64,000 nucleotides of DNA from Pseudanabaena sp. (lineage in GTDB: Bacteria; Cyanobacteriota; Cyanobacteriia; Pseudanabaenales; Pseudanabaenaceae). The stretch covers positions 1 through 64,000 of the forward strand of contig QBMK01000013.1 of assembly GCA_003249035.1 (NCBI GenBank), read 5' to 3'. Below are positions 1 through 64,000 of the stretch, piece by piece (position 1 is the stretch's first letter; every line of letters begins with the position of its first letter). A program made the translations under genes and the position numbers. The notes under the pieces are model-generated. The model did not search any database, was not told the origin of the DNA, and worked only from the letters and a program-made list of their open reading frames with translations.

Positions 1-23
1 TTCGGCGGGCGAAGCCCGCCGAA
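1..23. terminator. GC-rich hairpin at window edge
   Basis: Perfect inverted repeat with 10 bp arms and a 3 nt loop (gaa), followed by caattttgggttt. The same right flank follows the hairpin at 39241-39301, so the element probably extends to the left beyond the window. It likely ends the transcript of a gene outside the window. Confidence 0.6.
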
Positions 24-164
24 ACAATTTTGGGTTTTATTAAATTATCATTCCTTAGCAATGAAAAATATTCCAATTAAATCAATTGTGGCTTGAAATT
101 TGACAAGTTTTTGGATGATTTTGGCTAGCTGTGGTAGCATCTGATATAAGTTCGCTGGACAGTA

Positions 165-659
165 ATGGCAAAAGTCCTTGTACTAAACGCATCCTATGAG
201 CCGCTGAACATCACAAACTGGCAGCGAGCTATTGTGTTGGTCATAAAAGGCAAAGCTGAGCAAGTTGAGCACAATGGCAAGATAATATACCCTGGGATGC
301 CATTGCCCACAGTGATCAGAATGCTGCAATATATCAGCATTCCCTACAAAGAAATTCCTCTCACGCGCCGCAATATTCTTCATCGAGATGCTCACTCCTG
401 TCAGTACTGTGGGCATACAGGCGATGACCTAACGCTCGATCATGTCATGCCGCGATCGCGTGGTGGCGGTGACAGTTGGGACAATATTATTACCGCTTGT
501 GTCCGCTGCAATGTCAAAAAAGGTAATCGCACGCCCAAAGAAGCATCAATGCCATTGAAAAAGCAACCGCGTCGTCCCCATAGTGGTTTGCACTTTGAAG
601 TGACTAAATATCTGCGATCGGGCAATCATGACGAATGGCAAAAATATATTATTAATTAG
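165..659 (+). CDS. HNH endonuclease family protein
   Basis: A 164-residue HNH nuclease of the widespread cyanobacterial type. Two zinc-knuckle CxxC pairs are visible (Cys79/Cys82 and Cys112/Cys115) flanking the core, with Asp92-His93 as the metal-binding and catalytic part and Asn107 as the middle N of HNH. The N-terminal 60 residues (LVLNASYEPLN) are typical of the family, so the protein is full length. It stands alone, 113 nt before fabD on the same strand. The family is chromosomal and usually not linked to a mobile element; the substrate is unknown and a DNA repair or housekeeping role is only inferred. Confidence 0.85.
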   Translation: MAKVLVLNASYEPLNITNWQRAIVLVIKGKAEQVEHNGKIIYPGMPLPTVIRMLQYISIPYKEIPLTRRNILHRDAHSCQYCGHTGDDLTLDHVMPRSRGGGDSWDNIITACVRCNVKKGNRTPKEASMPLKKQPRRPHSGLHFEVTKYLRSGNHDEWQKYIIN

Positions 660-772
660 TCCCAAAAAGACGATGATGCATTGCACTGCTGCTTTGCGCC
701 GCAACTCTTTTTTAGGGTTTAAATGGCGTTAAACTTTAAAACGCAAGATAATTAATAAACGTTTAACAAAAA

Positions 773-1654
773 ATGATAAAAAATGTATGGATATTTCCTG
801 GTCAAGGCTCTCAAGCTGTGGGTATGGGCATGGATCTTGTGGAGGTTGGCAAGGAGAAGTTTGCTAAAGCAGACCAAATTTTGGGTTGGTCAATTCTAGA
901 AAAATCGCAGACTGATGCGACAGAACTAGCCAAAACCCAATTTACACAGCCTTGCTTGTATGTGACTTCCGCCATTCTTGCTGATATATTAAAAGCTAAA
1001 GGTGCAAAACCTGACGCGGTAACGGGACATAGCTTGGGGGAATATAGCGCTCTTTATTGTGCGGGTGTCGTGGATTTTGCTACGGGTTTAGATCTGGTGA
1101 AGCAGCGATCGCAATTAATGTCTGAGGCAAGTGGCGGCGCGATGACTGCTTTGATTGGTTTCGATCGCATTGCCTTAGAATCAGCGATCGCCCAAACTGA
1201 GAATGTAATTCTAGCTAATGATAATAGCGCTGACCAAGTGGTGATTTCCGGAACCGAGACCGCAGTAAAATCGATTGTTAAACAGGTAAAAACAAAACGA
1301 GCGATTCCTCTAGCCGTCAGTGGTGCGTTCCATTCTCCTTTGATGGCAGATGCGGCATCAAAGTTTGCAGCCATTCTTGAACGAACAATTTTTAATGACG
1401 CGGAAATTCCCGTTATTTCTAATGTTGAGCCGAATGATGCGACGACATCTGGACAGATTTTGCGGGATCGCCTTACCAAACAAATGACTTCGCCAGTACG
1501 TTGGAGAGAAATATGTTTATATCTTGCTGCGCAAGGCTATGAACGAGCCATTGAAGTTGGTTCAGGCAAAGTTTTGACGGGACTCGTGAAGCGAACTGCA
1601 CCCAGTTTAGCACTGGTAAATGTAAGTACTTTGGAACAGGCGATCTCTTTGTAA
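773..1654 (+). CDS. fabD: malonyl-CoA:ACP transacylase (FabD)
   Basis: Transfers malonyl from CoA to acyl carrier protein at the entry of fatty-acid elongation in the cytoplasm. The 293-residue length is normal. Visible motifs are GQGSQ near residues 10-14, the nucleophile elbow GHSLGE with Ser87, Arg112 in QRSQLM for the malonyl carboxylate, and His187 in GAFHSPL. The ATG at 773 is used because the sequence begins directly with the family N-terminus (VWIFPGQGSQ); no clear Shine-Dalgarno precedes it. In many cyanobacteria fabD follows fabH; here it follows an HNH gene and is probably transcribed alone. It converges with the GGDEF/EAL gene, leaving only 32 nt between them. Confidence 0.97.
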   Translation: MIKNVWIFPGQGSQAVGMGMDLVEVGKEKFAKADQILGWSILEKSQTDATELAKTQFTQPCLYVTSAILADILKAKGAKPDAVTGHSLGEYSALYCAGVVDFATGLDLVKQRSQLMSEASGGAMTALIGFDRIALESAIAQTENVILANDNSADQVVISGTETAVKSIVKQVKTKRAIPLAVSGAFHSPLMADAASKFAAILERTIFNDAEIPVISNVEPNDATTSGQILRDRLTKQMTSPVRWREICLYLAAQGYERAIEVGSGKVLTGLVKRTAPSLALVNVSTLEQAISL

Positions 1655-1686
1655 ATAATTTATAGAAGGGGTGCTTTGCGCCCTTT

Positions 1687-4020
1687 CTATATTGGGATAG
1701 ATTGCAGTAATGTCGGAATCTCATCTGATGCTAGAGGCTTAAACAGATAATATCCCTGACCAGCGTGACAATTATAATCTCTTAGGCAATCCAATTGCTT
1801 TGCCGATTCTACTCCTTCCGCAATCACATTTAAGCCCAGATTTATTCCCAAAACAATAATCGCTTTCACAATTTCACTATCTTCTGGATAATGATCAAGC
1901 TGGTTTATAAATGAGCGATCGATCTTGAGCGTATGAATCGGAAATCGATGCAAATAGCTTAATGAAGAGTAACCCGTTCCAAAATCATCAATACAAGTTT
2001 GGATATTGCGTTCACTTAATTCGCCTAAGATTTGCGCAGCTAAGGAAGGTTTTTCGATTAATATGCTTTCAGTTACTTCTATCTTCAAATTGTGATTTTC
2101 TAGATTCGTTTTTTTGAGGATATTCTCAATTTGGCTAGTCAAGTTAGACTTAGTAAATTGTTTTGCAGATAAATTGACACTCATGGTTAGGGTCATCGCG
2201 ACAGGAAAATCTTCTTGCCATGCCCGAAGTTGAGAGCAAGCCTCATGTAATACCCAAAAGTCAATCGCTACAATCAAACCAGCATCTTCCGCTATGGGAA
2301 TAAATTCCGCAGGGTATATGAGACCTTGTTCGGGATGTTGCCAACGCACTAGAGCTTCAAAGCCCAATATCCGTCCTGACTTTAAGCAGACAATTGGTTG
2401 GTAATGTACTCGCAATTCTTGGCGATCAATGGCTCGACGTAGTTCGTTCTCTATCCGTAGTTTTTTGAGAGCCTCAGTGTGCATCGCAGGATTAAATATT
2501 TCATATCGATCTCTACCTTGCTCTTTTGCACGATACATTGCTGTATCAGCATCTCGCAGTAACTGGTCTGGTTGAGTATAAGTAGAAGAGTTAAGAGCAA
2601 TACCAATACTTGTACTTATAACAATTTCATTACCTTCAATTATTAATGGAACTTTCAATGATTCTTTAATCCTTTGCACAACCTCAATTACATCATTAAT
2701 ATCTTCAGTTTCTTCAAGCAGCATCACAAATTCATCACCCCCTAGCCTTGCCACCGTGTCGCCTCCACGCAGACAAGTAACTAGACGTTTTGCTACAGTT
2801 TTCAATAACTGATCACCTGCTTCATGACCGAGACTGTCATTGATCACCTTAAATCGATCTAAGTCTAAAAAGAGAACGGCAAACTTTTCGGGGAGATGCT
2901 CAGAATTCAGATACAGGCGACGACTTGATAGTTGTAGAGCATGGTTAAGACGATCTAAAAACAGGGAGCGGTTTGGTAATCCTGTTAAAGAATCATGAAA
3001 TGCATCATGACGCAGTTGCGTTTCCATTTTTTTGCGTTCTAGCAATTCCGATTGAGCATTTTGATAGAGCTTTGATTGATGGATCGCGATCGCACATTGA
3101 TCAGCGATCGCCTTAACCAGCGATAGTTCATTTTCAGACCAAATTCTTTCGCGATCGCACTGATATAGACTAATACCTCCTAAATAAGTTTTATGATAAA
3201 CGAGCGAGGTAATCAAAAGCGAATGGATATTATATTTTTCCCCTAACTGTCTTAGATTTTCTGGAAGATCATCGCTAATTGGATGGATAGTGATTTGCCT
3301 TCCTTTGATTAAATCATCTTGATAATATCCATAAAAATCACAAGATAGCCCTAAAACTGATTCGCTACGGTTAATATTGTTCTTGCTGGCATAGCACACA
3401 TGCATTTTTAGAGTGTTATTAGGTTGAAAGATCAAACAATGACTAACATTTAAAGCTTCGTACAATAAATCTGCTGTTGTTTGCAGGACATCTGCTAGAA
3501 CTAGTGTCTCCCGCATAGATTGAACTATGCGATTAATAATCGCTTCTCGCCATGCTTGCTGCTCAATTTGGGTGATCGCATTTTTCTGTTGTTGGCGTAA
3601 TGAGAATTCTTTGAGGGCCCGTTGTAAAACACTGGGCAAACGAAATAACCGATCTTTCAACACATAATCGGTCATCCCTGCTTTAATGCATTCAACCGCA
3701 GACTCCTCGCCTAAGCTGCCCGTAATCAAGATAAAAGGGATTTCTTGACCTGATTGCTGTAAAAAAGTAAAAGCTTGTAAACCATTAAAACTAGGTAGTC
3801 GATAATCCGACAAAACTACATCGTAAGTATTATCATGCAAATATTTTTGGCATTCGGTCGCTGTAGCTGCAATGTCATAGATAAAGTGAACGCCTGCTGA
3901 TTCTAGAGCCAATAGTGTTAGCTCCACATCAGCATCAACATCTTCAATAATTAATATACGCAGTGATAGAGGCTCATCTGACTTCTCAGATTCCTCATGC
4001 ACTGACATTAAGTTTCTCAT
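1687..4020 (-). CDS. REC-GAF-GGDEF-EAL cyclic-di-GMP protein
   Basis: A 777-residue dual c-di-GMP enzyme under two-component control. Domains in order: receiver at about 20-140 with phospho-acceptor Asp72, GAF at about 165-320, diguanylate cyclase at about 340-510 with an intact GGDEF (427-431), and phosphodiesterase from about 525 to the end. An RxxD inhibitory site (Arg418 to Asp421) lies exactly five residues before GGDEF. The EAL domain has EAL (555-557), the VNLSAKQF Asn, a DDFGTG loop and the AEGVES Glu, so both activities look competent. The receiver is N-terminal and there is no output domain other than the enzymes. No kinase is adjacent. A second start at Met5 is possible. Net direction of the enzyme cannot be read from sequence. 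Confidence 0.93.
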   Translation of the reverse strand: MRNLMSVHEESEKSDEPLSLRILIIEDVDADVELTLLALESAGVHFIYDIAATATECQKYLHDNTYDVVLSDYRLPSFNGLQAFTFLQQSGQEIPFILITGSLGEESAVECIKAGMTDYVLKDRLFRLPSVLQRALKEFSLRQQQKNAITQIEQQAWREAIINRIVQSMRETLVLADVLQTTADLLYEALNVSHCLIFQPNNTLKMHVCYASKNNINRSESVLGLSCDFYGYYQDDLIKGRQITIHPISDDLPENLRQLGEKYNIHSLLITSLVYHKTYLGGISLYQCDRERIWSENELSLVKAIADQCAIAIHQSKLYQNAQSELLERKKMETQLRHDAFHDSLTGLPNRSLFLDRLNHALQLSSRRLYLNSEHLPEKFAVLFLDLDRFKVINDSLGHEAGDQLLKTVAKRLVTCLRGGDTVARLGGDEFVMLLEETEDINDVIEVVQRIKESLKVPLIIEGNEIVISTSIGIALNSSTYTQPDQLLRDADTAMYRAKEQGRDRYEIFNPAMHTEALKKLRIENELRRAIDRQELRVHYQPIVCLKSGRILGFEALVRWQHPEQGLIYPAEFIPIAEDAGLIVAIDFWVLHEACSQLRAWQEDFPVAMTLTMSVNLSAKQFTKSNLTSQIENILKKTNLENHNLKIEVTESILIEKPSLAAQILGELSERNIQTCIDDFGTGYSSLSYLHRFPIHTLKIDRSFINQLDHYPEDSEIVKAIIVLGINLGLNVIAEGVESAKQLDCLRDYNCHAGQGYYLFKPLASDEIPTLLQSIPI

Positions 4021-4433
4021 GGTTACAGATGCAAAGATATAGGTTTAGAGTTTCTGTTCATAATCATTGCCATCTGTATGCAACTACCTATTTATAGCGC
4101 ATTAATCTGAAATGAGAACCAAGATTTTTATTAAGAATGCTAATTTGCAGCACTTTACACCAAAAATCTAGTGAGTCCATTGATTGCAAATCGCTGTCGC
4201 TGTAAGTGCTAGCTGTTAACTTATATTTACAAAAGTATATCTAAAAAATTACTTAAATCAACAATTTTTAACCGTAAATCTAACAATCTCTATAATCTAA
4301 AACCCAATAAGTAGCTATGCATAAATAACCTTAAAACCCAGAAGTGTAAGTCGCCCGCGTAGCGGGCGACTTACACTTCTGGGTTTGGGTTTTAATTATA
4401 CTAAGCTACTTACTAGATTTTATTTCCTAATCC
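4021..4433. other. 413-nt gap with one perfect hairpin
   Basis: AT-rich spacer between the start of the GGDEF/EAL gene and the end of the response regulator gene. It should hold the GGDEF/EAL promoter. Apart from the hairpin at 4334-4386 I see no open frame with coding character and no RNA gene. Confidence 0.5.
4334..4386. terminator. perfect 25-bp hairpin, gta loop
   Basis: Arms 4334-4358 and 4362-4386 are perfectly complementary over 25 bp around a 3 nt loop (gta), with a GC core (tcgcccgc) and a gggttt outer end. It lies 48 nt past the stop of the response regulator gene on the minus strand, so it probably terminates the kinase-regulator operon. It belongs to the three-base-loop hairpin class found across the window. 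Confidence 0.7.
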
Positions 4434-4868
4434 TTACTCATTTGAAGGGATTTGATTTAACATCATCCAGTAAAATCCTACCTGTTGTGACATCTGTACA
4501 AATTGCTGAAAATCTAAAGGCTTAACAATATAACTATTGACGCCTAAATCATAACAAGCCCTTAAATCTCGATTTTCAGCCGAGGAAGTCATCACGACAA
4601 CAACAAGATTACGAGTGCGTGGAGAACTACGAATCATCTCTAATACTTGGATACCATCTATTTTTGGTAATTTCAAGTCTAAAAGTATTAGGCGAGGGAG
4701 TGGGTGAGTCGGTAGTTCACCATCTCGACCAAATAGATAATGAATCGCCTGCTCTCCATCTGATACTACGTCTATTTTATTGACAAAGTTGTAGCTGTCC
4801 AAAGCAATTTGGATTAACTCAACATCATTAGGATCATCCTCAACAAGCAGAATTTGGGTAGGTTCCAT
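4434..4868 (-). CDS. Rcp1-like single-domain response regulator
   Basis: A 144-residue receiver-only protein of the type that partners phytochrome-like kinases (Rcp1 family). The acidic pair is Glu10-Asp11-Asp12, the phospho-acceptor is Asp64 in LILLDLKLP, and the switch Thr/Ser and Lys-Pro motifs (MTSS, VKPL) are present. It lacks an output domain, so it acts by protein contact. It begins 55 nt after the stop of the multi-PAS kinase on the same strand and is almost certainly its cognate regulator; in this family Rcp1-type receivers and kinases with the SYSVSHDLRAPL motif are regularly paired. Confidence 0.95.
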   Translation of the reverse strand: MEPTQILLVEDDPNDVELIQIALDSYNFVNKIDVVSDGEQAIHYLFGRDGELPTHPLPRLILLDLKLPKIDGIQVLEMIRSSPRTRNLVVVVMTSSAENRDLRACYDLGVNSYIVKPLDFQQFVQMSQQVGFYWMMLNQIPSNE

Positions 4869-4923
4869 ATATTTAGATCATAAGAATTTCCAGAAATTTA
4901 CAGCGAGAATTGCATCTTAAGAC

Positions 4924-7602
4924 CTAGAGTTTTATAAAGAAAGTTGCGCCTTGATCGGGATATCCTTCTGCCCAAATCGAACCTCCGTGACGTTGAATAA
5001 TCCGTTGAACGATCGCTAAGCCAATGCCTGTGCCTTCAAACTCCTTGTCACTATGCAATCTTTGAAAAGCCCCAAAGAGTTTGTCTGCATATTCCATTTG
5101 AAAGCCTACGCCATTATCTTTAATTCTAATAGTTTGATCTGGCAAACTATCAATTTCGATGTAGGGCTGGGGCTGATTACGGCTAAATTTAACAGCATTA
5201 CCTATCAGGTTACGAAAAACTTGCTGTAAAAGGGTGCGATCGCCAACTGTTGTGGGTAAGTCACCGATCGCAAATTCGACTAGATGGTTGTGGTGAGAGT
5301 CGGAGCGAGTAATTTCAATTGCTTCATCGACCAAATCTCGAATTGATATCTGTTTGGACTCTAATGGTCGCCGTCCATAACGGGAGAGAGTGAGCAGTCC
5401 ATCGATCAGATGTCCCATCTTTTGACTACTCTTCTCAATCACCTGCAAATAGTGAGCCACTTTTGGATCGTTCAAGGCCTCATGTTTTTTTAGCCTTTGT
5501 TGTAAAGCATTCACAAAGCCATTCATATGACGCAAAGGTGCGCGCAAATCATGGGAGACAGAATAACTAAAGGACTCCAATTCACGATTGGTATTGGCTA
5601 ACTGATTTGCTGTATGCAAAATTTTGGCTTCAGCAAGCTTGCGATCAGTAATATCCATCGCAGTGCCAATGATATGAGTCAACTGACCTGAGCTGTTATA
5701 AATCATCTCTCCTCTCGCAAACACATAGATCAATGTGCCATTGGGCTGAATTATGCGATGTTCAAGATCATAGGATCGCTCTAAGTTCATCGCAGATTGG
5801 ACTGTCTGATCAAAATGTTGCCAATCCTCTGGGTGAATGTATAGTTGTTGCAATTGATCATAGTCTGGTGGATTGGCGCTAGGTTCCAATCCGTAAATAC
5901 GAAAGATTTCATCTGACCAAGTTAACTTGCCAGTGGTTACTTCAAATTCCCAACTGCCTAGTTTGCCAATGCGCTGGGCAGTTTTAAGATGAGTATCACT
6001 CTTTAATAAAAGTTCTTCGGCTAATTTGCGATCGCTAATATCCAATATTGTGCCAATGATTTGGATTGCTTTCCCTAAACGATCGCAAATAATTTCGCCT
6101 CTAGCTAAAACATAAATTAAAGTGCCATCAGCCCAGCAAATGCGATATTCAATTTCATAAGGTTGACAAGTTGCGATCGCATTCTGTACGACTCGATCAA
6201 AATACTCCCAGTCATTGGAATGCAAAGATTTTTGTAGTTCTGCATAGGTCGGTGTTCCGATTGCGGGGTCACGTCCAAAAATGCGGAATACCTCTTCTGA
6301 CCAGATTACGCCACCTGTTTGGAGATCAAATTCCCAGCTACCAAGGTTACTAATGCGCTGAGCTGATTTTAAGTGGGTATCACTCTTGAGTAGCTGTTCT
6401 TCTGCCAATTTTCGATCTGTGATATCGCGCACAATGACTAACAGCTTATCTTTGTCATAGGGAGCAATCCTCACTTCTTCATGTACTGTTTTGCCAAACT
6501 TAGTTAGTCTATGCTCGTAGATCTGTACTTCTCCTGTAGCGATCGCAGTTTCAAATCCTTTCAACTGCGCTTGCAGAATCTCAGGGTCTAAAACTTCAGA
6601 AATATGATTTTGGATGGGGATGTATTTAGACCGCTCAAATGTTGATGGCATGATGCAATCTAAACAAGTGCCATCAGGCTTGAGCAAAAGCAAAAGATCG
6701 GGGAGAGTATTAATAATTGCAAAGTTGCGAGATTCACTTTCGCACAAGTCTGCTGTGCGTTGCTCGATCCGCGTTTCTAGTTCTTCGTTCAGTCGTTTGA
6801 TAGTTAGTTCTAACAGCTTCAAAGCTGTTATATCTCTTCCCGCAGATTGAATTTCAATGAGTTTACCTCGCTCATCAAAAACTCCTTGATTAATCCATTG
6901 CGTATAGCCAATCTGTCCATCCGCCCGCTGATCGTGATTTTCCGCCAAAAAGCTAGGATTGGTTGGGCTTAGCATCGATATTTTTTGTAATGTACCTTGC
7001 AAATCATCGGGATCGGCGAAGTCAATCCATTTTAGACCAATGACCTGCTTAAGAGGCTTTCCCAAAGCTCGACATAGGGATTCATTAGCAAAGGTAATCG
7101 TTGTGTCAGGATGCGATCGCAGTACAAAATCTATTTGAGTTTGCACAACCTGTCGATAGCGCTCTTCACTTTCGGCTAACGCTTGTTCGGCTTGCTTTTG
7201 TTTTGCTTCAGCACGCTTGCGATCGCTAATATCTTGGACTGTCGCCACAAAAAAATCAATGGAACCATCTTCCTTTCGTATCGGTTTGACATCAATAGAG
7301 GCATCGATAACGATTCCATCCTTGCGAATAAAGCGCTTATCCATGACATAGCCTTCAGATTCTCCCCGCATTACTCTTTCAAATTCGGCAATATCGCGAT
7401 CGAGATCGTCAGGATGAGTTATTTCTGTCCAAGTGATTTCAGTCAATTCTTCACGCGAATAGCCTAAAATTTCACAGAGGCGATCGTTAAACCTTACCCA
7501 ACGCTTAGTTTCTGGTGAAGTAATCGCCATGCCAATAAATGGCAGATCGTAGAACAATCTCAGAATTACTTCGTTTTGTTTGGTTTCCTCGAAATTATCC
7601 AT
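4924..7602 (-). CDS. multi-PAS sensor histidine kinase
   Basis: A cytoplasmic 892-residue kinase if started at the ATG at 7600-7602 (MDNFEETKQ). The open frame runs on to 7695, but those 31 codons read through hairpin A of the repeated element, so the shorter start is preferred. Five PAS/PAC modules lie at about 14-128, 148-260, 293-396, 417-525 and 547-655, each ending in a D(I/V)(S/T)DRK-like sequence. The dimerisation helix has His684 in SYSVSHDLRAPL, typical of Cph1-class kinases, followed by an HATPase with NLIGNAVKF, KDNGVGF and GTGIGLAIV. No GAF or transmembrane segment is present, so the signal is intracellular and unknown. Cotranscribed with the Rcp1-like regulator. Confidence 0.94.
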   Translation of the reverse strand: MDNFEETKQNEVILRLFYDLPFIGMAITSPETKRWVRFNDRLCEILGYSREELTEITWTEITHPDDLDRDIAEFERVMRGESEGYVMDKRFIRKDGIVIDASIDVKPIRKEDGSIDFFVATVQDISDRKRAEAKQKQAEQALAESEERYRQVVQTQIDFVLRSHPDTTITFANESLCRALGKPLKQVIGLKWIDFADPDDLQGTLQKISMLSPTNPSFLAENHDQRADGQIGYTQWINQGVFDERGKLIEIQSAGRDITALKLLELTIKRLNEELETRIEQRTADLCESESRNFAIINTLPDLLLLLKPDGTCLDCIMPSTFERSKYIPIQNHISEVLDPEILQAQLKGFETAIATGEVQIYEHRLTKFGKTVHEEVRIAPYDKDKLLVIVRDITDRKLAEEQLLKSDTHLKSAQRISNLGSWEFDLQTGGVIWSEEVFRIFGRDPAIGTPTYAELQKSLHSNDWEYFDRVVQNAIATCQPYEIEYRICWADGTLIYVLARGEIICDRLGKAIQIIGTILDISDRKLAEELLLKSDTHLKTAQRIGKLGSWEFEVTTGKLTWSDEIFRIYGLEPSANPPDYDQLQQLYIHPEDWQHFDQTVQSAMNLERSYDLEHRIIQPNGTLIYVFARGEMIYNSSGQLTHIIGTAMDITDRKLAEAKILHTANQLANTNRELESFSYSVSHDLRAPLRHMNGFVNALQQRLKKHEALNDPKVAHYLQVIEKSSQKMGHLIDGLLTLSRYGRRPLESKQISIRDLVDEAIEITRSDSHHNHLVEFAIGDLPTTVGDRTLLQQVFRNLIGNAVKFSRNQPQPYIEIDSLPDQTIRIKDNGVGFQMEYADKLFGAFQRLHSDKEFEGTGIGLAIVQRIIQRHGGSIWAEGYPDQGATFFIKL

Positions 7603-7653
7603 GTTTTGACCATCCAAACTGGCTGACTCATCATAACTTTCAGCGATAATACC

Positions 7654-7753
7654 AAAGCACAAAATGGCGTAGCCATTTTGTGCTTTTAAAACCATTAGTG
7701 GTTTTGGGTTTTAATTCACAAAAGTGTGACGACACTTTTGTGAATTGGTATAA
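7654..7753 (+). repeat. composite three-hairpin repeat, copy 1
   Basis: Hairpin A: arms 7654-7668 and 7672-7686, 15 bp, loop gta, core aaaatggc/gccatttt. Hairpin B: aaaacca/tggtttt within 7688-7705. Hairpin C: arms 7713-7727 and 7732-7746, 15 bp, loop gacg, followed by ggtataaa. The copy overlaps the upstream extension of the kinase frame. Other copies are at 39347, 43638 (inverted) and 45244. Confidence 0.85.
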
Positions 7754-7847
7754 ATTGTCCCCGCGTTACGATTCCAAGGCAGAGCATTTCGCCATTAAAA
7801 CAATCTAAAAAAGGAATTGATTCGCTATCACTCCGTTTGTTAAATGA

Positions 7848-9683
7848 CTATACCTTGTCTGAGTCGGCAGCTAAAGAATTCTCATCTTTTCTACCCTTAA
7901 GCCAAAAGGTTAGCATTTCACCTCTACCTTTGATCGCGATCGCACCGCGTTCCTCAAAATAATATTTGTCTTTTAATCGCAGATAGGTTGATTCTGTTAC
8001 CTGAATGCTTCCCGCTAATCCGTGGGATTCCATGCGGCTGGCAATATTCACCGTGTCACCCCAGAGATCGTAGATAAACTTATTTACCCCAATTACCCCA
8101 GCTACCACAGCACCCGTGTTAACGCCAATGCGCATCGAAAGATTACTCGAGAGTTCGGGAAAGTTTGCATTTGAGTTAAAGTCATCGATCGCTTTCAGCA
8201 TATCTAGAGCCATATCGGCAACTGCCTCGGCGTGATCTTCTCTGGGTGTAGGCAAACCACCCACCACCATATAGGCATCTCCAATGGTTTTAATCTTTTC
8301 CAACCGATGGCGATCAGCTAGGCGATCAAAGGCAGAAAATATTTGATTGAGCACGCCCACCAAGGCAACAGGAGAAATTCGCGAACTCATATCGGTAAAG
8401 CCAACGATATCGGCAAAGATAATGCTGACCTCAGCAAAACTGTCTGCGATTGAAGTGGGGTCTAGCTTTAAACGATTGGCGATCGCTTCTGGCAAAATAT
8501 TTAACAACAATTGCTCTGAGCGTTCTTTCTCATGCTGTAATTCCGCTGTGCGATCGGCAACCTTCTGTTCGAGGGAATGATATAACTCCGATAGTTCTGA
8601 AGACATTTGATTAAAGGTGGTCGCCAATACCCCTAATTCATTCTGTGCTTTAATTTCCACATGGGTATCAAGGTTTCCTGAACGAATGCGATCGGCAGCG
8701 GTGGTAAGTTGTTGTAGCGGTTTTACAATACGTCTAGAAAATAGAAAGCCAAGTCCGACAGTCACACCTGTTGCAAGGATTAACGCCCCTGCCATCGTCC
8801 AAATCAGATTGCGAATCGGGGCATAAGCCTCCGCGGTCGGAAGCTCGACAATCACCGCCCAGCCTACACTACGAACTGGTGCGATCGCACCTAAAACTTC
8901 TTCATCTTTTAGACCTTTATAAACCGTGACAGGTTGGAGGTCGGCATTTAAGTCAGTAAGAGCCTTAATAAAGGAGCGATCAGAAATATCCTGTAAAGCT
9001 AGCGGTTCGTTAGCCGATCGCTGTTTGGCGATTAAGACATTGCGATTGTCAATCACGTAGGTATACCCTGTTGCCCCCACCTCGGTTTGAGAGAGCACAA
9101 AGTCTAGAAACCGTAGATTCACCTTTGCGAGTAAAACACCATCGACTTCATCCTTTTCGTTACGAATTGGGACAGCAATCGTCGTTACTAAACGCTGAAT
9201 TTTGGAATCAATCGAGACCGTATCCACAGAATCTTCATTCTGCTTAAACGCACGAATAAATAGTAGGGACTTGGCAAGGTTCTCAATTTTTACATCTCCA
9301 TAGGGAGATACAACAGCGACTGGCTCACCTTGACGATTGACGATTGCCACAACTTCGTAAGCATCATTATGTCGGGTTAAGCCGTCGAGTAAGGTTTGCT
9401 GCGTTTCTACGGGCAAATTGCTCAGACCTCTTACCCTCGCCAAATAGCCCAGTTTGCGCTCTAGATCGTCAATATAGGCATTGATCTGTTCGGCTGCCGT
9501 TTGCGATCGCGCCTGTTGTAAACGATTTGACTGCTTGAGTTGGGTGCGAAAGCTGGAGTAAATCAGAATCCCCCCCGTACTCAGCAAACTGACCGCGACT
9601 AAAATTACCAAGCCATAGCGAAGTTGGTTAGCGATCGAAACTCGAATTGAACGTAAAGGATTTTTCCAAATAACCATACTCAT
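7848..9683 (-). CDS. Cache-HAMP class III adenylate cyclase
   Basis: Makes cAMP from ATP in response to an extracytoplasmic signal. A membrane helix at about 24-44 and another at about 293-315 enclose a periplasmic double-Cache-type sensor (about 46-290). A HAMP segment (about 315-370) and coiled linker lead to the catalytic domain (about 410-595). Metal ligands Asp425 (FADIVGFT) and Asp469 (GDAYM), adenine-selecting Lys465 and Asp539 and transition-state Asn546/Arg550 are all present, which points to ATP rather than GTP. The C-terminal domain is single, so it works as a homodimer. The gene starts 3 nt after the stop of the BMP-type binding protein, implying cotranscription and probably a functional link. 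Confidence 0.95.
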   Translation of the reverse strand: MSMVIWKNPLRSIRVSIANQLRYGLVILVAVSLLSTGGILIYSSFRTQLKQSNRLQQARSQTAAEQINAYIDDLERKLGYLARVRGLSNLPVETQQTLLDGLTRHNDAYEVVAIVNRQGEPVAVVSPYGDVKIENLAKSLLFIRAFKQNEDSVDTVSIDSKIQRLVTTIAVPIRNEKDEVDGVLLAKVNLRFLDFVLSQTEVGATGYTYVIDNRNVLIAKQRSANEPLALQDISDRSFIKALTDLNADLQPVTVYKGLKDEEVLGAIAPVRSVGWAVIVELPTAEAYAPIRNLIWTMAGALILATGVTVGLGFLFSRRIVKPLQQLTTAADRIRSGNLDTHVEIKAQNELGVLATTFNQMSSELSELYHSLEQKVADRTAELQHEKERSEQLLLNILPEAIANRLKLDPTSIADSFAEVSIIFADIVGFTDMSSRISPVALVGVLNQIFSAFDRLADRHRLEKIKTIGDAYMVVGGLPTPREDHAEAVADMALDMLKAIDDFNSNANFPELSSNLSMRIGVNTGAVVAGVIGVNKFIYDLWGDTVNIASRMESHGLAGSIQVTESTYLRLKDKYYFEERGAIAIKGRGEMLTFWLKGRKDENSLAADSDKV

Positions 9684-9686
9684 TCC

Positions 9687-10688
9687 TTAAAGTCCAACAT
9701 CAAGCTTTCCAATCAGAATATCGTTGCGAGCCTTGTTAAACCTTTCCTCTTGCTCTGGAGTCAGAGAACCGCGGAAGGGGGCAAATCGCAGCGCTTTTTC
9801 TTTTAGACCCAATCTGTAAAGTTTTCCTTCCCACCGACCTCTCTGAGCCAAGTCTGCCGTGTTTGTTACGAGTGTAGATACATCTGAAATCACACTGGTA
9901 ACAACTTTATTTGGTGCAGCATAGTACTGATCTTTCGTCCAGCCGATCACAAACACATCAGGCTGACTAGCTACAGCTTTAATCACTTCCTCATTATGAT
10001 CTAGATTAATGATGATGAGGTCAGCACCAGCAGCGATTTGCTTGAGTGCTACTTTAGAAGCTTTATCGGTATCTGTCCATGTATATAAAAACTCGACAAT
10101 TACTTCGGCTTTGGGGTTTGCAGCCTTAACGCCTTGTTTTAAAAATTCTGCTTCTTCTTTATTAACGGGATAGGGAAATCCTGTTAGGTAAGCAATGCGA
10201 TTGGTTTTGGTCTTTAGACCTGCGGCAAAACCCGATAAATAGCCCGATTCATTCACCCGTTGGACTACTGCTCCTAAATTGCGATTATTGCCGGGATGTC
10301 CAGTCGTAATTGAAAACTTTATGCGAGGAAATTCCCTTGCCGCTGCTTCAGCAGCAGCAATAAACTCACCACCATGAAAGATAATAAAGTCAAAGTTTTG
10401 CTTGGCAAATCCTCTGGCAGTGGCAAGTGCATCTCGATCCACGATGTTGGGAGCAAAGTCAACAGTGGCTTTGTATCGTTTTTCAAGCACCTTCAGACCT
10501 TCATAGCCTGCTTGACTCCAACTATGGTCGTCAATTACACCTGGTAAAATGATCGCGGCGCGAAACTGATTGCCTGTATCTGTACTTGCTTTTTTCGCGA
10601 TTTCATCATCTGCCCACATGCAATTTGTTAGCAGTACGGCGATCAGCGCCGCAAGCGCAAAGATGATTTGAGAAGCCCTAGTCTGCAT
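9687..10688 (-). CDS. BMP-family periplasmic binding protein
   Basis: A 333-residue exported protein of the basic-membrane-protein (Med/PnrA) family, which usually binds nucleosides or related ligands for ABC transporters. The N-terminus has a basic start, a hydrophobic stretch (about 7-22) and a possible cleavage after about residue 26; a Cys at 23 sits in LTNC, a poor lipobox. Family segments such as the opening AAIILPGVIDDHSW, FIIFHGGEF and the hinge VFVIGWTKDQY are visible. No permease or ATPase follows; instead the gene is immediately upstream of the Cache adenylate cyclase. It may therefore be a sensory binding protein rather than a transport component. Ligand unknown. Confidence 0.85.
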   Translation of the reverse strand: MQTRASQIIFALAALIAVLLTNCMWADDEIAKKASTDTGNQFRAAIILPGVIDDHSWSQAGYEGLKVLEKRYKATVDFAPNIVDRDALATARGFAKQNFDFIIFHGGEFIAAAEAAAREFPRIKFSITTGHPGNNRNLGAVVQRVNESGYLSGFAAGLKTKTNRIAYLTGFPYPVNKEEAEFLKQGVKAANPKAEVIVEFLYTWTDTDKASKVALKQIAAGADLIIINLDHNEEVIKAVASQPDVFVIGWTKDQYYAAPNKVVTSVISDVSTLVTNTADLAQRGRWEGKLYRLGLKEKALRFAPFRGSLTPEQEERFNKARNDILIGKLDVGL

Positions 10689-10865
10689 ACTCCCTCCTTG
10701 CCAAATTGGTAATACAGTAACACCTCACCAATTAACTGACCAGTGCCATCATCAGCGATCGCCATTGCCATTCTTGGCTGTATTGGTGTAGCGATCGCAT
10801 TGATAACGGTATCAGCTACACATGGAATCGTCTGGAGCACGAATAAATAAAGACACTAACTTTTT

Positions 10866-12239
10866 CTAGCTTTTGACAAATTGCTTCTCAATTAATCTAG
10901 TCAGGCTATTTGTCCAATGTTGAGCTAAGTCGAGAGTTTCAGCTTCGACCATTACCCGCATCAATGGCTCTGTACCCGAAGCACGTACCAAAATTCGACC
11001 GCGATCGCCTAAATCTTGCTCGGCTAAAGCGATCGCCTGCACTAAAGCATCACAAGTCTGCCAGCTGCGACGCTGTTCGCGATCTTCCACTCGCACATTT
11101 TTGAGTAGCTGCGGATAAGGATGAAAGCTTTGATCCATTAATTCAGCCAAAGGTGCTTTTTGTTTGGCAAGAGCAGCGAGATGTATCGCCGCCAATAAGC
11201 CATCACCACTAACCGCATAGTGGCGACAGAGAACATGCCCTGACTGTTCACCACCAAGCATTGCGCCTGAACGCACCATTTCCGCATGAACATATTGATC
11301 GCCCACATCGGTGCGTACCAAATTACCACCGAGTTTTTGCCATGCCCGTTCAAAGCCGAGATTAGCCATTACAGTTGTAACGATCGCACTGTCAGGAAGT
11401 TGATTTTGTTCCATTAGCTCCTGTCCCCAAAGATACAGGATGTAATCACCATCGACGACACGCCCGTTGCTTTCGACCGCCAACACGCGATCGGCATCAC
11501 CATCAAAAGCAAAGCCCATATCAGCATGATGTTCTCTCACTGCTGCTCGTAATGGTTCAAGATGAGTGGAGCCACAATTAACATTAATGCGATCGCCATC
11601 TGGCTCGTGATGCAAGCAAATTACTTCTGCACCCAAGTTGCGGAATACTTCCAAAGAGACGCGCGTTGCCGAGCCGTACGCGAGATCAAGTACTATTTTG
11701 AGTCCGTTTAAATCTGTAGCGATCGAAGCCTGTAGAGACTCTTGATAATCGGATATTAAATGGGATTTTTCATGATATTTACCCCAATCTGTAGAGGAGT
11801 TGACCAGATCAACATGAAGTCGTGAAGCCAAAAGCAACTCAATCTCTTGTTGAGTTTCACCACAAAGTTTTACGCCATTTGCTCCGAAGAACTTAATACC
11901 ATTGTCTTCAGGAGGATTATGGCTAGCAGAAATCATTACTCCGCCAAATATTTCTGGGGAATTCGCAGTCAGATATGCCACAGCAGGCGTTGGACATAGC
12001 CCAATATGCCATACATCCCAACCCGCCGCCGTCAAACCTGCGGAAATTGCTGATGACAGCATATCGCCAGATGTCCGAGAATCTTGCCCGATCGCAATTA
12101 CATTGGCTTTATTTGACCGATCGAGTTCAACTCGTTCCTTTAAAATTTTGCCAGCACTTATCCCAACCTCTAGAGCCAGATTTGCTGTTAAAAAACTCCC
12201 AACATGACCACGAATGCCGTCTGTACCAAACAATTTCAT
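10866..12239 (-). CDS. glmM: phosphoglucosamine mutase (GlmM)
   Basis: Converts glucosamine-6-phosphate to glucosamine-1-phosphate for UDP-GlcNAc and so for peptidoglycan and lipid A. At 457 residues it is full length. The phosphoserine loop is ISASHNP with Ser106, the magnesium site is DGDADR with Asp246, Asp248 and Asp250, and the phosphate-binding [12 protein letters not shown] is near the C-terminus. It opens at FGTDGIRG as expected. Unlike many bacteria it is not beside glmS or folP. The gene is downstream of clpP on the same strand but a strong hairpin at 12276-12306 separates them, so it probably has its own promoter. The other phosphohexomutase in this window (37731-39209) is a different family member. 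Confidence 0.96.
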
Positions 12240-12275
12240 AAATTAAACTCCACACACCAAAAAGCATCTAAAAAA

Positions 12276-12306
12276 ATAAGATGGCTCACTATGTGAGCCA
12301 TCTTAT
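12276..12306. terminator. hairpin after clpP
   Basis: Arms of 14 bp (ataagatggctcac and its complement) around a 3 nt loop (tat), flanked by A runs on the left and A/T on the right. It sits 9 nt past the clpP stop on the minus strand and is a likely intrinsic terminator. Confidence 0.75.
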
Positions 12307-12314
12307 AAGAAAAA

Positions 12315-12911
12315 TTACGCAGCGACTTCAAATTTTGGGCGTTGAGTTACAACTTCATCGATTAACCCATAACTCTTAGCTTCATCGGGAGCCATGAAGA
12401 AATCGCGATCGGTGTCCTCAGTAATACGATCAATTGGCTGCCCCGTATGAAAAGCCATCAACTGATTGAGACGGCTCTTGTGATAAAGAATTTCCTTGGC
12501 TTGAATTTCAATATCCGTAGCCTGCCCCTGAGCACCTCCAAGAGGTTGGTGAATCATAATGCGCGTATGTGGCAAAGATAGCCTTTTACCTTTTGCGCCA
12601 CCAGTGAGCAAAAAAGCGCCCATACTTGCAGCTAAGCCTACACAAATTGTCGAAACATCAGGACGAATATGTTGCATGGTATCGTAAATTGCCATGCCTG
12701 CGGTCACAGATCCCCCAGGAGAATTGATATATAAGAAAATATCTTTTTCAGGATCGTCTGCCTCTAGGAAAAGCAACTGCGCAACGATGATGCTAGCAAT
12801 ACTGTCATCAACCTGTTGCCCCAAAAATACGATCCGCTCCCGCAGTAGACGCGAAAAAATGTCAAAGGCTCTTTCGCCACGACCAGACTGTTCGATTACG
12901 GTTGGGATCAT
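12315..12911 (-). CDS. clpP: ATP-dependent Clp protease proteolytic subunit
   Basis: A 198-residue serine protease subunit that forms the tetradecameric degradation chamber with ClpA/C/X-type unfoldases. The catalytic triad is visible: Ser96 in GLAASMGAF, His121 in MIHQPLGG and Asp170 in TDRDFFM. The start [21 protein letters not shown]-type N-terminus is canonical. Cyanobacteria carry several clpP paralogues plus clpR; the full triad shows this is a catalytic ClpP and not ClpR. It is monocistronic, with a terminator hairpin directly after it, and not paired with clpX as in the clpP2-clpX locus. Which paralogue it is cannot be decided from sequence alone. Confidence 0.96.
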
Positions 12912-13027
12912 AATTTATTTTTACGGTTTACTCTCAGTCTATTGTACTGATATGTAATCATAGCTAACGTTTGTCTCTATTCGGATTTCACCCCGAAACT
13001 ATAGCGCTTTGGAAATAATCTAATCAC

Positions 13028-13075
13028 AAGAAGTTTTTTGTAAGTGCCGCTTCGCAACACTTACAAAAAATTTCT
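13028..13075. terminator. hairpin after the small secreted protein gene
   Basis: Arms of about 19 nt (from aagaagttttttgtaagtg to cacttacaaaaaatttctt, one mismatch) with an 11 nt loop. It is 32 nt past the stop of the gene at 13107-13421 (minus) and 117 nt upstream of the clpP start. Confidence 0.6.
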
Positions 13076-13106
13076 TAGTTTTTACCACAGAGCTTTGCAC
13101 TGTAAT

Positions 13107-13421
13107 TTAATCGTGCCGATCGCGATAGATTGCTCTAGAAACTCGATTTTGAGCATTGGTCAAACGGGCGGCTTCTTTACGACTTAAACTACCGTCACTA
13201 ATATAGAAACGACGTTGAGCAGCAATTTTCGCCTCTCTTGCTTGCAAGTTTCTATATTCTTGCTGGCTGATCGTGCCTTGCTGCACACCGTTATAAATGC
13301 GCTGTTCTTGATTGACTTGACGAACGCGGATTTCTCCCGCCGATGCGGAACTTGGGTTAAGAAATGCGATCGCGCTGACAATAGAAGTAGCGGCAAAAAT
13401 AGGCAAAATTAGGTTTTTCAT
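13107..13421 (-). CDS. small secreted hypothetical protein
   Basis: A 104-residue protein of unknown function with a clear signal peptide: MKNLILPIF, a hydrophobic core to about residue 22 and a likely cleavage near SASAG at 25-29. The mature part is basic and made of two similar helix-turn-helix-like units: one contains RIYNGVQQGTISQQEYRNL, the other FYISDGSLSRKEAARL, each followed by charged residues. This resembles small periplasmic proteins in many bacteria whose units read roughly IxxGxxxGxLTxxEaxrL. It is likely periplasmic; no catalytic motif is visible. It is transcribed alone with its own hairpin terminator. Confidence 0.7.
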   Translation of the reverse strand: MKNLILPIFAATSIVSAIAFLNPSSASAGEIRVRQVNQEQRIYNGVQQGTISQQEYRNLQAREAKIAAQRRFYISDGSLSRKEAARLTNAQNRVSRAIYRDRHD

Positions 13422-13661
13422 GATGCTCCCTTTAACTGCTGGTATTGAATAAATCGCTTAACTAGCTACTCTGATTTAGACAGTTACCTTCGGTCAAAAG
13501 GTTCAAACCAAACCATAAAAACCAGAAGCTAAAGGCGACGCTTTGCTCCGCTTCTAAATTATGCAACCGCTAGAGCGATCGCCCCACAAGATGTTCTAAG
13601 ATCCTTTAGACTGAAATAACTCAAAGATTTTCTGTTTGTTCTTCAAATATTTTCAAAGCTA

Positions 13662-14102
13662 ATGTCAAGCCCGACCCATTTACCTGAAGCCATTGATCGC
13701 ATTGTCCAACGATTTCAAAGGCTCTCCGATCCAAAACAACGTTACGAACAATTAATTTTGTACGGAAAAAAACTAGCCGTATTTCCAGATGCTCTCAAAA
13801 TACCTGAAAACAAGGTGCAGGGTTGTGTTTCTCAGGTATTTGTAGTGGCAGAATTAGACAAAAATGAGCATGTAGTTTTTACTGGAGACTCTGATGCTTT
13901 GATTAGCAAGGGTTTCTTGGGCTTATTGTCAGTCTGTATGAGCGGTTTAACCCAAAAAGAGATTGAATCGTTAACACCTGATTTTATAAAAGACACGGGT
14001 TTAGTGGCTAGTCTTACACCTTCCCGCGCCAATGGGTTTTATAACGTATTCCAGAAAATGCAACAGCAAGCGATCAAAATTGAACTACCAAGTGTTCGCT
14101 AA
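13662..14102 (+). CDS. sufE: cysteine desulfuration protein SufE
   Basis: Accepts persulfide sulfur from the cysteine desulfurase SufS and activates it, feeding Fe-S cluster assembly. The 146-residue length is typical. The active cysteine is Cys55 in KVQGCVSQVF, in the loop and position expected for SufE; the C-terminal segment SLTPSRANGFYNVF is also a family hallmark. In cyanobacteria sufE is generally unlinked to sufBCDS, as here. It converges with the alcohol dehydrogenase gene and shares a bidirectional hairpin at 14147-14173. Confidence 0.95.
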   Translation: MSSPTHLPEAIDRIVQRFQRLSDPKQRYEQLILYGKKLAVFPDALKIPENKVQGCVSQVFVVAELDKNEHVVFTGDSDALISKGFLGLLSVCMSGLTQKEIESLTPDFIKDTGLVASLTPSRANGFYNVFQKMQQQAIKIELPSVR

Positions 14103-14173
14103 TATTTTGGTAGCTAAAGTTAATGAACAGCACCTACCAAAATATTAAAAAGCCTCGCGATGCGAGGCTTTTT
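14101..14173. terminator. double hairpin between convergent genes
   Basis: Two successive stem-loops: aatattttggtag (14101-14113) pairs with 14134-14146, overlapping the sufE stop; then a 12 bp stem (14147-14158 with 14162-14173) around loop gat with A and T runs on either side. The second is a classical bidirectional intrinsic terminator for sufE and the dehydrogenase gene. Confidence 0.85.
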
Positions 14174-14175
14174 GT

Positions 14176-15282
14176 TTAGACAGAAACCAGAATTGGGCTA
14201 GTCGTTGATACCATTGCTGCGAGAACTTGGCTAGGCGACACCCCAAATGGCAACCGATGAATATCTGAATCTGGCTGACAGGCTATTTCGGAAATCTTCT
14301 CTAGCTCAGCTAAGGTAACTAGACTTAAGCCAAGATCAGCAAGACTAGTGGGTAAGCCAATCTCTTGATAAAACTTCAGCAACTGATGACGTGATGAGGC
14401 AGCTAGTTGATTGCCTTGAAATTCTTCTAACCTCAGTTGTACCAGAATGCCATAGGCTACTTTCTCACCATGAAGTATGCCGTGAGTGTGATGAGAATGC
14501 GTAAGGGCATTGTGGACAGCATGAGCTGCGACCGTCCTGCAATTTGCGCCACCGATTCCACCGATCGCACCCGCTAAACATACTGTGGCATCAACAACTT
14601 CGCACCAGATGGGGCTATTGGGATTAGCGATCGCCTCAGCCGACTTTTGAAACAAAATATCACGTAAAATTCTCGCTTCTTGGACAGCCGCAATTACCAT
14701 TGTTTTATTGCTGCTGCCACTACTTACTGTGGACTCGTACCACTTAGCGATCGCATCACCAATTCCTGAAACTAGTGTACGTTTAGGAGCACTGGCGATT
14801 ACGTCATAATCGACGAGCATCATGTCTGGACAGCGATCCAAGGTCACGTCATAGCTAAATGCGCCATCAGCATCATAGACATTGCTTAAGGCTGTCCATG
14901 CGGCACAGGTTGCGCCTGTCGTGGGAACAGAGACGATTGGTAACCTGCTCTGATGTGCGGTCAGTTTGGCAGTATCCAAAACCTTGCCGCCACCGATACC
15001 AACGATTACGTTTGGCTTTTCTTGTTGAACGATTTGGCGCAACATCTTCAGATTTTCATCAGTGCAATCTGAGATCGCAGGTGTGTTAATAATTTCTAGA
15101 TCAGGATTGCTCAAATAACCTGCGGTGACTTGGTTTGCTGTGTTCCCAGAAATTACTAGAGCTTTATTTCCATAGCGCAATAAATATTGTGGGAGTTGCG
15201 ATAAAATCCCGTTTCCCCGTAAAAGTTGTGCTGGTGCGATCGCTAAGATCGGCAATGCTTCCACTGTGAGTGTGTCTGACAT
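14176..15282 (-). CDS. iron-containing alcohol/glycerol dehydrogenase family
   Basis: A 368-residue NAD(P)-dependent metal dehydrogenase related to glycerol dehydrogenase (GldA). The nucleotide-binding GIGGGKVLDTAK is at about 95-106, PTTGATCAAW at about 120-129 and the metal ligands are probably Asp176 (GIGDAIAKWYE), a His in AAHAVHNAL (His254 or His257) and His271 in LHGEKVA. Several histidines cluster at 262-271. The gene is monocistronic. The true substrate is unknown: cyanobacterial members are annotated loosely as glycerol dehydrogenase, but glycerol-1-phosphate and other polyol substrates cannot be excluded. Confidence 0.85.
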   Translation of the reverse strand: MSDTLTVEALPILAIAPAQLLRGNGILSQLPQYLLRYGNKALVISGNTANQVTAGYLSNPDLEIINTPAISDCTDENLKMLRQIVQQEKPNVIVGIGGGKVLDTAKLTAHQSRLPIVSVPTTGATCAAWTALSNVYDADGAFSYDVTLDRCPDMMLVDYDVIASAPKRTLVSGIGDAIAKWYESTVSSGSSNKTMVIAAVQEARILRDILFQKSAEAIANPNSPIWCEVVDATVCLAGAIGGIGGANCRTVAAHAVHNALTHSHHTHGILHGEKVAYGILVQLRLEEFQGNQLAASSRHQLLKFYQEIGLPTSLADLGLSLVTLAELEKISEIACQPDSDIHRLPFGVSPSQVLAAMVSTTSPILVSV

Positions 15283-15428
15283 TTAGGTTAAGACATGGTA
15301 AACATATATCCTATTCTATCTCTTTGCTCCTAAATCTGCCAATGCTATAGCTCTGACTTTAGCGTCATGAGTTTAAAGGCAAGGTAAACTTATGGTCAGG
15401 ATATGCAGCAATCTAAAAAATTAATCTA

Positions 15429-17504
15429 ATGTCAAAACCATTGAAAAAGCTCACTTCTAAAATTTGGTTTTCCATCTATCTAAGCGCTGTTTTTGTCGCT
15501 CTAGAACTAGCATCAGGGTCAACCAAAACAGCGATCGCTCAAAAGTCTCTGCCAAAATCCCCAGACCGTAACGAAGATTGCGAAATCCTGATCGTGGGTG
15601 GTGGTGTAGCAGGTACAGCAGCGGCTTACGAAGGACTGCTAGCAGGGCGCACTGTCTGCATGACAGAGATTACAGATTGGATTGGTGGACAGATTACCTC
15701 TCAGGGTACTTCCGCATTAGATGAAGCTAAGAAACAGCGCAATCTTTGGTTCTTCCCTCAAGGATATACAGAGTTTCGGAAGCGAATTGAACAGAATTAT
15801 GGGAAGTTAAATGCAGGAGATTGTTGGGTTAGCGTTTCTTGTTTTATTCCCAATACCGCGCAGCAAATACTAGTGGGAATGTTGCAAGAAGCAGCTCAAA
15901 AAGGCAATGGCAAGTTGAAATGGTTTCCAAATACCGTAATTAAGAAACTAGAGATGAGTGCGGATGGTAAATTGATCAATGGCGCGATCGCAATCCAACA
16001 TCGTTCTGCACCAAATACGCCGCAACTAAATACTGAGCCACTCTCACAAATTATTGATGACGCATATCGCTACGAGAACTCGCCACGCTTGCAAAAAAGC
16101 ATTATTCGCTTTGTTCCTTTAGTTACCGAAAAGACTCAATTGCAAAAACGTCCTAGTGATTGGTTTGTGATTGACTCGACGGAAACAGGAGAAATTATTG
16201 CCCTAGCCGATGTTCCCTATCGCTTGGGCATCGATCCGCGATCGCATCTCAATCCATCCTCACCTGTAACAGCAAATGATGCCTATTGCACGCAGGGCTT
16301 TACCTATACCTTTGCGATGGAGCAAACCAAAGAGGCACAGCCACAAAAGAAGCCCGAATCTTACGATCGCTATCTACCATATTACGGTTCTGACCCGAAG
16401 CCAAATCTCGCCAACTTTGACACGATCTTTACCTATCGCCGTATCTGGAGTGCTGAATCAGAAAATACTAAAAAGAATGCTTTTGGCGTTTCTGCCATGA
16501 AAGCGGGTGATATCTCTATGCAGAACTGGGTATGGGGCAATGACTATCGTCCAGGGACAGACAAAGATAATCTTATTTATTCTCCTGAGCAATTGAAGAA
16601 ATCTGGTCAACTAGAGCCAAATGGATGGATGGGCGGCTTGCGTACAGAAACCCTTAAGAGTGGAGAAGAAATCGCGCTTGGCTTCTATTATTGGCTGGTT
16701 GATGGAACAACTGATTCGCAACAAAAAACCGATTGGAAAAAGCCATTTCCTAATCACCGTTTACTAACTGGATTTGACTCACCAATGGGAACTTTGCATG
16801 GATTATCCAAATATCCTTACATTCGAGAATCAAGGCGAATTATCGGTCGTCCTTCCTATGGATATTCTGAAGGATTTAGCATGTCAGAAATTGATGTCTC
16901 ACAGGTTGATTTTAGTACTGAGCTTTATCAAAATAAACTTTCAGACACAACCTACCGCAACTTATGGAAAGCTTTATCTGGTTTAGAAGCAGCTAGCGCT
17001 ATTAGGAATAATACTGAGCCAAACAAAATCTCTCGTCGTACCCGTTCGACGATCTATCCTGATGCGATTGGCATTGCTCAATATTATCTAGACTTCCATC
17101 CTTGCTTGACTGAATATCCGGTTGAGAAAGCAGGAAATACTGAACGCGCAGGAGTTCGCAATGGTCATGGACCAGCATTCCCAGGTCAAATCCCATTGCG
17201 ATCGCTAATTCCTCAGAAAATCGATAATCTCATCGTGTCTGGCAAAAATATTGCCTTTAGTTATATCGTTGCTGCAGGCTATCGTGTCCATTCCTACGAG
17301 TGGTCTGTGGGAGCCGCCGCAGGGACAACTGCTTCTTTTGCATTGTCTGAAGGAATTTTGCCCTATCAACTAATCGATGGCTTGCCGAGGGTAAATCCTA
17401 TGCTTACTCAATTACAGCAGTTGTTAGCAAAAAACAATAATCCGATCGCTTTTCCCGACACTTCTATTTTTAATCTCAATTGGAGTGATTGGAAAATTTG
17501 GTAA
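15429..17504 (+). CDS. secreted FAD-dependent oxidoreductase
   Basis: A 691-residue flavoprotein with an export signal: basic start, hydrophobic helix at about 13-27 and likely cleavage near AIAQ at 35-38. The dinucleotide-binding motif ILIVGGGVAGTAAAYEG (about 53-69) is followed by DWIGGQITSQG, a signature of the FAD-dependent oxidoreductase group often found in cyanobacterial and planctomycete genomes. The C-terminal NLIVSGKNIAFSYIVAAGYR is the second FAD-contacting segment. No Tat twin-arginine is present, which is unusual for an exported protein with a folded flavin, so cofactor loading would have to happen outside or the N-terminus may be an anchor. Substrate unknown. Confidence 0.82.
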   Translation: MSKPLKKLTSKIWFSIYLSAVFVALELASGSTKTAIAQKSLPKSPDRNEDCEILIVGGGVAGTAAAYEGLLAGRTVCMTEITDWIGGQITSQGTSALDEAKKQRNLWFFPQGYTEFRKRIEQNYGKLNAGDCWVSVSCFIPNTAQQILVGMLQEAAQKGNGKLKWFPNTVIKKLEMSADGKLINGAIAIQHRSAPNTPQLNTEPLSQIIDDAYRYENSPRLQKSIIRFVPLVTEKTQLQKRPSDWFVIDSTETGEIIALADVPYRLGIDPRSHLNPSSPVTANDAYCTQGFTYTFAMEQTKEAQPQKKPESYDRYLPYYGSDPKPNLANFDTIFTYRRIWSAESENTKKNAFGVSAMKAGDISMQNWVWGNDYRPGTDKDNLIYSPEQLKKSGQLEPNGWMGGLRTETLKSGEEIALGFYYWLVDGTTDSQQKTDWKKPFPNHRLLTGFDSPMGTLHGLSKYPYIRESRRIIGRPSYGYSEGFSMSEIDVSQVDFSTELYQNKLSDTTYRNLWKALSGLEAASAIRNNTEPNKISRRTRSTIYPDAIGIAQYYLDFHPCLTEYPVEKAGNTERAGVRNGHGPAFPGQIPLRSLIPQKIDNLIVSGKNIAFSYIVAAGYRVHSYEWSVGAAAGTTASFALSEGILPYQLIDGLPRVNPMLTQLQQLLAKNNNPIAFPDTSIFNLNWSDWKIW

Positions 17505-17560
17505 AAGTCAAAAAAGACAAAGCGCCCGCTATAGGGGCGCTTTATCTTTTTTGGCTTTTA
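17503..17560. terminator. bidirectional hairpin
   Basis: Long imperfect stem: aaaagtcaaaaaagacaaag... pairs with ...ctttatcttttttggctttt around a gcgcccg/ggggcgc core. It starts on the stop codon of the flavoprotein gene and precedes the stop of the GAF gene (minus), so it can serve both. Confidence 0.75.
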
Positions 17561-17579
17561 CAGCGCTTTGTGCTCAAGA

Positions 17580-18122
17580 TCACGCATCACTAATTGATGG
17601 AGCAAAAGCCAGATCATTAGAATATTGGCGAATTAAGTCAATATCTGAGATTTTCCATGCTCTGACATCTTGACAATGATGTCCAACTAATAGTCCCCAT
17701 AGCTTGCCATGAGTTAAAACTGGTGCAACTAAATTTGAGCGCACTTGCATACCTCTCAAAAAATCTTGATGGCAAGCACTAATGGTCGCCTTCTCAATAT
17801 CATCAGTAGCCTTTATACGTCCCTCCAAATAAAGCCCCGCATATTCTAGATTGAAGCAGTCATCACCCCCCGTTGAACCAATGATCGAATACTTATGCTC
17901 ACTGATAGCTTCAAAGGTTACTTGTCCTTTCCATTGAGTGTAGAAATAGTACAAAACCACTCGATCAACATTAAGACTCTCTCTAAGCTTTTGTAGAGCA
18001 TCACTAACAACTCGATCTTGTTGTAGCTTGTTGGTAATCCGACTTAAAACTGAACTCAAATCGCGATTGGCAGGATTCATTGTGGCAATAGAAATGGTTA
18101 AATCTGTATTTACGACGGACAA
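17580..18122 (-). CDS. single-GAF protein with DXCF cyanobacteriochrome motifs
   Basis: A 180-residue protein that is essentially one GAF domain (about 30-170). It carries Asp87-Asp88-Cys89-Phe90, matching the DXCF motif that supplies the second chromophore-linked cysteine in blue/green-type cyanobacteriochromes, and Cys117-His118 in ISACHQDFLRGMQV, the place of the canonical bilin-binding Cys. The following LVAPVLTHGKLWGLLVGHHC matches the conserved end of bilin-binding GAF domains. There is no kinase, PAS, GGDEF or methyl-accepting output, so if bilin is bound the protein would signal by contact. An alternative start is Met15. It is monocistronic, divergent from recO. Bilin binding is inferred, not shown. 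Confidence 0.75.
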   Translation of the reverse strand: MSVVNTDLTISIATMNPANRDLSSVLSRITNKLQQDRVVSDALQKLRESLNVDRVVLYYFYTQWKGQVTFEAISEHKYSIIGSTGGDDCFNLEYAGLYLEGRIKATDDIEKATISACHQDFLRGMQVRSNLVAPVLTHGKLWGLLVGHHCQDVRAWKISDIDLIRQYSNDLAFAPSISDA

Positions 18123-18203
18123 ATAAACAAATCAGTGACTGATCTAATATAAAACAACCGATGATTGTTATTTTAGTCTATTTACCTTAGCCACGAACCC
18201 AAA

Positions 18204-19055
18204 TTGCCCAAAGAATATCGAGCCACAGGAATAAATCTCAAGGGGATGCCCTTGGGTGAAAACGATCGTCTATTGACGATCCTCACCAAAGAGCATGGCT
18301 TGATCAGAGCTGTTGCCGCAGGAGCGAGAAAACATCGCTCGGCAATGGCAGGGCGATCGGGCTTATTTGTGGTGAATGATTTACAGATCGCCGTAGGTCG
18401 CAATATGGATCGCATTAAAAATGCTGAAGTGATGCAATCTTTTGTCGGTTTGGGGAAAACTCTCGCTAAGCTCACCGCAGCCCAATATTTGTCTGAAATC
18501 GCCCTAATGCAGGCATTATCCGCCCAACCCCAAGAAGAGCTATTTTTATTACTAGTCGAACATCTAAATCGCATTCAGGATGCTGAAAATAAAAATGTGC
18601 TAGCACACTTAAATCATGGCATCTATCACTTATTAGCGATCGCAGGATTTGCGCCCCAAGTTCATAGTTGTTGTGTTACTCAAATCCCAGTAATTGCCAA
18701 ACGTGAAATTCCAAAATGGAAAGCAGGATTTAGTATTGTCGGTGGTGGGGTAATCGACCTCGAAAATGACATGCTAAGGGACGGTAATCCGAACGAAGAT
18801 CGCCTTCAGAGTGAAGCAATTAGTAATGAAACGATGAATGATGTTATCCATAACCGCATCAGTCATTACCTAACAGCGCCTGAACTTCTAGCAATGCAAG
18901 AACTTGCACAAATTGATTTAGCAGATAATATTTTAGAAACGCATACGACAGATTGGCTCACAGTTGAAAGATTGTTACGAGCCTATGCACAGTATCATTT
19001 TGATAGACCAATCCAGTCCTCGGCTCTGATTGATAACTGTTTTTTTAATATATGA
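18204..19055 (+). CDS. recO: DNA repair protein RecO
   Basis: RecO helps load RecA at single-stranded gaps with RecR and RecF. The 283-residue protein has the N-terminal OB fold with YRATGINLKGMPLGENDRLL, the usual family opening, followed by GLIRAVAAGARK. The frame has no ATG in this region; the TTG at 18204 gives exactly the family N-terminus, so TTG initiation is likely. The zinc-binding tetracysteine of some RecO proteins is not evident; only one CC pair (VHSCCVTQ) is seen. The stop overlaps the ATG of the MFS gene in an ATGA, so the two are translationally coupled. Confidence 0.93.
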   Translation: MPKEYRATGINLKGMPLGENDRLLTILTKEHGLIRAVAAGARKHRSAMAGRSGLFVVNDLQIAVGRNMDRIKNAEVMQSFVGLGKTLAKLTAAQYLSEIALMQALSAQPQEELFLLLVEHLNRIQDAENKNVLAHLNHGIYHLLAIAGFAPQVHSCCVTQIPVIAKREIPKWKAGFSIVGGGVIDLENDMLRDGNPNEDRLQSEAISNETMNDVIHNRISHYLTAPELLAMQELAQIDLADNILETHTTDWLTVERLLRAYAQYHFDRPIQSSALIDNCFFNI

Positions 19056-20443
19056 CCCATTTATTCGATCCACCCACGCCAAACTTGCCAGAGATTCCCG
19101 ATCCTCACCATGCTGATAATCATGAGAACAATGGCAATACTGAGGTAAATCCTGAATTGCTAAATGATTCATTGCCAACCGATTCAAAGTCGGTTCTTCG
19201 CAATCCTAATTTTTTATCACTTTGGACTGGACAGGTATTTTCGCAGATTGCAGACAAAATTTTTTTAGTACTCGTAATTGCGATCGTTTCTACACAATTT
19301 CAGCATGAGGGCGAAACGATTAGCGGTTGGGTCTCCGCAGTCATGGTGTCATTCACAATTCCCGCGATTTTATTTGGCTCGATCGCTGGCGTATATGTGG
19401 ATCGTTGGAATAAGAAAACAGTTTTAGTTAGCTCCAATATTCTGCGTGGAGTATTGGTTCTCAGCATTCCCTTGCTACTCTGGGTTACAAGAAACAGCGT
19501 GCTACCTTGGGGTGCACCGACTGGCTTTTGGGGGTTACTATGCATTACTTTTCTGGTCTCTACCTTCACGCAGTTTTTCACCCCTGCCGAGCAATCAGCG
19601 ATTACTCTAGTAGTCGAGAGACCAAAGTTATTGTCGGCAAATTCGCTCTACACAACCACGATCATGGGGGCATTAATCTTAGGTTTTGCCCTAGGCGAAC
19701 CCCTTTTAGCCCTATCCGATCATCTTTGGCATAATGTGGGTCAAGAAATTCTTGTTGGCGGAAGTTATTTAATCGCGGGTATTGTTCTGATCCTATTGAA
19801 AACAGGTGAAACCAAAGAAGATCTTCACCGTGATAGTTTTCACCTCTGGAATGACATCAAAGATGGTCTGCAATATCTTAATCATAAGAAAACTTCTTTA
19901 TCTGCACTAATTCAATTAATTTGCACCTTTTCGATCATTGCGGCGTTGACAGTACTTGCCGTGCGGTTAGCCGAAGTAATGCCCGAAATTAAATCTGAGC
20001 AGTTTGGATTTTTATTAGCAGTAGCGAGTTTGGGGATGGCGATCGGTGCAGGAATTGTCGCAAAATTAGGCGATCGCTGTAGCCGTCAATTGCTTTCTTT
20101 AATTGGCTCACTTGGGATGTCAGTATTTTTGGGGATGCTGGCGATTTTTAGCGATCGCTTTGGACTGGGGCTAATCGCGATCGCGGGTACAGGTATATTT
20201 GCTGGATTATGCGTAATTCCTATGCAGACAGTGATCCAAGAAGAAACGCCAGAGGATATGCGTGGCAAGGTCTTCGGCTTGCAAAATAATGCCGTGAATA
20301 TTGCGCTTAGTTTGCCGCTATCGGTGGCAGGCATTGCCGAATCCTATTTCGGTTTGCAGAAGGTGATTTTTGCGCTAAGTGCGATCGCGATCGCCACGGG
20401 CATCCTCACTTGGTACATTGCTAGGCAATTAGTTGAATCATAA
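19052..20443 (+). CDS. MFS transporter
   Basis: A 463-residue major facilitator protein with about 12 predicted membrane helices after a 50-residue hydrophilic N-terminus rich in Pro, Asn and His. The family motif between helices 2 and 3 appears as GVYVDRWNKKTVLV (MFS motif A, normally GxLaDrxGrkxxl), and a similar basic loop (AKLGDRCSRQLLS) appears between helices 8 and 9. This arrangement fits the DHA/Bcr or LplT-type exporters. It overlaps recO by 4 nt, which is a conserved pairing in some cyanobacteria. Substrate unknown. Confidence 0.88.
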   Translation: MTHLFDPPTPNLPEIPDPHHADNHENNGNTEVNPELLNDSLPTDSKSVLRNPNFLSLWTGQVFSQIADKIFLVLVIAIVSTQFQHEGETISGWVSAVMVSFTIPAILFGSIAGVYVDRWNKKTVLVSSNILRGVLVLSIPLLLWVTRNSVLPWGAPTGFWGLLCITFLVSTFTQFFTPAEQSAITLVVERPKLLSANSLYTTTIMGALILGFALGEPLLALSDHLWHNVGQEILVGGSYLIAGIVLILLKTGETKEDLHRDSFHLWNDIKDGLQYLNHKKTSLSALIQLICTFSIIAALTVLAVRLAEVMPEIKSEQFGFLLAVASLGMAIGAGIVAKLGDRCSRQLLSLIGSLGMSVFLGMLAIFSDRFGLGLIAIAGTGIFAGLCVIPMQTVIQEETPEDMRGKVFGLQNNAVNIALSLPLSVAGIAESYFGLQKVIFALSAIAIATGILTWYIARQLVES

Positions 20444-20450
20444 GAAGAAA

Positions 20451-20509
20451 TTAAATTCACAAAAAAATAGAGAGGCGCATCGCGCCTCTCTATTTTTTTG
20501 TGAATTTAA
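20451..20509. terminator. perfect 28-bp hairpin, atc loop
   Basis: Arms 20451-20478 and 20482-20509 are fully complementary over 28 bp around a 3 nt loop (atc), with core gagaggcgc/gcgcctctc and an A7/T7 segment within the stem. It begins 7 nt past the MFS stop; likely terminator on the plus strand and also downstream of ndhF on the minus strand. Confidence 0.8.
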
Positions 20510-20524
20510 TTTATCGGAGTTATC

Positions 20525-20566
20525 CCAATTCGCAAAAGTGTCATCACACTTTTGTGAATTGGCATT
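20525..20566 (+). repeat. C-hairpin only copy of the composite repeat
   Basis: Arms 20527-20541 (aattcgcaaaagtgt) and 20546-20560 match hairpin C of the composite repeat, with the same trailing ttgg(c/t)att sequence. Hairpins A and B are absent; the 28-bp hairpin at 20451-20509 lies in their place. Confidence 0.75.
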
Positions 20567-20569
20567 AAA

Positions 20570-22582
20570 TTAAATCGAAGTAACAATTACAAAACCAAGA
20601 ATACCAATGAAAATAACCAGAGCATAGAATTGCGCTTTACCATTTTCAAAGTACTTCAAGCCTTCGCCAGAAACTACGGTTACGAAACCAGCAAGGTTAA
20701 CCACACCATCGACGATCTTGGCATCTACTTCGAGGACTTGACGCGCCAGACGGCGGGAACCAACTACGAAGATCGCATTGTAGATTTCGTCAATGTACCA
20801 TTTGTTCTTCGATAGCTCGTAAAGAGGCTCGATTGATTTGGCGATCACACTGGGATCGATCTTCTTTTGCATATACATCAAGATTGCAAGAGAAATACCA
20901 ATCAAACCGATACCAATAGAGCTACCACCCATCAACAGAAATTCAGGGGTAAAGCCTTCAACGGGAACTTCGCTGATTGTTTCAGATGGGGCATGGATAA
21001 AGTACTCGAAGTAATTACCTAAAGGAGTCCCAACTAAACCTATCAGCATCGAAGGAATTGCCAATGTCATCAGAGGAAAAGTCATCGTAATTGGCGATTC
21101 ATGAGGCTTGTTAGCGTGATGATGTCCATGGTCATCGTCAGCTTGAGCTTCTTTACCAACAGAATTTTCGGCTTTGACCATCGCTAAAAGCTTCTTGTCA
21201 GTACCACGGAAATCACCTTCAAAGGTGGTGAAGTACATACGAAACATATAGAAAGCAGTGATCCCAGCCGTTGCAAAGCCGATCGCCCAAAGTGCAGGAT
21301 TGGCTCTGAAAGTGGAAGCGAGAATCTCATCCTTTGACCAGAAGCCAGCGAACGGAGGAATACCACTAATCGCCAGAGTCCCAATAAAAAAGGTGATCGC
21401 GGTAATTGGCATGTACTTGCGTAAGCCGCCCATCACGCGCATATCCTGAGCAACATCGGGATCATGTCCTACGACTTCTTCCATGCCATGAATGACGGAA
21501 CCAGAGCCGAGGAACATCATCGCTTTGAAGTAAGCGTGGGTCATCAGGTGGAATAAGCCTGCGCTATAAGCCCCAACGCCCATACCCATCACCATGTAAC
21601 CCAATTGGGAAACGGTGGAGTAAGCCAAGCCTTTTTTGATGTCATTTTGGGTGATCGCGATGCTTGCCCCTAGAAATGCAGTAAAGGCTCCTGTCCAAGC
21701 GATCACATTCATCACCGCAGGAATTTCCTCGAATACAGGGAACATCCGCGCAATTAGAAATACACCAGCAGCAACCATCGTCGCAGCGTGGATCAATGCA
21801 GAGATTGGTGTAGGACCTTCCATTGCGTCAGGAAGCCATACATGCAGAGGAAATTGGGCTGATTTGGCAGCGGGTCCCATGAATACAAGAATTGCAAATA
21901 GGGTGGCAAGACCAACGCTCAATGCTCCCGACTCAACTAATTCGCTAAGACGCGATCCCATTTCCGTGAATTCAAACGTACCAGTTGCCCAATACAGACC
22001 AAGTAAGCCAAGTAGTAAACCGAAGTCACCAACCCGGTTGGTGACAAAAGCCTTTTGACAAGCATCGGCAGCTCCTTTGCGATCGAACCAAAAGCCAATC
22101 AACAAATAGGAACACATACCCACAAGTTCCCAGAAGATATAAATCTGTACCAAGTTAGGACTAACGACTAAGCCCAACATGGAGGATGTGAATAAACTCA
22201 GGTAAGCATAAAATCTGACATAGCTGGGATCATGCGCCATGTAGCCATCGGTGTATATTTGCACCAAAAATGCGACTGTGGTAACGATCACGAGCATAAG
22301 AGCAGTGAGATGATCGATCACAAATCCCATGTTCAGATGAAAGCTCCCTGCTTGCGCCCACTCAAAGGTGTAGAGGTAAGGAACATGTCCTTGGATCTGA
22401 CTCCAAAGTAGGTTGATAGCCATCACCATTGCGCCGCCTGTGGCGGATACGCTGAGGACAGACCAAAGCGATCGCAGTTTGTTGGTGGATTTGTTAAAGG
22501 TAATCAGTCCTGTGCCAATAATCATTGCTGCGGCGAGTGGCAGCAAGGGAATCAGCCATGCGTATTGATATGCAAAGTCCAT
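20570..22582 (-). CDS. ndhF: NAD(P)H-quinone oxidoreductase subunit 5 (NdhF)
   Basis: Proton-pumping membrane subunit of the thylakoid NDH-1 complex, serving respiration and cyclic electron flow. The 670-residue protein has the NuoL/NdhF fold: MGPAAKSAQFPLHVWLPDAMEGPTP, ALIHAATMVAAGVFLIAR and LTHAYFKAMMFLGSG are present, with a C-terminal lateral-helix extension (about 540-670). The DDHGHHH loop near residue 480 is His-rich. It resembles respiratory NdhF1 rather than the CO2-uptake forms NdhF3/F4, judged by length and sequence and the absence of ndhD3/cupA neighbours, but this assignment is not certain. No ndhD partner is adjacent. Confidence 0.95.
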   Translation of the reverse strand: MDFAYQYAWLIPLLPLAAAMIIGTGLITFNKSTNKLRSLWSVLSVSATGGAMVMAINLLWSQIQGHVPYLYTFEWAQAGSFHLNMGFVIDHLTALMLVIVTTVAFLVQIYTDGYMAHDPSYVRFYAYLSLFTSSMLGLVVSPNLVQIYIFWELVGMCSYLLIGFWFDRKGAADACQKAFVTNRVGDFGLLLGLLGLYWATGTFEFTEMGSRLSELVESGALSVGLATLFAILVFMGPAAKSAQFPLHVWLPDAMEGPTPISALIHAATMVAAGVFLIARMFPVFEEIPAVMNVIAWTGAFTAFLGASIAITQNDIKKGLAYSTVSQLGYMVMGMGVGAYSAGLFHLMTHAYFKAMMFLGSGSVIHGMEEVVGHDPDVAQDMRVMGGLRKYMPITAITFFIGTLAISGIPPFAGFWSKDEILASTFRANPALWAIGFATAGITAFYMFRMYFTTFEGDFRGTDKKLLAMVKAENSVGKEAQADDDHGHHHANKPHESPITMTFPLMTLAIPSMLIGLVGTPLGNYFEYFIHAPSETISEVPVEGFTPEFLLMGGSSIGIGLIGISLAILMYMQKKIDPSVIAKSIEPLYELSKNKWYIDEIYNAIFVVGSRRLARQVLEVDAKIVDGVVNLAGFVTVVSGEGLKYFENGKAQFYALVIFIGILGFVIVTSI

Positions 22583-22928
22583 AGGTCGCGTTTGAACGCA
22601 AAGTTTATTGTAGAGATCCTTTTAATAAGTCAGTTTACTACAGGGCGATCGGGTGTGAAGTGTTAACCATGAGCATTGCTAATTAATTAAGTCCAAAATT
22701 TAGAAAAATTTAATTTAACTCAAGGACAAAATCGAGCAAAAGTTCCGTCATCTTCCCTTCCCAGTGAATAAGTACTTCTGAAAAAATTACCCAAACCCTT
22801 AAAGTTGCGCCCCTTCGGGGCGCAACTTTAAGGGTTTGGGTTTGTAATTAATTATGCACACCTACCTATGCTTTTTTATTGCGAGGCTAGGGCGCTAAGA
22901 TAACGTTAATCTATAAATATAAAAGCGT
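22583..22928. other. divergent promoter region with perfect hairpin
   Basis: 346 nt between the divergent ndhF and DUF3370 genes; both promoters must lie here. The only structured feature is the hairpin at 22789-22841. No coding frame is seen. Confidence 0.5.
22789..22841. repeat. perfect 25-bp hairpin, ttc loop
   Basis: Arms 22789-22813 and 22817-22841 pair perfectly over 25 bp (acccaaaccctt...gcgcccc) around loop ttc; the right end reads gggtttgggttt as at 4381. It lies between two divergent starts, where a terminator is not expected, so it shows that these hairpins are not purely terminators. Confidence 0.75.
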
Positions 22929-24347
22929 ATGTTGACGGCTTTTTTGATGTCGCTACTGACTCCGATTTCACCAGCTTTGCCATCTACTGTAACCACCAAA
23001 CTGTTGACTGAGGCAAGCTCATCTAGCAAAATCGCTCAAGCTGCTAATCAGCGCATAATTATTTTGGAGCGTCAAGAAATGCGTCCTCTTATGGGCAAAC
23101 TTGACGATGTGCCAATGTTTAATAGCAATAGTCCTGAAATCGTCCAAACAGAAGGGATTTTGCTGTCGGCTTTCCCGCCTGAAGGGATGGCACATCCTAA
23201 AGCGCATTTAAACTTTCCCTTTGAAGGACGATTCGATCTATTTACTCACCATATTTCCAAAGCGCCACCACCAGTCGATTTGCGGACTTTGTATATTGGC
23301 GCGATCGCTTATAACCCCACAGATCAACCAGTAACCATTGACACTCTACTTGGGGCAAGCTATCTTAGTCAGCCCGATGCGCCTTTCTATGATGCGCCCA
23401 ACTTTAGCTTAAATAATAATGGAGAAGTATATAGGGGACCCGGCGATCGCGCCATGCTTGATATTTTGCGCGGACGTCGGCAAGACATTTTTCCTGCTCA
23501 AATCGTGATCCCGCCAAAGCAGAGTCGGATGTTAATGAATATCCCAATCCCAGTTAAGGAATTAGATCCGCCATTAAATGGGCGATCGGGTTTATCTCGC
23601 CTACGCAGTGATGGCAAGGTTTATATCGCAACATTGGCTCTCTATGCTCGTCTTAACCCTGATGGAACGGAACGCGCTCCAAATCTCGAAGAATGGGAAA
23701 ACATCCTCAAGAATGGAGAACTCTCTAAGCCTCGTGATGTTGTACCAACACCGCCAGATTTGACAGAAGGACGATTTGAATATAGCCGAGTCGCTGGCGT
23801 ACAACTTGGTTCCCAATGGTTTGGGAACTTAACTGATAAAGATAGTACGGATCTTGCTATTCCTAAATCTGGTGAATCCTATTCCTATGGCTTGAGTCTA
23901 TTGCAATATGGCACAATGGGGACGGGACAAGTCCAAACTGCTCCTCTGAAAGTCCGCTATCCTGATACGGCATATTCTGCTCATGGCAATTACGGCGTGC
24001 AGTATAACTTGACGATGCCACTGCATAACCCAACTAACGAAACTCAAACTGTCGTTCTCTCATTCCAAAATCCGATTAAATACGATAAGCCAGTGGGTGG
24101 ACTGCAATTTTTTGAACCATTGCCTGATGATGTGTTTTTTCGAGGTTCTGTTCGAGTTAGGTTTCGCGATGACAGAGGCTTAGCTCAAACTCGATATGTG
24201 CATTTAATGTTGCGTCGTGGCGAACGGGGTAAGTCTTTGGTCACTCTGACAATGCCTCCGGGCGATCGCCGCGTTGTCCAGTTTGATTTCCTCTATCCTG
24301 CCGATGCTACTCCACCTCAGGTTTTGACGGTGACGACTAAGCCTTGA
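22929..24347 (+). CDS. DUF3370 secreted protein
   Basis: A 472-residue protein of the cyanobacterial DUF3370 family, function unknown. The N-terminus has a hydrophobic segment (about 1-17) and SSSKIAQAANQ near 30-40, consistent with export to the periplasm or outer membrane. Diagnostic stretches are RPLMGKLDDVPMFNSNSPE, EGILLSAFPPEGMAHPKAHLNFPF and GRFDLFTHHI, then a C-terminal beta-rich half with NYGVQYNLTMPLHNPT. Full length. It stands alone between ndhF (divergent) and a glycosyltransferase gene 85 nt downstream. An envelope or exopolysaccharide link is only suggested by that neighbour. Confidence 0.85.
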   Translation: MLTAFLMSLLTPISPALPSTVTTKLLTEASSSSKIAQAANQRIIILERQEMRPLMGKLDDVPMFNSNSPEIVQTEGILLSAFPPEGMAHPKAHLNFPFEGRFDLFTHHISKAPPPVDLRTLYIGAIAYNPTDQPVTIDTLLGASYLSQPDAPFYDAPNFSLNNNGEVYRGPGDRAMLDILRGRRQDIFPAQIVIPPKQSRMLMNIPIPVKELDPPLNGRSGLSRLRSDGKVYIATLALYARLNPDGTERAPNLEEWENILKNGELSKPRDVVPTPPDLTEGRFEYSRVAGVQLGSQWFGNLTDKDSTDLAIPKSGESYSYGLSLLQYGTMGTGQVQTAPLKVRYPDTAYSAHGNYGVQYNLTMPLHNPTNETQTVVLSFQNPIKYDKPVGGLQFFEPLPDDVFFRGSVRVRFRDDRGLAQTRYVHLMLRRGERGKSLVTLTMPPGDRRVVQFDFLYPADATPPQVLTVTTKP

Positions 24348-24432
24348 AGTTGCGATCGGACTGAAAGTAGAGCTTATAAAAAACCTACTCTCTCTGTCGT
24401 AATAAAATGATAAATTGATGATTTAGCTGTAT

Positions 24433-25176
24433 TTGGAGAATATTATTTTGCGTGAGTTTGCGGTCCTTGGTATGCCCGTTCATATCCATGAGAACTATAG
24501 AGATTGGCTAGTGCAAAGATTGCAAGCCAATCAGGGCGTTCATGTCGTGACGCTGAATGCAGAAATGACAATGCAAGCGCGCAAAAATCCTGATTTGGCT
24601 AAAGTCATTCAAAAAGCTGAGTTAGTTGTACCAGATGGAGCTGGTATTGTGTTGTATCTGCGATCACAAGGTGAAAAAATCAATCGCTGCCCAGGGATCG
24701 AACTATCCGAGCAAGTTGTGCAAATCGCGGCTGAAAAGCAATGGCCAATCTTTTTGATTGGTGGCGCTCCTAATGTTGTCGATACTGTGGTAGATGTGTG
24801 GAAACAAAAATGGGCAGATATTGCGATCGCGGGAACCCATCATGGTTATTTTGATGATGTACTAGAGCAACAAGTCTGCGAACAGTTGCAAAGCTCTCAA
24901 CCCAAGCTAATCCTTGTTGGTTTGGGTGTACCTCGCCAAGAGTTATGGATTCAGAAATATCGCCATCTTTGTCCTAATGCTGTGTGGATTGGGGTAGGTG
25001 GAAGCCTTGATATTTGGGCTGGCACAAAAACTCGTGCCCCTGAATGGTTTAGCAAAAATAATCTAGAGTGGCTATATCGTCTTTATCAGGAACCTTGGCG
25101 ATGGAAAAGAATGCTCTCTCTTCCCCATTTTGTCTGGTGTGTTACTAAAGAGTCTTTACTAAAAACAAAAAATTAG
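24433..25176 (+). CDS. WecG/TagA/CpsF family glycosyltransferase
   Basis: A 247-residue GT26-family enzyme that adds N-acetylmannosamine-type sugars to lipid-linked intermediates of exopolysaccharide or wall polymers. The hallmarks are LNAEMTMQAR (about 36-45), the catalytic-loop VVPDGAGIVLYLR (about 60-72), GLGVPRQELWIQK and GVGGSLDIWAG. The frame opens with TTG at 24433; a second TTG at 24448 has GGAG nine bases before it and may be the real start (LREFAVLGMPV). No ATG fits the N-terminus other than the internal one at Met14. It is the only polysaccharide gene in the area. Confidence 0.9.
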   Translation: MENIILREFAVLGMPVHIHENYRDWLVQRLQANQGVHVVTLNAEMTMQARKNPDLAKVIQKAELVVPDGAGIVLYLRSQGEKINRCPGIELSEQVVQIAAEKQWPIFLIGGAPNVVDTVVDVWKQKWADIAIAGTHHGYFDDVLEQQVCEQLQSSQPKLILVGLGVPRQELWIQKYRHLCPNAVWIGVGGSLDIWAGTKTRAPEWFSKNNLEWLYRLYQEPWRWKRMLSLPHFVWCVTKESLLKTKN

Positions 25177-25245
25177 CCTCTATTAAGCTAGAAAAGTATT
25201 TTGTCACTTTTGCGAAGCTGAAGGTAGCGGATGTTTTTAATGAAT

Positions 25246-25278
25246 TACCCCGCCGCAAGCGGACGGGGTATCAAATTC
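25246..25278. repeat. bulged hairpin resembling an IS200/IS605 end
   Basis: gaattaccccg...cggggta..aattc: a 7 bp outer GC stem with inner ccgc/gcgg and one unpaired A, followed by an AT-rich tract and a second ggggtat at about 25314. Subterminal hairpins of this form occur at the ends of IS200/IS605 elements in cyanobacteria. No transposase is present, so at most this is a relic. Confidence 0.3.
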
Positions 25279-25335
25279 TTTTTTACTAGAATATACTCAC
25301 ACCGCACAGCGATGGGGTATTTACCCTCTTAGTTC

Positions 25336-25368
25336 AATAAAAGGGGGCGCTTAGCGCCCCCTTTTATT
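25336..25368. terminator. bidirectional hairpin, tta loop
   Basis: Perfect 15 bp stem (aataaaagggggcgc and complement) around loop tta with flanking A and T runs. It lies between the convergent glycosyltransferase and gyrA genes, 31 nt past the gyrA stop on the minus strand, and can terminate both. Confidence 0.85.
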
Positions 25369-25399
25369 TTTTAGCCTGCACTTGAGTGCAAGGCTTTTC

Positions 25400-28096
25400 T
25401 TAGGCTTCAGTATCTCCGTCTAATTCCTCAACTTCTGATACTTCTACTGCTGATGCTTCGACAACTACTTCAACAGCATTTACCAATCCATCACCGTTTT
25501 GAATTTCCACTTCTTCGATTTCTTCTTCCAATGCAGGCGGAACCAGAGTAGCACCAACGATCGCATCGGAGGAATCGAGTCTTTGGAGTCGGACACCTCT
25601 CGCAGTGCGAGACTGACAGGCGATCGCATCGGTAGATTGCCGCATGACGATACCGCGACTGGTGACGATCATAAGTTCATTCTTTTCATCAACTAAACAC
25701 AGTGAAGCCAGTTGATCTTGTCCAGATTTGAACTTGGTGACACGCAAGCCTTTACCAGCACGTTTTTGAATACGGAACTGACTAACAGGAACACGCTTAC
25801 CATAGCCGCCTCTGGTTACGACTAGCACCCAAGGTCCTTGAGCTTTTTCGTTTTCAACCTCGGTAGTCTCAGATTCTAGATTCTCATCTTCATTGACCAT
25901 TACCGTCAAATCAATATCTTCTTCAGAACTTTCAACTTCCTCGATTTCTGCCAAACCAGCAGGAATAATGTCCATACTCACGATCAAATCATCGCCAGTC
26001 AGACGCATCGATCGCACACCACGAGTATCGCGTCCCATCGGACGTAATTGCTCATGGTCGGTACGGAAGCGGATGGACATGCCTTGACGCGAACCGACGA
26101 TGATGGTGTTGTCGGCTTTGGCACGGCGCACCCAGCGGAGTAAATCACCTTCTTCTAAGGCGATCGCAATTAGACCATTGGAGCGAATATTCGCGAAGGC
26201 AGGAAGCTTGGTTTTCTTGATATAGCCACCAGCAGTGAGCATGACCAGATATTCATCTTCACTAAACTCGCTGATCGGTAAAACTGTAGTGATTTTTTCG
26301 TCAGATGCGATCGGTAATAGCTGTACGACAGCAGTACCGCGGGCAGCACGACCAGACTCGGGAACCTCGTATGCCTTGACTCCATAAACTTTGCCGCGAT
26401 CCGTAAAGAAGAGAACTTTGTCATGACTGCGACAAGCAAAGAAATGAGCGATCGCATCATCATCTTTGACGTTGGCGCTAGCTTTACCGCGTGTAGCACG
26501 ATGTTGAGCCGTGAAAGTATCAACAGGCATCCGTTTGACATAGCCTTGCTCTGTCACCATCACAATCGTTTCGCGATTGGCAATCAAGTCGGCAGTATCG
26601 ATATCGCCTTCATTGGGCAGAATGCGCGAGCGACGCGGGGTCGTAAATTCGGCTTTGATTGCTTCCAATTCTTCACGGGTAATCGTGAGAATGCGATCGC
26701 GATTGGCGAGAATATGTTGCAAATCGGCAATTTTAGCGACTAATTGATCGTGCTCGTCATGAATCTTATCAGCATCTTGAGCAGTCAAGCGGCGCAACTG
26801 CATCGCCAAAATTGCATCGGCTTGCGCTTCTGAAAGTCCATAGCTTTCAATCAATCCCAACTTCGCAGAACTGCTATCATCAGCCGCCCGAATTAGGGCA
26901 ATCACCGCATCTAGATGATTGAGCGCAATTAATAAACCTTGCAATAAATGATCGCGTTCTTCCGCTTTACGCAGTTCGTACTGAGTGCGGCGCGTAATTA
27001 CTTCATAACGGAAATCGAGAAATACTTGCAGAGCGTTGCGAAGCGTTAGCGTAATTGGTTCGCCATCTACCAGCGCCAACATATTGCAACTGAAATTCGA
27101 TTGCAGAGGTGTGGATTTGTAAAGATTATTTAACACCACTCTTGGATAGGCATCGCGTTTGAGTTCGATTACCAAACGCATACCATCGCGATCGCTTTCA
27201 TCACGAATGTCAGAAATGCCATCAATTTTCTTCTCATTGACCATTTCCGCAATGCGTTCGATCAGCGCGGCTTTATTAGTTTGGTAAGGCATTTCCGTGA
27301 TAATAATCGCCTCACGATCCTGCCGTCCAGAAGCCGAAATTGTCTCAAAGCTAGCCACTGCCCGCATAGTCACAGAGCCTCGCCCCGTCGTATAGGTTTC
27401 GCGAGCGCCATCGGTTCCTAAAATCAAAGCACCTGTGGGGAAGTCAGGACCTGGAATATATTGCATCAATTCCAAATCCGTCAGCATCGGATCGGCAATC
27501 AGCGCCACTAAGCCATCTACCAACTCGCCCAAGTTGTGCGGTGGAATGTTTGTCGCCATCCCCACGGCGATCCCTGAAGATCCATTTAGCAACAATTGGG
27601 GGATTCTGGCAGGCAATACTAGTGGCTCTTGCTGCGAACCGTCATAGTTATCGCCAAAGTTAACCGTATCGCGCTCGATATCCTGAATCAGCCCGAACTG
27701 TGAGATGCGGGTCAGCCGACATTCGGTATATCGCATCGCAGCGGCGGGGTCATTATCGACCGAGCCAAAGTTGCCATGTCCATCGACCATGCGATCGCGC
27801 ATCGAAAAGTCCTGCGCCATCCGTACCAGTGCTTCATACACTGCGGTGTCGCCGTGGGGGTGATATTTACCGATTACGTCACCAACCACACGGGCGCATT
27901 TCCGAAACGGGCGATCGGCGGTCATGCCCAACTCATGCATAGCGAAGAGAATGCGGCGATGTACTGGCTTGAGTCCATCGCGGGCATCGGGCAGGGCGCG
28001 ACCGACGATCACGCTCATTGCATACTCCAGATACGATCGCGACATTTCGCCGCGCAGGTCTGTTGGAATAATCCGATCTTCTAAGATATCAGTCAT
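25400..28096 (-). CDS. gyrA: DNA gyrase / topoisomerase IV subunit A
   Basis: DNA-breakage subunit of a type IIA topoisomerase. Start is placed at the ATG at 28094-28096 ([14 protein letters not shown]); the open frame runs 20 codons further but without family sequence. That gives 898 residues. The catalytic Tyr123 is in AAMRYTE, preceded by [10 protein letters not shown], with Thr84 where E. coli GyrA has Ser83. The C-terminal beta-pinwheel follows; its GyrA box is the degenerate QHRATRGKA rather than QRRGGKG, and an acidic insertion (about 720-755) and acidic tail are present. Cyanobacteria carry two GyrA-like paralogues, so GyrA versus ParC is not fully settled. gyrB is not adjacent. Confidence 0.93.
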
Positions 28097-28310
28097 ACGC
28101 CTACTCAAATTCTCCTTGCATTGCTTGGCAGTGCTTGCCCCGTGTGATCTAGGCAATTCTTACTAAGTGTCTTTACTATTATAAGACTTGACGGGGTTGC
28201 AAGGTACTTAACTGAGTAACACAAGCCCAATAAATCTGCCAATTGCTCTTTTGTAATATCAGCATTACGCAAAATCGCTGTTTTATGGTGGATATGTTTG
28301 CCAAGTTGCT

Positions 28311-28448
28311 TTAATCTACGCGATCGCTTTCTAAATTTTGCCAATATATAATCATCTCATCGTTACGACTGTTGACAATGCCGAGACATTCTATGCGATC
28401 AAGGTTTTCAGAGATGGCGGCTTTGTTGGTTTTATTAGCATTTTTAAA
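28311..28448 (-). pseudogene. possible gene remnant of about 45 codons
   Basis: An open stretch between two stops on the minus strand reads ...NKAAISENLDRIECLGIVNS then RNDEMIIYWQNLESDRVD and a stop. Amino-acid composition looks like real protein and not like random AT-rich DNA, but there is no start codon before the Met close to its end. A second minus-strand frame overlapping its end (28105-28344) has an HTH-like ITKEQLADLLGL. Together they could be the broken pieces of one small regulatory gene. The family is not recognised. Confidence 0.3.
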
Positions 28449-28585
28449 TTAAACAGCGATCGCATCGGTTGTCCTTTCGCTGTTGCAGTTTAGCTTGCGG
28501 TCGCAGATGGCAGCGATTTAGTCTCTGGAGTGTTTGGGAAAGGTTTTTCTGTGGGCGATCACAACTTCTTCGATCGCCCACAAAA

Positions 28586-28632
28586 AAACAAAGAGTATGG
28601 TTAACTTAATGAATTATCCATACTCTTTGTTT
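28586..28632 (-). terminator. pheT terminator hairpin
   Basis: A 15 bp perfect stem (28586-28600 with 28618-28632; aaacaaagagtatgg) and 17 nt loop, 24 nt past the pheT stop on the minus strand. A second 11 bp stem, tgtgggcgatc at 28550-28560 with 28572-28582, follows at once. Confidence 0.7.
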
Positions 28633-28655
28633 AAACCGATTGCCTTAACAAAACA

Positions 28656-31067
28656 CTAACTTCTCAAAGTTGCTTGGAATTTTTCTTCGAGTAAGTCACG
28701 CACTTTTTGATGGATGGGATTAATATCAGCATCGGTCAAAGTGCGATCGCTGGCTCGATAAACTAGTCTGAAGGCAAGACTACGCGAACCTTCAGGAACT
28801 CCTTTGCCGATGTATTGATCGAAGAGAGTTACGGAATCCAACAACTCGCCGCCCACATGAGTAATCGATCGCTGAATATCCGCAACTGTGAATTTGAGTG
28901 GAGCAAAAAAGGCAATATCGCGATCGCTACTAGGATAAGTGGAGAAAGCATGGAAAGTGGGAATCGACTTTTTCATCATTGCATCAAGCAATGTGTAGAA
29001 ATCTAGCTCGAAGGCATAAATTTCATCGGGGAGTTCTTTCTCGGCGCGTAACTGCGGATGTAACTGACCGAATGTACCGAGACGTTCTCCTGAGATCCAT
29101 AGGGATGCAGTGCGCCCTGGGTGCAATCTTGTATCTTTTTGATCGGGTTGGTACTCGACTGATACGCAGAGATTATGGAAGACAGAATCCAGCAAGCCTT
29201 TAGCTTCATAGAAATTCATCGGCTTGGATTCATGCTGCCAAGTGCCGACGGTCGGATCACCGCCGAAAATACCTGCAATGCGATCGGTTTCATCACTGCC
29301 AGCTTCATCGAGCCAGAACACGCGACCAATTTCAAATCCATTCAGGATTCCATTACCTTGGTTGAGATTAAAAGCACATGACTCAATCAAATTAGTGAGT
29401 AAATCATCACGCAAAGCTCCGTATTCGATCGCTACAGGATTATTGATTTTCACCTGATGTGATTCAGCAGGACTGCATAGAGACATATGCATTACTTCGT
29501 TCAAACCGACAGCACGTAAGGCGGCTCGAATCATCCGACCACCTTCTTGATCGGCAGAAAGAAACCCGAACTCAGTTCTTGCAGGTAAAGTTTCTACAAA
29601 TTTATCGTAACCGTAGATTCGCGCAATTTCTTCCACTAAGTCGATTTCACGTTCAATATCGGCATAACGATAGGGAGGCACAGTCACTTTCCATGTGGCA
29701 TAGCTGCCTTCTTCAATCGGTTGTTTGGTTAGCTCGAAGGACAGTACTTTGAGTGTTTGTTCGACTTCAGATTCAGAGAGTAAAGCTAATGCGTCATCAT
29801 CTTCGCGATCGACTTCACCAAGGACTTGCCACACCTTAGTCAAGCGCAAATCAATCACGCGAACTTCCTTGGAACGTGCATCCATGACGCTCTGTTCCAC
29901 GACTTCACCACCAGCCATCTCCATAATCATCTGCACCGCTTTTGCCGAGGCAAATTCGATCGCAGCTTGATTTACGCCGCGTTCATAACGTGCCGATGCC
30001 TCAGTGCGTAGACCCTGAGCGCGAGCCGATCGCCTTGTCGTAACTTGGGTAAATAGAGCCGCTTCTAAAACAATATTTGTAGTTTTTTCAGAAACCTCAG
30101 TTTCTGCACCACCCATCACTCCTGCGATCGCGATCGGTTTGTCACCAGATGTAATCAACAAATTTTGACTAGTGAGACTGCGATTGGCATCGTCAAGGGT
30201 TTTGATCTTTTCTCCAGCTTTTGCAAAGCGCACACCAATCTTGAGCCCGTCTGCCAAAGTATCCGCATCAAAGGCATGGAGAGGCTGTCCCCATTCCAAC
30301 AAAATGTAATTGGTAATATCGACAATATTGTTAATAGAGCGCATTCCCGCCGCTTCAATACGGTGTTTTAACCATTCGGGTGAAGGGGCAACTTTTACAC
30401 CTTTAATCAATGTCCCAATATAGGCAGGACAGGATTTAAGCTCCTCTACCGTTATCCAATTAGTCGCTTTTGGCTGAGAATCTGTAGTAGCTAAGGGCAA
30501 ACGCACTTCTTTGCCCAGCAAAGCCGCAACTTCACGGGCAATTCCCACCATGCTAAGGGCATCAGCTCGGTTAGCTGTTGAAGTCACATCAAGGATCGCG
30601 TCATCGAGTCCGAGCAATGGACGCACATCTGACCCAACGGTTACACCTTCAGGAAATTCATGGATGCCGCTTGATTCTTTAGCTAGCCCAATTTCTGCGA
30701 GTGAACAAATCATCCCCTCAGAACGCTCGCCACGCAACTTTGTAGGACGCAATTTCAAATCAACTGTTGGCAAATAAGTACCAATTGTGGCAACAGGTAC
30801 AAACAAACCCTGTCTAGCATTTGCCGCGCCACAGACGATTTGTAAAGGCTCAGGTGCACCTATGTCTACTTTACATACCTGCAATTTATCAGCATTAGGG
30901 TGACGCTCAGCCGTAAGGATATGTCCAACCACAACTCCCTCAGCCCATGTCCTGCGATCCTCTATTGACTCGACTTCAAAGCCTGCCATAGTCAGTTTTT
31001 CGTCTAGCTCTTGCGGCGAGAGATCGCAGTCTACAAGTTCACGGAGCCAATTCAGAGAGATACGCAT
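28656..31067 (-). CDS. pheT: phenylalanyl-tRNA synthetase beta subunit
   Basis: Beta chain of the alpha2-beta2 enzyme that charges tRNA-Phe. The 803-residue protein is full length with the bacterial order of domains: [14 protein letters not shown]-terminus, EMAP-like tRNA-binding domain (about 40-150, with [13 protein letters not shown]), B3/B4 editing domain (about 215-390, [20 protein letters not shown] nearby), B5 domain, the catalytic-like core and a C-terminal ferredoxin-fold anticodon-binding domain (about 705-803, [11 protein letters not shown]). pheS is not adjacent, which is usual in cyanobacteria. It is divergent from pipY with about 90 nt between starts. Confidence 0.97.
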
Positions 31068-31156
31068 TGGGAAATTCTGGAGAAAAGAGTATTAAGAAAT
31101 ATTCAGGCTATAGTAGTTTAGCAAAATCCGCACTCCAAACTTGACAACTGCATTTC

Positions 31157-31837
31157 ATGTCTGAAGTCAATCCTGGTTCGCTCAGTCAAATAATCTCCGA
31201 TCGCCTAAATCAAATTCGCGCCAAAATTCCGCCGCAGGTAAAACTCGTTGCTGTCAGCAAATATACGACTACTGAGGCGATACGTGCGACCTATGACGCA
31301 GATGTGCGCGACTTTGCAGAATCGCGAGTACAAGAAGCAAAAATTAAGCAAGAAGAATTAGCTGATTTAACCGATATTACTTGGCACATGATTGGTTCTT
31401 TGCAAAGTAACAAAGCAAGAGCCGCGATCGCGCAATTTGATTGGATACATTCCATTGATCGGCTTAGTCTCGCGGAGCAATGCGATCGCCTCATTTCCGA
31501 ACTGAATAAATCACCTAAGCTTTTACTACAAGTCAAGCTAGCAGATGATCCCAATAAATCAGGCTGGTCAGAATCAGAACTCTTAGCTGATTTGCCAATC
31601 CTAGAAAAGCTCCAAAATCTCAATATCGTGGGGCTAATGACGATCTTGCCACTTGGCTTAGACGAGTCTCAAGCCTATGCAGTATTTTATCGCGTAACCA
31701 ACTTAGCCGAAAAGCTGCGATCGCTGGGTTGGCATAATATTCAAGAACTCTCAATGGGCATGTCAGCGGACTATGCGATCGCAGTCAAAGCAGGGGCTTC
31801 GATCATTCGCGTTGGTAGCAAGATATTTTCTGGGTAA
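31157..31837 (+). CDS. pipY: YggS/PipY family PLP homeostasis protein
   Basis: A 226-residue PLP-binding protein that keeps vitamin B6 and amino-acid pools balanced; it has no known enzyme activity. PLP would bind Lys35 in LVAVSKYTT; phosphate contacts are in ELSMGMSADYAIAVKAGASIIRVG near the C-terminus. Variation is seen at FAESRVQEA, where most members have FGENRVQE. In many cyanobacteria pipY follows pipX in an operon, but the 90 nt upstream cannot hold pipX and pheT lies beyond on the other strand. The sepF-proC pair follows 796 nt later, a neighbourhood known from this family across bacteria. Confidence 0.93.
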   Translation: MSEVNPGSLSQIISDRLNQIRAKIPPQVKLVAVSKYTTTEAIRATYDADVRDFAESRVQEAKIKQEELADLTDITWHMIGSLQSNKARAAIAQFDWIHSIDRLSLAEQCDRLISELNKSPKLLLQVKLADDPNKSGWSESELLADLPILEKLQNLNIVGLMTILPLGLDESQAYAVFYRVTNLAEKLRSLGWHNIQELSMGMSADYAIAVKAGASIIRVGSKIFSG

Positions 31838-32633
31838 ATTTATTTTTTGCTTGCCAGATACGCCCAAACCTGATATAAACTTTACCACTCTATGATTAAT
31901 GATAATATTTTACAGAATAATACTATTTTTGCAGAATAATATGATTTTCATTAAATTATTAATAATAGGAGTTTAAATTCCAATTAAATTGAATTTAAGG
32001 AATTTATAGTAACTATAGTAAATAGTTTGGCACTAGCTAGTTTGGTAACAAAGAATACTTCTATAGATTTATAAGTATTCGTGTCATTCAATTTTGCAAA
32101 ATGCAAACAACTTCAGAAACTTCTTAGTCAAAATGTTTAGGCTTTTTTTGAGGCTTGAATACAAATAAAACTGAGGATCCTTGTGTTTAACTAAATTCAT
32201 ATTTGTCAGTCAATTCGCTCAATTAGCCTCATATGGGCTCACATAGACATCCATAATGACTAGAGTCTCAAAGCCTTGAATGAGCTGTAGATTTGGTCAA
32301 CTATTAAAAAATTGTTAAACTCCAACAAGTTTTCTTCAGAGAAGTTAGTTTGCTTAAAATGTTAAGTGCTTTGCGACACAAGAATTCGATAAATAAATGT
32401 CGTGTTTTGTCGCATAAAAAAAACTTAACAGATGTATCTAGCTTTTTTTTATGTTATCGGTTACAGTCTGCGGGTGAACATATTGTCAATACTGTTTCAA
32501 ACAGTTGTGATATTTGTATCTGTCCAGAAAGTACAATTTTTGCTTGATGAGATTTCATTCCTCATCAAGGTCTGAAATACATGTTTCGGTTCCCAAGCCA
32601 AAACTGAGGAGCACACACTAGGAGTATAATACG
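31838..32633. other. 796-nt AT-rich gap before sepF
   Basis: The largest gene-free stretch. No frame with coding character is found on either strand. Visible features are a small hairpin at 32053-32080 (gaatactt...aagtattc), and nested complementary segments at 32361-32429 ending near a T8 run at 32443-32450. A Shine-Dalgarno aggag at 32620-32624 serves sepF. The stretch probably holds a long sepF leader or an unrecognised small RNA. Confidence 0.45.
32361..32450 (+). ncRNA. possible structured RNA or sepF leader element
   Basis: gttaagt (32361-32367) pairs with acttaac (32423-32429) and tgcgaca (32372-32378) with tgtcgca (32408-32414), giving a two-part stem enclosing a 29 nt loop; a T8 tract follows after 14 nt. 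This could be a small RNA with a U-tail or part of the sepF 5' leader. No known RNA family is recognised and chance pairing in AT-rich DNA is possible. Confidence 0.25.
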
Positions 32634-33218
32634 ATGGGAATTTTTAGTAAGCTTAAGGATTTTGTTGGTCTATCTGAATCTCAAGAGTACGAATATGAGT
32701 ACGATGAAGCTTCTGGCCGTGAATACCAAGATATGTATCAAGAAGATAATGGCGCGATCGCACCAGAACCAGAAGAGCCTCAAACTCGCCGCACCCGTGA
32801 ACGTCACACTGCTTTAAGAGCATCTTCTGAAAACATGAGTAATGTAATTGGTATGCCTGGTGCTGCAAATGGTTTGTCCCAAGTATTGGTGATGGAGCCT
32901 CGTAGCTTTGAAGAAATGCCTCAGGCAATCCAAGCATTACGTGAACGCAAATCGGTTGTACTTAACCTGACAATGATGGATCCCGACCAAGCTCAGCGTG
33001 CTGTTGACTTTGTTGCTGGTGGTACTTATGCCCTTGATGGTCATCAAGAACGCATTGGCGACAGCATCTTCCTATTTGCACCTTCTTGTGTTCAAGTTTC
33101 ATCACAGTCTACTGTATTGAACGAATCGCCAATGAATCAGCCTCGTGTGGTACGTCCTACCGCAGCACCTGCTCCAGCATGGGCAGCCGAAGCACCCGTT
33201 AGCCGTTTCGCTCAATAA
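32634..33218 (+). CDS. sepF: cell division protein SepF
   Basis: Membrane-associated FtsZ-binding protein that tethers and bundles Z-ring filaments; called Cdv2 in some cyanobacteria. The 194-residue protein has the expected parts: amphipathic N-terminal helix [13 protein letters not shown] for membrane binding, an acidic disordered linker with EYEYEYD and [10 protein letters not shown], and the SepF core at about 82-165 ([40 protein letters not shown]). A Pro/Ala-rich tail ends it. ATG at 32634 has aggag nine bases upstream. proC follows after 22 nt. Confidence 0.97.
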
Positions 33219-33240
33219 TATCTAGGTTATTGGTGAATCT

Positions 33241-34038
33241 TTGAAAGCTCGACTCAGTATTATCGGTGGCGGTGTAATGGGTGAGGCAATTTTGTCTCGC
33301 CTGATCGCTAGTAATATTTACCTGCCATCTGATGTCTGTGTAAGCGATCCGATGCCAGAGCGTCGTTCTCTCCTAGAAAAACTTTACGGAGTGCAAGTTA
33401 CGCCAAATAATCTGGTAGCTGCTGATGCTGAGATTATGCTGATAGCGGTTAAGCCGCAATCGCTGAATGCGGCAGCAATTGGTCTTTCTAATGCTCCTGC
33501 ACCTTGTATTGTGTCAATTTTAGCTGGCGTAACTTTGGCTCAGTTAGAGTTAATGTTTCCCTCTAAGTCGATCATCAGAGCGATGCCAAATACACCAGCG
33601 CAGGTTGGTGCTGGTGTAACTGCGATCGCAGCTAATACATTAGTAACTACAGCGCAGCTAGATGCTGTGCGAAAAATTTTTGGAGCGGTCGGTACGGTAG
33701 TCGAAGTTGGCGAGTCGCTGATGAATGCTGTCACAGGTTTGTCTGGTTCTGGGCCTGCTTACGTTGCGCTCATGGTTGAAGCAATGGCTGATGGTGGTGT
33801 GGCGGCGGGATTGCCGAGGACGATCGCGATGCAGCTTGCCACCCAAACAGTTTTAGGGACAGCACAATTATTAAGTGAAACAAAGCTACATCCTGCTCAG
33901 TTAAAGGATCAAGTCACTAGTCCCGCAGGTACAACCATTGCGGCGATCGCTCAGTTAGAAAAAGCAGGCTTGCGTTCCGCTATGATAGAAGCCGTGCTTG
34001 CCGCAACCCGTCGTGCTGAGGAATTGGGTAAGCAATAG
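33241..34038 (+). CDS. proC: pyrroline-5-carboxylate reductase
   Basis: Last step of proline synthesis, reducing pyrroline-5-carboxylate with NAD(P)H. The 265-residue protein starts at TTG 33241, giving KARLSIIGGGVMGEAIL, the Rossmann glycine motif at residues 8-13. The signature LSGSGPAYVALMVEAMADGG and the downstream DQVTSPAGTTIAAI (P5CR signature) are intact. No ATG upstream fits. It is cotranscribed with sepF (22 nt gap), an arrangement conserved in many Gram-positive bacteria and cyanobacteria. Confidence 0.97.
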   Translation: MKARLSIIGGGVMGEAILSRLIASNIYLPSDVCVSDPMPERRSLLEKLYGVQVTPNNLVAADAEIMLIAVKPQSLNAAAIGLSNAPAPCIVSILAGVTLAQLELMFPSKSIIRAMPNTPAQVGAGVTAIAANTLVTTAQLDAVRKIFGAVGTVVEVGESLMNAVTGLSGSGPAYVALMVEAMADGGVAAGLPRTIAMQLATQTVLGTAQLLSETKLHPAQLKDQVTSPAGTTIAAIAQLEKAGLRSAMIEAVLAATRRAEELGKQ

Positions 34039-34045
34039 GTCTTTT

Positions 34046-34070
34046 TAGCTTCGTGCTATGCACGAAGCTA
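34046..34070. terminator. small hairpin between proC and purM
   Basis: 11 bp stem tagcttcgtgc with its complement around loop tat, 8 nt past the proC stop. No T run follows on the plus strand, so it may attenuate rather than end transcription into purM. Confidence 0.45.
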
Positions 34071-34104
34071 AACTTGTAGTTGAGCAGATCGGGAGTTAGA
34101 GGTT

Positions 34105-35136
34105 TTGGATTATCGTCAAGCGGGTGTAGACATCGAAGCAGGTCGTACCTTCGTTGAAAAAATTCGCGATTCTGTGGCAAGAACCCATCGTCTTGGAGTA
34201 TTAGGCGATCTTGGTGGTTTTGGGGGCTGCTTTGAATTGCCCACAGGTTATCGGCAACCCGTTCTCGTTTCAGGTACAGACGGTGTTGGTACAAAACTGA
34301 AAATTGCTCAAGCAGCCAATAAACACGACACGATTGGCATCGATCTGGTGGCGATGTGCGTGAATGATGTACTGACCTCCGGCGCAGAGCCTTTATTTTT
34401 CTTAGATTATTTAGCTACTGGCAAACTCGAACCCGATCAACTCGCTGAAGTGGTGAAGGGCATTGCTGATGGTTGTCAAATGGCAGGTTGTGCTTTGCTC
34501 GGTGGAGAAACGGCCGAGATGCCAGGTTTCTATGGTGCGGGAGAGTATGACGCAGCAGGCTTTTGCGTGGCGATCGCCGAAAAGTCGGAAATGCTTAATG
34601 GCACGCAGGTAAATATTGGTGATGTGGTAATTGGTTTAGCCAGTTCTGGTGTGCATAGTAATGGCTACAGTCTTGTCCGCAAGATTATTGAAAGCAAAGG
34701 CTATAGCTGGGGTGATAAGTTAGCAATTTCTCCTGAGACACAAGATCTAACTTTGGCTGAAGTATTTCTCACGCCTACGCAAATTTATGTCAAACCAGTT
34801 TTAGCGGCGCTCAAATCTAATCTAGGTATTCATGGACTTGCTCATATTACTGGCGGCGGATTACCTGAGAATTTGCCCCGTTGTCTCGGTGATGGTCAAG
34901 CTGTGCAGATTGTTCGCAATAATTGGCAAATTCCTGCTCTATTTCAGTGGCTTCAGTCTGAGGGCGAAGTTCCTGAACTAGATATGTTTAATACTTTTAA
35001 TATGGGTATTGGCATGGCGGTAGTCGTTGATCCAACTAAAACAGATGATGCGATCGCCTATTTTCAATCTCAAGGTTTTGGAACGAACCGCATCGGTGAA
35101 GTCATCGTTGGAGAGCGATCGCTTAGTTTTGTATAG
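34105..35136 (+). CDS. purM: phosphoribosylaminoimidazole (AIR) synthetase
   Basis: Converts FGAM to aminoimidazole ribotide with ATP in purine synthesis. The 343-residue protein has [13 protein letters not shown] at the start, [45 protein letters not shown] and the C-terminal [11 protein letters not shown], all canonical for PurM. Start is TTG at 34105 with gagg five bases upstream. The protein is full length. It follows proC after 66 nt and precedes the small allophanate-hydrolase-like gene by 68 nt on the same strand. Confidence 0.97.
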
Positions 35137-35204
35137 CCTATACTTGCTAAAACAATGCTAGTTTGCAGAATTTCTAAATGTAAATAAATTCAGAGAGAAA
35201 AGTA

Positions 35205-35582
35205 ATGCAGATGATTGATTTTGCGGTGAATGGGACTTTAATGCGAGGGCTAGAATTAAATGACAACTTGCAAAAGGTTGGGGCAATATTCGTAAGAGAG
35301 GATGTAACATCGCCTATTTATCGACTTTGGTCGATCGCCGATCAACATCCAGCAATGTTACGAGTTAGCGAAAATGGACAGGCGATCGCTTTAGAAATTT
35401 GGTCAGTTACTCTTGATGCTCTAGGTAAAATTCTATTGTCTGAGCCTGCTGGACTAAGCATTGGCAAAATTGTTTTGGCTGATGGACAAGAAGTTTTAGG
35501 TGTTTTAGGTGAGCCATTTTTATGTGAAGGTCAAAAAGAAATCACCTCCTATGGTGGCTGGCGAGCTTACACAGCAAGTTAA
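35205..35582 (+). CDS. stand-alone allophanate hydrolase C-terminal domain protein
   Basis: A 125-residue protein matching only the C-terminal domain of allophanate hydrolase (AtzF/DUR1 type), including LMRGLELNDNLQKVGAIFV at the start, the central LWSIADQHPAMLRVSE and the terminal KEITSYGGWRAY. In the full enzyme this gamma-glutamylcyclotransferase-like domain follows an amidase domain and takes the N-carboxyurea decarboxylation step. There is no amidase or urea carboxylase nearby. Such short proteins are sometimes annotated as glutamyl-tRNA amidotransferase-related; that is not supported here. ATG at 35205 has gagag upstream; Met3 is an alternative start. Function unproven. Confidence 0.75.
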   Translation: MQMIDFAVNGTLMRGLELNDNLQKVGAIFVREDVTSPIYRLWSIADQHPAMLRVSENGQAIALEIWSVTLDALGKILLSEPAGLSIGKIVLADGQEVLGVLGEPFLCEGQKEITSYGGWRAYTAS

Positions 35583-35584
35583 AT

Positions 35585-35675
35585 CCAAAATCATTTGAGC
35601 ACGTTGCAAAGCTCCTGCTCAAATGATTTTGGGCTTGATCAAATAAAGAAGTTGTATAGAGGATTCTTTATTTGA
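35585..35675. terminator. two hairpins between convergent genes
   Basis: First: 17 bp perfect stem 35585-35601 with 35616-35632 (ccaaaatcatttgagca), terminating the plus-strand operon. Second: 12 bp stem 35639-35650 with 35664-35675, which reaches into the last codons of the CocE-type gene on the minus strand. Confidence 0.7.
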
Positions 35676-37347
35676 TGGGTAGCTGTAAATGGGAAGGATA
35701 TTCAGCACCAAAAAAAATTTGCTGCGTTGACTCCACCAAGTCGCTGACTGTCGCTTCCGATGGCAACTTTTGAGTATTTGAATGACGCTCGATCATAGGA
35801 AAAGCTGAACTTGCGATCGCTACACCAATACGTTGACCTTGAGCAAAATTTTGGCAGGTTGGACGCAATTTAATGCGATATTCATTTACTACATCGGGTT
35901 CAATCCATTCAGACTCAGTAAATGATTTACGGAACTTTGCCCGTAAGACACCCATCGATACCAGCATTTGCTTACCATCGGGATAAATATCTATGAGCTT
36001 AATTACCCAATCAGTATCAGGCGCGGTGGTAGCAGCATAAAGAACAACTTCAGGAATACCTGCGATCGCAATCTCCTGCTCCAGTTCTACACTCTGATAA
36101 ACCAATACATCCCAACGCTGATGCACATTGCGCTGATCGTAAAATCCGTAGGCATTGACAGGATTGGGATTGCGGGGATCGTATACATAGATATCTGGCA
36201 ATTGGTAATTGATGATTGGCAATTGGTCGCTTAGCTGTTTTTGGGAAGAGAGATAGAGTTTTTTAGTGCTTGTATCTTTCGGGAATTCTGGTAGATCTAT
36301 CCAGTGATTTTTGCCCATGAGGAAAAGCTGTACAGGAGCGCGATCGCAAATCCCATTTTCAATTCCTTTTAGCCAGAAATCAAACCAGTCAACTTGCAAT
36401 TGATCGATGTGAGAAACGGCAGCTTCACCAAAGTCAATCTCGCCTACTGTCGGCAGCCAAGGTAAATGCTGCCAAGGCGCGACGATTAAATGTTGTGGCT
36501 TCTGTGTTGAGGCTTTGGCTTGATGATAGGTGTTAATCGTCGCCTCAATAAAAATATCTGCCCATCCAGCGATATGTAATGCAGGTAAATCATAGCGATC
36601 AAAATATCCGAGAGGATTAAGCTTTTGCCAATATTCATCATCAGCTTTCTGATTCCCAATCCAATCAAAAAAGAACTCACCAAAATCGCCAAAAGCTTCA
36701 TTCTTAAATAGTTCAATTTCATTTAGCGGCGAAGTAGCTAACCATTTAGAAATCTGCTTTTGTGCTTCAAAAAGATTTGTGGCTTGTGGTTCTTGCTTTA
36801 AATACCATGCACGATTTTGAGCTAACTGCAAAGCCCAACCTAAGACAAAATCTAGGCATAGCGCTCCACCAAAATAAAACCAGCCATGATATAAATCCGC
36901 CGTTGCCATACTTGGACAAATCGTCACTAACCCCTTTGGTTGTTGCACAGCAGCTTGAAATTGCGTCACCCCTTGGTAGGAAAACCCATACATTCCCACC
37001 TTGCCGCTACTTCCTTCTAATTCCTTCGCGCACCATTCCACCGTATCAAATCCATCTGCATATTCATTGCGAAATGGATAGAATTCACCTTCAGAAGTAC
37101 CGCAACCACGCACATCTTGAATGACGACAATATAGCCTTGGCTGGCATACCAACTCGGATGAGCATAAGTACAGGTAGAAGCGATCGCACGGCCATATGG
37201 TAAGCGCATTAATAGCACTGGTAAAGGCGTATCAACATTCTTCGGGCGATAAATATCAGCCGTCAAGTTAATGCGATCGAGCATGGGGATTTCGACTTGT
37301 CGCTGGACATTGACTTTGGAATGGAAAGCGGTTAATTTAGGAGGCAT
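35668..37347 (-). CDS. CocE/NonD family hydrolase
   Basis: A 559-residue alpha/beta hydrolase related to cocaine esterase and X-Pro dipeptidyl peptidase (peptidase S15 type). The nucleophile is Ser123 in GMYGFSYQGVTQF; the oxyanion Tyr appears in RLPYGRA near 51, and the acid/His part in LPALHIAGWADIFIEAT and LIVAPWQHLPW. The C-terminal beta-jelly-roll domain (about 340-545) ends the protein. No signal peptide, so it is cytoplasmic; natural substrate (ester or Pro-peptide) unknown. A 61-residue gene lies 15 nt upstream and is probably in the same transcript. Confidence 0.9.
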   Translation of the reverse strand: MPPKLTAFHSKVNVQRQVEIPMLDRINLTADIYRPKNVDTPLPVLLMRLPYGRAIASTCTYAHPSWYASQGYIVVIQDVRGCGTSEGEFYPFRNEYADGFDTVEWCAKELEGSSGKVGMYGFSYQGVTQFQAAVQQPKGLVTICPSMATADLYHGWFYFGGALCLDFVLGWALQLAQNRAWYLKQEPQATNLFEAQKQISKWLATSPLNEIELFKNEAFGDFGEFFFDWIGNQKADDEYWQKLNPLGYFDRYDLPALHIAGWADIFIEATINTYHQAKASTQKPQHLIVAPWQHLPWLPTVGEIDFGEAAVSHIDQLQVDWFDFWLKGIENGICDRAPVQLFLMGKNHWIDLPEFPKDTSTKKLYLSSQKQLSDQLPIINYQLPDIYVYDPRNPNPVNAYGFYDQRNVHQRWDVLVYQSVELEQEIAIAGIPEVVLYAATTAPDTDWVIKLIDIYPDGKQMLVSMGVLRAKFRKSFTESEWIEPDVVNEYRIKLRPTCQNFAQGQRIGVAIASSAFPMIERHSNTQKLPSEATVSDLVESTQQIFFGAEYPSHLQLPIK

Positions 37348-37362
37348 CGAGATATCCTAATT

Positions 37363-37548
37363 TTAATCCTGCTGCCAATCAGGAAATATTTTTCTGATTT
37401 CAATGAGTAGATCGTCGAGTTCTTCTAAGGCTTGGATCACGTCTATGCTCAGGCTGCCCAAATTATCTTTGAGAGACAATTGCACCAATAATTCGCGCTT
37501 GCTAGCGATCGCCACAAATCTTTCTTTTAAAACTTCAGGGGTAGACAT
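37363..37548 (-). CDS. small conserved-looking hypothetical protein
   Basis: A 61-residue acidic protein, predicted all-helical: MSTPEVLKERFVAIASKREL followed by VIQALEELDDLLIEIRKIF, with a heptad-like spacing of Leu/Ile suggestive of a helical hairpin or coiled coil. No signal peptide or metal motif. It sits 15 nt before the CocE-type hydrolase and may be its cotranscribed partner. Family not recognised. Its composition and the compact spacing make it more likely real than a chance frame. Confidence 0.55.
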   Translation of the reverse strand: MSTPEVLKERFVAIASKRELLVQLSLKDNLGSLSIDVIQALEELDDLLIEIRKIFPDWQQD

Positions 37549-37730
37549 ATCTCAGTTTTTAGTAAGTTATATTGGGCTTGTACTTTGGCTTAGGCTCAAA
37601 AGACAAGAAGTACTGCTTTTTCTAAATAGCTATTTTAACTCATAAGCCACGATTTACTGATTCCAGCGAGTTTGCTTTACAGGATGATAATTCGCGATAA
37701 ACTTTACCTAAAAGAAATTTTAAAAGGCTT

Positions 37731-39209
37731 ATGCAAGGCAAACCCACACTGTATCCCCCTATACGCTTTGGAACTGATGGTTGGAGAGGCATCATTGCCG
37801 ATGATTTTACCTTCGAGCGCTTAGTAGCCGTTGCCCCGATCGCTGCCCATATTCTCCGCGAAACCTTTGGGGCATCAGGCAGCAACACAATTATCATTGG
37901 GCACGATCGCCGTTTTATGTCCGATGCTTTCGCCATCCGCACTGCTGAAGCAGTTGCCGCGATCGGATTTGATGTCTTACTTGCCGATGATTTTGCCCCG
38001 ACACCCGCATTTAGTTGGGCTGCCTACGATCGCCAAGCTCTGGGCGCATTGGTAATTACCGCTAGCCATAACCCCGCCAACTATTCGGGATTGAAAATCA
38101 AAGGCGCATTTGGTGGTTCTGTATCGCCTGATTTGACCGCAAAAGTTGAAGAAATTCTAGAACGCGGCGATTTTGTCTACGACAATCCTAAGAAAGGCAA
38201 AATCGAAACCTTTGATGCATGGGCAAGTTATTGCGAAGCTTTGCGGGGCAAGGTGAATATCAAGTTGATCCAATCGGCGATCGCGGCGGGAAAGTTGACC
38301 GTATTCGTGGATGTAATGCATGGAGCGGCGGCTGGAGGTTTGGCGAAAATTTTAGAATTGCCATCCACCACCCAATCCAGTTTGATTGAAATCAATAGCG
38401 ACACAGATCCTCTCTTTGGTGGCGGTGCACCCGAACCACTTCCTCGCTATATTGCCGAGCTATTCCGTCAAGTCAAAACCTACCATCACGATCATCCCCA
38501 AAAAACTCTGGTGGGATTTGTGTTTGATGGTGATGCCGATCGCATTGCCGCTGTGGACAGCGAAGGTAATTTTCTTAGTTCCCAAATCCTAATCCCGATT
38601 TTACTAGAACATCTTGCTAAGTATCGTGGATTTAAAGGAGAACTGATTAAAACCATCAGTGGGTCTGATCTGATGCCTAAAGTTGCGGCTCTATTCGATC
38701 TACCTGTTTATGAAACCCCAGTGGGTTATAAATATATCGCGGAAAGAATGCTTTCTGGAATACCTTGTCTATTAGGCGGTGAAGAGTCGGGCGGTATTGG
38801 CTATGGCAATCATATACCTGAGCGAGATGCGCTGCTTTCGGCTTTGTATGTGCTAGAGGCGATCGCAAAATCAGGTAAAGATTTGAGTGTTCTGTACAGC
38901 GATCTGCAAAAGCAAACTGATTTTGTCTCCCATTACGATCGCATTGATAAGAAGTTGTCAGGCATGGCGGCGCGTGAGAAGTTAGTCGCTACTCTTCAGC
39001 AATTCTCACTTACCGAAATTGCTGGGCGAAAAGTAATCGATGCTGAGGCTCCCGATGGATTTAAGTTCCGTTTAGCAGATGGTAGTTGGCTACTAATTCG
39101 CTTTAGCGGCACTGAACCTTTGCTAAGGCTCTACTGCGAAGCATCAACGCCCGAACTTGTTCATAAAACTCTCAATTGGATTTCTAATTGGGCTGAACAA
39201 TTTAATTAA
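37731..39209 (+). CDS. phosphoglucomutase/phosphomannomutase family protein
   Basis: A 492-residue alpha-D-phosphohexomutase, a second one in the window besides GlmM. It opens with IRFGTDGWRGIIADDFTFE; the phosphoserine loop is ALVITASHNPANYSG with Ser112, the metal loop FDGDADRIAA is around residue 265, the sugar loop GGEESGGIGY is in the middle and the C-terminal IRFSGTEPLLRLY binds phosphate. It could be Glc-1-P/Glc-6-P mutase (glycogen and sucrose metabolism) or Man-6-P/Man-1-P mutase; sequence alone does not decide. Monocistronic, ending in the 29 bp hairpin at 39241. Confidence 0.93.
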   Translation: MQGKPTLYPPIRFGTDGWRGIIADDFTFERLVAVAPIAAHILRETFGASGSNTIIIGHDRRFMSDAFAIRTAEAVAAIGFDVLLADDFAPTPAFSWAAYDRQALGALVITASHNPANYSGLKIKGAFGGSVSPDLTAKVEEILERGDFVYDNPKKGKIETFDAWASYCEALRGKVNIKLIQSAIAAGKLTVFVDVMHGAAAGGLAKILELPSTTQSSLIEINSDTDPLFGGGAPEPLPRYIAELFRQVKTYHHDHPQKTLVGFVFDGDADRIAAVDSEGNFLSSQILIPILLEHLAKYRGFKGELIKTISGSDLMPKVAALFDLPVYETPVGYKYIAERMLSGIPCLLGGEESGGIGYGNHIPERDALLSALYVLEAIAKSGKDLSVLYSDLQKQTDFVSHYDRIDKKLSGMAAREKLVATLQQFSLTEIAGRKVIDAEAPDGFKFRLADGSWLLIRFSGTEPLLRLYCEASTPELVHKTLNWISNWAEQFN

Positions 39210-39240
39210 ACTAGTTTACTCGGAGTAATTCACGAATTAT

Positions 39241-39301
39241 AACTGAATCCCAAAATTGTTGCGACGGGCTTTGCCCGTCGCAACAATTTTGGGATTCAGT
39301 T
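39241..39301. terminator. perfect 29-bp hairpin, ttt loop
   Basis: Arms 39241-39269 and 39273-39301 are complementary at all 29 positions around loop ttt, with core gcgacgggc/gcccgtcgc and outer aactgaatcccaaaattgtt. The inner flank caattttggg is also found beside the hairpin at the window start. Likely terminator of the phosphohexomutase gene. Confidence 0.8.
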
Positions 39302-39346
39302 ATTGTCCTTGCTGTACTGAAATGGCTTAAGGAAAGAATTTATAGC

Positions 39347-39447
39347 AAAACACAAAATGGCGTAGCCATTTTGTGTTTTTAAAACCCTTACAATGCTTGG
39401 TTTTTAATTCACAAAAGTGTGACTGCACTTTTGTGAATTGGTATTAA
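39347..39447 (+). repeat. composite three-hairpin repeat, copy 2
   Basis: Hairpin A: arms 39347-39361 and 39365-39379, 15 bp, loop gta. Segment B is degenerate (aaaaccc at 39381 with ggttttt at 39399). Hairpin C: arms 39406-39419 and 39426-39439, 14 bp, then ggtattaaa. Same order and strand as copy 1. Confidence 0.85.
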
Positions 39448-39526
39448 ATAATGAACCTATGACAAAAAAGCGCAAAACCGCCTGACAAAAAGTAAACTAA
39501 ATCTTCAAGTACTACAGTTTTTTTGT

Positions 39527-40918
39527 ATGAGCCAGCCAACAGCCCCCCAACCTTGGAGTCAGCGATTTGAAACCGCGCTGCATCCTGCGATCGCTAGATT
39601 TAATGCCAGTATTAGTTTTGACATTAATTTAATTGAATATGACATCACAGGGTCACAGGCGCATTCGCGAATGTTGGCAAAAGTGGGTATTATCAGCGCC
39701 GAAGAAGGGGAAATGCTTGTCAATGGGTTGGAGCAGATCCGTCAAGAATATCGCTCTGGGAATTTTAACCCAGGCATTGATGCTGAGGATGTACATTTTG
39801 CGGTAGAGCGTCGCCTGACTGAATTGATCGGTGATGTCGGCAAAAAAGTACATACAGCGCGATCACGCAATGATCAAGTCGCGACCGATGTGCGTTTGTA
39901 TTTGCGCGACCAGATTCGCAAAATCCAGACAGATATTAGAACTTGGCAGCAAACTTTGTTGAATAAAGCCGAGCAGTATGTCGAGACTTTCATCCCAGGC
40001 TATACCCATCTGCAACGCGCCCAGCCAATTAGCCTTGCCCATCATCTCCTTGCATATTTTGAGATGGCTCAGCGTGACTGGACAAGGCTAGATGAGATTT
40101 ATCAAAGAGTAAATGTTTGTCCGCTTGGTTCGGGTGCATTAGCAGGTACACCCCACCCAATCGATCGCCATTACACCGCTGAGCTTTTAGATTTTGGCTC
40201 TGTGGGACGCAATAGCCTTGATGGAGTCTCCGATCGCGACTTTGCCGTAGAATTTCTCTGCGCGTCGAGCTTGATCATGGTGCATCTCAGCCGCCTATCT
40301 GAAGAAGTAATTCTTTGGTCATCACAGGAATTTAGTTTTGTGAAACTCAGCGATCGCGTCAGCACTGGCTCCAGCATCATGCCCCAAAAGAAAAATCCTG
40401 ACGTTCCCGAGTTGGTGCGCGGTAAAACTGGTCGTGTATTTGGGCATTTACAAGGTCTGCTAACGATTATTAAGGGCTTGCCTCTGGCTTATAACAAGGA
40501 TATGCAAGAGGATAAAGAAGGGATTTTTGATGCCGTAGTCACTGTTCGCGCCTGCTTGGAAGCAATGACAATTTTGATCGATGAAGGTATCGAATTTCAG
40601 ACCAAACGCCTTGCAGAAGCAGTTGCTGAAGACTTCTCGAATGCAACCGATGTTGCCGATTATCTTGCATCCAAAGGCGTTCCTTTCCGTGAGGCATATC
40701 AATTGGTTGGGAAGTTGGTAAAAACCTGTACTAGTGAAGGGATTTTGCTCAAGGATCTATCAGTGGAACGCTGGAAGACTTTTCATCCTCAGTTTGAGGC
40801 GGATATTGTACAGGCGATCGCTCCTGCACAAGTGGTCAAGGTTCGTAATAGCTATGGTGGCACTGGCTTCGAGCAAGTCAGAATCCAATTAGAAGCAGCC
40901 AAGAAACTTATAGCTTAA
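39527..40918 (+). CDS. argH: argininosuccinate lyase
   Basis: Splits argininosuccinate to arginine and fumarate, the last step of arginine synthesis. The 463-residue length is normal. The superfamily signature [22 protein letters not shown] carries the catalytic Ser; also visible are [37 protein letters not shown] and [16 protein letters not shown]. Start at the ATG of 39527 gives the family N-terminus [11 protein letters not shown]. It is separate from other arg genes. A hairpin at 40923-40961 follows. Confidence 0.98.
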
Positions 40919-40922
40919 GTCC

Positions 40923-40961
40923 AAAAATGAGTGACAACGGGAAGCGTTGCCACTCATTTTT
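40923..40961 (+). terminator. argH terminator hairpin
   Basis: aaaaatgagtg(a)caacg pairs with cgttg(c)cactcattttt around a 5 nt loop, directly after the argH stop and ending in T residues. Confidence 0.75.
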
Positions 40962-41017
40962 AGATGCTTATGAGTTAGCATAAGTTTTAGTTAAATTTGC
41001 CAAATTTTCGATTTTCT

Positions 41018-41263
41018 ATGCCCAAGCTATTAAACCCACCAGATCCAAACGATCCTGAATATCAAAAGCTCGAACTCAGCGTTAACTTTTATCTGCACCT
41101 TGCAATCTATTCAGCTTGCATGACCTGTATGTGGTTTATTCAATCTATTACTGAAAAAGTCTGGATCTGGTCAGTTTGGGTAGCCGCGATCTGGGGAATA
41201 ATTGTTACAGCGCATAGTATTTGGGTTTTGTATAAGGAAAAGCAGATCCAGAAAGTTCAATAG
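41018..41263 (+). CDS. 2TM-domain small membrane protein
   Basis: An 81-residue protein with two hydrophobic helices, about 27-45 (FYLHLAIYSACMTCMWFI) and 52-70 (WIWSVWVAAIWGIIVTAHS), separated by a short loop and ending in a charged tail. Layout fits the 2TM domain family found as stand-alone proteins or fused to kinases. The frame can begin at a TTG at 40997, but the ATG at 41018 is preferred. The next gene starts 16 nt downstream. Function unknown; likely cytoplasmic-membrane. Confidence 0.7.
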   Translation: MPKLLNPPDPNDPEYQKLELSVNFYLHLAIYSACMTCMWFIQSITEKVWIWSVWVAAIWGIIVTAHSIWVLYKEKQIQKVQ

Positions 41264-41279
41264 CAAAAATGGTGACTCT

Positions 41280-41852
41280 ATGGAGATCTCATTAGAATCT
41301 AATCCAAACACAATTTCACTAGAGGAGTTTCTTCTTCTACCAGAAACTAAGCCTGCAAGTGAATATATTGACGGTCAAGTTTATCAAAAGCCAATGCCAC
41401 AGTTTCAGCACAGTATCTTTCAAGCAGAAATTGTTAATTCCATAAATCAAATAGTCAAACCAAAAAAAATGGCTTTTGCTTTCCCAGAATTACGTTGTAG
41501 CTTTGGTGGAATATCGCTTGTACCTGATATTTGTGTATTGCGATGGCAGAACATTCCGTTTATGCTAAATGGAAGAGTTGGGAATAAAGTGCCACTTGCT
41601 CCTGATTGGATTATTGAGATTCTCTCTCCTGGGCAGTCACCTTTGCTGGTGATGAATAAAATTGGCTTAGCAATTACCAATGGTTCTGAGCTTGGTTGGC
41701 TAATTTCTCCAAGTCAAGAACTAATTATGGTATACGTAGGCGATCATCTCCCTGAGACCAAAAGAGGCTCAGATATTTTGCCAGTTTTGGATGTTTTGGG
41801 AGATTGGCAAATATCAGTAGATAATATATTTGACTTGCTAAAGTTACAATAA
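41280..41852 (+). CDS. Uma2 family putative restriction endonuclease
   Basis: A 190-residue DUF820/Uma2 protein of the PD-(D/E)xK fold, a family highly expanded in cyanobacteria. Start is the ATG at 41280 (MEISLESNPNT); a longer frame from 41202 overlaps the preceding gene. Landmarks: LEEFLLLPETKPASEYIDGQ at the start, VPDICVLRW with the catalytic Asp, and PDWIIEILSPGQSPLLVMNKI with Glu; the expected Lys appears near the end of that block. The family's role is unsettled; many copies are linked to mobile elements but here no partner is seen. The stop codon lies inside a perfect 26 bp hairpin. Confidence 0.87.
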   Translation: MEISLESNPNTISLEEFLLLPETKPASEYIDGQVYQKPMPQFQHSIFQAEIVNSINQIVKPKKMAFAFPELRCSFGGISLVPDICVLRWQNIPFMLNGRVGNKVPLAPDWIIEILSPGQSPLLVMNKIGLAITNGSELGWLISPSQELIMVYVGDHLPETKRGSDILPVLDVLGDWQISVDNIFDLLKLQ

Positions 41853-41905
41853 TCTAAAGGTTAGGATAGGCGGCGCTGTGCGCCGCCTATCCTAACCTTT
41901 AGATT
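41851..41905. terminator. perfect 26-bp hairpin, tgt loop
   Basis: Arms 41851-41876 and 41880-41905 pair at all 26 positions around loop tgt (core ataggcggcgc/gcgccgcctat). The left arm includes the last two bases of the Uma2 stop codon. Confidence 0.8.
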
Positions 41906-41921
41906 TATACGAATAAACAAA

Positions 41922-42212
41922 ATGAGTACTACTGAACGTATTGAAAAGCTCGCTGCAGCGATCGCGGAAGATGTGTATATCGATATTGCTAAGTGGCATT
42001 TGTATCTAAATGACGCGCACTTGCATCGCCCACTTGCTGAAAAGTTTTATCCGATGTTGTCAGATGGTATTACATCAGCAGATGTTACAAAAGTATTAAA
42101 TGGAACGATGATTGCGATCGGTGGCGGCAATCGTGAAATTCCTTTAAGTGATTTAATTCCCAAGTCTTGTCAAAATAGATTATTAGCTATTCTGGAAGAT
42201 TTTGAATACTAA
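41922..42212 (+). CDS. DUF3181 family protein
   Basis: A 96-residue cytoplasmic protein of the cyanobacterial DUF3181 family. It is recognised from the conserved opening IEKLAAAIAEDVYIDIAKWH, the LYLNDAHLHRPLAEKFYP segment, the GGGNREIPLSDLIP segment and matching length. It is predicted mostly helical without membrane segments or metal motifs. It precedes the sensor kinase gene by 46 nt on the same strand and may be cotranscribed. Function unknown. Confidence 0.85.
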   Translation: MSTTERIEKLAAAIAEDVYIDIAKWHLYLNDAHLHRPLAEKFYPMLSDGITSADVTKVLNGTMIAIGGGNREIPLSDLIPKSCQNRLLAILEDFEY

Positions 42213-42258
42213 ACCCTGTAAGAGAAATCACGTCGCGATTTCTCGGTATTAATTACTG

Positions 42259-43578
42259 ATGACCACTGCTCCTCCTAATCCTGTTTTTCAATCAATGCGC
42301 CGCCGCCTAGCGTTGTGGTATGCGATCGTCACAGCGATTTTGTTGATTGTGTTTGCGACGGGATTCTATTTGTATGTTCAGACAACTTTGATCGATCGCA
42401 TTGATGACACAATCGACCATGTTGCAGAGGTAATTGAGCGATCGCTAATTCGGTCTAACTTAATTGACCTAGAATCAGATTTTGGCAGCAATTTCTCAGC
42501 AAATGCTCAAGCGATCGATGCCGATCATATTGATATTGATTGGTTTAGCCCCAGTGGCGAGATTCTCTGGACAACTAATGCGAATACGGAGTCATTACAA
42601 CCCCGTGAGAAGGGAATATTACAGCCTGTATATCGCACCGTGCATTTGTCAGAGGTGGAGCCATTGCGCCAGATGACTGAGCCGATTGTGATTAATGGCA
42701 AACTATTAGGATATCTACGAATTAGTCATCCTTGGTTTGAGGTGACTAAACCTGTTAAACAATTATTCCTCGATTTAGCGATCGGCACAACGCTGATGGT
42801 ATTCGTGGTTCTCCTATGCGGGTGGTGGCTTGCAGGAATTGCTATGGAGCCAGTGCGCGAATCTTATCAGCGCTTAAAACAGTTTACTGCCGATGCTTCC
42901 CATGAGCTTCGCAATCCGATCGCAGTCATTCAAACCAATGTCCAAGTCGCCCTCGCCGATCCCAATCCCGATCCCGAATTTCAGCGATCGCAACTAGAAG
43001 CAATTGAAAGAATTACCAGACGATTAGGCAGATTAATTGATGATTTACTATTTTTAGCAAGGCATGATGGCGGTATAACTAATCAGCGACGAGAATCTTG
43101 CAATTTATCGCAAATTTTGAGTGAGGTCGCTCAAGAACAACAGGCGATCGCACAACAAAAACAAATCACCTTAGAAATCCCAAATCAAGAACTAAAAATA
43201 TTTATGTCAGGCGATCGCGATCGCTTAGGGCGTTTATTTACAAATCTGGTTAGCAATGCGATCTGCTATACGCCCACAGGCGGAAAAGTCCAAATTAGCG
43301 CCCAACCAAGCACTTCTCAAAATCAAATCCAAGTGCAAATTAAAGATACCGGCATCGGTATTCCTGAAGCAGAATTATCCCAAATCTTTGAACGGTTCTA
43401 TCGCTATCAACCTCAAAAAAGCAGCAAATCTAGCGCCAAATCAATAAATCCTATGACAAGTGGATCGGGATTGGGACTTGCGATCGCAAAAGCGATCGCA
43501 GAGAGTCATCAGGGACAAATTAATGTCGAGAGCAAAGTCGGACAGGGAACGACTTTTACAGTAATTTTATCCAATTAA
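42259..43578 (+). CDS. membrane sensor histidine kinase
   Basis: A 439-residue kinase with two membrane helices (about 18-40 and 170-196) enclosing an extracytoplasmic sensor of about 130 residues. The dimerisation domain has His215 in FTADASHELRNPIAV. The ATPase has N-box NLVSNAICYTP, G1 KDTGIGIP and G2 GSGLGLAIAKAI. The short region after the second helix is HAMP-like. Overall design and the RRRLALWYAIVTAIL start resemble RppB/NrsS-type kinases of cyanobacteria that sense redox or metals, but the cognate OmpR-type regulator normally beside it is missing here. Partner and signal unknown. Confidence 0.92.
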   Translation: MTTAPPNPVFQSMRRRLALWYAIVTAILLIVFATGFYLYVQTTLIDRIDDTIDHVAEVIERSLIRSNLIDLESDFGSNFSANAQAIDADHIDIDWFSPSGEILWTTNANTESLQPREKGILQPVYRTVHLSEVEPLRQMTEPIVINGKLLGYLRISHPWFEVTKPVKQLFLDLAIGTTLMVFVVLLCGWWLAGIAMEPVRESYQRLKQFTADASHELRNPIAVIQTNVQVALADPNPDPEFQRSQLEAIERITRRLGRLIDDLLFLARHDGGITNQRRESCNLSQILSEVAQEQQAIAQQKQITLEIPNQELKIFMSGDRDRLGRLFTNLVSNAICYTPTGGKVQISAQPSTSQNQIQVQIKDTGIGIPEAELSQIFERFYRYQPQKSSKSSAKSINPMTSGSGLGLAIAKAIAESHQGQINVESKVGQGTTFTVILSN

Positions 43579-43637
43579 GAGGCGGTGTTATCTAGTCTTA
43601 ATTTCTTGACTATTGTATTAGTATTGATTTGGGATTT

Positions 43638-43735
43638 ATACCAATTCACGCAAGTGTGACAACACTTTTGCGAATTAATAATCAAACCCGGCAAGGGTTT
43701 TCAAAGCTCAAAATGGCGTAGCCATTTTGAGCTTT
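43638..43735 (-). repeat. composite three-hairpin repeat, copy 3 (inverted)
   Basis: Minus-strand copy. Hairpin A: arms 43703-43717 and 43721-43735, 15 bp. Hairpin B: aaaccc/gggttt in 43684-43700. Hairpin C: 43643-43657 with 43662-43676, imperfect in the middle four bases. It lies between two convergent genes. Confidence 0.85.
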
Positions 43736-43739
43736 GGTA

Positions 43740-44999
43740 TTACGGAGATAAATCATCAATCTGGAAATTTTCGAGAGCGATCGCTAGATGTGTCCAATGG
43801 GTTCCACCTTGTAGAAATACTGTGTAAGGTTCGCGCAAGGGACCATCTGCCGAAAGTTCTAAGGTGCTGCCATCGATAAAGGTTCCACCAGCCATAACTA
43901 ACTGACTAACATAACCAGGCATTTCCCCAGGAATAGGATCGACATAGGAATCAATGGGAGAGAATCGTTGAAGATTACGACAGAATTCAATCAGTTTTTT
44001 GGGATCGCCAAGTTGAATCGCTTGAATAATATCTCGTCTCGGCTCAAATGGCAGGGGCTTGACTTTATAGCCTAATCGATCGAACACATAGGCTGCAAGA
44101 TGACTGCTTTTCATTGCCTCTCCGACCATTTGTGGTGCAAGAAAAAGCCCCTGAAAGAGAAGCCGATTCAGATCAAAAGTTGCTCCGCCTTCACGTCCAA
44201 TCCCTGGGGCTGTAAGGCGTTGGGCTGCTAATTCTACATATTCAGTCTTGCCTGCGATATAGCCACCAGCAGTAGCGATCGTACCACCAGGATTTTTAAT
44301 CAGAGAACCTGCGATAATATCGGCTCCTACATCCGTTGGTTCGCGATCGCTGATAAATTCACCATAACAATTATCGACAAAACAGACGGTATTTGGGTTT
44401 TGCTGTTTGACTAACTTAATGATTCTTGCAATGTCTTCTATTGATAAACTCTCACGCCAGGCATATCCGCACGATCGCTGAATCAAAACCATACGGGTTT
44501 TGGGCTTGACTGCTTTTGCCAGAGCTTCCCAATCCACATTTCCTTCTGGAGAGAGTTCCACTTGGCGATAGGTGATCCCAAAATCTTTGAGTGACCCTGC
44601 ATAAGCTGTTCCTTGGCTATCAGATGTGAGGGGATAGCCGATCACTTCTTCGAGGGTGTCGTAGGGTGCCCCCACAACTGACAAAAGCTCATCAAGAGGG
44701 CGTAATATACCAAATAAACAGCACGCGATCGCATGGGTTCCTGAAACAAACTGTACGCGCACGGCGGCAGACTCTGCACCCATTACTTGCGCGAAGACTG
44801 CATCAAGCACATCGCGACCCGTATCACCATGCCCATAACCTGACACACTAGCAAAATGATGTGCTCCCACACGGCGATCTCGAAAAGCTTGTAAAACCCG
44901 TTCGAGATTTTTCTTTATATGTAGATCGATTTGGCTAAATGTAGGTGCAAGAGCGGTAACGGCTTCTGCAACCAGCAACTTCATTTTGTCGGAGGTCAT
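43740..44999 (-). CDS. methionine gamma-lyase / aluminium-resistance family PLP protein
   Basis: A 419-residue PLP-dependent enzyme of the Alr (YnbB) branch of Cys/Met metabolism enzymes. The probable Schiff-base Lys is Lys235 in AGSLIKNPGGTIATAGGY; other conserved parts are ASVSGYGHGDTGRDVLDAVFAQ, VSGTHAIACCLFG, CFVDNCYGEF and the C-terminal LQGGTHWTHLAIALE. Such proteins are annotated as methionine gamma-lyase family or aluminium resistance protein, but the reaction in cyanobacteria is not established. Alternative start at Met6. Monocistronic. Confidence 0.88.
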   Translation of the reverse strand: MTSDKMKLLVAEAVTALAPTFSQIDLHIKKNLERVLQAFRDRRVGAHHFASVSGYGHGDTGRDVLDAVFAQVMGAESAAVRVQFVSGTHAIACCLFGILRPLDELLSVVGAPYDTLEEVIGYPLTSDSQGTAYAGSLKDFGITYRQVELSPEGNVDWEALAKAVKPKTRMVLIQRSCGYAWRESLSIEDIARIIKLVKQQNPNTVCFVDNCYGEFISDREPTDVGADIIAGSLIKNPGGTIATAGGYIAGKTEYVELAAQRLTAPGIGREGGATFDLNRLLFQGLFLAPQMVGEAMKSSHLAAYVFDRLGYKVKPLPFEPRRDIIQAIQLGDPKKLIEFCRNLQRFSPIDSYVDPIPGEMPGYVSQLVMAGGTFIDGSTLELSADGPLREPYTVFLQGGTHWTHLAIALENFQIDDLSP

Positions 45000-45387
45000 T
45001 TATGTTCAAGATTTTTTGGCAGTTTACGATCCTATGCGAATATGAATAATTTTGTCTAGTAACCCTAGAAAGTAAAAAGAGACAAAAACAGCGTTTTTTG
45101 CTCTTTGGGATTGAATTTGCTTTAATATTGTAAAAGAGAACTTTACATTTTGCCTACCGCAGAATGCAAAGTAAAAACCTTGCTGAGATTAATTTTTGCT
45201 TTGTATATTTGTACAGCTCAGATATGCAAATTTCTGTAATATCAAAACTAAAAATGGCTACGCCATTTTTAGTTTTTAAAACCCTTACAGGGTTTGTCTT
45301 TCAATTCACAGAAGTGTAGACACACTTTTGTGAATTGATATAAGAAAGGAATTATAAATAATTTTCAAACTTTTTGAGGAAAAAGCC
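45000..45387. other. 388-nt divergent region with composite repeat
   Basis: Between the divergent PLP-enzyme and pdxJ genes. It holds the promoters and a full composite repeat copy at 45244-45343. No coding frame. The Shine-Dalgarno gagga at 45376-45380 serves the pdxJ TTG. Confidence 0.5.
45244..45343 (+). repeat. composite three-hairpin repeat, copy 4
   Basis: Hairpin A: arms 45244-45258 and 45262-45276, 15 bp, loop tac. Hairpin B: aaaaccc/gggttt in 45278-45295. Hairpin C: 45303-45317 with 45322-45336, 15 bp with one G-T pair. It ends 45 nt before the pdxJ start, within its likely leader. Confidence 0.85.
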
Positions 45388-46104
45388 TTGCCTACGCTCG
45401 GAGTAAATATCGACCATATTGCCACCATTCGCCAAGCTCGTCGGGGGACTGAACCAGATCCAGTGGCAGCTGCCGTGATTGCCGAGTTAGCTGGTGCTGA
45501 TGGGATCACTGTACACCTGCGCGAAGATCGTCGTCATATTCAAGAGCGTGATGTACGTCTCTTAAGGCAAACAGTGCTTACACGACTTAATTTGGAAATG
45601 GCAGCAACTCCCGAAATGGTGGCGATCGCTCTTGACGTTAAGCCCGACTATATTACTCTCGTACCAGAACGCCGCGAAGAAATTACGACTGAAGGCGGAT
45701 TAAATGTTAAGGCTCAATGCGATCGCTTGGGTAAATTTGTTAATCAATTACAAGGCGCAGGTATCCCTGTAAGTCTATTTGTTGATGCAGAAGCGGAACA
45801 AATTCAAGCCTCTGCGCGAACTGGAGCAAAATTTGTGGAGCTGCATACAGGGACTTATGCTAACGCCAAAAATGAAGAAGAGCTTAAGCAAGAGTTAGAA
45901 GTATTAACCAAAGGCGGGGCTCTAGCGATCGAGCTAGGAATAAGACTTAATTCTGGACATGGCTTAACCTATTGGAACACCCGTGCCGTTGCTCAAATTG
46001 CAGGAATGGAGGAGTTAAACATTGGGCATAGCATTATTAGCCGCGCTGTACTTGTTGGTTTAGAAAGAGCAGTTCACGAAATGAAAAAATTAATAAGTCC
46101 ATAA
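45388..46104 (+). CDS. pdxJ: pyridoxine 5'-phosphate synthase
   Basis: Condenses 1-deoxyxylulose-5-phosphate with aminoacetone phosphate to form pyridoxine phosphate (vitamin B6, DXP-dependent route). The 238-residue protein opens with [17 protein letters not shown] and has [39 protein letters not shown] and [20 protein letters not shown]. Full length. Start is TTG at 45388, supported by gagga eight bases upstream. It is monocistronic and ends in an imperfect hairpin. Confidence 0.97.
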
Positions 46105-46145
46105 AAGAGGAGTCACTTTGCGCCTCTTCTTTTATGGACTTATTA
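46091..46145 (+). terminator. pdxJ terminator hairpin
   Basis: taataagtccataaaagagg pairs with cctctt(ctt)ttatggacttatta, the right arm having a 3 nt insertion. The left arm covers the last codons of pdxJ. Confidence 0.65.
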
Positions 46146-46153
46146 GGATTAAC

Positions 46154-46291
46154 GGCACTGGTTCCGCACTATGGGAAAAAGCTCTGAAACCCTCTTGATA
46201 TCTAGATTTAGACAATCTGGCACTAAAATAGCTAAAACCCTTGCTTGAAGAGGGTTTTAGCCGAATAATCCTATCAGACGGAACCAGTGCC
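46154..46291. mobile_element. 138-bp MITE-like inverted-repeat element
   Basis: Terminal 13 bp perfect inverted repeats (ggcactggttccg at 46154-46166; complement at 46279-46291). The similarity continues inward as two imperfect arms of about 45 bp, each ending with aaaccctctt (46187-46196 and complement 46245-46254). Interior shows an 11 bp hairpin at 46231-46261. No transposase. No clear target duplication is seen. It looks like a miniature element derived from an insertion sequence. Confidence 0.5.
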
Positions 46292-46320
46292 TATGCTCTT
46301 GACATTGGTTATATAACCTT

Positions 46321-46356
46321 ATTAACCAAAAGATTTCGATTAACCAAAAGATTTCG
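46321..46356. repeat. 18-bp exact tandem duplication
   Basis: attaaccaaaagatttcg occurs twice back to back (46321-46338 and 46339-46356), just past the end of the methyltransferase gene. A simple slippage-type duplication. Confidence 0.8.
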
Positions 46357-46373
46357 TTGTGTTGGACATCCCA

Positions 46374-47573
46374 TTAATAAATGCTTAAAACTAAACCTTT
46401 CAGATATGCACCTTCAGGGTGAAAAATACTAGTCGGATGATCAGCGGGATGAGTTAGATGGTGTAAAACTTTGATGTTTCTTCCTGACTCGATCGCTGCC
46501 GACGTCACGGCACCAGTAAAATTCTCCACATTCACCACCTGCGAACAGGAGAACGTAAATAACAAGCCGCCACTTTTTAACTTAGACATCGCCTGTAAAT
46601 TCAATTTTTTGTATGCTTGCATCGCTGAATGTCGCGCCGATAAATTTTTGGCAAAAGCAGGGGGATCAAGAACGATCGCATCATAATCTTGATCGCATTC
46701 TTTAAGAAAATTGAAAACATCTCCAGTAAAAGAGGTATGTCGTGTCTGACTTTCAGTATCGCAATTCGCGGCAATATTTCGATCTGTCCATTCCATTGCT
46801 TTCATAGAGCTATCAATTGAGTGTACTTCTCTCGCCCCGCCCGCCATGGCGTAGACTGAGAAACCGCCCGAATAGCAGAATGTATTTAAAACTTTTCGAT
46901 CTTTGGCATATTGTCCAAACAACCGCCGATTTTCGCGCTGATCCAAGAAAAATCCTGTTTTTTGTCCTCTTTCCCAATCTACAATAAATCTTTGTCCATA
47001 TTCCTGGACTAAGCCTGTATCATCAGTGCGATCGCCGATCAACAAACCGTCCTGAGATGGGGATTGCGGTTTTCGTGAGAGTGTTGCCGAACTTTTATCA
47101 TATACGGCTTTCAAGCGATCGCCATATAGTTCGATCAAGGCTTCAGCAATTTCGATCCTATAGCCATATGTGCCTAGTGAATGACATTGCAAAACCGCCG
47201 TATCACCGTAAATATCAATAATCAATCCAGATAAACCATCACCTTCAGAATTAATTAATCGATAGCAATTTGTTTGGATATTGTCGATTAATCCAATCTG
47301 CGCTCTAAGCGCAAATGCTTGTCGTAGGCGATCGCATAGCAACTGCTGAATTGACTCCACAGGCTGAAACGATAACACCTTGATGGCAATGCTGCCCATG
47401 CCCCACAAACCGATCGCTAAAAACTTCCCATCTTCGCTATAGGCTTCTACCAAGTCTCCATCACCAACTTCTCCTTGAATTTTCGCGATCGCGCCGGAGA
47501 AAATCCAAGGGTGAAACCGCTGAACCGCATCGACTTTTTTACGATAAATAATCGCACGGGGCAACGATGGCAT
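46374..47573 (-). CDS. class I SAM-dependent rRNA methyltransferase (RlmI-like)
   Basis: A 399-residue PUA-plus-methyltransferase protein of the RlmI/RlmK family, which makes 5-methylcytosine in 23S rRNA. The PUA domain is at about 1-80 (RFHPWIFSGAI). The SAM-binding part starts near 215 with VLNTFCYSGGFSVYAMAGGAREVHSID-type sequence, followed by the NPPF-like DAIVLDPPAFAKN and TFSCSQ containing the catalytic-type Cys. Length and order fit the family. Target base is inferred from the family only. Confidence 0.92.
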   Translation of the reverse strand: MPSLPRAIIYRKKVDAVQRFHPWIFSGAIAKIQGEVGDGDLVEAYSEDGKFLAIGLWGMGSIAIKVLSFQPVESIQQLLCDRLRQAFALRAQIGLIDNIQTNCYRLINSEGDGLSGLIIDIYGDTAVLQCHSLGTYGYRIEIAEALIELYGDRLKAVYDKSSATLSRKPQSPSQDGLLIGDRTDDTGLVQEYGQRFIVDWERGQKTGFFLDQRENRRLFGQYAKDRKVLNTFCYSGGFSVYAMAGGAREVHSIDSSMKAMEWTDRNIAANCDTESQTRHTSFTGDVFNFLKECDQDYDAIVLDPPAFAKNLSARHSAMQAYKKLNLQAMSKLKSGGLLFTFSCSQVVNVENFTGAVTSAAIESGRNIKVLHHLTHPADHPTSIFHPEGAYLKGLVLSIY

Positions 47574-47686
47574 AACTAATAACTTCTAAGTAGGCTAGGG
47601 TGCTAAACATAACACAGAAAGGAATAGGGTGATACCTATTCCTTTCTTCATGTTCCCTTCCTACTGAAAGAATAGGTCTTGTAAAG

Positions 47687-47771
47687 TGAATAAATAGTGA
47701 TGCGTGTCTTCTCTGTACACCACTATTTATTCAAAGGGAAAACGCATAGGTAAACAACGTTGTTTACCTAT
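47687..47771. repeat. hairpin plus loop-free 26-bp palindrome upstream of fur
   Basis: A 13 bp stem (tgaataaatagtg, 47687-47699 with 47721-47733) followed by a perfect 26 bp palindrome with no loop (47746-47771; half-site ataggtaaacaac). It lies 93 nt before the fur-type ATG. The loop-free palindrome could be an operator or a product of the local palindrome-forming process. A further stem gaaaggaatagg lies at 47617-47646. Confidence 0.55.
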
Positions 47772-47863
47772 AAGCATTGATGCCCAGATTTTGAGATCGT
47801 TATAGTTTCGAGCAACTATGACATTTATGCTATTCTCAAGAAGCTATCGTTATTGATAATGCT

Positions 47864-48325
47864 ATGAATTCGGCGGAGCCTACCTATTCACCAGAATCCC
47901 TCAAGGCTGAACTCAACTCAAAAGGTTGTCGTATGACACCACAGCGTGAGGTAATTTTAAGTACATTTCAAACCCTGCCTGAAGGTGAACATCTCAGTGC
48001 TGAGGATCTTTACGAACGATTAAAAGCGCAAGGTGAAAATATTAGTCTTTCGACAATTTATCGCACTGTAAAAATGATGGCGCGAATGGGAATTTTGCGA
48101 GAATTAGAACTCACTGAAGACCATAAACATTATGAAATTAATCAACCCAAGCCCCATCATCATCATCATTTAGTTTGTGTCAAAACTAACCGCGTCATTG
48201 AGTTCAAAAATGACCAGATTCTCACGATCAGTAAAAAAGTGGCTGATAAGTATGGCTTTTCAGTCCTAGATTGCCAACTAACCATCATCGGAGTTAGCCC
48301 TGAGGGACAACGATCAATTTTTTAA
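47864..48325 (+). CDS. Fur family regulator, FurA-like without CxxC pairs
   Basis: A 153-residue ferric-uptake-type repressor. The N-terminal winged helix (SKGCRMTPQREVILSTFQ ... ISLSTIYRTVKMMARMGILREL) and the GEHLSAEDLY and DHKHYE segments closely follow cyanobacterial FurA. The metal-site HHHHH (98-102) is present. However where FurA has CVSC it has Cys105-Val-Lys-Thr108, and the C-terminal CPxC is replaced by Ser145-Pro-Glu-Gly148; only Cys22, Cys105 and Cys137 remain. The redox and structural-zinc chemistry of FurA should therefore be altered. It might be the housekeeping Fur of this strain or a paralogue; the gene context gives no target. Confidence 0.9.
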   Translation: MNSAEPTYSPESLKAELNSKGCRMTPQREVILSTFQTLPEGEHLSAEDLYERLKAQGENISLSTIYRTVKMMARMGILRELELTEDHKHYEINQPKPHHHHHLVCVKTNRVIEFKNDQILTISKKVADKYGFSVLDCQLTIIGVSPEGQRSIF

Positions 48326-48350
48326 ATATTTAAGTTAGCCAAAAGCGCTA

Positions 48351-48405
48351 TAAAACCAGTTAATAAAAAAGAGAGCTTTGCTCTCTTTTTTATTAACTGG
48401 TTTTA
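48351..48405. terminator. perfect 26-bp hairpin, ttt loop
   Basis: Arms 48351-48376 and 48380-48405 pair at all 26 positions around loop ttt. The right arm covers the last 13 bases of the SRPBCC gene coding strand, so that gene's C-terminal codons are part of the stem. Serves fur (plus) and SRPBCC (minus). Confidence 0.85.
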
Positions 48406-48839
48406 GCAAAATCTTCTTGGGCATAAATTTTGAATCTCTCTAGATCTGCTTGTAAAGTGGACTCAACAACTTGCCCCAAAAACAAGTTATCCATAATTTG
48501 CCCGATCGCGGGAATCGCATAGGCAATGCTTAACTTCACAACTGTCATGTTGTTTTGGCGACCATAAAACCTCACAGCCCCACGATTTGGCAGTCCACCA
48601 ATCGATTCCCACTGAATAATTTGATTGGGAATTTGTTTGAGAATGCGTGATTTCCAAGTAAAAGTTAAACCATTTGTGCCGAGTTTCCATGCTGATATTT
48701 CAGGATCGGCAGTGACTACTACTGAGTCAATCCACTTCATCCAACGGGGCATAGCCTGTAAATCTGACCACAACGACCACGCATATTCCACGGGAATAGC
48801 TACTTCAGTTTGGACGGTATGTTCTAGCCAATCACTCAT
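48393..48839 (-). CDS. SRPBCC (START-like) domain protein
   Basis: A 148-residue member of the polyketide cyclase/dehydrase branch of the START superfamily, a small hydrophobic-ligand-binding fold. It shows TEVAIPVEYAWSLWSDLQAMPRWMKWIDS, typical of the group, then alternating strands and a C-terminal helix (ESTLQADLERFKIYA). No catalytic residues are evident. Such proteins in cyanobacteria are cytoplasmic and of unknown ligand; some relatives act in carotenoid or quinone handling. Convergent with the fur-type gene. Confidence 0.85.
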   Translation of the reverse strand: MSDWLEHTVQTEVAIPVEYAWSLWSDLQAMPRWMKWIDSVVVTADPEISAWKLGTNGLTFTWKSRILKQIPNQIIQWESIGGLPNRGAVRFYGRQNNMTVVKLSIAYAIPAIGQIMDNLFLGQVVESTLQADLERFKIYAQEDFAKTS

Positions 48840-49228
48840 TGGATAATCGTTAATTTTTACAAAGTTTTACTTATACTCATCATATAACAAACTCTAAATA
48901 TCACGGTTTATAGTGATCTTTATAATCAAGAATCAAAAGTGAAAAGTCGCAGTTCTGTCAAATCATTTTAGGGCATCTCACTGAGGCAACGTCTAGAATA
49001 TGAGAGATTTCATAAAACACTTTGAAACGATCTCTTTTTGAAAATCTCTTTTGATCTAAGACGTTGCAGGGTGCTTTAGTGAGAGTTCTTGAGTGAAAAA
49101 CTATGTTTTTCACTTTGGGTTATAAAGACAAGACTTTCGGAATAGCTAAGAAGACTAGACTAAGTGACAACAATCGTAATAGAATGTTAAGGCGTTATAT
49201 CTAGTTTGACCACTGGAAGAGTTTTACT
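48840..49228. promoter_or_regulatory. 389-nt mreB upstream region with structured segment
   Basis: No gene. A nested imperfect inverted repeat spans 48976-49084: tctcact pairs with agtgaga, gcaacgtct (48986-48994) with agacgttgc (49059-49067), and inside gagagattt with aaatctctt. It could be the 5' leader of mreBCD or a decayed mobile element. The mreB and SRPBCC promoters also lie here. Confidence 0.45.
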
Positions 49229-50254
49229 GTGGGTTTATTCCGCCATTTTACGAAAGACATAGGCATTGACCTCGGTACTGCCAACACACTTATCTATGTG
49301 TCTGGTGAAGGTATTGTTCTCCAAGAGCCATCAGTTGTCGCGATCGATCAACGTGATAAGACCGCCTATGCGGTCGGAAACGAAGCTAACAAAATGATCG
49401 GTCGCACTCCTGGTGACATCATTGCTGTGCGTCCCTTAAAAGACGGTGTGATTGCCGATTTTGACTCTGCTGAGTTGATGTTGCGTTCATTTATACAGAA
49501 AGTTAAAAAAGGGGTTTTTAATCCTCGCATTGCAATCGGTATTCCCAGTGGTGTAACTGGCGTAGAATGGCGAGCCGTCATGGATGCTGCTCGTCGCGCT
49601 GGTGCAAGTGAAGTTTACCCAATTGATGAACCGATCGCAGCCGCTATTGGTGCAGGACTGCCTGTAACTGAAGCAACAGGCAATATGATCATCGACATCG
49701 GTGGGGGTACTACCGAAGTTGCGGTGATGAGTTTGCAAGGGATTGTATTGAGTGAGTCTGTGCGCGTAGCGGGTGACGAACTCAGCGAAGCAATCATGAA
49801 ATACATGAAGACCGTACATAACCTCGTTGTCGGGGAACGAACTTCAGAAGAAATCAAAATCAAAATTGGTTCAGCTTATCCGATCAAAGAAGAAACTTCA
49901 ATGGAGGTCAGAGGTTTGCACTTGCTATCGGGGTTACCTCGTACCGTTACCGTGAAATCTTCCGAAATTCGCGAAAGTATGAGTGAACCGCTATCAGTGA
50001 TTATTGAAGCTGTGAAGCTCACTCTAGAACGCACACCTCCTGAATTGGCTGCCGATATTATTGATCGCGGTATCATGTTGGCTGGCGGTGGGGCAATGCT
50101 AAATGGCATTGATACTTTAATAAGTCACGAAACAGGAATTATTACTCACATTGCTCCAGCTCCTCTGGACTGTGTGGTGATCGGTGCTGGTAGAGTCCTA
50201 GAAGATTATAAGAATCTTGGGCGTGTATTGACTAGCCGATTGAAAAGTTTATAG
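49229..50254 (+). CDS. mreB: rod-shape protein MreB
   Basis: Bacterial actin that organises lateral wall synthesis. The 341-residue protein starts with GTG at 49229 (GLFRHFTKDIGIDLGTANT), the phosphate-1 loop being IDLGTANT. Phosphate-2 appears as IDIGGGTTEVAVMS and the adenosine motif as MLAGGGAMLNGID; the N-terminal amphipathic start (GLFRHF) may bind membrane. First gene of mreBCD, with mreC 11 nt downstream. Confidence 0.98.
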   Translation: MGLFRHFTKDIGIDLGTANTLIYVSGEGIVLQEPSVVAIDQRDKTAYAVGNEANKMIGRTPGDIIAVRPLKDGVIADFDSAELMLRSFIQKVKKGVFNPRIAIGIPSGVTGVEWRAVMDAARRAGASEVYPIDEPIAAAIGAGLPVTEATGNMIIDIGGGTTEVAVMSLQGIVLSESVRVAGDELSEAIMKYMKTVHNLVVGERTSEEIKIKIGSAYPIKEETSMEVRGLHLLSGLPRTVTVKSSEIRESMSEPLSVIIEAVKLTLERTPPELAADIIDRGIMLAGGGAMLNGIDTLISHETGIITHIAPAPLDCVVIGAGRVLEDYKNLGRVLTSRLKSL

Positions 50255-50265
50255 GTAAATTTTTC

Positions 50266-51012
50266 ATGGATTCAATCCGTAGTTGGTGGGAGCGCTATCG
50301 CTTTCAAACTGTTGTTGTTACTGCTGGGATTGGTTTGGCTTGGTTAATCCGTCAAACTCAGGGGGTAGCAATTATGGAAACTTATCAGTTTCTTAGCCGC
50401 CCTTTCCAATCAAATGTCTCTAAGCAAGAGATACTACAAGATGCTCAAGTACGGGAACTTCGCTATCGTTTAACTGAGCTAGAGTCACAAAACCAGAGGA
50501 TGAAGGAGCTTTTGAATGTAAGAGTGTCTTCTAAGGGGTCTGGAGTTTGGGCGACGGTGATCGGTCGTGGTGCTGACTCTTGGTGGAATCAGATTTTAAT
50601 AGGTAAGGGGAGTAATGATGGCATTAAGGCTGGTTCATACGTTGTTGCAACAGGTGGATTAGTTGGACGAGTGACGCATGTGTCACCAAATAGCTCTCAA
50701 ATTTTGCTAATCAGTGATCCTAACAGTCAAGTTGGGGTTGTCATTAGTCGGAGCCGCATTAGTGGAATGCTCAAAGGGCAAAGCCAAAATATAGCAACTC
50801 TAGAATTTTTTGAACGAGATCCCGATGTAAAAGTTGGAGATATCGTGAGTACTTCGCAATTTAGCACTCTATTTCCAGAAAATGTGCCTGTTGGTAGGAT
50901 TAAATCAATAAATCTTGATAAGCAACCAGCACCTGAGGCTATCGTCGAGTTTTCCACTCCTCTAGGATTACTAGATTATGTGGAAGTTTATCCTTCTCAA
51001 GAGAGTCGATAG
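50266..51012 (+). CDS. mreC: rod-shape protein MreC
   Basis: Inner-membrane protein with a large periplasmic part that links MreB to wall enzymes. The 248-residue protein has a short cytoplasmic start, one membrane helix (about 15-30), a coiled coil (about 60-88, LRYRLTELESQNQRMKELL) and the two beta-barrel domains with VIGRGADSWWNQILIGKGS, YVVATGGLVGRV and SNQVGVV-like segments. Standard length. Lies 11 nt after mreB and 50 nt before mreD. Confidence 0.95.
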   Translation: MDSIRSWWERYRFQTVVVTAGIGLAWLIRQTQGVAIMETYQFLSRPFQSNVSKQEILQDAQVRELRYRLTELESQNQRMKELLNVRVSSKGSGVWATVIGRGADSWWNQILIGKGSNDGIKAGSYVVATGGLVGRVTHVSPNSSQILLISDPNSQVGVVISRSRISGMLKGQSQNIATLEFFERDPDVKVGDIVSTSQFSTLFPENVPVGRIKSINLDKQPAPEAIVEFSTPLGLLDYVEVYPSQESR

Positions 51013-51062
51013 CACCTTTAGCCAAAACAGTAATCAAAAATTAATTTGCTAAATCTCTGCCA

Positions 51063-51608
51063 ATGATTGATCGCAAGGTTCCTCTATCCAAAAAATTTTT
51101 AAATTGGGCGGTAACCATTGGTTCGCTGATGATGTGCATTTTAGCGATGTACACCAGATTTTCTGGGATGACTTTGATGGGAATTGCTCCAAATTGGTTG
51201 CTAATTTGGCTAGTGGCTTGGAGTGTCAATCGTCCTGTGTTTTTGTCAGTGATGGTGGGCATAGCTCTGGGATTTATACAAGACAGTATGACTTTTTCTG
51301 GCATGAGTATTGCTCCAACTCATGCTTTGGGATTGGCGATCGCTGGGGGGCTTACCTCACTTTTGCAAAAACAGAGATATGTGCAAGAGGACTTTATTTC
51401 GATCGCTTTAATTGTGTTTGGAATGGCAGTAATTGTTGAGACTATGCATGCTGTGCAACTGACTATGATGGGAGCCGCTATGGATAATGTTTGGGCTTTA
51501 CAACAACGAATTGCACTTAGTTCTGCAATTTTGAGTAGTCTGTGGTCACCTGTAATTTACTTTCCATTAAGCCGTTGGTGGCGATCGCTAGAACAACAAG
51601 AAGATTGA
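51063..51608 (+). CDS. mreD: rod-shape protein MreD
   Basis: Small integral membrane partner of MreC. The 181-residue protein has about five hydrophobic helices and the diagnostic APNWLLIWLVAWSVNRP and GIALGFIQDSMTFSGMSIAPTHAL segments, the GxxxDxxxxxxxG pattern of MreD. Third gene of mreBCD; a 12 bp hairpin (51610-51640) follows the stop, so the operon probably ends here although the Pit gene begins 46 nt later. Confidence 0.92.
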   Translation: MIDRKVPLSKKFLNWAVTIGSLMMCILAMYTRFSGMTLMGIAPNWLLIWLVAWSVNRPVFLSVMVGIALGFIQDSMTFSGMSIAPTHALGLAIAGGLTSLLQKQRYVQEDFISIALIVFGMAVIVETMHAVQLTMMGAAMDNVWALQQRIALSSAILSSLWSPVIYFPLSRWWRSLEQQED

Positions 51609-51609
51609 T

Positions 51610-51640
51610 TTTAATTCCTGAATTCTACTCAGGAATTAAA
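51610..51640 (+). terminator. hairpin after mreD
   Basis: 12 bp stem tttaattcctga (51610-51621) with 51629-51640 and a 7 nt loop; weak GC content and no T run, so it is at best a partial terminator. Confidence 0.45.
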
Positions 51641-51654
51641 TAAACAGTAAAAAA

Positions 51655-53124
51655 ATGGAATATCTGTTTTTAGGTTTAGCGATCGCCTTCGTCATTGTTT
51701 TTGAGTTTGTGAATGGATTTCACGACACGGCTAACGCTGTAGCGACGGTTATTTATACAAATTCTTTAAAACCTACTTATGCAGTTGTCTGGTCAGGAAT
51801 TTGCAATTTATTAGGTGTGATTACCTCAAGTGGGGCGGTTGCTTTCTCTATCGTAGCTTTATTACCTGTGGAGTTACTTATTAGCAACGATTCGAGCCAA
51901 AGTCTGATCATGGTTTTGGCTTTACTGACTTCGGCAATTATTTGGAATTTAGGAACTTGGTATTTAGGATTACCAGTATCGAGTACACACAGCTTAATTG
52001 GCTCAATTTCGGGAATAGGGTTAGCTAATTCAGTCTTATCTACAGAAAATAATTGGTGGGATGCTATAAATTGGATAAAAATGCAGGAAGTGCTGATTTC
52101 TTTATTGATTTCACCAATGATCGGATTTTGCGGAGCCGCATTATTATTTGTAATCGCCAAATCGCTGATAAAAAAAGAAAATCTCTATACTGCGCCAACA
52201 GAAGAGCCTCCATCCTTTGGGATTAGGGCAATGCTAATTTTGACTTGTTCGGGTGTTAGTTTTGCCCATGGTTCTAATGATGGACAAAAGGGAATGGGCT
52301 TAATGGTGCTGGTTTTAGTAATTTTATTACCTAGTACTTTCTCTTTGAATATGCATACTAGTCCGCAAGAGATCTCGCAATTAGTTGCTACATCAAAGGC
52401 AGCCATACCAGTATTTTCTTCACAGTTACAGCAACCTTCAATTCATAATCTCATTTTTGAAAATGCGCAATTAGAGCTTACTAATTTCTTAAAACCTCAG
52501 GGTCAGGCAGATGAAAATACTTGGAGATCGCTAGCTTCTGAAAGTCAGTTAATTGGCAAGAGTTTATCAATGAGCAATAGTTTTATAGACATCGCAGAGG
52601 GCGATCACATTCAAATTAGAACCGATATTTACCTTGTAGCTAATACCATTACTAAATTAGAAAATCAAAAAAAATTAGCTAATCTTGATGAGCAATCTTT
52701 ATTAATTGACTATCGAAATCAATTAGATAAAACTATCAAATTCATTCCCTATTGGGCGAAAATTACTATTGCGATAGCTCTAGGTTTTGGCACAATGATT
52801 GGATGGAGGCGGGTAGTTGTCACCGTTGGTGAAAAGATTGGTCAAGAACCTCTTAACTATGCTCAAGGTGCGATCGCGGAGCTAGTCACCATGACCACAA
52901 TTGGTACAGCGGATTATTTTGGATTGCCTGTTAGCACCACACATATCCTTTCATCAGGTATTGCTGGATCGATGGTAGCGAATCAGTCTGGTGTCCAGAC
53001 TGGCACTTTGAAAAACTTGTTATTAGCTTGGTTGTTAACCTTGCCAGTTTGCATTCTGCTTGGATTTGGGACATACACTATTAGTCTATTTGCAATTCAT
53101 CAAGTCTTTCTAAGCTCGAATTAA
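51655..53124 (+). CDS. inorganic phosphate transporter, Pit family
   Basis: A 489-residue PHO4-family symporter. The inverted-repeat halves are marked by GFHDTANAVATVIYTNSL plus LPVSSTHSLIGSISG in the first and SFAHGSNDGQKGMGLM plus FGLPVSTTHILSSGIAG in the second. A hydrophilic segment of about 110 residues (about 235-350) separates them. Family members import phosphate as metal-phosphate complexes or with protons or sodium. No phoU-like regulator (Pit accessory) is adjacent. Likely in the cytoplasmic membrane. Confidence 0.93.
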   Translation: MEYLFLGLAIAFVIVFEFVNGFHDTANAVATVIYTNSLKPTYAVVWSGICNLLGVITSSGAVAFSIVALLPVELLISNDSSQSLIMVLALLTSAIIWNLGTWYLGLPVSSTHSLIGSISGIGLANSVLSTENNWWDAINWIKMQEVLISLLISPMIGFCGAALLFVIAKSLIKKENLYTAPTEEPPSFGIRAMLILTCSGVSFAHGSNDGQKGMGLMVLVLVILLPSTFSLNMHTSPQEISQLVATSKAAIPVFSSQLQQPSIHNLIFENAQLELTNFLKPQGQADENTWRSLASESQLIGKSLSMSNSFIDIAEGDHIQIRTDIYLVANTITKLENQKKLANLDEQSLLIDYRNQLDKTIKFIPYWAKITIAIALGFGTMIGWRRVVVTVGEKIGQEPLNYAQGAIAELVTMTTIGTADYFGLPVSTTHILSSGIAGSMVANQSGVQTGTLKNLLLAWLLTLPVCILLGFGTYTISLFAIHQVFLSSN

Positions 53125-53178
53125 AAGCAAAAAAAAGAAATTACACCAAGCTCACTTTCTTTTTTGCTTTTAATTATG
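53121..53178 (+). terminator. Pit gene terminator hairpin
   Basis: ttaaaagcaaaaaaaagaaa and tttcttttttgcttttaa form an AT-rich stem starting at the stop codon, loop about 15 nt. Confidence 0.6.
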
Positions 53179-53293
53179 CATCAGTCGATCAAAACTGCTA
53201 GATTTAATTAATAATTAAAGGTAAGACTGTAGTTAAAACTACCTTTATCTGATGTTTTTTAGATCCTTGTAAAGCTAAGCCCCCCTAAATCAT

Positions 53294-53983
53294 ATGCCTA
53301 AAAAGTCCACAGTTATTTCCCCTTCAATCTTGTCTGCTGACTTTAGCCGTTTAGGTGACGACATTCGTGCAGTTGATGCGGCGGGTGCAGATTGGATTCA
53401 CGTTGATGTTATGGATGGTCACTTTGTGCCAAACATCACTATTGGTCCATTGATCGTTTCCGCGATCCGTCCTGTGACGACCAAAATTTTAGATGTGCAT
53501 TTGATGATTACTGAGCCAGAAAGATATGTGGCTGACTTTGCAAAGGCTGGTGCAGATATCATCACCGTTCATGCAGAGCATACTGCTTGCCCTCACCTAC
53601 ATCGCAATCTTTGCCAAATCAAGGAACTCGGCAAACTTGCTGGTGTTTCCCTCAATCCTTCGACTCCTTTGAGCTTTATTGAGTATGTTCTCGATCTATG
53701 CGACTTGGTTTTGATCATGAGTGTGAACCCGGGGTTTGGTGGGCAAAGCTTCATTCCTAACGTAATTCCTAAAATTGCTAAGTTGCGTCAAATGTGTGAC
53801 GATCGTGGACTTGATCCTTGGATTGAGGTAGATGGCGGTCTAAAAGCCAATAACACTTGGCAAGTTTTAGAAGCTGGTGCTAATGCGATCGTCGCTGGTT
53901 CAGCAGTATTTAATGCGCCCGACTATGCTGAAGCAATCAAAGGTATTCGCAACAGCAAGCGTCCTGAGCTAGTCAAAGCTTAA
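53294..53983 (+). CDS. rpe: ribulose-phosphate 3-epimerase
   Basis: Interconverts ribulose-5-phosphate and xylulose-5-phosphate in the Calvin-Benson and pentose phosphate cycles. The 229-residue TIM-barrel protein has [56 protein letters not shown] and [10 protein letters not shown], with the metal ligands (two His, two Asp) in these motifs. Monocistronic and followed by a strong hairpin. Confidence 0.98.
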
Positions 53984-53989
53984 TTAATC

Positions 53990-54026
53990 AAAAAGAGAGG
54001 CGGCGCTTTGCGCCGCCTCTCTTTTT
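53990..54026 (+). terminator. rpe terminator hairpin, ttt loop
   Basis: 17 bp perfect stem (aaaaagagaggcggcgc and complement) around loop ttt, ending in T5. Classical intrinsic terminator. Confidence 0.9.
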
Positions 54027-54070
54027 GGTGGTAATTTAGATGCGCAAGGGAAAGATTTGCGATAAGAGAA

Positions 54071-54967
54071 ATGACAGAAACTAAAGCATTGAAATACGCT
54101 TATTACTCAGGATGTGTTGCTAAGGGTGCTTGTAAAGAGCTACATGCATCGACAACAGCGATCGCGCAAGCCTTAGGTATTGAACTGGTGGAAATGACTA
54201 AGGCAACCTGCTGTGGTTCTGGTACGTTCAAGGAAACAGACGAACTAATGGAGGATGTCATCAATGCCCGCAATATTTCTCTTGCCGAAGAATTAAATCT
54301 TACTGTTATGACGCAATGCAGCACCTGTCAGGGTGTACTTGGTCGTGTCAACGATAAACTCAAAAGCTCGGATACTAATCGCAAAGACGAAGTAAATGCA
54401 CTCCTGAATACGCAAGGACATGAGTTTCAAGGTTCTACCGAAGTTTTGCATTTACTCTGGGTTCTAATCCGCGACTATGGTTTAGAAAATATCGCAGCCA
54501 AAGTCACTCGATCCCTAGCTAATCTTAAATGTGCTGCCTTCTATGGGTGTTACCTATTGCGATCGCAAACAGTCACTCGCTTTGATGATCCATTCCGACC
54601 AGAATCTCTAGAAAATGTATTTCGCACCGTCGGCGCAACTCCTGTCTATTACGAAGGTCGAGTGCAGTGCTGCGGCTGGCCAATTTCCAGCTATGCGCCC
54701 AAAGAATCATTTTCGATGGCAGGAAGACATCTCACTGCCGCGATCGCTGCAGGAGCAGATTGTATTGTCACACCATGTCCACTGTGTCACCTCAATCTCG
54801 ATTCGCGCCAACCCGAAGTTGAAAATGTGATTGGGCAAAAACTGGGAATTCCGATTTTGCATTTACCACAGTTAATTGGACTAGCGATCGGTATCGAGCC
54901 GAAAGTGCTCGGATTGGATCGCCATATCGTTTCCACAAGTTCTGTTCTGCAAAAACTTACTTTATAA
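54071..54967 (+). CDS. HdrB-like CCG-domain iron-sulfur protein
   Basis: A 298-residue protein with two CCG (cysteine-rich) domains as in heterodisulfide reductase subunit B. First set: Cys15, Cys47-Cys48, Cys83 and Cys86 (YSGCVAKGAC, ATCCGSG, TQCSTCQG). Second set: YGCYLLRS, QCCGW and TPCPLCHLN. These motifs bind non-cubane 4Fe-4S clusters in methanogens. In cyanobacteria HdrB-like proteins are thought to work with succinate/fumarate-type Fe-S subunits or other quinone-linked dehydrogenases; no hdrA or hdrC is adjacent. Role inferred only. Confidence 0.88.
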   Translation: MTETKALKYAYYSGCVAKGACKELHASTTAIAQALGIELVEMTKATCCGSGTFKETDELMEDVINARNISLAEELNLTVMTQCSTCQGVLGRVNDKLKSSDTNRKDEVNALLNTQGHEFQGSTEVLHLLWVLIRDYGLENIAAKVTRSLANLKCAAFYGCYLLRSQTVTRFDDPFRPESLENVFRTVGATPVYYEGRVQCCGWPISSYAPKESFSMAGRHLTAAIAAGADCIVTPCPLCHLNLDSRQPEVENVIGQKLGIPILHLPQLIGLAIGIEPKVLGLDRHIVSTSSVLQKLTL

Positions 54968-54969
54968 AC

Positions 54970-54998
54970 AAAAGGTTCTCACATAGTGAGAACCTTTT
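54970..54998. terminator. hairpin between HdrB-like gene and tRNA-Leu
   Basis: 13 bp perfect stem (aaaaggttctcac) around loop ata, just past the HdrB-like stop; also 10 nt past the 3' end of the tRNA on the minus strand. Confidence 0.85.
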
Positions 54999-55008
54999 AT
55001 TATGTTTA

Positions 55009-55092
55009 TGGGCAAAGAGAGAATCGAACTCTCATGACATTGCTGTCGTCAGATTTTGAGTCTGATGCGTCTACCAATTCCGCCACTCGCCC
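55009..55092 (-). tRNA. tRNA-Leu (CAA anticodon)
   Basis: Read on the minus strand: acceptor gggcgag with a matching 3' side including two G-U pairs, D-arm with ttggtagacgc, anticodon stem tcaga/tctga with 7 nt loop ctcaaaa giving CAA (decodes UUG), a long class II variable arm, and T-arm gagag-ttcgatt-ctctc. Length 84 nt. CCA is not encoded. No intron. Confidence 0.95.
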
Positions 55093-55270
55093 TTTTTTCA
55101 AGATTTATATCTTACAACAAGAATGGCGCATTTTGTCAAAAACTTTTGATGTTTTTATCCCGATAGCTTGACCTCTATCCTTTTGGTAATTGCGGTTGCG
55201 ATCCCTATGATGCTTAGATTGTGACACTCTGTAAAGTACATCTTATTTAATTATCTCGATATATTTACCA

Positions 55271-55666
55271 ATGGCAAAGTTAGAGCGCTTAATCATGTTG
55301 GCGGAAGATGAGTTGGTGCAGTACAGCACCAACGCCCGCAAAATCGAAAAATTACGCCAAAAAATTGGTCTATCCCTCAACAAGGCGGAACAAAAACAAG
55401 CAAAAGCTGAGTTAGTAGCAGCAATGCCAACTGACGACATAAGCAAAATAGTAGAAAAAAATCGCCAGTCTGTCTCTTTACCTTTTTGGGGTATTGCAGG
55501 ACTGGGTTTACTTTTAGGGATATCAATGGAGCAGCCTTTAGATTTTATTGCCACCATTGTTGGTACAGGGGCAGCGATCGCCTTGCAGAAGTGGGGTTGG
55601 AAACTCCAAGCCAAGCGTTTAGTCCTACAAACCTTAGAAGACATCGAAGAGCGAGCTAAAGTCTAA
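55271..55666 (+). CDS. hypothetical protein with C-terminal membrane segments
   Basis: A 131-residue protein not recognised by family. The first 65 residues are charged and helical (EDELVQYSTNARKIEKLRQK), followed by two hydrophobic stretches at about 74-88 (LPFWGIAGLGLLLGI) and 96-110 (FIATIVGTGAAIALQ), then a basic-acidic helix to the end. Topology suggests a tail-anchored or hairpin membrane protein with both ends in the cytoplasm. Monocistronic with a hairpin terminator. Confidence 0.6.
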   Translation: MAKLERLIMLAEDELVQYSTNARKIEKLRQKIGLSLNKAEQKQAKAELVAAMPTDDISKIVEKNRQSVSLPFWGIAGLGLLLGISMEQPLDFIATIVGTGAAIALQKWGWKLQAKRLVLQTLEDIEERAKV

Positions 55667-55669
55667 TAC

Positions 55670-55742
55670 AAAGAATTGCGGCACTTCGTGCCGCAATTCT
55701 TTTATATTTAAAGACTGTGCTAACAACGCAGTCTTTAAATAT
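55670..55742. terminator. two consecutive hairpins
   Basis: First: 15 bp perfect stem 55670-55684 with 55688-55702, loop ttc. Second: 14 bp perfect stem 55704-55717 with 55729-55742, loop 11 nt. The second ends 11 nt before the trmL start and could occlude its ribosome site. Confidence 0.75.
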
Positions 55743-55753
55743 ATCCATAGTCA

Positions 55754-56200
55754 ATGCTACAAGTCGCTCTCATCTATCCTGAAATCCCACCTAATACTGG
55801 CAATATCGCTCGTACCTGTGCGGCAACGAACACACATTTACATCTAGTAGAGCCTTTAGGCTTTGAAATTAACGACCGCCAACTCAAACGCGCTGGTATA
55901 GACTATTGGGAATATGTGAACGTAACTGTACATCCCCATATCGAATCTTTGCGCGAAGTCTCAAAAGGGAGCCGATGGATCTGCTTTAGTGCTCGTGGTT
56001 CAAAAAGCTTTCGAGAATTTCAATACCAAGATGGGGACTGGCTGCTATTTGGCAGTGAGTCAAGTGGATTACCCGAAGAGATCATTGCCAACAATCCAAC
56101 TGTTCAGATTCCTATGGAACACCCCAAGGTTCGTAGTCTCAATCTATCGGTGAGTGCGGCTCTTGGCTTATTTGAAGCCAGACGACAATTAGGAATGTAA
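55754..56200 (+). CDS. trmL: tRNA (cytidine(34)-2'-O)-methyltransferase
   Basis: SPOUT-class enzyme that methylates the wobble base of certain Leu tRNAs. The 148-residue minimal form has ALIYPEIPPNTGNIARTCAAT at the start, LLFGSESSGLPEEI as SAM-knot motif 2 and IPMEHPKVRSLNLSVSAALGLFEARRQLG as motif 3. Length matches TrmL/YibK exactly. It lies close to a tRNA-Leu gene, which is suggestive but probably coincidental. Confidence 0.95.
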   Translation: MLQVALIYPEIPPNTGNIARTCAATNTHLHLVEPLGFEINDRQLKRAGIDYWEYVNVTVHPHIESLREVSKGSRWICFSARGSKSFREFQYQDGDWLLFGSESSGLPEEIIANNPTVQIPMEHPKVRSLNLSVSAALGLFEARRQLGM

Positions 56201-56228
56201 AAAGAGTGGCGCTTTGCCCGTCTCTTTT

Positions 56229-57608
56229 TTAAGTAACAAGTGCGTCGTAAGTTGCCTTGAATCCTGCTTGCAGTAAATCTTTGACGGCAGTTTCTTCATC
56301 TTGCACCCAGAACTGATTGCCTAAGCGAACTAACTTCGGCATGTACTCGATTGACGCAATTACAGGAATTTTATTAGAAGTATCAGGCTCATTTCTACCA
56401 TAATTGGATTTGCCATAGCTAGAATTGCCATTACTGTTACTGCCGCTATAACTGGGATTAGGATTTAGAGCTTTTTTGAGTTGTTCCAAAACCTGCCGAT
56501 CTCTTGCTTGCTCACGAGTGAGTTCGACCCGTACCATTCGCACTGACTCAATCGGCTGCATATCATCAATAATTAATTGCGTTTGCTCGTCGCGGCGATC
56601 AATTTTCCCCCATACCATCAGGCGTTTGTCCTTTTCCATTAGATGCTTGACTTTATCAAAGGTTTTTGGGAAAACGACGGCTTCAGTACTACCTGTTAAA
56701 TCTTCGAGTTGCAAAATTGCCATGCGATCGCCTTTTTTGGTGACGACTTCTTTAATTTCCAGAATTAAAGCGATCGCGGTAACGATCTTAGTTTCTGATG
56801 ATTCGGGAATATCACAGAGATTGATCGGAGCCATTAATTTTGCTGAACGGCTGACCACACTTAAGGGATGATCGGAAATATAAAAACCCAAAAGTTCCTT
56901 TTCAAGGCGAAGTTTGTCTTGAGAAGAATAGTCCTGAACGCGGGATGTAGTTGGGGCAGTATCAAAGGTCTTCGTATTACTACTTTCACCAAAGAAATCG
57001 AAAATATTACCTTGCCCTGACGCAAGTTCTTTAGCACGTCGAGAAGCCCATTCCATCGTGATTTCAAGATCATTCATCAACTGGTGGCGATTTGGCTCTA
57101 GCAAATCTAATGCTCCAGTTTGAATTAATGCTTCTAATGCTTTTTTGTTTAACGATCGCGAATCGAGACGACTACACAAATCCGCCAATGATGTAAACGC
57201 CCCCTCTTGACGCGCCTGTAATATTGAAGCGATCGGTCCTGCCCCCAAATTTTTAATTGCAGCTAAACCAAATAAAATCTGATGTCCACGAGGAGTAAAG
57301 TCTTCACCAGAACTATTTACATCAGGCGGAACAACAGGAATACCCATACTGCGGCAATTAGCAATATATCGCTGCACCTTATCTTGGTCACCGCTGACTG
57401 AAGATAAAATTGCCGCCATATATTCAACGGGATAATTCGCTTTCAGATAGGCAGTTTGATAAGTTACATATCCGTAGGCAACGCTATGAGATTTATTAAA
57501 GCAATTTGAAGCTATATAGCCGTTATCTAGTAAAAAATTATGATCGTGCTCTAAGCCGATATCGAAAACACATTGTATGCCCAGCGATTGACGACTGATG
57601 ATTTTCAT
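56229..57608 (-). CDS. dnaE-C: DNA polymerase III alpha subunit C-terminal half with intein-C
   Basis: Second part of the split replicative polymerase subunit. Residues 1-35 are the DnaE intein C-fragment, then Cys36-Phe-Asn starts the C-extein (424 residues). The extein has the polymerase tail, helix-hairpin-helix region ([20 protein letters not shown]), an OB-fold domain (about 280-370; [15 protein letters not shown] ... [16 protein letters not shown]) and a Ser/Asn/Gly-rich linker (about 395-425). The N-terminal polymerase half with its own intein-N must be elsewhere; the two proteins are joined by trans-splicing after translation, as known for this cyanobacterial system. The ATG at 57608 is the intein's own start. 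Confidence 0.97.
57504..57608 (-). other. split DnaE intein C-terminal fragment
   Basis: Encodes 35 residues beginning [10 protein letters not shown] and ending in IASN before Cys36. Block F is visible as [11 protein letters not shown] and block G as YIASN-C with terminal Asn35; the penultimate position is Ser, not His, as in other DnaE split inteins. Position 13 is Cys (IQCVF), an extra cysteine compared with the Npu fragment. Confidence 0.95.
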
Positions 57609-57632
57609 TTTTATTGCCTATTAAAAATCAAT

Positions 57633-57691
57633 TTAAAAACAAACAAAATAGAGGCGGAGCAAAGCACCACCTCTATTTTGTTTGTTTTTAA
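57633..57691 (-). terminator. hairpin after the STAS gene
   Basis: 22 bp perfect stem (57633-57654 with 57670-57691; ttaaaaacaaacaaaatagagg) and 15 nt loop, starting 7 nt past the STAS stop on the minus strand. Confidence 0.8.
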
Positions 57692-57697
57692 GAAAAT

Positions 57698-58048
57698 TTA
57701 TGGTTCAAAGCCCTCAAGTTCAGGTACTTCAGCAACTAAATGCACCCCTTGAATATAGAGAGAGCGACCATACTTACCAACGTTTTCTAAACGCAGTTTG
57801 CCGCCTTGCTTCTTGGCTTGAACTGCCATATCGATCGCAGCACCTACGCCTCTACTGACAATCTTGGTCACTCCTTCAAAATCCAAAACGATCGCTGATA
57901 ATTTGCGGTCAATAAATGGTTGCACGGCTTGCCTAAAATATGGAACCGTGGTTACACTCAAAGCACCATTCAGTTTGAGAATAACTTGATCGCCATCAAT
58001 CTGTTCGACGATCTTGAGTTCATCTTGTAAAAATGAGGAATGAGTCAT
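57698..58048 (-). CDS. STAS-domain anti-sigma factor antagonist
   Basis: A 116-residue single STAS domain like SpoIIAA/RsbV, which binds an anti-sigma kinase and is switched by phosphorylation. The phosphorylation loop reads LDFEGVTKIVSRGVGAAIDM with Ser in VSRG where classical members have DSSG, so the site Ser is kept but its neighbours differ. The start overlaps the stop of the anti-sigma gene by 4 nt (ATGA), so the pair is translationally coupled and almost certainly interacts. Downstream target unknown. Confidence 0.88.
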   Translation of the reverse strand: MTHSSFLQDELKIVEQIDGDQVILKLNGALSVTTVPYFRQAVQPFIDRKLSAIVLDFEGVTKIVSRGVGAAIDMAVQAKKQGGKLRLENVGKYGRSLYIQGVHLVAEVPELEGFEP

Positions 58049-58488
58049 GATTGGAGAATGGGTTTGGGGATAGACAGGAACTTACTCATACGAACGGTTG
58101 TACCTTGATTGGTAGATTCGATCTCGACCTTATCAACCAGCGCTTTGATCATATGTATACCAAATCCACCATTTTTGACACCAATCTGAGATATCAAATC
58201 AAAATCAGGTGGAGGTACACTATCAATATCAAAACCTGATCCACGATCATGGACTTCTACAATTAGGCTGGTATCTGCCGCAAAAACTACAATTTCAACG
58301 TCAAGATCAGATGTGCTGTAAAGAATCGCATTAACTAAAGCTTCAGTAAGAGCTTGTACGATATCTTGCACAGCATCAGGATCATACCCCATTTTTGTAG
58401 CGAGTACTTCGACTGCTGCGATGGGAATGTCCTCGATTCCCTCAACGGGTGGAATTGAGATTCGCAGCTTTAAAGGCTTCTCACTCAT
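58045..58488 (-). CDS. RsbW/SpoIIAB-like anti-sigma regulatory kinase
   Basis: A 147-residue GHKL ATPase of the anti-sigma type. The N-box is ALTEALVNAILYS, G1 is EVHDRGSGFDID and G2 is NGGFGIHMIKALVDKVEI, all intact for ATP binding. There is no histidine-kinase dimerisation domain, so it is a Ser kinase or simple binding switch acting on the STAS partner encoded immediately downstream. No RsbU-like phosphatase or sigma gene is adjacent. Predicted cytoplasmic. Confidence 0.9.
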   Translation of the reverse strand: MSEKPLKLRISIPPVEGIEDIPIAAVEVLATKMGYDPDAVQDIVQALTEALVNAILYSTSDLDVEIVVFAADTSLIVEVHDRGSGFDIDSVPPPDFDLISQIGVKNGGFGIHMIKALVDKVEIESTNQGTTVRMSKFLSIPKPILQS

Positions 58489-58682
58489 GGGGAGTCATTC
58501 TGTAGCTTTGGTTAGCTTTGCCAAAAGTAATATACCACACGTTTTTAACCTATGTTTGTAAAACTAATTAATTTTTGATAAAGCTGCCACAATTTCTAAA
58601 TCGTTGCTGTCAATTTCATACCCTAGATCTAGATGCTATTTCAGCTTGATTTGCGGCTAACAATTAGAAAGTACGATTCAAA

Positions 58683-59486
58683 TTAATCATGATTACCCCA
58701 GCTTCTGATCGCTTCTGCGATCGCTGCAATTGATGCTGAAGCAATAATTAGTAATACGCTTAGAGCATTTAATTCTGGGGTTACACCGCCACTCCGCAGT
58801 GATGAAAAAATCGCGATCGGTAGAGTAGTTGAGCCAACACCTGCGGTGAAGTATGCAATTACAAAATCATCCATGCTGAGAATAAACGCCAGAAGACAGC
58901 CTGATAGAATCCCTGGTAAAAGTTGTGGCAACAATACCCGTAAAAAAGCTTGCACGGGTGTAGCACCTAGATCGAGTGCAGCTTCTTCGAGCTGAGGATC
59001 GATCGTGGCAAGACGACTGGATACAACTACAGAGACATATGCTAAACAGAAAACAATATGGGCAATTACGATAGTGGCAAGGCTAAGAGGTAGTTGAATT
59101 GCCGCAAAAAATACGAGAGTTGCCACAGCGATCGCAATGTCAGGAATGATCAAAGGTAAATAGGTAACGCCACGATATAGGCTTTTCCCTGGGAAATAAT
59201 ATCTGGCTAAGCCAACTGCGGTGAACGTGCCTAATATGGCAGAGACTGATACGGCTGTGAGGGCAACGCTTAGGCTGTTTTGTAAAGCTGCGAGCAAAAT
59301 TGGATTTTGGAGAAACTTGGCATACCAATCCCAAGTAAACCCAGTCCATTGAGATGGAGATGGGGATTTATTAAAGCTAAAAAGGGTCAGAACGGCAATT
59401 GGCAAGTACATGTAAACAAATGCAATCACCGTATACCAAGTTTGCCAACGCTTAACCGTCGGCACATTGATTCGATTACTCATCAC
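58683..59486 (-). CDS. potC: polyamine-type ABC transporter permease (PotC-like)
   Basis: A 267-residue permease with six predicted helices. The EAA loop reads EEAALDLGATPVQAFLRVLLPQLLPGI, typical of spermidine/putrescine permease C. The N-terminus is cytoplasmic. It overlaps the end of potB by 11 nt, so both come from one transcript and one complex. The ATPase (potA) and binding protein (potD) are not in this cluster. Substrate spermidine or putrescine is inferred from family only; other oligo-cation or Fe(III) transporters share the fold. Confidence 0.88.
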   Translation of the reverse strand: MMSNRINVPTVKRWQTWYTVIAFVYMYLPIAVLTLFSFNKSPSPSQWTGFTWDWYAKFLQNPILLAALQNSLSVALTAVSVSAILGTFTAVGLARYYFPGKSLYRGVTYLPLIIPDIAIAVATLVFFAAIQLPLSLATIVIAHIVFCLAYVSVVVSSRLATIDPQLEEAALDLGATPVQAFLRVLLPQLLPGILSGCLLAFILSMDDFVIAYFTAGVGSTTLPIAIFSSLRSGGVTPELNALSVLLIIASASIAAIAEAIRSWGNHD

Positions 59487-60381
59487 TTACCACCCTGCGA
59501 TCGCCATATTTAATTAGCAAGGCAATCACAATTGTTACTGCCAAAATTAGCACCATACTCAATGCTGAGCCAAAACCTCGGTTGCTACTAGCACCCAAAA
59601 ATTGCAACTCAATAATTGAGGCGATCGTGCGGCTACCAGGACCACCTAATAATTGTGGGTTGATGTAATCGCTAAAACTAGTGATCGACACCAAAGCTGC
59701 TCCTGCGATGATTCCTGAGGATACCTGCGGAACCGTAATCTGCCAAAAGGTTTGTTTAGCATTAGCGCCCAAGTCAGCCGCTGCCTCCAGTAAACGGAGA
59801 TCGAGACGTTCAAGCGAAGTGTAAAGAACTAAAACCATATAAGGCAGATAAGTGTAAATCATGCCAATGATTACGCCCTCCGCCTTATTTAATACATTGA
59901 TTCCTGATAGTCCAATGAAATTAAGAAAAGTGTTTAGAACTCCTGTCGGACGCAAAATAGTAATCCAAGCATAGGATCTTAATAACGATGAAGTCCATAG
60001 AGGCAGTACAAATAAAAGTAGCAAAATATTACGCCAACGCTTGGGAGCAATCACAGCTAGCCAGTAAGCTACAGGAAATCCTAAGAGCAAACAAAATCCT
60101 GTAGTGATAAGCGCATAAAGCAAAGATCGCCACACGACAACAAGATAGATAAAGTTCCCACCAACGTATTCAAATACTCTTTGGTAATTTTCTAGCCCAA
60201 ACGCAGTTTTACCTTGGGGAACAAAGCTCTGAATTAAAATAAAAACTGTTGGGATAATCAAAAATGAGATCAGCCAAAAGCCGCTTGGGAAAAGCAAAGC
60301 CAAAGGCTCTAGCCACTTGGGGCGCTGAACTAATTTTGGGTTTGGGTTTGGGGGAATATCTGAAGTGCTATTCACAGGCAT
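59476..60381 (-). CDS. potB: polyamine-type ABC transporter permease (PotB-like)
   Basis: A 301-residue permease. After a Pro-rich 20-residue N-terminus there are six helices; the EAA loop reads LLEAAADLGANAKQTFWQITVPQVSSGI, as in PotB. RSYAWITILRPTGVLNTFL and YTYLPYMVLVLYTSLERLD are typical. The start is 2 nt after the stop of the SPOR-like secreted protein gene, and its stop overlaps potC. The three genes look like one operon. Confidence 0.9.
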   Translation of the reverse strand: MPVNSTSDIPPNPNPKLVQRPKWLEPLALLFPSGFWLISFLIIPTVFILIQSFVPQGKTAFGLENYQRVFEYVGGNFIYLVVVWRSLLYALITTGFCLLLGFPVAYWLAVIAPKRWRNILLLLFVLPLWTSSLLRSYAWITILRPTGVLNTFLNFIGLSGINVLNKAEGVIIGMIYTYLPYMVLVLYTSLERLDLRLLEAAADLGANAKQTFWQITVPQVSSGIIAGAALVSITSFSDYINPQLLGGPGSRTIASIIELQFLGASSNRGFGSALSMVLILAVTIVIALLIKYGDRRVVSDE

Positions 60382-60383
60382 AT

Positions 60384-61493
60384 TTAGAAGTAAAGAACTC
60401 GTGAATCAATACCTTGCGATCGCAGATAGCGGGACACAGCTTCTGCTGCATCTCGATTTTCATAGGCACCCACGAAAATATAAGTACCACGCCAAGAACT
60501 TGCAAAAAAGGCATTAGGAGAGTACTGGCGAACTCTCGAAAGCAAAATCTGGTTGTTTACACTTGCAGGTACAGCTGCAACAAAGCGGAAATTAGGATTT
60601 TGGTTGATTTGAGCTAACTGCGAACCGTTATTAAAAGAAGCAGTATTGTTTGGCTGAGGTTGAGCTGAGAAGTTCGTGGGAGATCCGAACGAGTTGTCGA
60701 ATGTGGTTGGGAATGATGTTGCTGAGTTATCAGGAATAAAACTTGTCTGTGGCTGCACATAACTTGATGGTTGCGTGTAGCTTGATGGTTGCATGTAGCT
60801 TGCCGGTTGTATACAAGAGTTTGTTGGTTGTATACAAGAGTTTGCAGGTTGTGAATAAACATTTGGTTGCACGAAACCAGTCTGGACAATTTGAGTTTGA
60901 GGCACAACTGTTTGGGTCACAACTTGCCGAGTCTCAGGAACTAGTACCTGTTGCATACGTGGTACGAGAACCATTTGAGTTTGTACTTGAGGTACAACAG
61001 TATTGGTTGTAATCTGCTGATATTGGGGATTACTGTAGGCGGTTGTTTGTTGGGGTGCAGAGCTAAAAGCCTGTGGCTGAGAATATGCCTGAAAGTTCGC
61101 TGGTTGAGTATTTGCGCTTGGTTGAATGACAACCTGTTGCGGGTTAGATAACCCGACTACTGAAGAGGTGTTGGTTTCTGTAAAAGGAACTTGGACATTT
61201 GTTTCCTTACCGCCTGAAGCTCGAAAATATTTTTGGGCTGGCAGTCCAGACTGCTGCAGTGAGCTCGCCAAACTATCAGCGCTAGCCTCAGAATTAAATA
61301 TACCTGCCTGAACTACAGGCAGATTGTTGATCTTTGTTGCAAAAGCTGATGGTGAAACAGACCGAACTCTTTGTAACGTTGCGGGATCATTACCGGAAAC
61401 AAAAACAACAAAGCTTGCCGAAGCTGATTGGGCGATCACCAAAGATGAGATCGCCACAGAGCCGAGAATACTAAATCTTTTGACCAAATTCAC
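60384..61493 (-). CDS. secreted SPOR-like protein with Q/P/S-rich centre
   Basis: A 369-residue exported protein. Signal peptide: MNLVKRFSILGSVAIS with cleavage near SASAS at 23-27. Two related modules enclose a low-complexity middle: N-terminal (about 28-92; LQRVRSVSPSAFATK ... GIFNSEASADSLASSLQQSG) and C-terminal (about 303-369; LSRVRQYSPNAFFAS ... GAYENRDAAEAVSRYLRSQG). Both resemble SPOR domains that bind denuded peptidoglycan. The centre (about 105-300) is rich in Gln, Pro, Val, Asn and Ser with short repeats such as NSCIQP (twice) and SSY(T/V)QP. It is directly upstream of potB and potC, 2 nt apart. Function not known. Confidence 0.75.
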   Translation of the reverse strand: MNLVKRFSILGSVAISSLVIAQSASASFVVFVSGNDPATLQRVRSVSPSAFATKINNLPVVQAGIFNSEASADSLASSLQQSGLPAQKYFRASGGKETNVQVPFTETNTSSVVGLSNPQQVVIQPSANTQPANFQAYSQPQAFSSAPQQTTAYSNPQYQQITTNTVVPQVQTQMVLVPRMQQVLVPETRQVVTQTVVPQTQIVQTGFVQPNVYSQPANSCIQPTNSCIQPASYMQPSSYTQPSSYVQPQTSFIPDNSATSFPTTFDNSFGSPTNFSAQPQPNNTASFNNGSQLAQINQNPNFRFVAAVPASVNNQILLSRVRQYSPNAFFASSWRGTYIFVGAYENRDAAEAVSRYLRSQGIDSRVLYF

Positions 61494-61689
61494 AGCAGTA
61501 CATCCTCACACTTGAATGTAATAACGGTTAAGTTTAACTCAACTAGATAAAGTGATGATTTTTCTAGTCAAAATTATTTGGTTTATTTAAGCACCTAATT
61601 CATCAAAATATGACACTTTGGAATAGATTAGGATGGCTAATGCTAACCGATTTCACCAACGCCTATTTACAGAGCCTATAAACAACCAT
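61494..61689. other. promoter region between divergent genes
   Basis: 196 nt between the SPOR-like gene start and the small membrane peptide. Holds divergent promoters; nothing else recognised. Confidence 0.4.
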
Positions 61690-61794
61690 ATGGAAAAAAT
61701 TAAAACTGGTTTAAATATTGCGATTTTTATCGTTTTAGCAGGTTTTATCGGTTTAGAAGTCTGGACGTTAATATCTCATTTTATAAAGACATAA
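61690..61794 (+). CDS. candidate 34-residue single-helix membrane protein
   Basis: ATG at 61690 opens a 34-codon frame: MEKIKTGLNIAIFIVLAGFI then GLEVWTLISHFIKT. One hydrophobic helix of about 20 residues (9-28) lies between a basic start and a basic tail, a layout shared by small photosystem, cytochrome b6f and NDH-1 subunits, though it does not match any I can recall (PsbI, PsbM, PsbT, PetG, PetL, PetN, PsaI, PsaM). Its stop lies inside a perfect 24 bp hairpin that would end the transcript. No good Shine-Dalgarno is seen. It is supported by amino-acid pattern and the terminator only. Confidence 0.5.
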   Translation: MEKIKTGLNIAIFIVLAGFIGLEVWTLISHFIKT

Positions 61795-61835
61795 AGTAAA
61801 TGCGGCACTATGTGCCGCATTTACTTTATGTCTTT
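61785..61835. terminator. perfect 24-bp hairpin, tat loop
   Basis: Arms 61785-61808 and 61812-61835 pair at all 24 positions around loop tat. Left arm contains the last codons and stop of the 34-residue frame; right arm contains the last codons and stop of cpcS on the other strand, so both frames end in Lys-Thr-stop. Confidence 0.85.
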
Positions 61836-62347
61836 GGGACGGCACTGCGAATTTCGGAATAAAATTTGGATGATTGGACATGACGACTGCTATTTATATC
61901 TACTTGTAACAAAGTTGCTACGCGAAATCTTAAGTTGGGATTCCCATACCAAATCCTCTCCTCAACTACATTTTGTGCAGTTCTGGTCTGAATTGTCAGA
62001 GCTTCGTCTGTACCAAGTTCATAAACAGCTTTACCTTGTCTGGTCAAAATCAAGCCTTTTTGCGGGGAATCCAGATCATTAGGCACAGGCACGATTAAAG
62101 TAATGCCCTTGGGCTTATTGCTGCTTAGAGATTCTTCTTCCCACGACATCTTCATCGGATGTATCGCGGTATTAGGATGAATGTCATGTTTTTGGCAGAT
62201 CCCAACTAAGTCCGGATCATTAAGACTTAAGGCGGTAATCTCAATCACAGAACGAGCATCACTACCATTTCCCTTACTAAATTGATGATCGCTGCGTTGC
62301 GATCGCCAACGACCGACAAAAAGCTCAAGAAACTGATAAATATCCAT
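61826..62347 (-). CDS. cpcS: CpcS/CpeS-family phycobiliprotein lyase
   Basis: Attaches bilins to the conserved Cys of phycobiliprotein beta (and allophycocyanin) subunits. Start is the ATG at 62345-62347 (MDIYQFLELFVGRWRSQRSD), giving 173 residues, the family length; the open frame extends 54 codons further but through unrelated sequence and the preceding hairpin. Lipocalin-like barrel landmarks: FVGRWRSQRSDHQF, VERIWYGNPNLRFRVATLL (VVEERIW) and the terminal KFYSEIRS. It lies downstream of cpcG on the same strand. Exact target subunit (phycocyanin, phycoerythrin or allophycocyanin) cannot be told. Confidence 0.92.
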   Translation of the reverse strand: MDIYQFLELFVGRWRSQRSDHQFSKGNGSDARSVIEITALSLNDPDLVGICQKHDIHPNTAIHPMKMSWEEESLSSNKPKGITLIVPVPNDLDSPQKGLILTRQGKAVYELGTDEALTIQTRTAQNVVEERIWYGNPNLRFRVATLLQVDINSSRHVQSSKFYSEIRSAVPKT

Positions 62348-62441
62348 TAAAAGCAAGATAAAGAAAGGTGAAATATTAATTAATCTTAATAAGAATCTTA
62401 CAATATAGCGCCTTGCGATCAACCACGAAGCATTGGTTGTA

Positions 62442-62483
62442 CAAAAAATCAAGGGAGGCGCTTCGCACCCCCCCTTGATTTTT
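62442..62483 (-). terminator. cpcG terminator hairpin
   Basis: aaaaatcaagggaggcg pairs imperfectly with caccccccccttgattttt-type right arm around cttcg. It lies 48 nt past the cpcG stop on the minus strand, so cpcS is probably transcribed mainly from its own promoter. Confidence 0.65.
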
Positions 62484-62530
62484 GTTTTAGTGAGTAATTT
62501 GCATAGCACTTTGCTCGCTAAAGTTTAGAT

Positions 62531-63280
62531 TTAGCGACGAGGAACAAGACTTAGATAATCTAAATTCTGTGCAGATACAGGTCTGGAATTAGCAGGCGAT
62601 GCGCTGATATTACGAGCCATATTCAAGAACAAGGCTGGATCGCCAATCTTGGGCGCTCTATCGGTAGAAACATAGCTGCGGACTGTGTTTTGCCAGATGA
62701 GTTGAGGGAAGCCCAACTTTGCGCGATGGTAAGCATCGTAGCGAGGGGATTTGAGGTTGAAAGGCATTTCCCCAATTCTTTGGCTAGGTAGTACCCGACG
62801 ACGTTGGTAAGGGAGGATGTCCTCGCCGAAGGCTTCAAGATATTCATCGCTGTTAAGCAGCGCATCAATGAAGCCTTCAATACCTTTAGTTGCAACTACG
62901 ATCGACCAAGCAATTTTTTCTTTTTCGCTGTAAACATCACGACCAAGGACGCGCTGTACAGTTTGCTCTACGAAGCGATAGTTGCTGTTTTTGTCATAAA
63001 AACTGCTTCTATAGGTGTTAGAGAGTACTAGTCCACGCACAAATTGTCTGACCGAGATATTGCCAGAACGCAATTGCGATTCTAGAGTAACTTCACGATC
63101 CGAGCTAAAAGCATGGAAGAAAATTTGACGATAGGCAGCTTCAATCAGTTCGCCTAGATCACCACTAGAGAGCAAGTTTGCAGTGTTATAAATGCGAGGT
63201 GTGTTGTCACTACCAACTGTAAAGCCAGCAACGCGAGAATTTTGCGATGCTGGAGCGTAATTCAACAAAGGAATCGCCAC
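62531..63280 (-). CDS. cpcG: phycobilisome rod-core linker CpcG
   Basis: Joins phycocyanin rods to the allophycocyanin core. The 249-residue protein has the pfam00427 linker domain at about 20-150 with [51 protein letters not shown] and [15 protein letters not shown]. The C-terminal part (about 160-249) with LPYQRRRVL and [13 protein letters not shown] is characteristic of CpcG1-type linkers; no hydrophobic C-terminal helix is seen, so it is not the CpcG2/CpcL membrane type. Position 1 starts directly with the usual [10 protein letters not shown]. No cpcBA genes are adjacent. Confidence 0.97.
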
Positions 63281-63639
63281 GTTTAAATCTCCAAAATATT
63301 ATCGAAAAGTTCTAAAAATATCTATTCCCAAACATACAACGAGTTTGGGGTTAAATAAGCTAAATATAATTACGAGAGGCTAATCTCTAGTCAATGATAG
63401 GATAGGCGAAATTAGCTAGTTCTACTTGCTTAACATAAGTTTACTTTTTTTGAGGTGCGCAGTGCCTCATCCTATCAATTCTCATCATAGAAATTGGTTT
63501 TGAGGCAAGTCATCTTTAAAGATGACTTGCCTCAAAACCAATTTCTATGATGAGCGCCGCAGGTGCTAATAATAGCAAAATTGGTTTAATCTCTGATTTC
63601 ATATCGTCTAGCACTAGCTCTCAAATTCAAGTTGTTTTA
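63281..63639. other. 359-nt divergent region with large palindrome
   Basis: Between cpcG and the alpha/beta hydrolase start. It holds both promoters and the 74 bp palindrome at 63481-63554. The hairpin tgagg...cctca at 63451-63469 and the pair tgataggat/atcctatca (63395-63403 with 63469-63477) lie just before it. No gene is seen. Confidence 0.55.
63481..63554. repeat. perfect 74-bp palindrome without a loop
   Basis: The left 37 bases (ctcatcatagaaattggttt onward to atcttt) are the exact reverse complement of the right 37 bases, with no spacer. Nothing similar appears elsewhere in the window by eye. It ends 85 nt before the hydrolase start codon. It could act as a protein-binding site or a very strong cruciform or RNA hairpin. 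Confidence 0.9.
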
Positions 63640-64000
63640 ATGGTTTTTACATATCGTAAGTTTGCAGATCTCTTCTGGACATGGCGTGGTTATGAGATAG
63701 GTTATTGTGCTGAAGGATTAGAAGAAAATCTAGATAAGCCAGCCCTAGTCCTGATTCACGGCTTTGGGGCTTCAGTAGGGCATTGGCGCAAAAATATTCC
63801 AGTTTTAGCCAAAAAATATAGAGTCTATGCGATTGACTTAATTGGCTTTGGATCTTCAGCACAACCGAAGCCGAGCGACTTGCCTTATACCTTTGAGACT
63901 TGGGGACAACAGGTTGCGGATTTTGTTAAAGAGGTAGTAGGCGATCGCGCCATATTAGTCGGCAATTCGATCGGGGCAGTAGTAGCGATGCAGGCGGCTG
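63640..64000 (+). CDS. alpha/beta hydrolase, 5' part (runs off window)
   Basis: The first 120 codons of an alpha/beta-fold hydrolase. VLIHGFGASVGHWRKNI (oxyanion loop HGFG), RVYAIDLIGFGSSAQP and the nucleophile elbow LVGNSIGAVVAM with Ser are present. This matches cyanobacterial esterase/lipase-like proteins with a FWTWRGYEI start, close to the haloperoxidase or pimeloyl-ester hydrolase group. The ATG at 63640 is preferred; a longer frame from 63550 reads through low-complexity sequence beginning at the edge of the 74 bp palindrome. Substrate unknown; C-terminus lies outside the window. Confidence 0.85.
   Translation, partial: MVFTYRKFADLFWTWRGYEIGYCAEGLEENLDKPALVLIHGFGASVGHWRKNIPVLAKKYRVYAIDLIGFGSSAQPKPSDLPYTFETWGQQVADFVKEVVGDRAILVGNSIGAVVAMQAA

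What the first reader, a model, noticed from the sequence alone, without database searches (positions are those of the whole stretch)
17580..18122. Minimal single-GAF protein with both DXCF and CH cyanobacteriochrome motifs
DDCF at 87-90 and Cys117-His118 are spaced as in DXCF cyanobacteriochromes, in which two cysteines bind the bilin and give blue/green photocycles. The flanking LVAPVLxxGKLWGLLVGHHC fits the bilin GAF core. Most such GAF domains are parts of large kinases, cyclases or methyl-accepting proteins; here it is the whole 180-residue protein with no output domain.
Basis: partly seen in the sequence, partly recalled or inferred. Interest (0 to 1): 0.6.

Follow-up and report, generated by a model that had tools for sequence, protein, structure and literature searches.

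The report
Free-standing two-cysteine cyanobacterial light-sensor domain
This small gene encodes a light-sensing domain that cyanobacteria usually attach to a kinase or other output module; here, and in many other cyanobacteria, the domain is a whole protein with one common origin that keeps both likely pigment-binding cysteines, and how it passes a signal on is an open, testable question.

Summary
It is a single GAF domain; its best single-sequence match in the PDB is TePixJ, a two-cysteine (DXCF) cyanobacteriochrome (CBCR). It is not a one-off fragment. In 388 sampled genomes of the class, 131 hold a standalone copy (18 family-level groups). All 132 distinct copies that cover the motifs keep both cysteines, 28 residues apart, and end 22-35 residues after the last core tryptophan. 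They form one clade (100/99) on a long stem; rooted on phytochromes it lies inside CBCRs, beside histidine-kinase GAFs (90/85). No neighbouring gene is widely conserved; dN/dS is 0.10-0.20. Best reading: a bilin photoreceptor freed once from a histidine kinase that now signals in trans, as the short BLUF protein PixD does through PixE. Bilin binding, colour and partner are untested. My searches showed no paper on such a family, but key CBCR papers are not in the library. New variant of a known kind.

The parts
17580..18080 (-).
   Evidence: ORF; start codon from 10 chosen same-genus copies; family alignments
17601..18014 (-). GAF domain (PF01590), residues 37-174 of the 180-aa numbering
   Evidence: Pfam E=2.8e-16
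17853..17864 (-). DXCF motif (DDCF), second cysteine C89 (C75 of 166)
   Evidence: sequence; C in 132 of 132 copies, D at the first position in 118 of 132
17769..17774 (-). Canonical bilin cysteine and histidine, C117-H118 (C103-H104 of 166)
   Evidence: sequence; both in 132 of 132 copies
17583..17654 (-). Short C-terminal tail, 24 residues after the last core Trp (W156); no output linker or domain follows
   Evidence: 22-35 residues in 132 of 132 copies
17519..17543 (.). Terminator-like hairpin between this gene and the convergent FAD-oxidoreductase gene; called on the + strand, with T-rich tails on both strands
   Evidence: scan, (3 found in the region, 0.5 expected); minus-strand fold -33.9 kcal/mol, z -8.9

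Best explanation
It is a free-standing DXCF-type cyanobacteriochrome. Shown here: one GAF domain with a bilin-GAF fold (predicted model), both bilin cysteines kept across the family, a single clade inside the CBCRs, no output domain, and no widely conserved neighbour. Inferred from the known family: Cys117 (C103) holds phycocyanobilin, probably isomerised to phycoviolobilin; light flips the 15,16 double bond; and the DXCF cysteine adds to and leaves bilin C10, giving a blue-absorbing dark state and a green (or longer-wave) photoproduct. Inferred and least sure: the domain lost a histidine-kinase output once and now signals in trans by binding a separate partner in one light state only, as the short BLUF photoreceptor PixD does with PixE.
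For: Best PDB match by single sequence is TePixJ (E=1.4e-22); the model's top row is 4glq, the blue form of TePixJ (Z 17.7, rmsd 2.6 over 141 residues). Both Cys and the 28-residue spacing in 132 of 132. One clade, 100/99, in 100% of 200 bootstrap trees, inside CBCRs when rooted. Six of six multidomain relatives read in full carry a histidine-kinase-type ATPase domain, four of six also HisKA; four of the six belong to the nearest group, L217 is a near-copy of a member, L220 does not belong. The window's genome has one heme oxygenase and two full-length bilin reductases. Convergent gene downstream, divergent gene upstream. Purifying selection.
Against: No bilin binding or photocycle was tested. 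The Asp of DXCF is replaced in 14 of 132 copies. The model is weakest around the DXCF loop (model residues 51-80, block pLDDT 53-59), and bacteriophytochrome GAFs tie with TePixJ in the fold comparison (Z 16.8 against 17.7), so the fold alone does not say CBCR. With the family profile the best PDB match is 6oap, which lacks the DXCF Cys, and TePixJ is fourth. No partner was found. The place beside the histidine-kinase GAFs has 90/85 support with an unsettled bootstrap. Three same-genus genomes scored 99% complete lack the gene, so it is dispensable in some.
Confidence: 0.6

Rival explanations
1. It binds bilin but does not signal: a carrier, isomerase (phycocyanobilin to phycoviolobilin), scavenger or photoprotective pigment protein.
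For: No output domain in the standalone copies; no widely conserved partner gene; the DXCF Cys is involved in isomerising phycocyanobilin (introduction of PMC11284453).
Against: A carrier would not obviously need the strict upkeep of the whole core, both cysteines included (inference). Neighbour families gave no phycobilisome link, but only the 25 most frequent of 125 families were shown; the two CpcD-domain neighbours seem to be ferredoxin-NADP reductase (my reading).
Confidence: 0.2
2. It no longer binds bilin and senses something else, for example thiol redox state through C89 and C117.
For: Two invariant cysteines and no assay here.
Against: Residues shared with 49 CBCR rows are kept (Y98, G101, H118, H148); that they line the bilin pocket is recalled, not tested.
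Confidence: 0.08
3. It is a decaying fragment of a larger CBCR.
For: It lacks an output domain.
Against: Same C-terminal length in 132 copies, one clade, dN/dS 0.10-0.20.
Confidence: 0.02

Closest known systems
TePixJ GAF domain (DXCF CBCR, PDB 3vv4/4glq)
   Same: fold, DXCF and CH cysteines at the same spacing, many core residues
   Different: annotated as part of a methyl-accepting chemotaxis protein; about 30% identity; the family has its own residues Y59, Y61, T69, G85 and ends shortly after the core
Multidomain CBCR histidine kinases nearest in the tree (full proteins L215, L216, L218, L219; L217 is a near-copy of member L163)
   Same: 32-41% identity in the GAF domain; DXCF Cys in all; canonical Cys in all but L219's domain (L195), which has Glu there
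   Different: another GAF, PAS or MHYT part before, and a histidine-kinase-type ATPase after, the GAF domain
PixD/PixE (short BLUF photoreceptor and its partner, Synechocystis)
   Same: works-like comparison only: an 18-kDa photoreceptor that holds a separate response-regulator-like protein in the dark and releases it in light (passages of PMC5899715)
   Different: flavin and BLUF fold, unrelated by descent (recalled); its partner is known, here none is
miRFP670nano (engineered single-GAF fluorescent protein)
   Same: a CBCR GAF used alone, 17 kDa (start of abstract of PMC6336887; PDB hit)
   Different: man-made from one domain; binds biliverdin; no Cys at the DXCF place (alignment)

Membership tests
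Cyanobacteriochrome | GAF domain of the bilin-binding fold | tested here: met
   Pfam GAF 2.8e-16; top fold row 4glq, Z 17.7, tied with other CBCR and with bacteriophytochrome GAFs
Cyanobacteriochrome | canonical bilin Cys (followed by His in most rows) | tested here: met
   C117-H118, 132 of 132
Cyanobacteriochrome | phylogenetic place inside CBCRs, away from phytochromes | tested here: met
   tree rooted on 7 phytochrome GAFs, split 100/100
Cyanobacteriochrome | GAF alone suffices for bilin attachment and reversible photoconversion | not testable with these tools
   needs recombinant protein
Cyanobacteriochrome | usual (not defining) context: part of a larger protein with an output domain | tested here: not met
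   window gene: GAF only. In one search the standalone matches have open frames of 136-267 aa, and every longer frame has E of 2.4e-41 or weaker
DXCF CBCR | second Cys in Asp-Xaa-Cys-Phe | tested here: met
   DDCF in the window; C and F in 132 of 132, D in 118 of 132
DXCF CBCR | phycocyanobilin to phycoviolobilin isomerisation and reversible C10 adduct | not testable with these tools
   needs spectroscopy
Extended red/green CBCR | WXDXXL motif | tested here: not met
   no W-x-D-x-x-L by eye in the protein (definition)
Phytochrome | PAS-GAF-PHY or GAF-PHY array | tested here: not met
   only GAF found; tree places it away from phytochromes

The most novel reading that the evidence does not exclude
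An ancient class of short bilin photoreceptors: a two-cysteine CBCR domain that was freed once from a histidine kinase, was kept or spread across at least 18 family-level groups of cyanobacteria, and controls a separate, still unknown partner by light-dependent binding.
Probability: 0.45. Interest if true: 0.75.

Novelty: new variant of a known kind. Interest (0 to 1): 0.55.

Why it matters
CBCR GAF domains are mostly studied as sensor parts of larger proteins. A conserved family made of the sensor alone asks how such a domain can signal without a linker to an output, and offers a natural switch of about 18 kDa (my estimate) for partner hunting and optogenetics. The question is directly testable by coexpression with bilin synthesis and pull-downs under two light colours.

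Tried and rejected
Gene neighbourhood as a clue to function: not informative. In 41 loci the recurring neighbours are mostly shared by near relatives (recO and an MFS gene in the window's genus; ndhH, a methyltransferase and a dehydrogenase in f32). A few general families recur across groups (a glycosyltransferase next to the gene in L060 and L070; a pentapeptide-repeat gene near it in L058 and L074). Over 81 neighbours (ORFs under 90 aa skipped, mechanical ORF calling) no Pfam family occurs more than 4 times; the 4 are recO, and response regulators occur 3 times; 25 of 125 families were shown. NDH-1 genes near the locus in three groups I judged chance by a rough estimate of mine, not computed in a call.

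Virus origin: a scan of viral contigs with the family alignment found no relative. Plasmids: 9 records match, all under 60% identity; I did not examine them further.

Decay: rejected by dN/dS and conservation.

Literature: searches listed no paper on a standalone CBCR family, judged from titles, starts of abstracts and the passages I opened. Three CBCR papers looked up by id (two cited in PMC5240096, one by a doi recalled) are not held, so prior description is not excluded.

Colour prediction: the family has Val at my position 68 (132 of 132) and Leu, Met or Ile at 125 (132 of 132), against Phe at 125 in 30 of 49 CBCR rows. If these are the beta2 and alpha4 Phe positions of PMC5240096 (passages; the mapping is mine), a trapped-twist (teal) photoproduct is less likely. 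Too weak for the main claim.

Selection to know of: the 132 copies were taken as matches of at least 40% identity in open frames of at most 300 aa, so 'no output domain' within this set is partly by construction. The independent evidence is, where every frame over 300 aa has E of 2.4e-41 or weaker and the standalone ones reach 3.6e-44 or better except the partial G385 copy (3.4e-40), and the trees, where all sampled long-frame rows fall outside.

Rows dropped before trees: six of 49 CBCR rows (three partial, three copies or near-copies); one long branch; standalone rows thinned to 77, 35 and 25 of 132; 9 of 14 rows labelled phytochrome were used, and two of these (L200, L210) are CBCR-type GAFs that my script picked and that fell among CBCRs.

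Full report
What is there. The finding's interval holds an open frame on the minus strand. The frame can start at TTG 18122 (180 aa), but in ten same-genus copies that I chose the first possible start gives only 166-177 aa, which points to ATG 18080 and 166 aa here; other copies allow longer frames. DDCF is at 87-90 and CH at 117-118, the cysteines 28 residues apart. Pfam has one GAF domain (E=2.8e-16) and nothing else above its cut-off. The next gene downstream is convergent, with a terminator-like hairpin between; upstream lies recO, pointing away. So this looks like a single-gene unit.

Which window. The genus is most likely Pseudanabaena: same-genus genomes have contigs of the same lengths as named Pseudanabaena contigs, for example 87,623 bases; one such match bears the name Phormidium tenue.

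What it resembles. By single sequence the best solved structure is the TePixJ GAF domain, a DXCF cyanobacteriochrome, E=1.4e-22. With a 26-row family profile the best is 6oap, a dual-sensor histidine kinase whose GAF lacks the DXCF Cys, E=4.4e-35; two engineered miRFP proteins follow and TePixJ is fourth, E=9.9e-32. An AlphaFold model from eight sequences (mean pLDDT 78.8, weak in model residues 51-80, which hold the DXCF loop) has 4glq, the blue-absorbing form of TePixJ, as top row: Z 17.7, 2.6 A over 141 residues. Other CBCR GAFs and bacteriophytochrome GAFs (Z up to 16.8) are within one unit, so the fold says bilin GAF, not which kind.

A family, not a fragment. In 388 sampled genomes of the class, 134 match at E<=1e-38; 131 of them have a standalone copy and three (G042, G057, G346) match only within long frames (my count). 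The strict cut-off makes this a lower bound. With the sequences and the named contigs I got 133 distinct sequences; one (L045) runs off its contig before the motifs. The other 132 all have Cys 89, Phe 90, Cys 117 and His 118 and the spacing of 28. Asp 87 is kept in 118; 8 of the 14 exceptions lie in one genus group, g89. Stop-to-stop frames are 165-267 aa in 131 and 136 aa in one partial copy. After Trp156 the proteins run 22-35 residues and stop. The set was chosen with a frame limit of 300 aa, so I lean for the missing output: there every frame over 300 aa has E of 2.4e-41 or weaker, and the standalone copies, but for the partial one, 3.6e-44 or better. The copies fall in 18 family codes, plus one named contig. 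dN/dS against six relatives is 0.10-0.20; a seventh is saturated in dS. As a yardstick, 40 of 49 multidomain CBCR rows also have both cysteines.

Origin. A quick tree of 77 standalone and 43 multidomain rows puts all standalone rows on one side of a branch with support 100 and length 1.12. A careful tree of 35 and 42 rows gives 100/99 for the same split, in 100% of 200 bootstrap trees. With seven phytochrome GAFs as outgroup the family lies inside CBCRs, beside five multidomain GAFs (L163, L165, L168, L179, L195), support 90/85, bootstrap not settled. I read six multidomain relatives in full: four from that group, one near-copy of a member and one outside it. All six carry a histidine-kinase-type ATPase domain, four also HisKA. 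One loss of a kinase output in the ancestor is the simplest history; the tree alone does not prove its direction.

Family marks. Against 49 CBCR rows the family has its own nearly fixed residues: Tyr59 (95%, in none of the CBCR rows), Tyr61, Thr69, Thr84, Gly85 and Ile114. Shared with CBCRs are Tyr98, Gly101, His118, Asn130, Pro134 and His148, among others. Whether the family's own residues form a partner or dimer surface is a guess.

Context. No neighbour is widely conserved. In 41 loci recurring neighbours are mostly those of near relatives, with a few general families in two groups. Among 81 neighbours no Pfam family occurs more than four times (recO), response regulators three times; 25 of 125 families were shown. 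The gene can be absent: three same-genus genomes scored 99% complete have no short-frame match in a profile search; in two of them other frames lie next to recO, and in the third the contig ends there. The window's genome has one heme oxygenase and two full-length bilin reductases, so it should make bilins.

How it most likely works. Shown: GAF domain, both cysteines, CBCR ancestry, no output. Inferred from DXCF CBCRs (introduction of PMC11284453): the canonical Cys bonds the bilin, the DXCF Cys takes part in making phycoviolobilin and in a reversible bond to C10, and light interconverts a blue-absorbing and a green-absorbing form. The last step is inference: with no linker and no output the domain must act through another protein or through its own assembly. 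PixD, a small BLUF photoreceptor, does this with PixE, which it holds in the dark and releases in light (passages of PMC5899715). I put 0.8 on bilin binding and 0.6 on the full statement.

What is against it. Nothing here shows a pigment. No partner is known. A bilin carrier or isomerase without signalling fits the missing output as well. Prior description is possible, since three CBCR papers that I tried are not in the library.

Papers. PMC11284453: abstract, introduction and section 2.3. Passages only: PMC5240096, PMC5899715, PMC5578081, PMC10151467, PMC6798134. All others: search listings.

Verdict. The added finding is a widespread, single-clade family of standalone DXCF-type CBCRs. It is a new variant of a known kind, of moderate to good interest because it is easy to test.

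Noticed in passing
L213 (G000:C10:66535-66654): A third bilin-reductase match covers only the last 40 profile positions and holds a TGA: possibly the remnant of a lost gene.
   Followed up: no
L006 and L212 (G000:C15:22970-23461 and 26936-27601): A GAF domain related to CBCRs lies about 3.5 kb from a bilin reductase gene in the window's genome.
   Followed up: no
L067 and L068 (G172:C5): One genome has two standalone copies about 1.8 Mb apart, on different branches of the family tree.
   Followed up: partly
L051-L054, L095, L100, L106, L114 (genus code g89): These eight copies have Ser (seven) or Arg (one) in place of the Asp of DXCF while both cysteines stay; their colour may differ.
   Followed up: no
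window 17519-17543: Strong terminator-like hairpin between two convergent genes.
   Followed up: yes
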